Source: a virus
Length of the DNA: 33,620 bases
Virus record (IMG/VR): IMGVR_UViG_3300020152_000257
Location: 1-33,620 of that record
Direction: 5' to 3' (one strand)
Shown: piece after piece, positions 1 through 33,620 of the stretch
How the letters are laid out: each line of letters begins with the position of its first letter
Position numbering within the stretch: position 1 is the first letter of the stretch
Notes under the pieces: model-generated
What the model was told of the DNA's origin: nothing
Databases searched by the model: none
Seen by the model: only the letters and a program-made list of their open reading frames with translations
Program-made: the position numbers and the translations under genes

Positions 1-222
1 CTAGCTTATAGCTCTATAACGTTCCACCTGATAAGCAGCTGAGAGAATACTATCCATTTTGAAAAACCTCACCTGTTTCCGCAGGTAGCAATAAGCCTTC
101 AGGCTGTCATCCTGCAACTCCAACACCTTAATATTTCTCTCGCTTATTCCGTTGCTCCCGGAGTATATGATTGTGATTATCCAGCCACGCTCCAAAGATG
201 TTCTCAGGATATGCTCTATCAC
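1..222 (-). CDS. Small WYL-domain-like protein
   Basis: This 73-residue protein fits the core of the WYL fold: an Ile-Tyr strand (IIYSG), then SERNIKVLEL, then AYCYLRKQVRFFKMDSI, the usual AYC..R..R.F..DRI ending. WYL domains bind ligands or nucleic acid in transcriptional regulators and defence-associated regulators. Here the domain stands alone with no helix-turn-helix. I chose the GTG at 222 because AAGGTGATAAC lies directly upstream. A longer reading to 279 adds 19 hydrophobic residues with no ribosome binding site. The gene starts about 80 bases after the terminator of the upstream methylase and has its own candidate promoter. Function is unknown; the WYL assignment is by motif reading. 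Confidence 0.7.
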   Translation of the reverse strand: MIEHILRTSLERGWIITIIYSGSNGISERNIKVLELQDDSLKAYCYLRKQVRFFKMDSILSAAYQVERYRAIS

Positions 223-244
223 GTTATCACCTTCATATGATTTT

Positions 245-275
245 GATAATAATATACCACTATAAAATGCAAAAA
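245..275 (-). promoter_or_regulatory. Candidate promoter of the WYL-like gene
   Basis: On the minus strand TTGCTT is followed after 17 bases by TATATT, just upstream of the GTG start and just after the preceding terminator. The spacing is ideal, but the -35 match is only partial. Confidence 0.4.
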
Positions 276-299
276 GCAAACAAGCGTTCGTATTCAGTG

Positions 300-334
300 T
301 AAAAAAATAGCAGCTTTGCTAAACAAAGCCGCTA
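300..334 (-). terminator. Terminator after dam/parB-like operon
   Basis: An 11-bp stem (308-318 with 324-334) with a five-base loop is followed on the minus strand by a run of T. It lies 26 bases after the methylase stop codon and closes the two-gene accessory operon. Confidence 0.85.
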
Positions 335-359
335 AGCATCATTACATCTCTTATTTATT

Positions 360-1220
360 TTAGATACACTGATTAAGGTTCATTGATACTACTGGATTTA
401 AATTATCACTATATATCAATATTTCTTGCCCTTTATACTTGTTACTAACACTGTAATTCAAAAAGTATCTTGTTTGCCTATACTCACTATAAAGCTCAGA
501 AATTTCCTCAACACTGTCATATGTCATAATCCAAGGTTGCCTAATATTTTCTCTTACCAATTTAGCTAATTTTGTGTGATCCTCATTATTATAAAAATTA
601 GTATATAATCCAGGACCCTTCTTATAATACGGTGGATCTAAGTATACTAAAGCCTTGTTAGGCATAGTAGTTAAAACATTTTCAATCAAATCAGCTGCAT
701 CCATGTTGTATAGAGAAATTCTATCTCTATATAACGCAATGGTTTTAATCCTTTTTATTAAATCACTCTTTGTAAACCTACAGTCAATTTTATATTCACC
801 TTTCTGCTCAAATCCACCTATTATACCACCTTTAATAATTCCTGAACGATTTGTCCTATTAAGAAAAAATGTTGAAAAGCCTAAGTGAAGCAAATCGTCC
901 GAGCTATCAAATATTTCCTTCTGTCGCAGCCATTCTTGCACTGAGATAGGTGTATTAATTATCATATTACATAGTTCTTCAGTTCTATATATAACCGAAT
1001 GCCAGAACGCATATATGGAAAAGTCGTAATCATTAATGACAATATTACTAGCTATATCATTTAACAGTAAAGCAAGAGCTGCACCTGCCCCACCCGCAAA
1101 AGGCTCAATATAAGTGCAGCCTTTTAGATTATTAAGATCTATAAGCTCTGCTATAAAATTTGTTAGCTTAGCTTTACCTCCTGGATACCTTAAGGGAGAT
1201 ATATTTTTACTCTTCAACAT
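360..1220 (-). CDS. DNA adenine methyltransferase, D12 class (accessory)
   Basis: This 286-residue enzyme transfers a methyl group from S-adenosylmethionine to adenine N6 in DNA. The SAM-binding motif EPFAGGAG is at residues 39-46, NRTNRSGI at 121-128 and the catalytic DPPY at 195-198. The N-terminal PLRYPGGK is typical of Dam/D12 enzymes. Length is normal. It starts at an ATG behind AAGGAGTGAT, 42 bases after the ParB-like gene, so the two are co-transcribed. The gene is visibly more AT-rich than the phage structural genes, which suggests separate acquisition. The window encodes a second, quite different Dam (28711-29532). The target sequence cannot be told. It may be a modification enzyme paired with the neighbouring protein, or an orphan methylase protecting phage DNA. 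Confidence 0.93.
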   Translation of the reverse strand: MLKSKNISPLRYPGGKAKLTNFIAELIDLNNLKGCTYIEPFAGGAGAALALLLNDIASNIVINDYDFSIYAFWHSVIYRTEELCNMIINTPISVQEWLRQKEIFDSSDDLLHLGFSTFFLNRTNRSGIIKGGIIGGFEQKGEYKIDCRFTKSDLIKRIKTIALYRDRISLYNMDAADLIENVLTTMPNKALVYLDPPYYKKGPGLYTNFYNNEDHTKLAKLVRENIRQPWIMTYDSVEEISELYSEYRQTRYFLNYSVSNKYKGQEILIYSDNLNPVVSMNLNQCI

Positions 1221-1262
1221 ATCACTCCTTCCTTGATTCTGTGGTCATTATAGCATTTTTGG

Positions 1263-2738
1263 TTATTCTTGGCCACACTTTTCTGAGCAGAAGTCTATAA
1301 TATGTTGTATTAAGGCAGAATACCCTGAGCCAGTTACAATAGCATCCAACACTTCAGGAGTTGCTGCAATCTCGTGAGGATGGTGGACTATCATGTTGAA
1401 GTATTCTTTTATACCTTTAGTTTGAAATATGATTGAATAATAGCGTTCTAGAGTCCTATCCTGTGCAAAAATATCTGTATCTTTTTCAAACTTATCAAGT
1501 ATTTCCGTTAAGGTTGGTTCATTCTTTTTTGAAGAATAAAATTTGCTCCACTTGTTTCTTTTCTTTAGATAACAAATTAAGCTCTGTTCCAACAAATTAC
1601 GCATCAGCATAGCAGTAGCTATTGGATAATCAACGTAATGCTTATTTTTAGATATCTTCTTAAGCTCTGTAACAAGTCGTATGATTCCATCAGAATCATT
1701 AGAGGACTTTAAATCGCAAATGAGGTTACTCAACAAAGGAGCAGGCCTCGTTGATACTCTCCGTTTAGGTTCGGGTTCAGCTATCTCCTTTAATGTAATT
1801 GCTGTAAAATCTTTGGCTTCCCCATCCACATCTTTATTTCCCTGAGGCTTATCAATTACTTCAGGCGTGGAACTGCCATTAACGATTACATTATCAAGGT
1901 TTATATCAGTAGTTACTATACACTGGTTAGTATATCCATTATTGAGCCCCAAACTCTTAAAGAATGTATCAATAGCTTCATTATCATAGACGGTTCCGAC
2001 AGACTTTCCCTTTAATGCTTCTATTGTTTTATTAATCCTTGTTATAAAATCTTGAATGCCAATTATAATGCAATATTTACTTTCAATAAAATCTAGACCT
2101 AAATACGAGCGTCCTACTGTTCCAAGAATTCTATCCCAGTTAGTTTTGCTTATACTGAAAACTTGATCCTTATCCAAAATCCCCTCTTCTATTAAGTGTG
2201 TTTGAAAATCAAGAAGTGGTGTTTTCTTTCCTCTATACTTATTCCAGTTTTGTTTTTCTGGAGCTCCCCATGGGTCTAGCCCTTTTCCTTCCTGTTCACC
2301 ATTATGTCTTAACTCAATCCATTGCTCGAGATCTTCATTCTCTGATTCTACATATACTCTTGCTGGTATGCTGTCATAAATGCTCCCCCTAGCCTTTCTT
2401 GATAGATCAGTAAAAGTCTCAACTAACTCAGGAAACTCTCTAGGGATTATATCAGGGGTCCTAAGCATTTTTAAGCAAGCAAGTCTTCTATTTCCTTCCT
2501 TAACAACCATGAACCCATCTTCAAACTTTAATACTCCTATTGGCTCAATAATACCGTTATTTTCAACAATTGATTCAGCTAGTGTTATTAATTTATTATA
2601 TGGTTTTTTATTTTTTATGAAGCTTTGTTTTTTTACTAGACTTTCTAGTTCTAATAATTCATCTTCTACTGCACCTATTCTTGGGTTATCTGTCCACAAG
2701 TGTAAGTCCGCCAATTTAAGATAAGCGATTTGCGCCAT
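1263..2738 (-). CDS. ParB/Srx-fold protein with novel C-terminal region
   Basis: This 491-residue protein begins with a ParB-like domain (about residues 1-95): the opening strand ends in NPRIG, followed by LAESIVENNGIIEPIGVL and then VVKEGNRRLACLK. GNRR (82-85) replaces the GERR box of ParB. This fold occurs in CTP-binding ParB proteins, in nuclease-like phage proteins and in defence NTPases. The remaining ~390 residues match no family I recognise. About 330-385 is Pro/Lys/Arg-rich and linker-like. The last ~130 residues look helical and contain NMIVHHPHE, faintly recalling HEPN-type domains. The start has a strong GAGGGGGG site. The protein lies directly upstream of an adenine methylase in a private operon past the prophage late terminators. 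A role in restriction or defence is inference from this arrangement. Confidence 0.75.
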   Translation of the reverse strand: MAQIAYLKLADLHLWTDNPRIGAVEDELLELESLVKKQSFIKNKKPYNKLITLAESIVENNGIIEPIGVLKFEDGFMVVKEGNRRLACLKMLRTPDIIPREFPELVETFTDLSRKARGSIYDSIPARVYVESENEDLEQWIELRHNGEQEGKGLDPWGAPEKQNWNKYRGKKTPLLDFQTHLIEEGILDKDQVFSISKTNWDRILGTVGRSYLGLDFIESKYCIIIGIQDFITRINKTIEALKGKSVGTVYDNEAIDTFFKSLGLNNGYTNQCIVTTDINLDNVIVNGSSTPEVIDKPQGNKDVDGEAKDFTAITLKEIAEPEPKRRVSTRPAPLLSNLICDLKSSNDSDGIIRLVTELKKISKNKHYVDYPIATAMLMRNLLEQSLICYLKKRNKWSKFYSSKKNEPTLTEILDKFEKDTDIFAQDRTLERYYSIIFQTKGIKEYFNMIVHHPHEIAATPEVLDAIVTGSGYSALIQHIIDFCSEKCGQE

Positions 2739-2751
2739 TATATCCCCCCTC

Positions 2752-2767
2752 AGAATTTGATAATTCT
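2752..2767. promoter_or_regulatory. Operator-like palindrome upstream of the parB-like gene
   Basis: A perfect 6-bp inverted repeat, AGAATT-(4)-AATTCT, sits between the candidate promoter and the ribosome binding site of the ParB-like gene. A DNA-binding repressor could act here. Autoregulation by the ParB-like protein is only a guess. Confidence 0.35.
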
Positions 2768-2768
2768 A

Positions 2769-2830
2769 CCACTTTAAATAGTAACTCTATATTAATATAC
2801 AGTAAATTCAAATTATATAAACTGTCGTAT
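2769..2830 (-). promoter_or_regulatory. Candidate promoter region of the parB-like/dam operon
   Basis: The minus strand holds two possible sigma-A promoters. One is TTTACT, 17 bases, TACTAT. The other is a TATAAT element within TTTATATAATTTG with a weak -35 (TTATCT). The segment is very AT-rich and lies between the late terminators and the ParB-like gene. Either could drive the operon independently of the phage late promoter. Confidence 0.4.
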
Positions 2831-2859
2831 TTTGCAGATAAATAGTACAAAAAATTAAA

Positions 2860-2883
2860 AAAGGAGGCAGCCCGAAGGCTACC
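2860..2883 (-). terminator. Second late-operon terminator, UUCG tetraloop
   Basis: On the minus strand GGTAGCC-TTCG-GGCTGCC forms a 7-bp stem with one G-T pair and the very stable TTCG loop, then TCC and six T. It follows another terminator by about 70 bases and insulates the accessory operon from late transcription. Confidence 0.8.
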
Positions 2884-2905
2884 CCTTATACAGCATATGA
2901 AGGAT

Positions 2906-2946
2906 TTCCCTTTCGGTACTCTCCTCAGGCCTTCCCTTTCGGCACT
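2906..2946 (-). repeat. Short direct repeat between two terminators
   Basis: Two 15-base copies reading AGTRCCGAAAGGGAA on the minus strand (2932-2946 and 2906-2920) are spaced 26 bases apart. They differ at one base, G versus A. They lie between the two terminators, outside any credible gene. They could be part of a small structured RNA or a recombination remnant; no known family was recognised. Confidence 0.6.
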
Positions 2947-2952
2947 AACCAC

Positions 2953-2975
2953 AAAAGCCCCCCCTTACAGGGGGC
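2953..2975 (-). terminator. First terminator after the endolysin
   Basis: On the minus strand GCCCCC-(loop TGTAA)-GGGGGGGC is followed by TTTT. It is GC-rich and strong, sits about 42 bases after the endolysin stop codon and marks the end of the phage late operon. Confidence 0.8.
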
Positions 2976-3016
2976 ATTCCCCTTTATAGAATTATATTAA
3001 TTACTTTATATTGCTG

Positions 3017-3616
3017 TCAAGGTCTATTATGCGCTTTTTCTATTAGTGATGGTAAGTACTCCAATATACCAGCATCCCCGATGTCACCCTGAGCTTTTGC
3101 TGCCTTTATGGCAAATACAAGCATGTTGATAGCCTTCTCCCATCTTGGATCATCAGCTACTTCGTGAACAATCTCTTTCCAGTCCAATGCTTTCACCTCC
3201 CACCATAACGGCCGCTGACCTGCCCGGAGCTGAGCTGCTGTCAAGCCACCAGTATATTCAAAGTGAGGCTTATCTACTATAGACTTCCAGTCCCCTCCCC
3301 AGGTGAGTCCCAGTTTTTTCCCTTCCTCGCCGGCGATAGTCCACAGCTTGTTATTATCCCACACAGCCTGGCCATTAACCACCGGTACAACATCATATGC
3401 CAACCCGAAGCCATGCGGTCCGACAAGCTGCATGTTGGTTACTATGCTGCCGGCTCTGGTCCTGCCCTGGGCGTATAGATAAGCCTGGTACTCCTCATCC
3501 CTGAGAGTGTTTGTTACCTGCAGAGTTACTCCTCTGGCTTTGCATGCTGCTATATGCTTGTTGCAGAGCTCCTGGACTACCGGATGCAGGTCATCGATTT
3601 TACGGTTGTTTATCAT
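3017..3616 (-). CDS. M15-family peptidoglycan endopeptidase (endolysin)
   Basis: This 199-residue lysis enzyme belongs to the VanY/Ply500/CwlK-like M15 peptidases, which cut the L-Ala-D-Glu bond of stem peptides. The catalytic domain covers residues 1-125. TLRD with R39, HGFGLAYD with zinc ligands H68 and D75, and KPHFEY with zinc ligand H118 are all present, so it should be active. The C-terminal ~70 residues after WWEVKALDWKEIVHEV resemble the helical tails of clostridial endolysins and may dock to the wall. There is no signal peptide, so release should need a holin, and two small membrane proteins lie directly upstream. The start follows AGGTGATAAT. It is the last gene of the late operon. 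Confidence 0.92.
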   Translation of the reverse strand: MINNRKIDDLHPVVQELCNKHIAACKARGVTLQVTNTLRDEEYQAYLYAQGRTRAGSIVTNMQLVGPHGFGLAYDVVPVVNGQAVWDNNKLWTIAGEEGKKLGLTWGGDWKSIVDKPHFEYTGGLTAAQLRAGQRPLWWEVKALDWKEIVHEVADDPRWEKAINMLVFAIKAAKAQGDIGDAGILEYLPSLIEKAHNRP

Positions 3617-3624
3617 ATTATCAC

Positions 3625-3957
3625 CTACTCAATCTTAAAGGAATCATCCAGCGCCCCATTATCTATATAATCACAAAGCTTGCCATACAGCTTTTTAACA
3701 AGGTATCTTATCATGTCCTCGCCCATGAATATCCTGAGTGACAGCGGCAGCTTCTCGAGCATAAGCTTAACCACATACTCTTCCTGCTGTGCACCGTTCT
3801 TCAGCACCTGATCCTTAGCATACCGCTTTGCCTGGGCAATGCCGGCATAGATCATTTTCTTTGCCTTCTCCCATTCAAGCAGGCAGTATAGCCCCGCGGC
3901 TATGACCAAGATAATAATAAATCTCCATTCCCAGAGAAACAATAATATGTTTTTCAT
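3625..3957 (-). CDS. Small membrane protein, possible holin or lysis accessory
   Basis: This 110-residue protein has one clear transmembrane segment near the N-terminus (about residues 8-27, FLWEWRFIIILVIAAGLYCL). A charged amphipathic body follows (WEKAKKMIYAGIAQAKRYAKDQ). Its start overlaps the stop of the preceding membrane protein by 4 bases and it lies 8 bases from the endolysin, so a lysis role is likely from position. I recognise no holin family, so the assignment rests on topology and context. It could instead be an antiholin or a spanin-like helper. Confidence 0.75.
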   Translation of the reverse strand: MKNILLFLWEWRFIIILVIAAGLYCLLEWEKAKKMIYAGIAQAKRYAKDQVLKNGAQQEEYVVKLMLEKLPLSLRIFMGEDMIRYLVKKLYGKLCDYIDNGALDDSFKIE

Positions 3958-4286
3958 TTTTTACTTTCCCTCACTTTCTTTATTTCTGTTGGCATGTCCT
4001 TAAGTCTTTCCACAAGCTCTGTAACCGCCCCATTACCCCCTAATGCATGGTACTGCTCATATAGCTCCACTACATTTTCCAGGGCATATATAGGGCAATA
4101 CTCTTTTTCCTGGTAGTGGTTATAGCTTTGAATAATCCTATCCCTGAGCAGAGCCTGTATGCCCAATTTAACAGCATCCTGCTCCTTTAATTTATTAGCT
4201 AACTTTCTATATCCTGCAGCTAAACCAGCAATAATGAGAGCAAACAGTGCCTCAATCCAGTATTTTGGTATCCATTCCGGCATCAC
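3954..4286 (-). CDS. Putative holin-like membrane protein
   Basis: This ~111-residue protein carries one hydrophobic segment (WIEALFALIIAGLAAGYRKLA) near the N-terminus. A long soluble part contains RDRIIQSYNHYQEKEY and ALENVVELYEQYHALGGNG. That pattern recurs in small proteins next to endolysins in clostridial and bacillar phages, often annotated as holins or minor structural proteins. I favour the GTG at 4286 (or ATG at 4283) because GAAGGG lies 9-12 bases upstream. A GTG at 4319 would extend it but has no spaced ribosome binding site and falls in a hairpin. It overlaps the next gene by 4 bases. Exact role is uncertain. Confidence 0.75.
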   Translation of the reverse strand: MMPEWIPKYWIEALFALIIAGLAAGYRKLANKLKEQDAVKLGIQALLRDRIIQSYNHYQEKEYCPIYALENVVELYEQYHALGGNGAVTELVERLKDMPTEIKKVRESKK

Positions 4287-4305
4287 CTTACCAGTCCCTT
4301 CTGTC

Positions 4306-4333
4306 AAATAAAATAGCACCCTCTTTCAGGTGC
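4306..4333 (-). terminator. Weak hairpin/terminator before the lysis genes
   Basis: On the minus strand GCACC-(8)-GGTGC is followed by an interrupted T run (TATTTTATTT). The 5-bp stem is weak. It may reduce, not stop, transcription from tail genes into lysis genes. Confidence 0.35.
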
Positions 4334-4344
4334 CGGTGTATTTC

Positions 4345-4599
4345 CTATTCCGCAGGAACCAAGGCTACAGTTTCATCATATTCCTGCTGAGTGATATACC
4401 CTTTTGCCAGGGCATTGTCTATCTGCTCTCTTGTGTACCCTGTAAAATTCGCCGGATACTGCACTCCGTTAACTATTCCTATTGCCGCATATTGCTTTAC
4501 TGGTTCCCGGTAATCTTCGGGAATAGTGGAAAATGAGGTCGTGCCATATAAGTAGATATTCCTGGAATACGTACTTACCCTAAAGTTTAATATAGGCAT
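4345..4599 (-). CDS. Small fibre-associated protein, XkdX-like ending
   Basis: This 84-residue protein follows the tail-fibre genes. Its C-terminal third (GYTREQIDNALAKGYITQQE) resembles the turn pattern of XkdX-type proteins, where a conserved 'KGxITxxEYxxI' motif is typical. The ATG at 4599 is chosen for AGGAGG nine bases upstream; a GTG two codons earlier is too close. Such genes almost always sit between fibre and lysis modules in Firmicutes myophages. Function is unknown, and a fibre-chaperone or minor tail role is inferred from position. Confidence 0.75.
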   Translation of the reverse strand: MPILNFRVSTYSRNIYLYGTTSFSTIPEDYREPVKQYAAIGIVNGVQYPANFTGYTREQIDNALAKGYITQQEYDETVALVPAE

Positions 4600-4619
4600 C
4601 TTCACACACCTCCTTTACT

Positions 4620-5006
4620 TTAATACTCTAGCACCCCTGTGCTTGCAAGGTATTCCATCAATGCTTGCATATCAGCATTTGTAGCAGCAAGCTGTGCTTC
4701 AAGGTCTGCTATTTTTTCTTCCGGAGTAGGCGGCGCCGGCGTGTATTCCCTTTGCTTGACATTATATTCTGCCAATATTTCCGCTCCCACAATGGTATAG
4801 CCGGCATGCTCCAGGTATTGGGTCTCAGGATCATACTCAGGAGGATTATCGAATACAGGCAGCCAGCCTTCTGCCAGCAATGTTGCTTCGTCAAGCTTAT
4901 CATATCCTGATACTGTGCAGCCTGCATTTTCCCCCTGTGTGAGTATGCCTACCTTTGGCAAACCTACTTGTACTACTTGTCCGTTTTCTACTTTTGCATA
5001 ATTCAT
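4620..5006 (-). CDS. Phage fibre-associated protein with C-terminal coiled coil
   Basis: This 128-residue protein begins with a compact domain (MNYAKVENGQVVQVGLP, then EGWLPVFDNPPEYDPETQYL), a layout common in small proteins downstream of Firmicutes tail fibres. A proline-rich hinge (PAPPTPEEKI, about residues 92-101) leads to a short predicted coiled coil (IADLEAQLAATNADMQALME). Coiled-coil tails are typical of fibre assembly chaperones or trimerising accessory proteins. The start has GGGGTGTGATTA upstream. It lies directly after the beta-propeller gene in the same operon. Function is not established; fibre maturation is the best guess. Confidence 0.8.
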   Translation of the reverse strand: MNYAKVENGQVVQVGLPKVGILTQGENAGCTVSGYDKLDEATLLAEGWLPVFDNPPEYDPETQYLEHAGYTIVGAEILAEYNVKQREYTPAPPTPEEKIADLEAQLAATNADMQALMEYLASTGVLEY

Positions 5007-5019
5007 TAATCACACCCCA

Positions 5020-5940
5020 TTATTTTCCATATGTTATATTAGCAATACTTGTCGTTATAAATACATTAGCTGCCATAGTCCAATTTATACCATCTGGTGA
5101 CGTTGCCATTTCGTCTTCTACACTGGGTCCACCGCCAGCGACAATCCATAATCCATTACCATAAGCTACTGAAAAACAGTAATAATTTGCATACCAATTT
5201 TGAATAGTACGTGGCGTCCAATTTATTCCGTCTGGCGATGTCGAGATTTTGCCTTTTCCTCCAACAGCTATCCATAAATTCTTGCCATATGCTGCACTGT
5301 AAAGATAATCTGTAAGTCCACTTATTCTTTCTGTCCAATTCATGCCATCTGGTGATGTTATTATTTTTCCTCCTTCACCTCCGGCTACCCATAAACCATT
5401 ACCATAGGCTATATCGCCATCAGGATTAGTAAATCCGGTTGTTCTTTTTGTCCAATTTATTCCATCTAGTGATGTTACAATTTTGTTTTCTGCTTTATTC
5501 GCATTTGAGCCTAACGCAACAAATAAATTACTACCATTATGTGCTATTCTATAAACATAATCTGAGGTTATGAAAGGATGATTAGTTCGCAATGTCCAAT
5601 TTATTCCGTCTGATGATGTTGCAATTTTTCCACCACTACCACCAATTACCCATGTCCCATTACCATAGGCTATACCATAAATACCAGTATCAATACCAAA
5701 CGGGCTTGTTCTTTGTGTCCAAGTTATCCCATCTGGTGATGTTGCAATTTTGCTTGAGCCTACGGCTATCCACAAGCCATTACCATAAAATATTCTTGCA
5801 ATACCAGTAGTACCGAATCCTGCATCTTTTAATTCCCATAGCTGCGCATCTTTAGATACAGCAAGTTTACCATTGCCTCCGACTATAACCCATAAACCAT
5901 TTTTACTTCCGCTACACATTCTCATTCTATCTGCTAACAT
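5020..5940 (-). CDS. Seven-bladed beta-propeller tail adhesin
   Basis: This 306-residue protein is built of about seven repeats of ~43 residues with the core pattern YGNGLWIAVG...KIATSPDGINWT. The blades include GLWVIVGGNGKLAVS, GLWIAVGSSKIATS, GTWVIGGSGGKIATS, LFVALGSN, GLWVAGGEGGKIITS, LWIAVGGKGKISTS and GLWIVAGGG. Sequence after the last blade (ITYGK) could close the ring by pairing with the first. This is a BNR/sortilin-like propeller, a common carbohydrate- or protein-binding scaffold. It lies directly after the tail fibre and behind a strong AGGAGGTGAT, so a distal receptor-binding role is likely. DNA of the blades is also repetitive, which could allow blades to be exchanged or lost. 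No enzyme motif was seen. Confidence 0.85.
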   Translation of the reverse strand: MLADRMRMCSGSKNGLWVIVGGNGKLAVSKDAQLWELKDAGFGTTGIARIFYGNGLWIAVGSSKIATSPDGITWTQRTSPFGIDTGIYGIAYGNGTWVIGGSGGKIATSSDGINWTLRTNHPFITSDYVYRIAHNGSNLFVALGSNANKAENKIVTSLDGINWTKRTTGFTNPDGDIAYGNGLWVAGGEGGKIITSPDGMNWTERISGLTDYLYSAAYGKNLWIAVGGKGKISTSPDGINWTPRTIQNWYANYYCFSVAYGNGLWIVAGGGPSVEDEMATSPDGINWTMAANVFITTSIANITYGK

Positions 5941-5951
5941 ACTATCACCTC

Positions 5952-7463
5952 CTATGTTGTAAACTCAGCACCCATTAAGCCGCCATACCACCTTGCGCCG
6001 CCATCTGTTGTAACAAAAGTGAGTATGGCCGTCTTATTTACTGCGCTAAGGTCCGGCACTTCGTCACCATCCCATTTTACCGACGCTGGCCAAGTAATAG
6101 CATAAGCTGTTGCACCCTTGTTCAGTATCAGTGTAATAGACCCTGCACTGCCACTTGCAGGGGGATTACTAAATACAAAGGTAATGGCTCCTGTTTGTGT
6201 TATCTCGAACACATTTGCTGTCGTAATATCAAGCGTCTGCGTTCCTGTACCTGTTACATCCACTGTTACTGCTTCGCTATAGTCCTTAAGTTTTGGCCTT
6301 GTCACAAGCTGGTCAGCATGGTTTACCTCCCCTGACATTGTACCACCAGCCCTGGGTAGTGCATTGTCCGCTTTCGTGCCCTGTGTTGCAGTGGCGTAGG
6401 CTGTACTGTCCGTATAAGCGGCTGAACCTAATCCTAGCAGTGCTTTAACCTGTACTATTGTTTTTACTGCCCAGGCGCCTATTCCGGAGGAAACCATAAA
6501 TTGATCAGCTGCTGTGGCTAGGCTGTTGTTAATTTTCTTGTCCAGCTCCACCTTTAGCCCTGCAGGTGTTACTGCCCTCGCTGTATCTGTTCCAGCTGTA
6601 ACTTCAGCATTAGTTGCCAACTCTACATGCCCTATGGCGCTTGTAGTAGCTGCAGGAGTGGTATGGGCTACTGGAGCGTAGACGCCTGAATGGTTATGGC
6701 CAGAAGCCGAGTACACCCCATCATGATTATGCCCCGAAGTTGCATAAACACCTGTATGATTATGACCTGCAGCTGCGTATGCACTATCATGATTGTGTCC
6801 GGAGGCAGCATATGCATCTGAGTTTGTATAAGCAGCCGATCCTAATTCCAATATCGCTTTTACTTCGGCTAAAGTCTTCTTAATCCATTGTCCCTGTCCG
6901 GATGCTACAAGAAAGTCATTTAAGGCAGTTGCAAGTGACTTTTTAATATATAAGGGATGAGGATCCTCCCCATTTATATGGTCACTGATCAGCGCTTCCA
7001 CTTCCGGAATAGTCGCGAATACAAGTGATGGATCAATAGTTGCTGTAACATTAGGGGCATTCCCAACGATCGAGACTATATCAATATGTTTTTCAACTAC
7101 GTCCGGACCGCCTCCTGCAGGAATATATTCCGCATCGGCTCCTGCATTGCCATAGCAATATAGTATTTCCCCCAGGTCAGGATCCGTGGCATAAAGGCCC
7201 AGCTCCCGCCAGTAGAAACCTGTTGCTAAATCCTGATTGCTCAGGTATCCGCCGCATACAGCCTTCCCTCCTGTTAATACAACAAACTTGGTTATATCCA
7301 ATGTCTTAACTTCATGGATGAGCGCATTCAGATCAAGTATGGAGCTGCCGCCCAATTCGCCGTCTCCGACAGCTATCCTTGTAAAGTTCAGCTGCGCTCC
7401 TGCCTGGGCTTTTGCCTGGAGGTTCCTCCCCCTATTTGTGAGTATCAATCCGCCAAAGCTCAT
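5952..7463 (-). CDS. Tail-collar fibre protein (P2 gpH-like)
   Basis: This 503-residue fibre starts with a tail-collar N-terminal domain (about 1-155: FGGLILTNRGRNLQAKAQAG, then RIAVGDGEL and YWRELGLYATD), which fixes the fibre to the baseplate. Residues 222-258 hold four GHNH units at an exact 11-residue period. In T4 gp37, HxH repeats bind iron along a trimeric needle. A fibre repeat (AIGHVELATNAEVTAGTD) follows, and two similar segments (DFLVASGQGQWIKKTLAEVK and QFMVSSGIGAWAVKTIVQVK) are internal duplications. The C-terminal ~110 residues form a small beta domain (TITWPASVKWDG-like). It follows gpI, as in P2, behind AGGTGATATAGC. Host recognition may be shared with the propeller protein downstream. 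Confidence 0.9.
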   Translation of the reverse strand: MSFGGLILTNRGRNLQAKAQAGAQLNFTRIAVGDGELGGSSILDLNALIHEVKTLDITKFVVLTGGKAVCGGYLSNQDLATGFYWRELGLYATDPDLGEILYCYGNAGADAEYIPAGGGPDVVEKHIDIVSIVGNAPNVTATIDPSLVFATIPEVEALISDHINGEDPHPLYIKKSLATALNDFLVASGQGQWIKKTLAEVKAILELGSAAYTNSDAYAASGHNHDSAYAAAGHNHTGVYATSGHNHDGVYSASGHNHSGVYAPVAHTTPAATTSAIGHVELATNAEVTAGTDTARAVTPAGLKVELDKKINNSLATAADQFMVSSGIGAWAVKTIVQVKALLGLGSAAYTDSTAYATATQGTKADNALPRAGGTMSGEVNHADQLVTRPKLKDYSEAVTVDVTGTGTQTLDITTANVFEITQTGAITFVFSNPPASGSAGSITLILNKGATAYAITWPASVKWDGDEVPDLSAVNKTAILTFVTTDGGARWYGGLMGAEFTT

Positions 7464-7464
7464 G

Positions 7465-8028
7465 CTATATCACCTGCCTTATCTCAAGAAAATCGCCAGT
7501 GTGGACAACACCGGCATAATAAAGATTCATCTCTCCGGAGAGGGAAATTATTATTTCTTCCAGGTGCGAAGACTTACGCTTTACTGATTCAATTACCCTA
7601 ATAAACTGCTGCGCAAGTTCACCTGTCACGGATGTATTGCTGGTAATCACCTTGTATTTACCCCGCACCCCACCATAATCAAACCATTCCTTAAGTTCTC
7701 CGTCCCCGAAGTATATTTTTATTACTTCTTCAACTGCATAGGGGGTGCCTAAACATCGCTTAATAGCCGGTGCAGTTTTTATCAACTTCCGTTTGATTTC
7801 TATAGCTACTGTTGCATCATACCAATCAATCTTCATCTGCCAGGCCAGTTCATCAAGCACTGGCTCTGGAAGCTCATCTATGAGGCTGTATATCAAACAC
7901 AACCTCACTTCGCTTGCTACCTGCCGCAGCTGTGGAGTGAGCGCTGCACATAAGGCCTTTGTTGTAGGATCTTGTTTCATGAATTTTGTCTGCAGCTCCA
8001 GGAGGTCGATATCCTTTAATTCTTTCAT
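7465..8028 (-). CDS. Tail protein I (P2 gpI-like baseplate protein)
   Basis: This 187-residue protein matches the P2 gpI family that joins the baseplate wedge to the tail fibre. Visible hallmarks are VASEVRLCLIYSLIDELPEPVLDELAWQ-type sequence, the WYD motif after it, and the AIKRCLGTPYAVEEVIK segment. Position between gpJ and the fibre is as expected. It starts immediately after the gpJ stop behind GGAGGGTTGAT, which suggests translational coupling. Length is close to P2 gpI (176). Confidence 0.9.
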   Translation of the reverse strand: MKELKDIDLLELQTKFMKQDPTTKALCAALTPQLRQVASEVRLCLIYSLIDELPEPVLDELAWQMKIDWYDATVAIEIKRKLIKTAPAIKRCLGTPYAVEEVIKIYFGDGELKEWFDYGGVRGKYKVITSNTSVTGELAQQFIRVIESVKRKSSHLEEIIISLSGEMNLYYAGVVHTGDFLEIRQVI

Positions 8029-9150
8029 TTATATCAACCCTCCATATACGACATTGATTGTGCCTGCCTTGGCCACATGGCCTTCTGCTACAGCAGTATA
8101 AACAGGGCTTGTAATGTCAACCCTGAAAGCACCGGCCACTAGCATAAGGTTTTTCAGGGTATCAGGATTAACTGCCCTTTTGAGTTTTGCATGCTGCCAG
8201 GCTATATACTGGTCTATTGAGCCTCCATCATCTTCTATAAGACTGCGTATCACAGCTTCTTCTGCGTTACGCTCCGCTGAGATATAATAAGTGAGATTAA
8301 TATTATAAGTATCCACTGTAGCAGCTGCAGCTGTCACAAGGTCTGACATCGGCCTTCTATTCTTAGGAGTAACTGCAGCAAGTACAGTATCAAGAACACT
8401 CTGGGCAGGCAGCTCTCCATCCTTCATTAGAACAACAACAACTATTTCCAGAGGAGCCGGTGAGAGTATTCCTACATCAGCAATATTAATATCAGCAGTC
8501 TTAGCCCAATATATATATCCGCCTTCAGGTCCGGCTGTCGAATAGCTGTCTGATGAAAGCCTTATTCTTTCACGATATCCACTCCAAACATTAACTCCGT
8601 CATCATCAGGCTCTATATCAGCACCACCTGCGCTTTCATCTATATTTGTTACTGATATTACATAAGGTGTTGAATCAATAATTTTATTGATTTGTCCTGG
8701 CACAAACCCATTATACTGGGGACCTGTTTTCACTGCTTCAGCTATAACAGTCCCTTCAATCTGACCTGCAGGTACGACGCAATCTACTTTATTTGCGAAG
8801 AATAACACTCCATCAGGTGAACCTCTCTTGCCGGCTGCTATCGTAACAGGTGCAATCTGAGCTGCAGAGAGTGTCCATTTAAGAGTAACTATTGCATTCT
8901 GAGCTTTTAACCTCGGTGTATTATACCCTAGGGCGTCAAGATTTTCTCCACGGGCATATCTCAAAAGGTTCTGTTTCCCGGTCTCATTGATATCATTCTT
9001 TAGTCCTACAATAACCGGAGTATGCTGCAATAAAAAAATCCTGCGTTCATCGCCAGGATATAAGGTTTCTCCTAATGCCACTTCAAATTGGCTTATCATA
9101 TCATTCTGTATGGCCAGAGCATCAACTTCAACAAATTTAATATCGCTCAT
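8029..9150 (-). CDS. Baseplate protein J (P2 gpJ/Mu gp47-like)
   Basis: This 373-residue protein forms the outer baseplate wedge of contractile tails. The N-terminal part has the family's opening helices and LLRYARGENLDALG, where the conserved 'A.G..LD..g' motif sits. The middle SGYRERIRLSSDSYSTAGPEG segment and the following IYWAKTAD are the strongest gpJ signature. The C-terminal third is the usual alpha/beta region. It overlaps the W gene by 4 bases and abuts gpI, so the W-J-I order of P2 is kept. Confidence 0.93.
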   Translation of the reverse strand: MSDIKFVEVDALAIQNDMISQFEVALGETLYPGDERRIFLLQHTPVIVGLKNDINETGKQNLLRYARGENLDALGYNTPRLKAQNAIVTLKWTLSAAQIAPVTIAAGKRGSPDGVLFFANKVDCVVPAGQIEGTVIAEAVKTGPQYNGFVPGQINKIIDSTPYVISVTNIDESAGGADIEPDDDGVNVWSGYRERIRLSSDSYSTAGPEGGYIYWAKTADINIADVGILSPAPLEIVVVVLMKDGELPAQSVLDTVLAAVTPKNRRPMSDLVTAAAATVDTYNINLTYYISAERNAEEAVIRSLIEDDGGSIDQYIAWQHAKLKRAVNPDTLKNLMLVAGAFRVDITSPVYTAVAEGHVAKAGTINVVYGGLI

Positions 9151-9452
9151 ATATCTACCACCACCCGCATTTTCATACTTCCAGACTTTGTTACCCCCAG
9201 GTACTCAACGTTCTCAACTGTTGCCCTTGGCTCTCTGAGTGCAATTACCTCTCTAATACTATTTGCTGCAACTGCTGCTGCTTGTGGAGCTGGCAGGTCA
9301 TAAAAATCCCTTTGTATGCCAACGGTTCGGGCATAAGCTACTTCATAAGCAGATGTATTAATGAGATTCACTACATTCTGCAGGATTCTTTCATTCCCTT
9401 TAGCACCCCATGTTATTCCTGCAGGCTCGTCAGTATTTATGAAATACTGCAT
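9147..9452 (-). CDS. Baseplate protein W (gp25-like)
   Basis: This 101-residue protein is a gpW/T4 gp25-type baseplate wedge component. GAKGNERILQNVVNLINTSA and VAYARTVGI match the family pattern of an early 'Q.i..il.T..GER'-like segment, and SIREVIALREPRATVENVEY matches the C-terminal half. Such proteins initiate sheath polymerisation. It is preceded by GGGGTGAT and overlaps gpJ by 4 bases. Confidence 0.85.
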   Translation of the reverse strand: MQYFINTDEPAGITWGAKGNERILQNVVNLINTSAYEVAYARTVGIQRDFYDLPAPQAAAVAANSIREVIALREPRATVENVEYLGVTKSGSMKMRVVVDI

Positions 9453-9465
9453 GCTATCACCCCAA

Positions 9466-10008
9466 TTATGCTAATGCCAGCCCGCCGGCCTTGGCTCTGG
9501 CTACATTGGTATTTGTTATAATTTTGGTTCCATCAGGCCCGAACAAAGCCTGAGATACATCCGCGCTTACACCACCCGCACCGCTGCCGGTACCGGTGCT
9601 TTTTGCGCTGCCGGCTCTTACATACTCTTCAAGCTTAATAGATAGTATGACCTTTACGATCTTTCCGTCTGCACCTATCTGTTTATATGCTATTTCTATG
9701 CTTTTCAGCATAAGTGGAAACTCAGATATATTCTTTCCACCAATATTCATGTGGTATACTGCTCCGGATTTGCATATGTCCCTCCACTTCTTTATCTCCG
9801 CTTCAACATCAATCCCTAGCGTCTGATCCAGCGTTACATCATAGGATATCTGATCGAGTCCAGGACCCTTTTTATAAGTGGATGGCTTTTTCCCTATAAC
9901 TTCCTGCGTCTCTGTGTTATATGAAGCAGATAGGGATAGATTATCAAAGGTACTTACCTTTTGGCTGGATACTGAAAACACGAGACTTCCATAAGCTCCG
10001 ATTATCAT
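9466..10008 (-). CDS. Tail protein U (P2 gpU-like)
   Basis: This 180-residue protein begins IIGAYGSLVFSVSSQKVSTF, the opening of gpU-type proteins ('lG.fvF.v....p.'). Its middle GPGLDQISYDVTLDQTLG and SGAVYHMNIGGK region also fits. GpU takes part in completing the tail and baseplate hub. The C-terminal 45 residues are Gly/Ala/Ser/Thr-rich and low in complexity (SAKSTGTGSGAGG), unlike P2 gpU, and are probably a flexible tail. In P2 the gene lies between T and D; here it lies after V, an order common in Firmicutes myoprophages. Confidence 0.85.
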   Translation of the reverse strand: MIIGAYGSLVFSVSSQKVSTFDNLSLSASYNTETQEVIGKKPSTYKKGPGLDQISYDVTLDQTLGIDVEAEIKKWRDICKSGAVYHMNIGGKNISEFPLMLKSIEIAYKQIGADGKIVKVILSIKLEEYVRAGSAKSTGTGSGAGGVSADVSQALFGPDGTKIITNTNVARAKAGGLALA

Positions 10009-10295
10009 GCATCAACCCTCCCTATTACAGCACCATCTTTCATATTGCCAGACCAGAACATGACCAGGACTACATCCCCGATATTCAGCTTCTGTGTCAA
10101 GGTACCGGACATTTTCCCTGTTATCGTTGTAGGCTCCCCTGAGGATCCAATCAAAACATCTGTAATCCCAACATCAACCTGGTCCAATACAAACTTCATA
10201 ACCGGCAGCTCAGTTGTACGTACATTATCCATATCCGGAAACCATACTGTCACTTTATCGCCTGCAATACTGTCAACCTTGCCTTTTTTATTCAT
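10005..10295 (-). CDS. Short gpV-like OB-fold baseplate protein
   Basis: This 96-residue protein is all beta and has the pattern of the gpV/gp5 N-terminal OB domain (KVDSIAGDKVTVWFPDMDN, then ITGKMSGTLTQKLNIGDVVLV and KDGAVIGRV). P2 gpV is about 211 residues because its OB domain is followed by a trimeric beta-helix spike; here that spike part is missing altogether. It probably plugs the end of the tail tube, and another protein may provide the tip. It overlaps gpU by 4 bases and directly follows gpD. Confidence 0.8.
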   Translation of the reverse strand: MNKKGKVDSIAGDKVTVWFPDMDNVRTTELPVMKFVLDQVDVGITDVLIGSSGEPTTITGKMSGTLTQKLNIGDVVLVMFWSGNMKDGAVIGRVDA

Positions 10296-11221
10296 TAATA
10301 ATCACCTTCAATCCCTTTACGGCACCAGCAGTATGTATATCCGTTAAGCAGGCTGTGGTCCACACGGGTTAAGTACCATTTGCCATCTGCAGCTCCCAGA
10401 TCCTCTATGTTAATATTAACTGCAGCTGCTATGGTAGTATCCAGCTGCACAGTAAAAAATCCCTGGCTTTCATTTTTATTGGCTTGCCTGAGGGCGGCCT
10501 TCAGGAACCTTTCAGCCTCGCCTATACTTGCTGCATGCTCAGTTACTCTCAAAGTTCCACCATACATTTCAGGGACGTTATGTGTGTACTCCAGCAGGTT
10601 ATTTCCAGAATCGTAATACTTGATTATGCCCTGTGCTTTTAGATCAATTGCAATGGATTTAAAAATGCTCCTACCTACCATCTGGCTTTTGGATATAGTT
10701 TTTACAGAGGTTTTACACTCAAAAGCCTTTTCTCCAAAAACAACAGCCTTGCCATTATTGCATTTGAGACAGTAGCCCTCCCGCTCACATAGGCATTTTA
10801 AGAATAAGAGGTTTCCTGATCCCTTCTGCTCAACCCTATCATATGTATGGTCTGCAATATCATAAGTCTCCAGGGACAATCCGCATGCAGCAGCAACCTC
10901 CCGTGCTATCTCCATAAAAGTTGCTTCATTCCAAGCTCTGAAGGCTTCCGATTTACCTTTCTCAGGAGAAGAAATTGCCATAGCCTTATATGTTTGACCC
11001 TCTATTATCCATCCATCAAAGTACATCAAGCCTGTTGAGTATCCATCAACAGATACTTCAATTTCATCTCCCTTCTGAGGCTGCCACTTTGCCCAGGCCT
11101 GCTCCGGATCCGGAAATATGATGTCTATGCTGTCAGCCAGGCCCCCGGCCTGATCATGCATGATAATATCCTGGATATCAACCTTGGGCTCGATGTTTTC
11201 CCCATTCCACAGCAGCTTCAT
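10295..11221 (-). CDS. Late control/tail hub protein D (P2 gpD-like)
   Basis: This 308-residue protein is the baseplate hub of the gpD/gp27/VgrG-N family. Typical features include the start LLWNGENIEPKVD, DSIDIIFPDPEQAWAKWQPQKGDEIEVS, and WNEATFMEIAREVAAACGLS followed by SGNLLFLKCLCEREGYCLK. The ATG at 11221 is preferred because GGTGAGG lies six bases upstream; eight extra residues would be added from an ATG at 11245 within gpX. It follows gpX with a 13-base overlap of reading frames at most, so translation is probably coupled. Confidence 0.9.
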   Translation of the reverse strand: MKLLWNGENIEPKVDIQDIIMHDQAGGLADSIDIIFPDPEQAWAKWQPQKGDEIEVSVDGYSTGLMYFDGWIIEGQTYKAMAISSPEKGKSEAFRAWNEATFMEIAREVAAACGLSLETYDIADHTYDRVEQKGSGNLLFLKCLCEREGYCLKCNNGKAVVFGEKAFECKTSVKTISKSQMVGRSIFKSIAIDLKAQGIIKYYDSGNNLLEYTHNVPEMYGGTLRVTEHAASIGEAERFLKAALRQANKNESQGFFTVQLDTTIAAAVNINIEDLGAADGKWYLTRVDHSLLNGYTYCWCRKGIEGDY

Positions 11222-11232
11222 GAAGTCCTCAC

Positions 11233-11445
11233 CTACCTCTTCCATGGAGGCAATGTGGATGCGGCCGGCTGCTCAATAACCGGGATCTTAATACTGACGC
11301 CTGATGAAAAAATGATAGTTCCAACGTGATCAGGGTTTGACTTCATTATCTCGGTTGAATAATGTTCATCGCCGTAGAAAGCCAACGAAATGATATCAAA
11401 TGTATCACCTTCAGCAGTCTCATACTGATAATAACTACTAGCCAA
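11233..11445 (-). CDS. Tail protein X (P2 gpX-like, LysM-type)
   Basis: This 70-residue protein has the gpX/LysM pattern: YETAEGDTFDIISLAFYGDE, then YSTEIMKSNPDH, and a hydrophobic I-I-F strand followed by PVIEQP. P2 gpX is 67 residues. It bridges the tape-measure end and the baseplate hub. The start is TTG at 11445 with AAGGAGG about ten bases upstream, inside the last codons of the tape measure gene, which it overlaps by 8 bases. Confidence 0.88.
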   Translation of the reverse strand: MASSYYQYETAEGDTFDIISLAFYGDEHYSTEIMKSNPDHVGTIIFSSGVSIKIPVIEQPAASTLPPWKR

Positions 11446-13285
11446 AGCTCAGCCGCCTCCTTCCTCCGAAGAATTCATCCACCATATTTTCAAACTGCGG
11501 ATATGCCGCTTCCATGCCTTGCTTTACTTGTTCTTTTACATCTCCGTTTCCGTCAAAATAAATGTGATTTACCGGTGCATAGGTTATGTTAGGACCGCTT
11601 CCGCCCAATACATGCTTTACAGGTCTATTCCCTATACTTGGCTGCTCGGTAAATCCGCCATCTGCAAATGCCCTTACCTGCGGGAATATGTTAAGTCCAA
11701 GCATCTCCGCTGTTTTAGCCAGAAGCCAGATGCTTCTCCTGTTACCTGGTTTTATGGGAATTGCCGCTTCCATCCCGGCCTCCCCGAATATGGCCGCGCG
11801 GTCAGAGAATCCACCCGACGCATACCCCTTAACCCTTGGATTAGTTGAAATATGGGAATATGACGATCTCGGATTGTCATATTGTGTCTGGCTTCCCCTG
11901 GGCTCTGGAGCTTCTATTTTGCCGCCAAATACCGCCTTGACCTTGTTCCATGAGTCTATAAAGAAGCTGGTGATCTTATCCCAGTTCTTATATAGTGCAT
12001 ATATAGCAATTCCCAGTGCTGTAACAGCTGCAATAATGACCCCTATGGGATTTGCAACCCAGGCTGCATTAAGGGCCCATTGTGCAAGTGTAGCCAGTGA
12101 TAAACCTGCCCTCATCCACTCCAGGGCAAAGGTGGCAGCTCCCCATGCTTTAGTCAAGGCATTAATAATCAAGGATGCTTCTGATGCTGCAAACAATCCC
12201 CATGTCGCAACCTTTGCCCCTATCATTGCACTTGTTATTCCCCAAAGTACAGGCTCGATCAATGGCCAGTTATCAATTGCCAGGTCTGTGAACCATCTTG
12301 CAGCTGTATATATATCATTTAAACCATCTTTAAACCGTGGCCATCCGGTAGTAATTGCCCAGTTGAGAGCCGGCTTTATATATGTATTGAATACATCTGC
12401 CACTTCTCCTCCAAAGTCTGAAAATGATTGTCCCAGCTTATCGACATCAAGGTTAGTCATAAATCTATTCGCCCAGGTTACAGCTTTGTTTGCTGTCGGC
12501 AAAAATTTGCCGGCAACAGTAGATATGATTTTATTGAAATTGTTCTGCACCAGTCTCAGCTGATTTGCAAATTCACCCTGCGTCCTCTTAAAATCGCCCT
12601 GGGCATCCTTACTGACCTGCATCAAATAAGCATATCTTATGGCAACCTGATTTGCTTGCCCCATCTTATCCCATGCTGTCTTTATTCCTTTTGATAATGC
12701 AAAGGCTTCAAGGTTTGCAACCGACATATTAATACCAAGGTCACGAAGAGGCTTTATTTCTCCTGCCATTCCAGCCTGAATCTTTTCAAACATGTCACTT
12801 TGAGCAATATTATAAAAACTTGAAAAGTCTCCTGTCAGTCCGGTTAAGTTTTTACTCATCTCGAGAATCATGTCACTGCCTAAACCACTGCTTTTAAACA
12901 TAGCCCCCAGCGTGCCTGTGTACCTTTTGGCCTGTAATTCAGCAATACCAAAATCATTACTTGTTGTTTTACTCCATGCATCTATAACTCTGGCAGATCC
13001 ACCAAATGTAACATCAACAACGTTCTGCACTTCCTTAAGGTCAGATGCAAGCATGAGCCCCTTCTGGCCGACATAAGCAAAGCCGGCACCCATAAGAAGT
13101 GAGTCTAAGCCAATGAACCTGGATGCAGTGCTGAAAACATTTCTCATTGTACCTGTCGCCCGGGAGAATATGCCGGCAGTCTTGTTGACCTGCAGCATCC
13201 TCTTGTTGGCCATTGCAAAGGCATTGTTCAAGGATGGAAGCACTTTACCGCCCAGTAAGATATTAGTCTGCATATTCTTAGCCAT
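11438..13285 (-). CDS. Tail tape measure protein
   Basis: This ~615-residue protein fixes tail length and reaches the host membrane during injection. Signs are a helical N-terminal half with TMP-type sequence (SNDFGIAELQAKRYTGTLGA, KNLTGLTGDFSSFYN), hydrophobic spans including NPIGVIIAAVTALGIAIYAL, and the common C-terminal motif GEAGMEAAIPI. I favour the ATG at 13285, preceded by GGCAGGCGAT, over an ATG at 13309 that lacks a ribosome binding site. At about 1.5 angstrom per residue the tail would be roughly 90 nm. It overlaps the end of the E' frame, as in P2. Confidence 0.93.
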   Translation of the reverse strand: MAKNMQTNILLGGKVLPSLNNAFAMANKRMLQVNKTAGIFSRATGTMRNVFSTASRFIGLDSLLMGAGFAYVGQKGLMLASDLKEVQNVVDVTFGGSARVIDAWSKTTSNDFGIAELQAKRYTGTLGAMFKSSGLGSDMILEMSKNLTGLTGDFSSFYNIAQSDMFEKIQAGMAGEIKPLRDLGINMSVANLEAFALSKGIKTAWDKMGQANQVAIRYAYLMQVSKDAQGDFKRTQGEFANQLRLVQNNFNKIISTVAGKFLPTANKAVTWANRFMTNLDVDKLGQSFSDFGGEVADVFNTYIKPALNWAITTGWPRFKDGLNDIYTAARWFTDLAIDNWPLIEPVLWGITSAMIGAKVATWGLFAASEASLIINALTKAWGAATFALEWMRAGLSLATLAQWALNAAWVANPIGVIIAAVTALGIAIYALYKNWDKITSFFIDSWNKVKAVFGGKIEAPEPRGSQTQYDNPRSSYSHISTNPRVKGYASGGFSDRAAIFGEAGMEAAIPIKPGNRRSIWLLAKTAEMLGLNIFPQVRAFADGGFTEQPSIGNRPVKHVLGGSGPNITYAPVNHIYFDGNGDVKEQVKQGMEAAYPQFENMVDEFFGGRRRLSFG

Positions 13286-13726
13286 TTTTATCGCCTGCCT
13301 TAGCACCATATAATTCGACTAGGTAGTCATACAAATCAATAAGCTCAACCAGTGGAATCTTATCGCATTCCAAATAACTGGTTGAGCTTACCGCTGTAAT
13401 GTATCCTTTTATTCCTCGGAGGTCGTCGACTCTGGGGAATCCTCCGAGTCGCTGTTGAAAAAAACGACCGATGCTTCTGCCCATCTCAATTTGTCTTTTG
13501 GATGCAGCCTATAAGCATCTTCCATTGCAATCCCTGCTGCCATTCCACAGAAAAGGCAGTGCAACTCAACATCTCCAGCAGGATTCATGACCGGATATTG
13601 CCTTTGTGCCAGAAATGTCTGTGCCCTGGCAATTGCGTTTGACGGAAGGCTGTCGAAATCAGGAGTGATTTCCTTAACTTCCTTCTCATCTATCGTAATC
13701 GGCTTGTAAAGCTTTATTTTATCCAT
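13278..13726 (-). CDS. E-E' frameshift fusion (tail assembly chaperone, long form)
   Basis: A -1 ribosomal frameshift joins the first 90 codons of E to a second frame ending at 13278, giving about 149 residues. The junction reads VVFF, then QQRLGGFPRV. The second frame has no credible start of its own and carries YLECDKIPLVELIDLYDYLV, which resembles small gpE'-type sequences. In P2, lambda (G/GT) and many other phages this fusion binds the tape measure while the short form coats it. The site, gene order (tube, E, E', tape measure) and overlap all match. The frameshift itself is inferred from sequence. Confidence 0.85.
13409..13726 (-). CDS. Tail assembly chaperone E (short form)
   Basis: This 105-residue protein lies between the tail tube and tape measure, the position of P2 gpE. 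It contains IKLYKPITIDEKEVKEI at the N-terminus, the typical opening of gpE proteins ('l..pi......i..l.l'), followed by a Cys pair (LHCLFCGMAAG) and an acidic Ser-rich tail after VVFFNSDSEDSPE. The tail is what is read when ribosomes do not shift frame. The start follows TGGAGGTTTTTTC. This would be the abundant form, with the fusion made by a minority of ribosomes. Confidence 0.88.
   Translation of the reverse strand: MDKIKLYKPITIDEKEVKEITPDFDSLPSNAIARAQTFLAQRQYPVMNPAGDVELHCLFCGMAAGIAMEDAYRLHPKDKLRWAEASVVFFNSDSEDSPESTTSEE
13457..13463 (-). promoter_or_regulatory. Programmed -1 frameshift slippery heptamer
   Basis: On the minus strand the zero frame reads GTT TTT TTC, so T-TTT-TTC forms a perfect X-XXY-YYZ heptamer. 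After slipping, both Phe codons re-pair as TTT TTT and translation continues CAA CAG in the -1 frame. The frame ends at 13409 without slipping and at 13278 after it. P2 uses the closely related T-TTT-TTG. A downstream stimulator may exist: TCGGAGGATTCCCC and GGTCGTCGAC-like sequences could pair, but I did not fold it. Confidence 0.85.
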
Positions 13727-13741
13727 GAAAAAACCTCCATT

Positions 13742-14266
13742 TTAGAGTGCTGACTTGACATTCTTGCCGTAGTCAACCCCGTTGACACGGTAAATGTAGT
13801 TCAGTTTGTCAATCTCGACTACTTCTTTGCCGTTTACGGTCTTCTTGTAGTATAATACTTCATAGTCATTGCTTCCATCCGATGCTGCATTCACTTCAAC
13901 CTTACCAGGATCATACTTTTTGGAAACTCCTATGATTACTACTTTGTGTGAGTCGATACCAATGTTTACTCCACTGGTATCGAATTTGTCGGTAACCCAA
14001 CGTACTTCAAACCGCTTCTTTCCCGGTGCTGACAGATAAGCAGATTTTACCTCATCTACCCTCATATTGAAAGTAAACTGAGCTGATCCCACACCAAGAT
14101 ATGAAGGCCAATCTATCTCTCCCATGATTCCTGAGCCTTTTATCGTGTCTGAGATCATTTCGAAGGAGGGAAGCTGCAAGCTTGTTGTATCGTCAAGGTA
14201 TGTAAGTTTACCGTTTATTTCGCCGTAAACGCTATAATCTACTGTCTTATTGCCTATCTTGCTCAT
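13742..14266 (-). CDS. Major tail tube protein (P2 FII-like)
   Basis: This 174-residue protein forms the inner tube of the contractile tail. It matches P2-type tube proteins in NKTVDYSVYGEINGKLTYLDD, EIDWPSYLGVGSAQFTFNMR and the beta-rich C-terminus ending VNGVDYGKNVKSAL. P2 FII has 172 residues. It directly follows the sheath gene with AAGGAGGTATGGGAC before the ATG, as in P2 (FI then FII). Together these two proteins show that the tail is contractile. Confidence 0.9.
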   Translation of the reverse strand: MSKIGNKTVDYSVYGEINGKLTYLDDTTSLQLPSFEMISDTIKGSGIMGEIDWPSYLGVGSAQFTFNMRVDEVKSAYLSAPGKKRFEVRWVTDKFDTSGVNIGIDSHKVVIIGVSKKYDPGKVEVNAASDGSNDYEVLYYKKTVNGKEVVEIDKLNYIYRVNGVDYGKNVKSAL

Positions 14267-14279
14267 GTCCCATACCTCC

Positions 14280-15746
14280 TTAAGCTTCCGTCAGAGCTGC
14301 AAGCCCTGCCGGATCATACTGGATTTCAAAAGTTATGCTCTTTCCAGGAGGTACACTGGTATAGTTGACATCAAACACAAAATTGCCGGCTGCCAGTTGA
14401 TCAGCAGGGTTGCTCTGTGTATTAAAACTGATACTCCCGTACAGCAAAGCCCTATCAGCAATGAGGGAATTCAGCCAGAGCTGTGCACTATCCAGTATCT
14501 GGTCAATCTGCCTCCTGTTGAAGGGCTGATCGACATTTACCAGGTAGTTTTCCTGGAAGGTATTCTTCAGATACCCCTGCATCCTTACCGTGCAGTCAAA
14601 CAGATCCTCAGGCTTTATACCGGATTCAGCCGCATAGGTGTAGTTGGCCATATGCGGGCCCCATAGCCTCCAGAGCCCTCCCAGGAAAGCCATGGTCGTT
14701 ATACCTACGCTGTTCAGGTCATTCGCCTGTACTTCATCGAATTTTATCTCGGTACCATCAGCCAATGCTGCACCCGTAGCAAGTATCTGCCGGTTCGAGG
14801 GTGAAGCGTAAGGAATATTGTCATGTTCGTAATCCGTCTGCATCATCATTACCACGGCCAGAGTTGATATGTGGTACAGCTTCGCTCCATATTTAGCCAT
14901 AGGCCAGAATATCTTTGAAAGCTTGGATATATATCCATTGGTGTCCTTCCATGTTTTTGCTTCTGCGATAGTCTGTGCCTCTACCGAGCTTAAATCAATA
15001 TCTGCGACGCAGATCGCATCCCAATGGCTATTTATTGCCTGACACTTTGAGACAAGGCCGGTATACACCACAGGATCCTGGCTCCATCCGGGAGCTGCAA
15101 GGATGGTCGGTATCAATCCGGTATCCTGATATACAAAGTCCGCAACCTGCAGGCCTGTCCTATTACCATCTGCATCGACAGTACCGACAACATCAGTCCC
15201 TACAATCTTGGTGATATCCAGTTCATCAAATGTAACAGTTACAGGGCTGGCCATACCTAGCTCCGATATGTCTGTCACCTTCACTTTGTTTTTTCCGTCA
15301 ATTACTACGTATTCGACTTCGTAATCGGTGCCCAATACTTTGTCTGCTATAGCCACAGATTCAAGCAGCACCTTCTCATTGTCGATATATCCTATTTGGT
15401 TGACAAGGGCGACATCGGCTGTACCCTCTTTTGTATCCGTGGCTGGATCAAATATGTTTATCAGCACAATAGGGCCCATGTTGCCAAGGGGATTGTTGAA
15501 ATGCGCATCTATTGCCTCACAGAGCGTAAAAGTAGCCCAGTCATCGGAATATCCAACTGCCAGCTTTGCTTCAGCCAGCGAATTTACCAGCAGTACCTTA
15601 TTGAAGGCTGCTTCCGGATCCGCCAGGACATTTACCGGTGCTGTACCTACATACACCGGCAAAGCACCGACGCCGCTGGGCGGGAATGCCGGCTGTGAAG
15701 GAATCAGATTTGCGCTTACTCCATGTTTATATGGCACTATGTTCAC
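14280..15746 (-). CDS. Contractile tail sheath protein (P2 FI-like)
   Basis: This 488-residue sheath protein shows the standard landmarks: an opening HGV (YKHGVSANLIPSQPAFPPSG), the LPVYVGTAP strand, and a C-terminal domain with MAFLGGLWRLWGPHMANYTY, VRMQGYLKNTFQENYL and the final VPPGKSITFEIQYD. P2 FI has 396 residues; the ~90-residue excess fits an inserted beta domain around residues 120-200 (IGYIDNEKVLLESVAIADKV), common in Firmicutes sheaths. Start is ambiguous: GTG at 15746 has GAGAGG only three bases away, while a GTG three codons later has better spacing. Confidence 0.93.
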   Translation of the reverse strand: MNIVPYKHGVSANLIPSQPAFPPSGVGALPVYVGTAPVNVLADPEAAFNKVLLVNSLAEAKLAVGYSDDWATFTLCEAIDAHFNNPLGNMGPIVLINIFDPATDTKEGTADVALVNQIGYIDNEKVLLESVAIADKVLGTDYEVEYVVIDGKNKVKVTDISELGMASPVTVTFDELDITKIVGTDVVGTVDADGNRTGLQVADFVYQDTGLIPTILAAPGWSQDPVVYTGLVSKCQAINSHWDAICVADIDLSSVEAQTIAEAKTWKDTNGYISKLSKIFWPMAKYGAKLYHISTLAVVMMMQTDYEHDNIPYASPSNRQILATGAALADGTEIKFDEVQANDLNSVGITTMAFLGGLWRLWGPHMANYTYAAESGIKPEDLFDCTVRMQGYLKNTFQENYLVNVDQPFNRRQIDQILDSAQLWLNSLIADRALLYGSISFNTQSNPADQLAAGNFVFDVNYTSVPPGKSITFEIQYDPAGLAALTEA

Positions 15747-15753
15747 TCTCCTC

Positions 15754-16305
15754 TCATATTGTTTCTACAGGAATCTCTATGTTTGAATCGGTTCTAAGGA
15801 AAGCATCATAATTTTTTTCTATTACCCTCTGAACCATAAGCGGTGTATTGAATGTCATCCATCCATGCCAGTATGGCCACAGCTGCTCATCGAACATGCC
15901 CCATTTAACGGGCTTCTCAATCTCACATTTGCCGTTAATGAATACTTGGTTAAGAAGTGATACTCTTACCCGTGTCATAAGATGCAGAAGCTCAATATAG
16001 CCCTTTGCATCCGGGATGATCTGGCCTTCCGTATTCATGGCGCCAGGTGAATATATACCAAAAGTCAGCCTTATACCGAGCTTGGCACTCTGGCCGTCGT
16101 CTTCTCCCTCATCCATCCCCACAACAACGCAAGGAACATCATAGCCATACTCTGTAAGATAGTTTTTTGGGGGGACCCATCCCTCATACACTGCAGGCGG
16201 TACCAGCTCTGTCACCTGCTTATCTCCGCCTTTTACGAACCTCAGATCAGCCGTAACTGATTTAATGTATTCTACAAGGGCGTTCAATACTTCATTTTCG
16301 GTCAT
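15754..16305 (-). CDS. Tail terminator/completion-type protein
   Basis: This ~183-residue protein lies between the Z-like protein and the sheath, where a tail terminator is expected. It begins TENEVLNALVEYIKSV and contains GYDVPCVVVGMDEGEDDG, RLTFGIYSPG and GYIELLHLMTRVR, an alpha/beta layout like lambda gpU or Mu gp37 tail-end proteins. I chose ATG 16305, two bases after the stop of the Z-like gene; a GTG at 16317 is also possible. Family assignment is by length, position and fold pattern, so moderately sure. Confidence 0.75.
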   Translation of the reverse strand: MTENEVLNALVEYIKSVTADLRFVKGGDKQVTELVPPAVYEGWVPPKNYLTEYGYDVPCVVVGMDEGEDDGQSAKLGIRLTFGIYSPGAMNTEGQIIPDAKGYIELLHLMTRVRVSLLNQVFINGKCEIEKPVKWGMFDEQLWPYWHGWMTFNTPLMVQRVIEKNYDAFLRTDSNIEIPVETI

Positions 16306-16306
16306 T

Positions 16307-16888
16307 TTACTTGGCACCTACCTTCTTGAGCCGGCGGCTTATTTCATGTTCGATACGTTTTTCAAGCATCTTGCTTCCAGATTCCTGTATGCTGCTCATT
16401 ACTTTTTCATTACTGATCATCTGAGGGACAGACAGGCTTCTCAGTATAGTAACCGGCAGATGTGACCGCCCTTCCCTTTTCATTACCTGTTTTTTGCCGG
16501 TTACCGTAGATATAAACGGCTTTGGGTCCGTCTTAATGAGCTCAGATCTGCCCTTTTTTACTGTGACTTTAACCTGGTACCTTTTGCCTTTGGCGGGATT
16601 TGCAGGACTTACTTTGAAATGCTGATATAGTGTTAAGGTCCGGCCAGTTGACACTACTCCACCACCGAGCCTTCCTGCAGTTGCCTTTATTTTTCTGAGT
16701 GTTGATTTAATATCCTTGTCCTTTATTGCATAATCCTTACGGACCTCCCGGGAGGTTTGAGTATAGATATGGTCAATGGTCCTGTTCATTGCCTGAGCTG
16801 TGGCCTTCGGTATCTGCCCTGGAAACTTCTGCAGCTCAATTGCAATCTGCTTCACCTGCTTTGTATCCACTATTACATTAACGGACAT
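16307..16888 (-). CDS. Minor tail protein Z-like
   Basis: This 193-residue basic protein matches prophage minor tail protein Z (lambda gpZ): VKQIAIELQKFPGQIPKATAQ, AMNRTIDHIYTQTSREVRKDY, then PFISTVTGKKQVMKREG. In lambda gpZ helps the tail join the head in the correct orientation. It follows the FII-like gene with only one shared base and precedes the terminator-like gene, which matches lambda order FII-Z-U. It begins behind GTGAGGTCTG. It marks the boundary where lambda-type head genes give way to P2-type tail genes. Confidence 0.85.
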   Translation of the reverse strand: MSVNVIVDTKQVKQIAIELQKFPGQIPKATAQAMNRTIDHIYTQTSREVRKDYAIKDKDIKSTLRKIKATAGRLGGGVVSTGRTLTLYQHFKVSPANPAKGKRYQVKVTVKKGRSELIKTDPKPFISTVTGKKQVMKREGRSHLPVTILRSLSVPQMISNEKVMSSIQESGSKMLEKRIEHEISRRLKKVGAK

Positions 16889-17202
16889 CAGACCTCACTG
16901 CCTCTCAGAATGATTTCATAGACGCCAAGATCCTCTTTGACATCAACCACCTGGTAATACCCATTATCAAAGTCCTGAACGTCACCAATTTTGGGCTTAT
17001 TGTCAAAGTCCGTGACTTTGGCATAGTATACTATTATGCTGCCGAATACACCAACTGCAGCACTGCTGGCAAGCTTTTCAGACCGTTCATTGTCAACGAC
17101 AATATTTACGGAGCGCCCACTAATCATATGGGGCTCCGCAAACTCATCAGTGTTGAAAAATACCGCATCGAGATCCTGCTGCAAAGATTCTTTAAGTGTC
17201 AT
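16888..17202 (-). CDS. Head-tail joining protein (lambda FII-like)
   Basis: This 104-residue protein has the size (lambda FII: 117) and beta-rich pattern of head-tail joining proteins: an N-terminal LDAVFFNTDEFAEPHMISG, then NIVVDNE, and the C-terminal DNGYYQVVDVKEDLGVYEI. It lies immediately before the Z-like gene as in lambda. The ribosome binding site is weak (GTGAGC), and the start lies only five bases after the preceding stop, so translation may be coupled. Identification rests on pattern plus position. Confidence 0.75.
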   Translation of the reverse strand: MTLKESLQQDLDAVFFNTDEFAEPHMISGRSVNIVVDNERSEKLASSAAVGVFGSIIVYYAKVTDFDNKPKIGDVQDFDNGYYQVVDVKEDLGVYEIILRGSEV

Positions 17203-17207
17203 ACAAA

Positions 17208-17660
17208 TCAGCTCACAATCGTATCATCAGGATTCAGTTGTAGGTTCAGTGAAGCTTCAGCATTTTCCGGATCCTCAGGGTTATCTTCATCATACAGCTG
17301 AGCAGCTCTTTCTCTTATTGCCGAAATAACCGTTGAACGATTTTTGCCTTCGGATTCCTCCTTAAAAAGCTTCTCAAGCTCTTCGATGCTGTTTAATGAT
17401 TCCACAAATGCTATGGCTTCTTTGGCATTCTTGTCTCCAAGGGTAAGGGTTTCCGTATTGGCTGCAGCTTTACCTTTTGCAGCATCAGAACCCGTCTCTC
17501 CAATGGATACAATTTTTTTACTGCTATCAACAGCGATTTTCACATAGCCTTTTTTCAAAAGCCTTGCAGCGAGGGCTTTGTCTTTTATATCAACAAGGTC
17601 CCCGGAAACGAGGACCTTGTCTTTTGAAAACCTGAGCTTTGGAACTTTTACTTCGAACAT
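17208..17660 (-). CDS. Head protein of FI position, function uncertain
   Basis: This 150-residue protein lies between the major capsid and FII-like genes, where lambda has the DNA packaging factor FI (132 residues). Residues 1-50 form a small lobe with a KGYVKI strand, resembling short N-terminal lobes of phage head proteins. The middle is Ala/Lys/Thr-rich. The C-terminal ~60 residues are helical and strongly acidic (DEDNPEDPENAEASLN). Lambda FI is also acidic and mediates contact between the prohead and terminase, so an analogous role is plausible. No family is recognised from sequence alone. Start follows AAGGAGGAGG. Confidence 0.7.
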   Translation of the reverse strand: MFEVKVPKLRFSKDKVLVSGDLVDIKDKALAARLLKKGYVKIAVDSSKKIVSIGETGSDAAKGKAAANTETLTLGDKNAKEAIAFVESLNSIEELEKLFKEESEGKNRSTVISAIRERAAQLYDEDNPEDPENAEASLNLQLNPDDTIVS

Positions 17661-17678
17661 AATACAGCCTCCTCCTTT

Positions 17679-18740
17679 TTAACCGAGTACATCAAGTACA
17701 TACCAGCTTTCAACATCAAACGGCCTCGGAATAGGCTTCGAAGACAGAATCATTTCCTTGGCATTGCTCTGCTTATTGATAAGCTCTCTTGGTATCCTTG
17801 TGCCCTCATAGGTATAGTACTGCCCGTCATCTTCGATGTATGTGATTGCCGCATATGCAATATCACCTATTGTTGCCGGCAAAATGACAACATGATCTTC
17901 CGGAATGTATTTTTTTACTGTCCCGTCATAATCCTTGTAATATGCATAGTAAACCCACAGGTCGAGGCCCAATTCCGTAAGTGTCCCGACATATATGAAT
18001 CCGGTACCATTCTGGAGTCTTACCTCCGGAGCTATAGTTCCCAGTTCAAGGCGCCTTGTATCCAACTTCTTGATAAAGTCCTCATCATCCCTTAGAAGCT
18101 TCCATGCTGTCTGACCAAGAACACCGTTTATGGGATTATAACCAGCTTCCCTCACTGCATCGACCCCGTCATGAAGATCCTGATATTTGATTGATGTTGC
18201 CTGATCCCATGCAGCTTCGTCAGTCAATACCGCTTTATTGGTGAAGCTGTAGTCAATCACATCCTCAACATACTTGGTAAGATCCTCGCCGTAATATCCC
18301 TTTACAACGATTTGTCCTGTAGTGATCAACTCACAGACCATAGCCTCTTCTCTCCTCGAAATGGCGTCATCAAGCTCCTGCATATCCTGCTGTAGATAAT
18401 ACTCCTGCCTCTCTGCAGGTGTCATCAAAGAGAAAGTGTTTTCTCCAGGTATTGTCTTTTCGATCACCTTGGGATCCATTACTCTTTTCGGAGCAATTGT
18501 CGGCGGTTCATATTCCCTTGTCTGGTACCCATTGCGCTCCATGATAATTCCGGAGACAAAAGGAGCCACAAAAGGAGCTATCAGATAAGCTCCCTTCCTA
18601 AAGTCCATCTCAATTTTTCGTGTGGGAAATGTAGGAGCATTGGGGAAAAGCATATCCCTCATTGCGGTACTGACGGGCATATTCTTTTCATATACTCCCC
18701 CCTGGGCTCTCGGTATATGTCTGTCAATATTATTAGCCAT
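17679..18740 (-). CDS. Major capsid protein (lambda gpE-like)
   Basis: This 353-residue protein is a lambda-type major capsid protein (341 residues in lambda). It contains DRHIPRAQGGVYEKNMPV at the start, APFVAPFVSGIIMERNGYQ, the EPPTIAPKRVMDP segment with the family's 'PPY..pk' pattern, RREEAMVCELITTGQIVVKG (spine helix and turn) and ESWYVLDVLG near the end. It folds as HK97 and forms the shell on the scaffold made by the protease gene. It follows the decoration gene and a strong AAAGGAGG. Confidence 0.93.
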   Translation of the reverse strand: MANNIDRHIPRAQGGVYEKNMPVSTAMRDMLFPNAPTFPTRKIEMDFRKGAYLIAPFVAPFVSGIIMERNGYQTREYEPPTIAPKRVMDPKVIEKTIPGENTFSLMTPAERQEYYLQQDMQELDDAISRREEAMVCELITTGQIVVKGYYGEDLTKYVEDVIDYSFTNKAVLTDEAAWDQATSIKYQDLHDGVDAVREAGYNPINGVLGQTAWKLLRDDEDFIKKLDTRRLELGTIAPEVRLQNGTGFIYVGTLTELGLDLWVYYAYYKDYDGTVKKYIPEDHVVILPATIGDIAYAAITYIEDDGQYYTYEGTRIPRELINKQSNAKEMILSSKPIPRPFDVESWYVLDVLG

Positions 18741-18757
18741 CTTCTTTCAAACCTCCT

Positions 18758-19429
18758 TTAGTATGAAATTTCATCTCTCAGGTGAATACCAACATCCCTG
18801 AGATCTGCATCAAGTGTTGCCGGTGCTCCATTGGTACCGAAGATAAGGGCATTGCGGTTGAATGTGCCTGTCTTGTAGCAGGTTGCAACCACATCCTCGG
18901 CTGTAGTATCAATTGATTCTTCTGCCAGAATATACTTTGCAGTCTGGCTGCCATCAACCGAATTGGCATCACAGAGCTTGCCCTTTCCGCCAGCTGCTAC
19001 TGGCAGGGTAAATTTATCACCAACAATAAAATCTTGTGTTTCTCCGTCGTTGATGGTGAAATTGATTTGAGTACTTACATAAGCTTCTCCCACTGCCGCA
19101 TCTTTCAATCTAGTACCATCCGGAGCATAAACTGCGAATGTTCCTGCATTCGCAGCTACGGCTGTACACTGGATAAGGTAGTTGCCGATCTTTGCATCCT
19201 TTCCGATTGAAAAACCAGTAACGGTTCCATCTCCTGTATTTTCAGCATCTGCCGTTACATCACCAGCTGCAGCTGAAATAAGGCCGATCACACTTCCACG
19301 AAGGAGGGCGACCTGTCCTTTTAGCAATGTAATTCCCTCTGTAAGAATTGGGATATCCTGGCCGGCTATAAGCTTATCAGGTGTATTTGTGGCCAGTACC
19401 TGATAGCTTCCAATTCCTTCCCTACTCAT
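18758..19429 (-). CDS. Head decoration protein (lambda gpD-like with inserted domain)
   Basis: This 223-residue protein stabilises the expanded head. The outer parts match gpD: VLATNTPDKLIAGQDIPI and LKGQVALLRGSVIGLI at the start, and ILAEESIDTTAEDVVATCY, TGTFNRNALIFG at the end. Lambda gpD has only 110 residues. The extra ~105 (about residues 57-160) form an inserted beta domain with GNYLIQCTAVAANAGTF, then VYAPDGTRLKD and FTINDGETQDFIVGDKF. This insert is seen in other phage decoration proteins and probably projects from the capsid. It lies between the protease/scaffold and the capsid gene as in lambda. Confidence 0.9.
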   Translation of the reverse strand: MSREGIGSYQVLATNTPDKLIAGQDIPILTEGITLLKGQVALLRGSVIGLISAAAGDVTADAENTGDGTVTGFSIGKDAKIGNYLIQCTAVAANAGTFAVYAPDGTRLKDAAVGEAYVSTQINFTINDGETQDFIVGDKFTLPVAAGGKGKLCDANSVDGSQTAKYILAEESIDTTAEDVVATCYKTGTFNRNALIFGTNGAPATLDADLRDVGIHLRDEISY

Positions 19430-19844
19430 TCTTTACACCTCTTCTCCTGGCATCAAATCTTGTGGCTATTGCAGCCATTGTGGGATTGATGCCCTTCATA
19501 TTGACGATCGTTTTCCCATCTGCATCATTTTTAGGGACAGTCGGTATCACTTCTTCCTTTTTTGATTCCGTGCCATCCTTCTTAAGATTATCCAGGAACT
19601 CCTTGCCCTTTGCAGAATCATTTTTAAGCGCTTCGAAGGCCAGTTTTTCCGCATTCATTGGTTCTTCAAACTTAGCCTTCTTAACAAGTTCAGGATCAAT
19701 GTTACCGGAGATCTGTTCAATATTCTGAATACGACTTCGCTCCTCCTGGGCTCCGAGCTTCTTTCCTTCCTCCCTGGCCGCATCTTCTACCTGCTTAACC
19801 AGGTCGGGGCATTTTTCCCTGAGTTCATTAACATCCTTGAACAT
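19422..19844 (-). CDS. Nested scaffold protein (lambda Nu3-like), internal start
   Basis: An ATG at 19844, in the same frame as the protease, begins MFKDVNELREKCPDL. On the minus strand AAGGAG lies eight bases upstream, an excellent internal ribosome binding site. The product would be 140 residues, equal to the protease's C-terminal scaffold part. Lambda makes Nu3 in just this way inside gene C. No separate scaffold gene is seen in the window, which supports independent expression of this piece. Not proven without protein data. Confidence 0.75.
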   Translation of the reverse strand: MFKDVNELREKCPDLVKQVEDAAREEGKKLGAQEERSRIQNIEQISGNIDPELVKKAKFEEPMNAEKLAFEALKNDSAKGKEFLDNLKKDGTESKKEEVIPTVPKNDADGKTIVNMKGINPTMAAIATRFDARRRGVKNE

Positions 19845-20609
19845 AGGATCATCTCCTTCCATATTTTTGTTGATATTTGCATCAGGCTGGGGCGCATTTG
19901 TCGCTGCCTGTGATGCTCTTTGAATAAAATCAAACAGCTTTTTCTTTGTATCATCCATTGAATTGATAATGGACAGTCTGCTAAGCATGAAATTATTTTC
20001 TATTACGCCTGACTGACCATCATCGTCTGAATAGAGGATTTTATCTGCGAATCCTTGTTTTACAGCTGTTTTGGCTGACATGTATGTTTCGTTATCCATC
20101 AATTCAGAAACCTTGCTTCTAGACTTTCCTGTTTTAGCCTGGTATGCATTAAGGATTGTCTCCTTAACTTCATCCAGCACTTCTGCTGCATGACGAAAAT
20201 CTTTTGCCTCACCCCATCCGCCTGAGATATATGATATTGGATTGTGGATCATAAGCATACCTACAGGACTAATGTAGATCTCATCACCAGCCATTGCTAT
20301 AACCGATGCTGCACTCATGGCTTTTTCTACTTTTGATGTCACTTTCCCGCCCTTCTGCTTATGCTCCATCAACGCATTATATATGCCGGCGCCTGCAAAT
20401 ACATCTCCGCCGTTGCTATCAATCCAAACAACTATGTTTTTGCCTTTATGCTTGGACAACTCGGTCCGGAAGGAATTGGGAGAAGCATGAGCAATGCCGA
20501 ACCACTCATATAACCAGGCATCCTCATCATCCAGTATCCTTCCTGCGATTCTTAGTTCGACCTCATTTCCATCTTGTCCACTATTAATAAAATTCCAGAA
20601 CTTACTCAT
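19422..20609 (-). CDS. ClpP-like head maturation protease with scaffold tail (lambda C-like)
   Basis: This 395-residue protein has a ClpP/S49-type protease domain (about 1-200): GGDVFAGAGIYNAL, KAMSAASVIAMAG with nucleophile S102, MIHNP with H122, and an acidic residue (D172 or E174) before YMSAKTAVKQGFADKI. The family cuts scaffold and capsid components during head maturation. The C-terminal half (from about residue 256) is helical and charged (NELREKCPDLVKQVEDAARE), as expected for a scaffold. It corresponds to lambda C, whose C-terminus is shared with Nu3. It begins behind AAGGAGG and overlaps the portal stop by 8 bases. Confidence 0.92.
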   Translation of the reverse strand: MSKFWNFINSGQDGNEVELRIAGRILDDEDAWLYEWFGIAHASPNSFRTELSKHKGKNIVVWIDSNGGDVFAGAGIYNALMEHKQKGGKVTSKVEKAMSAASVIAMAGDEIYISPVGMLMIHNPISYISGGWGEAKDFRHAAEVLDEVKETILNAYQAKTGKSRSKVSELMDNETYMSAKTAVKQGFADKILYSDDDGQSGVIENNFMLSRLSIINSMDDTKKKLFDFIQRASQAATNAPQPDANINKNMEGDDPMFKDVNELREKCPDLVKQVEDAAREEGKKLGAQEERSRIQNIEQISGNIDPELVKKAKFEEPMNAEKLAFEALKNDSAKGKEFLDNLKKDGTESKKEEVIPTVPKNDADGKTIVNMKGINPTMAAIATRFDARRRGVKNE

Positions 20610-22269
20610 TTGGGCCGTTTCCTCCTTCCGTTATTTGATTATTCATTTTTGAATTCTGGTCTCCCACTTCCCCAATTAACTTATTTTCCTTCTTACGCTG
20701 CCTCATATTTGCCTCCCAGTCCCCTCCAGTAAGCTTGACCGTTTCAGCCGTGTGTGTGGAGAAGCCATTTGAAATAAGCTTTTCAGATGCCTCGACTTCC
20801 TTTACCGGATCAATCTGTCCCTGTGCTGGTCCGATCCATTCGCTTCTGCACCAGGCTTTCCTGATTATTGGATCAATAAAAAATCCAGGAGCTCTGATCC
20901 TACCTGTAGCTACGGCTTCGGCAAGCCATAGCTCGTAAATCGGCTGGCAAAAATCTGCAGCAAACCATGACCGGCGCATTTTGAAAGCTTTCCATGCTTC
21001 AAGCAGTGCTGCACGGCTGGCAGAGTATGAAGATTTGAATTCTTTAACAAGTATTTCATGTGGTATTTCCAGAGCTGAACCAACATGCTTTGTTATCGTG
21101 TCCATGAAAACATCGAATCCTCTTGCCGGATGTTTAGGATCCCCAAATTCTACTGTCTCTCCCGGCCTCAGCATATTAATTGAACCGGCTCCCATTTCAT
21201 AAGCATTTGGATCTTCTTTATCAACTCGCTCTTCCTCGGGGATAGCGATATCCATTGCATTTTCGGATTTTGCAGTATTATACTGAATCCATGCAGTAAA
21301 AAATGACTGCACTATTGCAGCCATTATTTCTGCTTCTGTATATCGCGAAAGCTGCTTCAATGATTCTATTACCGGGGCAAGATATGGAGTTCCACGATAT
21401 TGCTCAGCTCTTTCCATCTCAATCACATGGATGACATTGGGCATTCCGGTTCTATCACCGTATGCTTTGACTCTCACATAATCACTATTGCTGGTCATGT
21501 TCTTGGTAGGATATGAATTATGTATGTAATACGCTTCTACCGAACCAAAGCTATTTACTTCTACACCATCAAATATCAAATTGCCGTTTTTTGCAGTAGT
21601 CGTGGTTTTCGAAGGTTCCCTGTAGTATGAGGATCTGATTCCACCAGCAATATAAGGAGAGCGCACCCTATCAGCTTCAATCAGCATGATCCTGAGTTGA
21701 TATGGCATATATGGAATATTGTTCTCTTCCATCTTCGGTATCCCGAAAGCATCACCATTTATCAGCCAACCTATCAAAGCTACTCCCTGCAGTTCAAAAA
21801 AGTTATTCAGCTTCGAAGCATCACAATGCTTTGATTCCGCCCAAAGAAGGAATTCCTTTTCTGTGGTTTTCGCCCATTCATCTGCCTGCTCCGGAGATAG
21901 CCGGAGTAATTCATTATCGATGCTGGGCTGTACCCTGAGCCCGGCGCCCACAATATTGGTTCTGTTAGTATTAATAGCAGAACGAGCAATTGAAGTACCC
22001 ATAAATAGACTTCTTGAACGTTCACGTAATATCTGCGCATTATCATGTATGTCTTTATCCGGACTGGAACTGTCGTGATCCCATCCCTTAAGAGCCTTTT
22101 TCTTCCTGCTTGCCCCCGATTCCGAATAACCGGTATTAGAGAAATTCTTCAAATACTTCCCTTGCACTGCAGCAATTTCCTGCTGAGCCTTTGCAGTTTC
22201 AATTTTTGCTTTTGCTTCAAGCTGCCTAGCCTTTGCCTCCTCGATTTTTACCTTTTCCAAGGTATCCAT
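20602..22269 (-). CDS. Portal protein (lambda gpB-like)
   Basis: This 555-residue portal forms the dodecameric head vertex. Hallmarks are ARSAINTNRTNIVGAGLRVQ near residue 100, LLWAESKHCDASKLNNFFEL, GWLINGDAFGIP, HVIEMERAEQYRGTPYLAPV and ALEIPHEILVKEFKSSYSAS. Lambda B has 533 residues. The first ~45 residues are helical and Lys/Glu/Ala-rich. It follows the gpW-like gene behind GGCAGGTGAT and overlaps the protease gene by 8 bases, as in the lambda order W-B-C. Confidence 0.94.
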   Translation of the reverse strand: MDTLEKVKIEEAKARQLEAKAKIETAKAQQEIAAVQGKYLKNFSNTGYSESGASRKKKALKGWDHDSSSPDKDIHDNAQILRERSRSLFMGTSIARSAINTNRTNIVGAGLRVQPSIDNELLRLSPEQADEWAKTTEKEFLLWAESKHCDASKLNNFFELQGVALIGWLINGDAFGIPKMEENNIPYMPYQLRIMLIEADRVRSPYIAGGIRSSYYREPSKTTTTAKNGNLIFDGVEVNSFGSVEAYYIHNSYPTKNMTSNSDYVRVKAYGDRTGMPNVIHVIEMERAEQYRGTPYLAPVIESLKQLSRYTEAEIMAAIVQSFFTAWIQYNTAKSENAMDIAIPEEERVDKEDPNAYEMGAGSINMLRPGETVEFGDPKHPARGFDVFMDTITKHVGSALEIPHEILVKEFKSSYSASRAALLEAWKAFKMRRSWFAADFCQPIYELWLAEAVATGRIRAPGFFIDPIIRKAWCRSEWIGPAQGQIDPVKEVEASEKLISNGFSTHTAETVKLTGGDWEANMRQRKKENKLIGEVGDQNSKMNNQITEGGNGPNE

Positions 22270-22297
22270 TTAATCACCTGCCTTTCCTTGATAGATA

Positions 22298-22525
22298 TTA
22301 GAGATCTCTGGGTGTTACTCTGAATACTTTCCGTTGTCCTTTACCGGCAGCTGCACTTTCTAGCTCAGTTACTTTATTATCCCAGTACTCCATTTCACTC
22401 CGCAGCTTATCGATTTCCGCATTTCGCTTTGACCTGCTGCCGAATCTGTATTCCTGGGCTGCACAGGCTGCAGTATAGGCGGCTTTTGCTGCCAGATACA
22501 TATCCTTGGCTTCCTGCACCGTCAT
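22298..22525 (-). CDS. Head-tail joining protein W-like (gpW/DUF6148)
   Basis: This 75-residue protein contains EYRFGSRSKRNAEIDKLRSE followed by MEYWDNKVTELE, the shared 'R.v..adL..l...I.yw...l..l' pattern of lambda gpW (68 residues) and DUF6148. gpW caps the portal after packaging. It lies between the large terminase and portal, exactly the lambda position, behind GGTGATTTT. Confidence 0.85.
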   Translation of the reverse strand: MTVQEAKDMYLAAKAAYTAACAAQEYRFGSRSKRNAEIDKLRSEMEYWDNKVTELESAAAGKGQRKVFRVTPRDL

Positions 22526-22550
22526 AAAATCACCAACTTTTGATTAAAAA

Positions 22551-22576
22551 TATAAAAAATCGTACCCTTAATACGA
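22551..22576 (-). terminator. Weak internal terminator between terminase and gpW gene
   Basis: On the minus strand TCGTA-(7)-TACGA is followed by TTTTTTATATTTTT. The stem is only 5 bp but the T run is long. Partial termination here would lower head-gene expression from upstream promoters unless antitermination occurs. Confidence 0.5.
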
Positions 22577-22583
22577 CTTCTTA

Positions 22584-24443
22584 CTAATATTCAAGGCCTT
22601 TTTTTATTACTCCATACTTCCTTTTAGGCTTGTTTCTGAGACTTTCCATAGTATTTTTTCCCTCAATGATAGCATTTTTCAGACGTTTTTCAAACTCCTC
22701 AAGGTTCGGATTGAGGATTTCAAAGGCAGCCTGTGCATAGTTTCTAAGGTCTAGCGGCTCATTTCTTTTGGTAGCTGAGGCTACTTTCTTCCAGACAAGC
22801 CGGATTTGACCTTTCTGTTTTTCCTTTACCAGCTTCTCAGATATAAGTCCCTTGAAATATTGTCTATCATATCCCCGGCTTTCATCTTTGGGAAAGTGAC
22901 AATAACCAGGACCTTTTTCTATTATCTTGAGACGTCCTGTAATCTTTGCCTTGCCAGAATCAACACCCAAAATAAAAACCGCAGCTTTCTCTTTCTTACT
23001 GCGGTATAGTTTATATAGCAGTGGGTACCCGGGGCCGCCCATACCTTTTATGGCAAAGATCCTTCGGCGCTCATTTGCCTTGCAAAATTTATATACCTCG
23101 TCGGTGTAATGGCCACCTGAGTCCACACAGCTGCAGGCAATCTTCATGCCCAGACCATTGCCGAAGTGATATACGGTATCAAGCTTGTCGGAGAGGAGCT
23201 GCCAAGTGCCTGGTTTGTCCGGAACACCCATTATCATTCCTTTTTCAATTCCCCAGGTTTCCTCCCCCCTTCCATATCCAACGACTTCATACTCAAATCT
23301 GTCATCCTGGACGTCTACTGAAGCTACCAGCAACAGAACTCCGTCAGGGATCTCCGCGGGATATTCCTCCCGGCGTTCCAGAAGTACGTCCTCGTTTTCA
23401 AATTCGCCTTCCTCTTCCCAAGTCTCTCCTAGAACAGTGTTCTTGAACACCTGGTATTGAGCCGGATCCTTCTTGACCTTCAGCCATTCAAGAATTATAT
23501 CCTCCCACTTCCACCAAGGAGAAACAAAGGCGTTAATATGGAAGCTCCTTATTTTCTCAGCATTCGGATTGTCTGCAATCCACTTTCCTTCAGCTCTCAT
23601 CCAGTCATATTCATCAAATTCAGCTCCGCATTGAGAGCATTGGTAAATGATATCCCAAACCTTGTAATTCCCTTTCTCATCCTTGGAGTGCTTAAATTTC
23701 ACTCCATTAAGATTTATATATTCAAGCGTCCCGCATTCAGGGCATTTCTTACGCCATTTTTCCTGAGTGCCGGCAAGGTATTCCTCCTCAACCCTGCATG
23801 CCCCTTTGATTCCAGGAGAAGAAACGAATATTTTTTTGCGATTTGGGTATGTGATCGTTCTTTTTTCTGCCAGTTTTAAAGGATCACCTTCCTTCCCTGA
23901 CGAAACAGGGAAGCCACTTATTTCATCCGCGATCAATACTCTGATTGGCTTCGATGCCAGTTTTCTGGGGCTGTTGGCTCCCACCAACGAAATAGATCCG
24001 CCCGGGAATTCTTTATAAAGGATTGTATTGTCGCTATCCCGGCTTTTTTTCTCTGATACTTTATCTCTCAAAACCTTTGTATCAGCAAACAGAGGATCCA
24101 GTCTTCTCTTCGAATAATCTTCCGCATCACCCAGACTCGGCTCAATCCATAAGATAGGACATGGATCAATGTCAATAAAATATCCTACCGCATTATTTAA
24201 TATTTCATTTTTACCTGACTGTGAGCACATCATTGCTATGACTTTTTCTATTAATGGATCCGTAATGGCGTCCATGATTTCTACCTGGTATGGCGCTTTT
24301 TCATTACTCCATTTGCCAGGCTGGGAGGAGGATTCTCTGGATAATACCCTATTCTTTTCTGCCCACTGACTAATAGTAATTTGAGGAGGCGGAGCGACTG
24401 ATTTTACAATTTTCTTGAAGAGGTCAATTGTCTTCTGCTTCAT
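22584..24443 (-). CDS. Terminase large subunit (lambda gpA-like)
   Basis: This ~619-residue motor-nuclease pumps DNA into the prohead and cuts at cos. Numbering from an ATG at 24458, the Walker A-like SQSGKNE is at residues 79-85, Walker B-like RVLIADEI at 173-180, and two CxxC pairs (KKCPECG and QCSQCG) form a zinc site. VASVDVQDDRFEYEVVGYGRG carries the nuclease aspartates, and lambda gpA shares it. I prefer ATG 24443 because AAGGTG has better spacing to it. The gene overlaps nu1 by about 20 bases, as in lambda. A gpA-type terminase implies cos packaging. Confidence 0.94.
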   Translation of the reverse strand: MKQKTIDLFKKIVKSVAPPPQITISQWAEKNRVLSRESSSQPGKWSNEKAPYQVEIMDAITDPLIEKVIAMMCSQSGKNEILNNAVGYFIDIDPCPILWIEPSLGDAEDYSKRRLDPLFADTKVLRDKVSEKKSRDSDNTILYKEFPGGSISLVGANSPRKLASKPIRVLIADEISGFPVSSGKEGDPLKLAEKRTITYPNRKKIFVSSPGIKGACRVEEEYLAGTQEKWRKKCPECGTLEYINLNGVKFKHSKDEKGNYKVWDIIYQCSQCGAEFDEYDWMRAEGKWIADNPNAEKIRSFHINAFVSPWWKWEDIILEWLKVKKDPAQYQVFKNTVLGETWEEEGEFENEDVLLERREEYPAEIPDGVLLLVASVDVQDDRFEYEVVGYGRGEETWGIEKGMIMGVPDKPGTWQLLSDKLDTVYHFGNGLGMKIACSCVDSGGHYTDEVYKFCKANERRRIFAIKGMGGPGYPLLYKLYRSKKEKAAVFILGVDSGKAKITGRLKIIEKGPGYCHFPKDESRGYDRQYFKGLISEKLVKEKQKGQIRLVWKKVASATKRNEPLDLRNYAQAAFEILNPNLEEFEKRLKNAIIEGKNTMESLRNKPKRKYGVIKKGLEY

Positions 24444-24921
24444 CCTCCACACCTTCATTCGCCTTTAGAAACATGGACGGATCATATTCTTTCAGCTCGG
24501 CCAGCGCCTCCTTTATTGCTTTGTCCAGTTCATAATTTATTATATTGATATTCTTCTGTCTCACCAGCTTAGGTGAGAGATTTGAAGGAATATTGAGCAT
24601 TTTATTCCGGAAGTTGATCAGCATATTTGTCATAACAAGCTCTACATCTTTGGCATCGTGCAGCCAGTTCTGGAGCTTTGCATTGACCATTTCCGCCTTT
24701 TCCCTCTTTGCCTTTTCATGTAGAGCTTTTTCATTCTCATAATTAGCTGCACTTGTGGGTTTCAGCTTCCAGTTATAATATAGCTCTACATTCTTGGACA
24801 GCTCGAACTTGCTATCTGAATTCTTTATCAACACTCCATCATTTTCAAGCTGCTGGATCCGACGCTGTGACACACCGAGAACTTTTGACAATTCTGAAGA
24901 GGTAACAAATAAAGGCAGCAT
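24424..24921 (-). CDS. Terminase small subunit (Nu1-like)
   Basis: This 165-residue protein binds the cos region. Its N-terminal winged-helix (about residues 6-30: TSSELSKVLGVSQRRIQQLE followed by NDGVL) is like lambda Nu1. The middle is a charged helical stretch (NEKALHEKAKREKAEMVNAK), typical of this family, and the C-terminal LDKAIKEALAELKEYDPSMFL probably contacts the large subunit. Lambda Nu1 has 181 residues. The start has AAGGAGCTGAG. It lies just downstream of the possible cos region. Confidence 0.92.
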   Translation of the reverse strand: MLPLFVTSSELSKVLGVSQRRIQQLENDGVLIKNSDSKFELSKNVELYYNWKLKPTSAANYENEKALHEKAKREKAEMVNAKLQNWLHDAKDVELVMTNMLINFRNKMLNIPSNLSPKLVRQKNINIINYELDKAIKEALAELKEYDPSMFLKANEGVEDEAEDN

Positions 24922-25045
24922 TTCGCTCAGCTCCTTCGTTTTTGTAAAATAATGTAGAAAAGCCCTAATCGCACGAAATCAATGAAAAAAAATTCATACC
25001 TAGAAAAATCCCGGGACTCGCCAGCACCGCAACGCGCTCAAACCT
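24922..25045. other. Candidate cos region upstream of nu1-like gene
   Basis: A 124-base gap lies exactly where lambda-type phages carry cos. It contains a striking GC-rich patch at 25008-25040 (CCCGGGACTCGCC, GCACCGCAACGCGC) in otherwise AT-rich noncoding DNA with an A/T stretch next to it (24978-25008). The cohesive-end position cannot be read from sequence alone; the call rests on gene order and composition. Confidence 0.45.
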
Positions 25046-25249
25046 CTAGAAGGACCCGTTGCCGGGTTGTCTAGGCTTCGGCGGCACTCTCAACCATCCA
25101 CACTGACTGCTTACATATGTCCATCCTGCCTGAGGCCTCCACTCATGCTCCGCTTTCTTGTATCCTTCGTAATATCCGTCTGACTTACCCAGTTTATAAG
25201 CCAAGATTATGCTTACTACAAATCCTGTTGTCATTGCTAATGTACTCAC
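25046..25249 (-). CDS. Small membrane protein at start of the packaging operon
   Basis: This 67-residue protein has one N-terminal transmembrane segment (about residues 3-19, TLAMTTGFVVSIILAYKL) and a soluble tail rich in Tyr, Trp and Pro (SDGYYEGYKKAEHEW, GWLRVPPKPRQP). The GTG start has an ideal GGGAGGTGAT. A hairpin terminator ends directly before this ribosome binding site. It is the first gene of the packaging operon. I recognise no family and no function can be assigned. Confidence 0.7.
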   Translation of the reverse strand: MSTLAMTTGFVVSIILAYKLGKSDGYYEGYKKAEHEWRPQAGWTYVSSQCGWLRVPPKPRQPGNGSF

Positions 25250-25262
25250 ATTATCACCTCCC

Positions 25263-25300
25263 TAAAATAAAAGGCCGGTTATCGCATTACGAAATCCGGC
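25263..25300 (-). terminator. Terminator in the leader of the packaging operon
   Basis: On the minus strand GCCGG...CCGGC with inner paired bases forms a hairpin followed by CTTTTATTTTA. The T run ends right at the ribosome binding site of the 67-residue membrane protein gene. A terminator at this point could either close upstream units or act as an attenuator that must be bypassed for late expression. Confidence 0.75.
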
Positions 25301-25330
25301 AGTCTCACTGTACTCCTGGTACATGAGCAT

Positions 25331-25336
25331 ATTATA
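25331..25336 (-). promoter_or_regulatory. Candidate late promoter -10 element
   Basis: On the minus strand there is a perfect TATAAT 82 bases upstream of the packaging operon's first start codon, with no recognisable -35 at 17 bases (GGCACT region). Promoters with good -10 and no -35 often need an activator; the ArpU-like protein is the obvious candidate. Inference only. Confidence 0.35.
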
Positions 25337-25375
25337 AATAAAATAAATTATTAGTGCCTTTAGCCTAGTTAATTC

Positions 25376-25409
25376 AATGCTTCACAGCATTTTATGAATA
25401 TAGTATAGT
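25376..25409 (+). promoter_or_regulatory. Promoter of the plus-strand peptide gene, with flanking inverted repeat
   Basis: TTCACA (25381-25386) is followed by exactly 17 bases and TATAGT (25404-25409), a good sigma-A promoter. The -35 is bracketed by AATGC and GCATT, a perfect 5-bp inverted repeat that could be an operator. Confidence 0.6.
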
Positions 25410-25442
25410 TGTATTATATTATTGAGTAGAGGTGATACTACA

Positions 25443-25523
25443 ATGCGCCATATATTAAAGGCCATAGTCATCACCGCATTCATAATTATAGAGTTAATAC
25501 TAAACACCATAATTGTTGAATAA
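25443..25523 (+). CDS. 26-residue hydrophobic membrane peptide, type I toxin candidate
   Basis: This tiny gene is on the strand opposite to nearly everything else. AGAGGTGAT lies six bases before the ATG. The peptide starts MRHILKAIVITAF, is almost entirely Ile/Leu/Val/Ala through residues 4-25 and ends IIVE, so it should be a single membrane helix with a basic N-terminus. Promoter, ribosome binding site, a strong hairpin and a terminator all surround it, making a complete ~230-base unit. Length, hydrophobicity and autonomy resemble type I toxins (for example TisB- or Fst-like) found in prophages. A clear antisense RNA promoter was not found, only a possible TATAAT inside the gene on the minus strand. 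Real expression is likely; toxicity is inference. Confidence 0.6.
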   Translation: MRHILKAIVITAFIIIELILNTIIVE

Positions 25524-25526
25524 GCG

Positions 25527-25563
25527 GTGACTTACAGAGGAGCAATGCTCCGATGTAAGTTAC
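25527..25563 (+). other. Long stem-loop after the 26-residue peptide gene
   Basis: A 10-bp outer stem (GTGACTTACA with TGTAAGTTAC, one G-U pair), a symmetric GA/GA internal loop, then a 5-bp stem GGAGC-AAT-GCTCC. Tandem GA/GA usually forms sheared pairs, so the whole structure should be very stable. It has no T run, hence not a terminator; it may stabilise the mRNA, bind a protein or pair with another RNA. Confidence 0.75.
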
Positions 25564-25586
25564 TATAAATAACTATTATAAATAAT

Positions 25587-25611
25587 GCACTCCGTAACGA
25601 GTGCTTTTTTT
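25587..25611 (+). terminator. Plus-strand terminator of the peptide unit
   Basis: GCACTC-(6)-GAGTGC followed by seven T on the plus strand. It is the natural end of the 26-residue peptide transcript and faces a minus-strand terminator a few bases away. Confidence 0.85.
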
Positions 25612-25618
25612 GTGCAAT

Positions 25619-25639
25619 AAAAAAGAGCCTATTGGCTCT
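25619..25639 (-). terminator. Terminator of the K+ channel gene
   Basis: On the minus strand AGAGCC-(4)-GGCTCT runs directly into TTTTTT, about 36 bases after the channel stop codon. Confidence 0.85.
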
Positions 25640-25674
25640 CAATGGCTTTGGACATACGAAGTACCCAAAACTTC

Positions 25675-26889
25675 TTACCTGAAGCTTCCATACCTCTTAG
25701 TTAGAGAAAAAATTAGTAATGCAATGAGACTTGTGCCTGATACAGTTTCCAATCCAGCGCATGTTTTTGCAATTACTCCTATTGGAATAAAATCACCATA
25801 TCCCGTCGTAGTAAAAGTTATAGTTGAATAGTATAGGGCATTGAAGAAAGCATTAAATGCTGTCATATTTGTTTCATCTATATTACTTTTTATTCCACCA
25901 CTAAACAAATATATAAATGCAGAGATCATCCAGACTAAAAAAGACCAGCTTAAGGTGTAAGATGGCTTAAAACCATAACCGCAAGTTTTTTCAAGAATCC
26001 AGTATCCAATTCTTTTCATACTTTTCTTCATGTTTTTCCTTTTACAAAGCATATAGTTATATCCTGCATAAGCATATAAATCCGGATTATCCTCTGCGCG
26101 AGATGAATCCATTATTAATTTCCAAGAGTCTGCACATTTCTTTTCAATAGAGTTCTTTTTACATCCATATACACGATGAATAATGTAGTCAACAAACATC
26201 AGAAGGTATATAGTATTGTGTTGAAACTCTAAAACATCTACAGTAGATGCTAATATACAAAGCACTTTTAAGTTTGACATCATAGTAAGTCTATTAATTA
26301 TAGAATTATCTACTATACCAAGGTTTTCACATTCTGCATATGTTCCTAATGATAGTCTTTCAACTCTTGTGCCGTATAATGCTATGTTTACATAAGGGAC
26401 AAGGATGTACATATCCTTTATTTTAGAATCGTGAATTACAAGACTATCGACTATCGGTAGATCATTCTTATCAGCTTTTGTATCATTCATCTCCTTGCAA
26501 GTGCTAATCAAAGTATTAACATTTGAAGTACGAATATCAATATTAGCATCAATGCAGCATAAATTATCAACTACTAGTTTGTCAATTTTACCTTCCTTCC
26601 AAATGTTTTCTATATTTATATAAGAAAAAGTGGCTTCCATATTCAGATCTTTAGATAACGAAAAAGTGTCTATATCTTTTATTGTCAATATACACATTTG
26701 CATTGTTGAAATATCAGCTTCAAACCCATATATATCTTCTTTTGACATTTCACCTTCTGTAAAACTGCTCAGTTTTTCTGAATCTATCACCAATGACTCT
26801 GAATCAATTCTTATGGGTGCGCATTTATATATGGAATCCTCTCTAGTTGCTTTATCTTTAGAAAATACCTTTATATGTAGATTTATCAA
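25675..26889 (-). CDS. Beta-helix-like protein fused to a two-TM potassium channel
   Basis: This 404-residue protein joins a long N-terminal soluble domain to a pore. From the TTG start (26889, behind GGGAGGTGA), the first helix TM1 is at about 314-333 (SWSFLVWMISAFIYLFSGGI), a pore helix at 342-359, the K+ selectivity filter TTTGYGD at 360-366, and TM2 at about 371-396. This is a typical Ion_trans_2 pore; four subunits would form a channel. Residues ~90-250 have repeating hydrophobic strands such as NLGIVDNSIINRLTM and LKVLCILASTVDVLEF, suggesting a pentapeptide-like right-handed helix that may sense something. Such channels are unusual in phages. A role in superinfection exclusion by membrane depolarisation is inference. 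Confidence 0.85.
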   Translation of the reverse strand: MINLHIKVFSKDKATREDSIYKCAPIRIDSESLVIDSEKLSSFTEGEMSKEDIYGFEADISTMQMCILTIKDIDTFSLSKDLNMEATFSYINIENIWKEGKIDKLVVDNLCCIDANIDIRTSNVNTLISTCKEMNDTKADKNDLPIVDSLVIHDSKIKDMYILVPYVNIALYGTRVERLSLGTYAECENLGIVDNSIINRLTMMSNLKVLCILASTVDVLEFQHNTIYLLMFVDYIIHRVYGCKKNSIEKKCADSWKLIMDSSRAEDNPDLYAYAGYNYMLCKRKNMKKSMKRIGYWILEKTCGYGFKPSYTLSWSFLVWMISAFIYLFSGGIKSNIDETNMTAFNAFFNALYYSTITFTTTGYGDFIPIGVIAKTCAGLETVSGTSLIALLIFSLTKRYGSFR

Positions 26890-26971
26890 ATAATCACCTC
26901 CCACATGGGGTTATTCTTCATATTGAGGGTGTTTTCCTGCACAACCATAAATAAGCAACTAATATAAAAGT

Positions 26972-26997
26972 AGCACTCGATCAAAAAAGTGCTTTTT
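26972..26997 (+). terminator. Plus-strand terminator, copy of the 25587 element
   Basis: AGCACT-(10)-AGTGCT followed by TTTTT. It resembles the terminator at 25587 in stem, T run and the TGCAATAAAAAGAGCC that follows, although no plus-strand gene was found upstream of it. Confidence 0.65.
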
Positions 26998-27006
26998 CTA
27001 TGCAAT

Positions 27007-27029
27007 AAAAAGAGCCCTTATTGGGGCTC
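27007..27029 (-). terminator. Terminator overlapping the 54-residue protein's stop
   Basis: On the minus strand GAGCCC-(loop)-GGGCTC then TTTTT; the loop contains the TAA stop codon of the 54-residue gene. Confidence 0.8.
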
Positions 27030-27182
27030 AACTAATTTGTACTTTGTATAAATATCATTAATTGCATCATCTACATCTGCTTTTATATCATCAACTGTAT
27101 TTCGGTCTATTTCTGGATTGTTGTAATTAATTGCAAGTTGCAGATCATCTATGAATCTTTTCATTATCTCAAAATAGTCCAT
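27018..27182 (-). CDS. 54-residue acidic helical protein
   Basis: This small protein begins MDYFEIMKRFIDDLQLAI and is acidic throughout (DIKADVDDAINDIYTKYKL). The ATG at 27182 is chosen for GGGAGGTGAT six bases upstream. It appears mostly helical with no Cys, signal or membrane segment. It has its own operator-controlled promoter region upstream and its own terminator, so it forms a single-gene unit between the membrane protein and the K+ channel gene. No family is recognised; small acidic helical proteins may be antitoxin-like or DNA-mimic inhibitors, but nothing specific supports either. Confidence 0.7.
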   Translation of the reverse strand: MDYFEIMKRFIDDLQLAINYNNPEIDRNTVDDIKADVDDAINDIYTKYKLVEPQ

Positions 27183-27545
27183 AACTATCACCTCCCTTAT
27201 ATCCATATTACTCCAATATTCAGAAGGCTTGTATCACTATTCACCTAATAAAAAATACAGTTTATATAGGCAGGGGTACCACTGCAATATTTGATATGCA
27301 AATATCAAATTGTCAACACAGTTCTTCTTCTTATTATTCTCTTATTATTATATTATTCTTATTATTCTTTTATTATTAGCGAGGCGGTGTACCCCCTGCC
27401 ATTTTCGCAAATAGCATTTCAAAAAGGCCCCGGTACCCCCGCCATTTTTATTTTTTTTCATACCCCTCGCTACTATAATACATGCTTAGAATACAGATAT
27501 AAGAGCCTATTAAGCCTTATCAACACAATCATATCAATAAAATGA
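27183..27545. other. Non-coding regulatory region with repeats and AT tract
   Basis: 363 bases without a convincing gene. It contains a TTGACA-like -35 and palindrome (27289-27316), a tract of TTA/TTC triplets at about 27322-27377, and three related copies of a GGCRGGGG(G)TACC block (27269-27280 on plus, 27386-27400 and 27431-27443 on minus). A 37-codon minus-strand frame (27348-27461) has a weak ribosome binding site and was not accepted. The layout suggests a control region or origin-like element. Confidence 0.6.
27289..27316 (-). promoter_or_regulatory. TTGACA -35 next to a 9-bp palindrome (operator)
   Basis: On the minus strand TTGACA (27311-27316) abuts a perfect 9-bp inverted repeat, ATTTGATAT-(4)-ATATCAAAT (27289-27310), which would fill the spacer and -10 of a promoter. 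The -10 itself is poor, so the arrangement may be a repressor-controlled promoter for the small acidic protein gene. Confidence 0.5.
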
Positions 27546-28274
27546 TTAATTATAAAATTTATTCCTTTTCTCAAATTTACTTATGTACAACTCCAACTCA
27601 TCATAATCTATTCTTAGTGTATCTGCTAATTCAGTTCTATCAATTTTTCCACGCAATTTATAAAGCTGCATAATATCTGATAACACTTTCTTTTCTTTCT
27701 GCCTTTTAAGAATAATATAATATGGTTTCTTTATTTGAATACTAAACCATATCCGCCAGTAGATTAATCTTTTGAATCCCCTCAATTCAATAAATTCACT
27801 AGTAGTAATGCGATTAATAATGTAATAACTCATACTCTTTTTACCTGTCGTTGTCTCCCATGTGATCTGTATAGGTACTCGTGGTACAAGCCTGGCTTTA
27901 AAGACCATATTTGCTATCCCATCTTTTACTACTTCAGCATCTCCTTCTGATTCTATGAACACTCTCTCACATATTGGTTTATTAGAAAGCTTAATTATCT
28001 CACCAAAAGATAACGCCTTCATTTTTAGATTAATAGCCATACCAGGTCCATAATTTTTCACTTTTATAGTTTTCTCAATGGAATTTGCCTCTGATATATC
28101 CCATCTCATTGGCTTAACAATAGCTTTAAAGGGTTCATGTACCATTTTATAAGTAAGTCGTACATAGATAACTGTTACAATAAAGAGTAGAACAGCTGAA
28201 ATTGATTGTAGTATTGCTGAAAATACTTGCATTGAATCTCTATTAATATTTAACCACTCAATAACATTTTTCAA
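27546..28274 (-). CDS. Membrane-anchored protein, possible C-terminal winged helix
   Basis: This 242-residue protein has one N-terminal membrane segment (about residues 20-44, AILQSISAVLLFIVTVIYVR) and a cytoplasmic beta-rich domain (KTIKVKNYGPGMAINLKM, VFIESEGDAEVV, VPIQITWETTTGKK). Its last 45 residues (IMQLYKLRGKIDRTELADTL and following) resemble a winged-helix or HTH. The TTG start has GGAGGGAG seven bases upstream. It is AT-rich, lies in the accessory block and sits near the K+ channel gene; both are membrane proteins. No family identified. A sensor or regulator role is speculative. Confidence 0.65.
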   Translation of the reverse strand: MKNVIEWLNINRDSMQVFSAILQSISAVLLFIVTVIYVRLTYKMVHEPFKAIVKPMRWDISEANSIEKTIKVKNYGPGMAINLKMKALSFGEIIKLSNKPICERVFIESEGDAEVVKDGIANMVFKARLVPRVPIQITWETTTGKKSMSYYIINRITTSEFIELRGFKRLIYWRIWFSIQIKKPYYIILKRQKEKKVLSDIMQLYKLRGKIDRTELADTLRIDYDELELYISKFEKRNKFYN

Positions 28275-28378
28275 TTTTCTCCCTCCCCAATTTCATGATA
28301 TCACTATGAAGAAGGGCAAACAATAGAGGTCTACATATACACCAGCCTATAAAATAAAACATATAGGAGGCCGTTACC

Positions 28379-28534
28379 TCACTTGCGTTTTTCATATATA
28401 CATCCGGCGCCGAAAGGACAGTAATACTTATTCTCCATCCATATGCTGTGCGGACATCTGAAACATTTACAACGCTTCTTTTCCCTCATGAGCTTCCTGT
28501 ATTCCGGATCATGCTTATCAACAATCTGCCTCAT
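28379..28534 (-). CDS. 51-residue Cys-rich protein (zinc ribbon-like)
   Basis: This minus-strand gene encodes MRQIVDKHDPEYRKLMREKK followed by RCKCFRCPHS, then YYCPFGAGCIYEKRK. The CxCxxC and CPxxxxC pairs are well placed to bind one zinc. GGGAG lies nine bases before the ATG at 28534; an ATG two codons earlier at 28540 is also possible. It lies downstream of the Dam gene, after a promoter and terminator. Highly basic and small, it could bind nucleic acid. Family not identified. Confidence 0.65.
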   Translation of the reverse strand: MRQIVDKHDPEYRKLMREKKRCKCFRCPHSIWMENKYYCPFGAGCIYEKRK

Positions 28535-28553
28535 GGCCATCAACTCCCGGACA

Positions 28554-28588
28554 AAATAAAAAGCCCAGGTCTTATGGTTGCCTGGGCT
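28554..28588 (-). terminator. Terminator after dam, downstream of a strong promoter
   Basis: On the minus strand GCCCAGG-(11)-CCTGGGC is followed by TTTTTATTTTG. It lies about 120 bases after the Dam stop codon and only ~25 bases after the predicted start of transcription from the promoter at 28620-28648. Confidence 0.88.
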
Positions 28589-28619
28589 CCAAATATTCTA
28601 TATAGTTTTACATACTACA

Positions 28620-28648
28620 AGTATAATATGGATCGATTTGCATGTCAA
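28620..28648 (-). promoter_or_regulatory. Near-consensus promoter upstream of the terminator
   Basis: On the minus strand TTGACA (28643-28648), exactly 17 bases, then TATACT (28620-28625). Transcription should start near 28613. It runs into the terminator at 28588-28554, so the product would be a ~55-base RNA, or a longer mRNA if the terminator is read through into the Cys-rich gene. Confidence 0.75.
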
Positions 28649-28710
28649 TTTCATCATTTTGTCAAGGGATTCTCATCAGCATCAGATGCTTCTAAATCAA
28701 TTGTGATGCA

Positions 28711-29532
28711 TCATATTGTGATTTTCAGCTGTTCCACCGGCGAGTCATAATTCATCCAAATAACTTCTTGCCGTGCTGCTCCGCTTTGGTCATTGCTTCT
28801 GATGCTCTTTTTATTCCAGCCTTGATCCTCAAGCATTTTCTTATACAATGTGGATTCATAGCCTGATATAACCACCGGCCCCGGGTGCTGCAGCATTACT
28901 TCCAGGAACTCAACATGTTCTTGTTCTTTAAGCATTTCATGCGAGTATTGTTGCTTTACATGTGACGTCCTTGTTTCTTCAAGGTATGGAGGATCTGCAT
29001 ATATAAGGACGTCCTGGAATCTAAATCTTTTTATTAGATCTACGGCCGGCATACATTCAACTTGGACTTGTTTCAACCTTTCAGCTGCCAATAGGATTCT
29101 GCCAGGAAGCTCATTCCAGTGCCTCATAGCGTAAGCCTTTTCCCTACCTTGAACATCATTTTTCCAGCCGACCTTATATTGATTAACACGGTACCCATGC
29201 CCTTGCCAGCACTTAACTAAAAATTGCCTTGCTTGTTCATATTTACATTCGGGTACCTCAGCATAATACATGCTGTCATACTCATTTCTACTATATGGAG
29301 TAGCCTCAACAATCTTTGCAAGCCTTTTAGAATCTTCCCTTATGCATCGAAAAAGGTTTGGAACATCCTTATTTAAATCATTGACAGTCTCCATGTCGCT
29401 TATTGGCTTGTTAAATAAAACTGCTAGGCTACCAGCAAAGGGCTCCAGGTAGCTATGATGTTTTGGAAACTGACTTACAATCCATTGAGCTATTTTCCAT
29501 TTGCTCCCTGGATATTTCAAAATTGATTTCAA
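28711..29532 (-). CDS. Phage DNA adenine methyltransferase (Dam/D12 class)
   Basis: This 273-residue SAM-dependent adenine methylase has EPFAGS at residues 30-35 and DPPY at 180-183, with KYPGSKWKIAQWIV at the start. It differs greatly from the Dam at 360-1220 and is similar in base composition to the phage core. TTG start behind GAGGTGATTA; it begins four bases after the regulator gene. It probably protects phage DNA from host restriction or regulates phage genes by methylating promoters. Its target cannot be told from the sequence, though GATC is the commonest for this class. Confidence 0.93.
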   Translation of the reverse strand: MKSILKYPGSKWKIAQWIVSQFPKHHSYLEPFAGSLAVLFNKPISDMETVNDLNKDVPNLFRCIREDSKRLAKIVEATPYSRNEYDSMYYAEVPECKYEQARQFLVKCWQGHGYRVNQYKVGWKNDVQGREKAYAMRHWNELPGRILLAAERLKQVQVECMPAVDLIKRFRFQDVLIYADPPYLEETRTSHVKQQYSHEMLKEQEHVEFLEVMLQHPGPVVISGYESTLYKKMLEDQGWNKKSIRSNDQSGAARQEVIWMNYDSPVEQLKITI

Positions 29533-29536
29533 ATAA

Positions 29537-30118
29537 TCACCTCATCTGAATTCCTCTCTCACCAAATAAATAAACACTCAGCTGCCTGATCATATCATTA
29601 ACCCAACGTCTGACAGTAGCTTCACTGCAATAGAATTCAGGAGCTAGATCTGCAAATTCCCTATGCTCGAAATATACCAGCTTAAGCAGCCTGTACTTGG
29701 CATATTCTTTGTTTTTACTAGCCTGGATAGATAGCAACTTCAAACATGTATCAATATGGGCAATCATGATAATAGTTCTGCAGCGACTCCTTCTGATTGA
29801 ATCTATAAATATGTCAGGCTCAAGGTCCAATAAATCAGTATTGTAATCATTACCCATAGTCTCTTCAGTATCCATCAGCTCATCATCGTTTGTTTCCTCA
29901 ATATCTGCAGCGCTATCCTTTGCATGGTAAACGTGCTTTTTAAGATCCTGATAGTTTTCAAGCAGCAGCTTCGTATTCCTGAAGGCGAAATTTCTATTCT
30001 TCCGGTCCTGTTCACTCAAGCACTGTCTGACTGCAGCAAGAGCCGCGACCTGGGCAGCATCATTAATAATCTTTTCGATCTCATCGGATACTTTGGGCTT
30101 TTTCTTTGACTGTTTCAA
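29537..30118 (-). CDS. ArpU/RinA-type late transcription regulator
   Basis: This 193-residue protein has a helical N-terminal half, an acidic linker (ETNDDELMDTEETMGN, about 75-92), and a C-terminal sigma-70 region 4-like HTH (about 150-185: EHREFADLAPEFYCSEATVR). That is the layout of ArpU/RinA-type phage regulators that turn on late genes. The gene position, just before Dam and the late operon, fits. The TTG start has AAAGGTGG upstream at a longish distance. Its targets are probably promoters without a good -35, such as the one near 25331. Confidence 0.8.
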   Translation of the reverse strand: MKQSKKKPKVSDEIEKIINDAAQVAALAAVRQCLSEQDRKNRNFAFRNTKLLLENYQDLKKHVYHAKDSAADIEETNDDELMDTEETMGNDYNTDLLDLEPDIFIDSIRRSRCRTIIMIAHIDTCLKLLSIQASKNKEYAKYRLLKLVYFEHREFADLAPEFYCSEATVRRWVNDMIRQLSVYLFGERGIQMR

Positions 30119-30150
30119 TTGCTACCACCACCTTTCTCCTCAGGCCTGAC

Positions 30151-30789
30151 TTATTTTGCTTTGCTTAAAGGAATAACATTATCACCTTCGAACATGCTGA
30201 TCTGCGTCTTGCTCATATCCCTCCAGCCCTTGAAGTCATCAGCCAATATGTCTGCAATGTTGGCCATCTTGGTACCCCAGTCAGCTCCCAGGGTGGCTAT
30301 CATGTTTTCCCAGTCTTCAATATCATACCTTTGGAGCTTCCCATCTTCATCAATGCGCCTGAGCTGATGATATATAAGAGCAGTAATCTTCGCATTGTCC
30401 ATGGGCTCAACATAATAGGTCCTGGTAGTAAGCACATACTCATATCCGAACATGGCCTCCAGCTGCTTGTTTGCCTTGCTGATCCTGGCCCTCCATTTGT
30501 TGTTTCTGTGAGTACTATCCTTTTCTTTGAACTCAGTATCCTCCAGGAAGAGGATCCTGTTCGGATTAATATGCCGCAGCTCCGGGAACTTGTCCACGAG
30601 CTGCTCAGCAATCTGTCCATAAATATCTCCCTTGATCCAGAACTTTTCTCCGAAGCGGCCGTTGCCGATATTCCTGTAGTGCTTCAGGTATCCTTCATCA
30701 TCGACGACAGTAATATTGTAGCCGCCATCAAAATCTATCAGCTGCAGCTGCTTGTCACCTTCATATACTATGATCTTTTTCTTAGCCAT
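30151..30789 (-). CDS. Phage metallopeptidase-family protein, degenerate active site
   Basis: This 212-residue protein fits the putative phage metallopeptidase family: the NPNRILFLEDTEFKEKD strand, RARISKANKQLEAMFGYEYV, the LIYHQLRRI position, and the KLQRYDIEDWENMIATLGAD ending. Family members have an HExxH-type motif (HELxHI). Here it reads HQLRR: Glu to Gln and the second His to Arg. Metal ligation and catalysis should be lost. ATG at 30789 is supported by AAGGGTGATAAAA. It precedes the regulator gene. A structural or regulatory role is more likely than peptidase activity. Confidence 0.75.
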   Translation of the reverse strand: MAKKKIIVYEGDKQLQLIDFDGGYNITVVDDEGYLKHYRNIGNGRFGEKFWIKGDIYGQIAEQLVDKFPELRHINPNRILFLEDTEFKEKDSTHRNNKWRARISKANKQLEAMFGYEYVLTTRTYYVEPMDNAKITALIYHQLRRIDEDGKLQRYDIEDWENMIATLGADWGTKMANIADILADDFKGWRDMSKTQISMFEGDNVIPLSKAK

Positions 30790-30809
30790 TTTTATCACCC
30801 TTTCAAATT

Positions 30810-31361
30810 TTATATGTCTATACATGAGCTGCACAAATCATTATCTACCCAGTAGCAGCCTCCTGGGCATGCATGGAACCAGGTACATCCACAGACGCGG
30901 CATTTGCGCTCAATTGCAGCCAGAGCAACCTGGTATGTTACTGTTTCCGGTGGCCACTCGAGTATGATTCCGGCATTTGCCGCTGTAGCCGTCACATTTA
31001 CTCCCATTGCCTCCGGGCAGGTTTCAACTCTGTAGCCTCTATGCTCATACATGAATTTCTTTATTTCCTGGGATAATTGCTTTCTGGATCCAGACTGCCA
31101 ATATAGACAGCAGCGCACCTGTCGCTCGGACCATTCCGGATGCAATCTACGCATGTTATCGGTGTGAGCCTTGAAATCAAACTTGTTGAAGATGGCATAC
31201 ACCGGCTTGCTAAAGTCATATACTTCGTCATATGGAGCAGCTCCCGGAGGGCAGCCATCTTTATGGTTGTAATTGGGGCATCCCTTTGGGTGTCCCGGAT
31301 AAGGTTTTACACATAGGCTCCTGACAGAATAATCTATCACTGGAGCTACCTGAATTATCAT
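30810..31361 (-). CDS. DUF2284-like metal-binding phage protein with C-terminal Cys cluster
   Basis: This 183-residue protein is common in clostridial phages. The N-terminal domain (LCVKPYPGHPKGCPNYN, DGCPPGAAPY, RCCLYWQSGSRKQL, VETCPEAMGVNVTATAANAG) resembles DUF2284 metal-binding proteins, which have many Cys. The C-terminal segment is a zinc-ribbon-like cluster: CRVCGCTWFHACPGGCYWV, then LCSSC. ATG at 31361 follows AAGGA at eight bases. Two metal sites are likely. It lies among small middle genes. The biochemical function is unknown. Confidence 0.75.
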   Translation of the reverse strand: MIIQVAPVIDYSVRSLCVKPYPGHPKGCPNYNHKDGCPPGAAPYDEVYDFSKPVYAIFNKFDFKAHTDNMRRLHPEWSERQVRCCLYWQSGSRKQLSQEIKKFMYEHRGYRVETCPEAMGVNVTATAANAGIILEWPPETVTYQVALAAIERKCRVCGCTWFHACPGGCYWVDNDLCSSCIDI

Positions 31362-31372
31362 ACTGAACATCC

Positions 31373-31585
31373 TTAATAATGTGATCCTGGTCCCAGAATA
31401 TGACTAATCACTTGCTTATCTCCACCGAGATTAACGCATTTATTGGCTATAGAGCAGCATTCATCATTAAGTATATTCCAATATAAAGCTCCGCTCATTT
31501 TGTTCCTAACCTTCACATGTTCTTTAAGCTCATCCATTAATACATCTAGTGATTCAATCTTCAAAGCTTCTTCCTTCGATAACAT
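31373..31585 (-). CDS. 70-residue helical phage protein
   Basis: This small protein starts MLSKEEALKIESLDVLMDEL and has a mixed helical composition. A pair of adjacent Cys (NDECCSIANKCVN) is the only landmark. ATG at 31585 is supported by AAAGGAG eight bases upstream; an in-frame start at 31603 has no site. It lies 11 bases before the DUF2284-like gene and 14 bases after the next. No family recognised. Confidence 0.65.
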   Translation of the reverse strand: MLSKEEALKIESLDVLMDELKEHVKVRNKMSGALYWNILNDECCSIANKCVNLGGDKQVISHILGPGSHY

Positions 31586-31599
31586 AAACCTCTCTCCTT

Positions 31600-32031
31600 T
31601 CACTCTCCGCTGCCCAGCTGCTTCAGGACATATGCTTCATACAGTGTCTTTCCCTCACTGTTGAGCTGATATTGAAAAAATACCTGCTGAAATGTGACCA
31701 TCTTGCTCTCCAAGATAGCCATCTGAGCCTCTACCCAGTCCTTCACTATTCTCCAAGCAACCCTCTCAGCTTGGGCATAATCACAATTAACCTTTATCTT
31801 GCCGGCTTTTTTCTGCTGCTTTAATGTCTCATATACAGCATCAACATCAGCCGGCAATCGCATACCGATCTCACCTCCAGGAGTATTAATCGTAAAGCTC
31901 AGGTTATTGATATGGCCATCTGATGCATACTCTGACATCAGTTTCCGGGCACCATGCTCCACAAGCATTTTCTGGATTTCACCCAATGTCTTATGTACAT
32001 CAATGGATGTCGTATAATTTAGTAGTGGCAA
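31600..32031 (-). CDS. Conserved Firmicutes phage protein of unknown function
   Basis: This 143-residue protein belongs to a frequently seen but uncharacterised family of Firmicutes phages. The signature runs PLLNYTTSIDVHKTLGEIQ, an alpha/beta core with FTINTPGGEIGMRLPADVDA, then ERVAWRIVKDWVEAQMAILE. The TTG at 32031 gives the usual family N-terminus and has GGAGG eight bases upstream; GTG codons at 32040 and 32037 lie too close to it. Such genes sit in the replication or recombination neighbourhood of clostridial phages. The function is not known. Confidence 0.8.
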   Translation of the reverse strand: MPLLNYTTSIDVHKTLGEIQKMLVEHGARKLMSEYASDGHINNLSFTINTPGGEIGMRLPADVDAVYETLKQQKKAGKIKVNCDYAQAERVAWRIVKDWVEAQMAILESKMVTFQQVFFQYQLNSEGKTLYEAYVLKQLGSGE

Positions 32032-32064
32032 AAGCACCACCTCCCCTTAATGCAATGATCATAT

Positions 32065-32247
32065 CTAATGCCATAATTTCTGTGTGGCAAGTACATCTTT
32101 CATGGCTTCTACTGCAGTCTCAAAATGCTTCTTTTGATTGATCAGTTCAGCCTTTAAGTCTTCGCTGCAGTCTTCTATTATTTCATCACTTTCCCTAATA
32201 GCATCTTCAAAATATTCAATTGCAGATCTTAATTTTGATTCATCCAT
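32065..32247 (-). CDS. 60-residue acidic helical protein
   Basis: This short protein is Glu/Asp-rich and helical (SAIEYFEDAIRESDEIIEDC, EDLKAELINQKKHFETAVEA). ATG at 32247 is chosen for AAAGGAGG eight bases upstream; a longer start at 32268 has no site. One Cys, no membrane segment. It precedes the conserved phage protein by 33 bases. No family recognised. It looks like many small phage genes whose products form coiled coils or bind host proteins. Confidence 0.65.
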   Translation of the reverse strand: MDESKLRSAIEYFEDAIRESDEIIEDCSEDLKAELINQKKHFETAVEAMKDVLATQKLWH

Positions 32248-32298
32248 GACCTTGACCTCCTTTCGCAATGATTATGGAATGTGCAACAGCGTTATGCC

Positions 32299-32523
32299 TT
32301 ATGGACTATAATTATATTTATACAATGGTGATATTGTTTCGGCAGCATCTCTCATACCCTTTTCAGTAACCCGAACATAGTCATTGTCATATTCTTCTAC
32401 CCAACCATTCTTAATACAGGTTTTTAAAAGAGTCTTGTTACACTGATGTTTATAAACTTTACCGATTATTGAATTTTGTTGTCTGAACATATATAGTAAT
32501 AACTCCCAATGTTTATAAGTCAC
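32299..32523 (-). CDS. Small winged-helix-like phage protein
   Basis: This 74-residue protein (MTYKHWELLLYMFRQQ, then TLLKTCIKNGWVEEYDNDYV and RVTEKGMRDA) has a layout like a short winged helix: two helices, a recognition-like helix, then a beta wing ending 'VRVTEKG'. GTG at 32523 is supported by AAAGGA. It overlaps the Cys-rich gene by four bases. It may be a DNA-binding regulator but could equally be a structural small protein. Confidence 0.6.
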   Translation of the reverse strand: MTYKHWELLLYMFRQQNSIIGKVYKHQCNKTLLKTCIKNGWVEEYDNDYVRVTEKGMRDAAETISPLYKYNYSP

Positions 32524-32801
32524 TTTATCACTTCCTTTGTTGAGCATTCTATTAAGCTTGTGTAGCTATCCTCTTCAAACTGGCTTGCACAAATAGGTGT
32601 ATCAAAAGGACAGCAGCCGCAGCCGCCCTCTACAGTATCACAGTCGAATTCATCCTCGAGGCAGCCAAATTCTTCTTCATAGTCATATTCATCATCGCAA
32701 TGGATGCAAGCCTCAACATCCTCCGGAAAATCCAAACATAAATCGTCTATATCTCCATTGCAGTGGCATGTTGCTCCACATACCGGGCATGTATGTGCCA
32801 T
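32520..32801 (-). CDS. Cys-rich acidic protein
   Basis: This 93-residue protein has about a dozen Cys. CPVCGATCHC at the N-terminus is a zinc-ribbon start, and GGCGCCPFDTPIC is a second cluster, while the middle is highly acidic (EDVEACIHCDDEYDYEEEFG). ATG at 32801 follows AAGGAGGG; a TTG just before is also possible. It overlaps the next upstream gene by one base and the wHTH-like gene by four, so the set is co-transcribed. Function unknown; metal binding is likely. Confidence 0.7.
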   Translation of the reverse strand: MAHTCPVCGATCHCNGDIDDLCLDFPEDVEACIHCDDEYDYEEEFGCLEDEFDCDTVEGGCGCCPFDTPICASQFEEDSYTSLIECSTKEVIK

Positions 32802-33103
32802 CAATAACCCTCCTTTGTATTAAACAGTGACTGCCTTTTTCTCTTAGGACACCATACAGGGCTTGTCTTTATTCTTGGTATGCCACAGATACTTTTATAA
32901 ACAGTTCGCCCAGGTTCACTGCAGTACTCCTCTACTTTTGTGCAGTACCACCTTTGCCCTTTGCCAAACTTAATGCGTGCATCCAGCTTATGATCGCAAA
33001 TTTCACATATTGGTAGTCGCTGTCTCCATTTATGATGAAGCTTAACTGCAATCGGCCAAAGAATTATAAGGGATACTATAAGTATTACAAGCTTTAAAGA
33101 CAT
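32801..33103 (-). CDS. Membrane-anchored Cys-rich protein
   Basis: This 100-residue protein starts with a membrane helix (residues 3-20, LKLVILIVSLIILWPIAV), then a cytoplasmic zinc-like module: ICEICDHKLDARIKFGKGQR, WYCTKVEEYC, a further SICGIPRIK and WCPKRKR. Ribosome binding site AAGGAGGG precedes it. It may place a metal-binding module at the inner membrane. Not a known family. Confidence 0.7.
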   Translation of the reverse strand: MSLKLVILIVSLIILWPIAVKLHHKWRQRLPICEICDHKLDARIKFGKGQRWYCTKVEEYCSEPGRTVYKSICGIPRIKTSPVWCPKRKRQSLFNTKEGY

Positions 33104-33137
33104 ATTCTTTTACCCTCCTTATATTCATCAAGCGCAC

Positions 33138-33620
33138 CTAAAACTCAAACTCTATCGGCTCCCAGAAGCCATATTCCATCAGATCATCAGTGCCTTCAAC
33201 CCATCCCGGTACTGGAAGGAATTCCTCTGCCTTTATAAACATATATTCATCCGGATGATCCTTCAGCTTGTAATATAGAAAACCATCCTCCTTGGAGAAC
33301 TCAGTGACATACATGTGATTCGACCAACCATTTTGAGTGTATTGGAATATAGTATATTGGCCCTTGTAGACTTCCGGAACCTCCTTTGCTGCATGCTCTG
33401 CTGTTATCTGTTGGCTTAAAGCATTCAGATGATCCTCGAGCTTGCTAATATGGATGTTTCTGCTCATCATTGATGCTATCAGTAATATTATTATGATGCT
33501 GAGACTTATGATCCTTATATCAATATTGAAGCCAGGCTTTTGTTCCGGGCATTCAGCCCAATTTCCAAGGCATACGCCATCTCTATTTGACTGACAGTCT
33601 ATCTTTTTACATTTATTCAT
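33138..33620 (-). CDS. Membrane protein with N-terminal Cys cluster
   Basis: This 160-residue protein begins MNKCKKIDCQSNRDGVCLGN followed by WAECPEQKPG, a small Cys cluster, then one membrane helix (about residues 36-52, IISLSIIIILLIASMMS), a coiled-coil-like stretch, and a C-terminal extracytoplasmic or cytoplasmic domain (YTIFQYTQNGWSNHMYV, FLPVPGWVEGTDDL). The start codon is the last base triplet of the window, so its ribosome binding site and any longer N-terminus are outside. Family not recognised. Confidence 0.65.
   Translation of the reverse strand: MNKCKKIDCQSNRDGVCLGNWAECPEQKPGFNIDIRIISLSIIIILLIASMMSRNIHISKLEDHLNALSQQITAEHAAKEVPEVYKGQYTIFQYTQNGWSNHMYVTEFSKEDGFLYYKLKDHPDEYMFIKAEEFLPVPGWVEGTDDLMEYGFWEPIEFEF

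Follow-up and report, generated by a model that had tools for sequence, protein, structure and literature searches.

Potassium channels have been published in mycobacteriophages and in phages of Vibrio, Acinetobacter, Pseudomonas, Streptomyces and Lactobacillus (Greiner 2018, PMC6163359). In the parts of that review considered here, the chlorovirus channel Kcv is described as helping to prevent infection by competing viruses, and phages T4 and T5 are described as altering the K+ conductance of the host at DNA injection, with a similar role raised for phage K+ channels (PMC6163359). Like Kcv and these phage channels, the protein described below is encoded by a virus and has a K+ pore whose filter reads GYG or GFG, but the two-helix channels for which the same parts of the review state a size are of the pore type and have 79–228 amino acids, as against 404 here, and an N-terminal solenoid is not described there, nor is the word pentapeptide mentioned (PMC6163359). 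A minimal channel of the Kcv type consists of the pore only, about 80–160 amino acids, which our protein with its 404 amino acids and its N-terminal domain of 245 amino acids does not match.

The RexAB system of phage lambda has depolarisation of the membrane of superinfected cells as its proposed outcome; RexA is a separate sensor protein and RexB a membrane protein without a K+ filter. The outcome that we propose for the present channel is like that of RexAB, and the protein is not homologous to RexB.

A potassium channel pore joined to a diverged N-terminal domain

The window, that is, the whole stretch of DNA that was analysed, corresponds to one entire virus record in IMG/VR; the record is linear, has 33,620 bases and is possibly a fragment. 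Its channel gene (25675–26889, minus strand) is defined by an open reading frame of 404 amino acids, by an Ion_trans_2 match and by the predicted structure; it begins with a TTG codon at 26889, preceded by GGAGGTGAT, and its stop codon lies at 25675. The protein is laid out as a solenoid-like N-terminal domain (residues 1 to ~245), a helical linker with the motif CGYGxxP (~246–309) and a two-helix pore with TTTGYGD (~309–400). Pfam Ion_trans_2 (PF07885) matches residues 317–398 with an E-value of 2.6e-12 and a score of 46.9 bits, where the cut-off is 22.5, the selectivity filter FTTTGYGD occupies residues 359–366 after the pore helix, and the C-terminus resembles solved K+ channels by sequence. 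In an AlphaFold2 run with 31 homologous linker/pore rows, the first membrane helix (TM1) spans residues 309–329, the pore helix 344–360 and the second membrane helix (TM2) 372–400, with pLDDT mostly about 75–95, while a single-sequence run of the protein reached a pLDDT of 36. K+ channels are the best fold matches in both the PDB and a viral library, and against KcsA chains the TM score is 0.68–0.76 by target length. The claim of an earlier, sequence-only reading that a TTTGYGD filter lies between two membrane helices was borne out by the motif, the profile and the predicted helices alike. We infer that the channel would be a tetramer whose subunits together enclose one K+-selective pore in the membrane of the host. 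Only few residues remain after TM2, which leaves the N-terminal side as the place from which a gate would have to act.

The linker helices and the pore together (residues 246–400; 25690–26154, minus strand) form a module homologous to bacterial and archaeal pentapeptide-linked K+ channels. Against a profile of that family, built from chromosomal and plasmid members, residues 252–402 scored 101 bits, whereas the non-pentapeptide channels tested scored 44–60 bits; hhalign gave 99.6% over residues 269–400, and the invariant alignment columns of linker and pore are present in our protein. The best annotated relatives come from haloarchaea and Nostoc and go by the name of 'pentapeptide repeat-containing protein' or 'potassium channel family protein'; an unannotated Aeromonas copy can be added to them. 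Relatives and window protein have the pore in common, as well as a pair of linker helices and, immediately ahead of TM1, the CGYGxxP motif. The same linker, motif and pore are found in Haloprofundus WP_233340543.1, Halorarius WP_255152795.1, Nostoc WP_114085635.1 and the chromosomal copies of Aeromonas and Shewanella, and the pentapeptide-linked chromosomal channels are, like the window protein, almost without a C-terminal tail.

At the N-terminus the likeness ends: that of the chromosomal relatives matches pentapeptide models and that of the window protein does not, only a periodicity of ~20 residues, suggestive in the window protein, being common to both. Residues 1–245 (26155–26889, minus strand) match no Pfam family at an E-value of 10 and gave no credible match to solved structures by sequence, the single one having an E-value of 4.9. 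The pentapeptide Pfam models, PF00805 included, find no match in the channel protein at an E-value of 10, and hhalign of the N-terminus against the pentapeptide-linked channel family gave 0.2%. The periodicity is carried by the pattern phi-xx-phi-x-phi-xx[NST]-x-phi at residues 147, 166, 187, 207 and 217, and none of 20,000 shuffles matched the observed number of motif spacings of 18–22 residues, the motif having been picked post hoc from the sequence itself. AlphaFold2 modelled the N-terminus at low confidence (pLDDT mostly 28–60 over residues 80–245). Each coil of the right-handed beta-solenoid of pentapeptide-repeat proteins takes up some 20 residues, and short leucine-rich repeats (LRRs) are of nearly that length too. 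An LRR-type reading (LxxLxLxxNxL-like) was considered, and no Pfam LRR model matches. Judged from sequence, the evidence that the repeat is real is suggestive only, and a beta-helix-like domain is plausible. The sequence-only reading had described a phage-encoded channel fused to a domain of repeating hydrophobic strands. The pore match, the family profile and the periodicity uphold the fusion to a repeat-type domain; for the strands themselves, the recurrence of the ~20-residue motif, found post hoc, has to be set against the missing pentapeptide match and the low-confidence fold.

With the full-length protein as query, no direct relative was found in viral contigs, genome contigs or named phages. 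A genome scan confirmed 411 relatives out of 596 pattern matches, and the 80 that were kept come chiefly from marine and aquatic Gammaproteobacteria, a taxonomy that the query patterns may have biased. At 14 of the 80 kept loci, genes for exonuclease III and for a response regulator lie close to the channel gene, a conserved non-phage neighbourhood, and the family is therefore partly an ordinary chromosomal gene; plasmid copies of pentapeptide-linked channels likewise occur in non-phage settings. In the pore tree the window protein has a long branch and groups weakly with the chromosomal family (92/88), the other members from phages standing apart (92/91). An ordinary chromosomal channel was what the sequence-only reading had named as speaking against it. 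The family is indeed common on chromosomes of Gammaproteobacteria, but the N-terminus of the window protein differs from that of the chromosomal members. Our literature search returned nothing on point about pentapeptide-linked K+ channels or about K+ channels in phage defence; by its sequence, then, the channel half is a member of a common bacterial channel family for which we found no functional study in the literature.

A terminator-bounded cassette in a tailed phage

The channel gene stands alone between two related terminator elements of ~60 nt. The one downstream is bidirectional (25580–25645; stems 25587–25604 and 25640–25623) and the related one lies upstream (26962–27035; stems 26993–26972 and 27029–27012); they have a 24-nt core in common, where 0 are expected by chance. 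The terminator search found 10 against 2.4 expected, and two of them bound the channel gene. A strong ribosome-binding site, GGGAGGTGATTAT, precedes the start codon (26890–26902, minus strand), and a near-identical Shine-Dalgarno stretch, GGGAGGTGAT, is found before the channel gene and before the small genes at 25046–25249 and 27018–27206. No sigma-70-like promoter was detected between the upstream terminator element and the start codon of the channel. Of the block with its own promoter and terminators that the sequence-only reading had described, the two flanking terminators were thus recovered and the promoter was not. GC3 is 0.25 in the channel gene, 0.25 in the gene at 27546–28274 and 0.27–0.28 in a PD-Lambda-5 pair, against 0.39–0.49 in the other genes measured. 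We take the channel to be probably an accessory cargo gene ('moron') that would be transcribed apart from the late operon.

Several small genes and elements surround the cassette. Small accessory genes lie on the minus strand at 25046–25249 (67 amino acids), 27018–27206 (51–62 amino acids) and 28379–28543 (54 amino acids). Beside the channel gene, on the opposite strand (25422–25523, plus), a frame of 33 amino acids encodes a small, very hydrophobic peptide containing MRHILKAIVITAFIIIELILNTIIVE; it has a promoter-like site at 25381–25409, an RBS-like GAGGTGAT and a terminator after it, and it resembles a type I toxin or a small membrane peptide. A low-complexity TTATTATT tract at 27310–27380, between the small gene at 27018–27206 and the gene at 27546–28274, forms a perfect 16-nt inverted repeat to 27707–27722. 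The gene at 27546–28274 (minus strand), with the GC3 of the channel gene, encodes a protein of 242 amino acids with one N-terminal membrane segment, matches no family other than, weakly, phrog_9607, and is a possible partner of the channel. Rfam gave no match within the window.

The channel gene lies amid phage genes, among them those for the terminase small and large subunits (TerS/TerL), portal, tail sheath and tape measure, with the terminase genes directly downstream, and the phage that carries it is a tailed, contractile one. Its nearest named phages are distant, with a terminase identity of at most 49%, and because they are phages of Exiguobacterium, Roseburia, Faecalibacterium and Paenibacillus, the sequence comparison suggests a Bacillota host; the host is probably a Gram-positive bacterium. 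The closest relative in IMG/VR, G007, has 76% identity in TerL. Other genes stand upstream of its terminase, and neither the protein screen nor the PF07885 screen detected a counterpart of the channel in it. The 23 records of close phage relatives that were screened with the channel protein gave no match. In a PF07885 screen of close relatives, which covered 60 records, a clear Ion_trans_2 gene was found only in G023, a Campylobacterota-like contig, among the phages found via terminase or portal; that gene has another architecture and is close to the contig end. In related phages, what lies upstream of TerS is a mixture of early genes (methyltransferases, integrases, TubZ, HicB) and not chiefly defence genes, and neither a tyrosine integrase nor a resolvase was matched within the record.

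At the left end of the record there is a complete PD-Lambda-5 A and B pair of low GC3, a known type of phage defence, consisting of a PD-Lambda-5_B-like methyltransferase (360–1220, minus strand; E-value 2e-122) and a PD-Lambda-5_A-like protein (1263–2738, minus strand; E-value 1.3e-47). Being ~23 kb from the channel and not in the same operon, the pair establishes that the record carries defence cargo, but not that the channel belongs to that cargo. When the channel protein was compared with the PADLOC defence models, 0 families matched at an E-value of 1.

Related channels in other viral contigs

Scans of viral contigs for the pore gave 5 loci and then 59 loci. The majority belong to different types of channel, and many of these, as judged from sequence, are Kv-like, the pore being preceded by an RxxRxxR-type segment; among the Kv-like ones are K+ channels of ~240 amino acids in L200–L209, L213–L215, L225–L227 and others, where the stretch is possibly host flank. 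L198 has a K+ channel of another kind (membrane anchor, ~200 amino acids, TLGFGD pore) beside a second membrane-protein gene (8161–9177 and 9599–10450, plus strand), the two lying on the strand opposite to the head and terminase genes of that phage contig.

A pentapeptide domain together with a two-helix pore was recognised in three phage contigs, each time at a cargo position: near an integrase and a helicase in L193 (3146–4123), between endolysin and integrase in L194 (7459–8844), and, on the opposite strand, between the genes for terminase and portal in L251 (5391–6413, 340 amino acids). The first two match Pfam pentapeptide models, while the third was judged by its sequence and by phrog_15350. 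This PHROG family, of 'unknown function', matches a haloarchaeal member of the channel family with an E-value of 1.2e-75, so the channel type is already in virus databases with no function assigned. Like the window channel, the three channels and phrog_15350 combine a repeat domain with a two-helix pore as phage cargo, but L193, L194 and L251 fall on another branch of the pore tree. The rarity of ion channels in phages that the sequence-only reading had put forward therefore needs narrowing: K+ channels of phages are published (PMC6163359, in the parts considered) and one scan alone gave 59 loci, whereas the solenoid-fused type, recognised in this record and three contigs, is rarer than phage K+ channels generally.

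What the channel may do

As the most likely explanation we tentatively propose, with rather less than even confidence, superinfection exclusion or abortive infection by solenoid-gated K+ efflux, with the channel as an accessory cargo gene. In the host membrane, four subunits would make up the K+-selective pore, and four cytoplasmic solenoid domains would gate it through the linker helices; the solenoid domains are placed at the gate because the protein all but ends with the second membrane helix. The solenoid would detect a cue, which may be DNA, a ligand made by a phage, or something that a second phage produces; the pore would then open, K+ would flow out, the membrane potential and internal K+ would be altered, and the loss of K+ would stop the incoming phage. 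Exclusion of this kind would be analogous to the proposals for RexB and to the reports on chlorovirus Kcv. A role in phage competition is suggested because of the cargo position, the foreign composition, the defence company, the recurrence in phages and the Kcv precedent (PMC6163359, as far as considered). The proposal is weakened because no PADLOC model matches and the record is without integrase or resolvase, because PD-Lambda-5 is ~23 kb away and related phages have early genes of mixed kinds upstream of TerS, and because relatives of the channel are ordinary genes on the chromosomes of many bacteria.

Another explanation is that the phage has acquired a bacterial channel for lysogenic conversion or host fitness, which would tune the host's membrane potential, its K+ balance or its response to osmotic conditions, with no part in phage competition. 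A mostly chromosomal and widespread family, the non-phage neighbourhood with exonuclease III and response-regulator genes at 14 of 80 loci, and the non-phage settings of the plasmid copies are all consistent with this. We nevertheless consider it unlikely, if far from negligible, given that the N-terminus is unlike that of the chromosomal proteins, that defence cargo is present in the same record and that unrelated phages carry such channels at cargo positions.

A service to the phage's own cycle, by early K+ release or depolarisation or, as suggested for Vibrio-phage channels, by the timing of lysis, would recall the change in K+ conductance at DNA injection by T4 and T5 and the similar role raised for phage channels (PMC6163359, in the parts considered). 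However, the terminator-bounded cassette lies upstream of the packaging genes and away from the lysis genes, a simple leak needs no regulatory domain of 245 residues, and the nearest relative phage is without such a gene, which is therefore dispensable for the shared cycle; we regard such a role as improbable. Slightly more improbable still is that the gene is a passenger, recently acquired and scarcely expressed or non-functional: foreign base composition and the failure to recognise a promoter inside the cassette would agree with that, but the frame is open over 404 codons, filter and gate motif are intact and the ribosome-binding site is strong.

An extension of the exclusion proposal, in which the solenoid-gated phage K+ channel would be a one-protein defence and the pentapeptide-linked channels of other phages the same unrecognised type, appears doubtful to us. 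Phage K+ channels are already known (PMC6163359, in the parts considered), and many genomes have genes annotated as pentapeptide-linked channels; what is new is that a phage carries a member whose N-terminal domain has diverged and whose gene lies in a cassette bounded by terminators. Widespread as pentapeptide-linked K+ channels are, the literature search found no functional study of them. The module occurs as phage cargo in at least two lineages of the pore, and in one case the record also has a known defence pair. If it is protective, a K+ pore and an intracellular sensor would be united in a single protein, which would be a bacterial counterpart to Kcv in chloroviruses.
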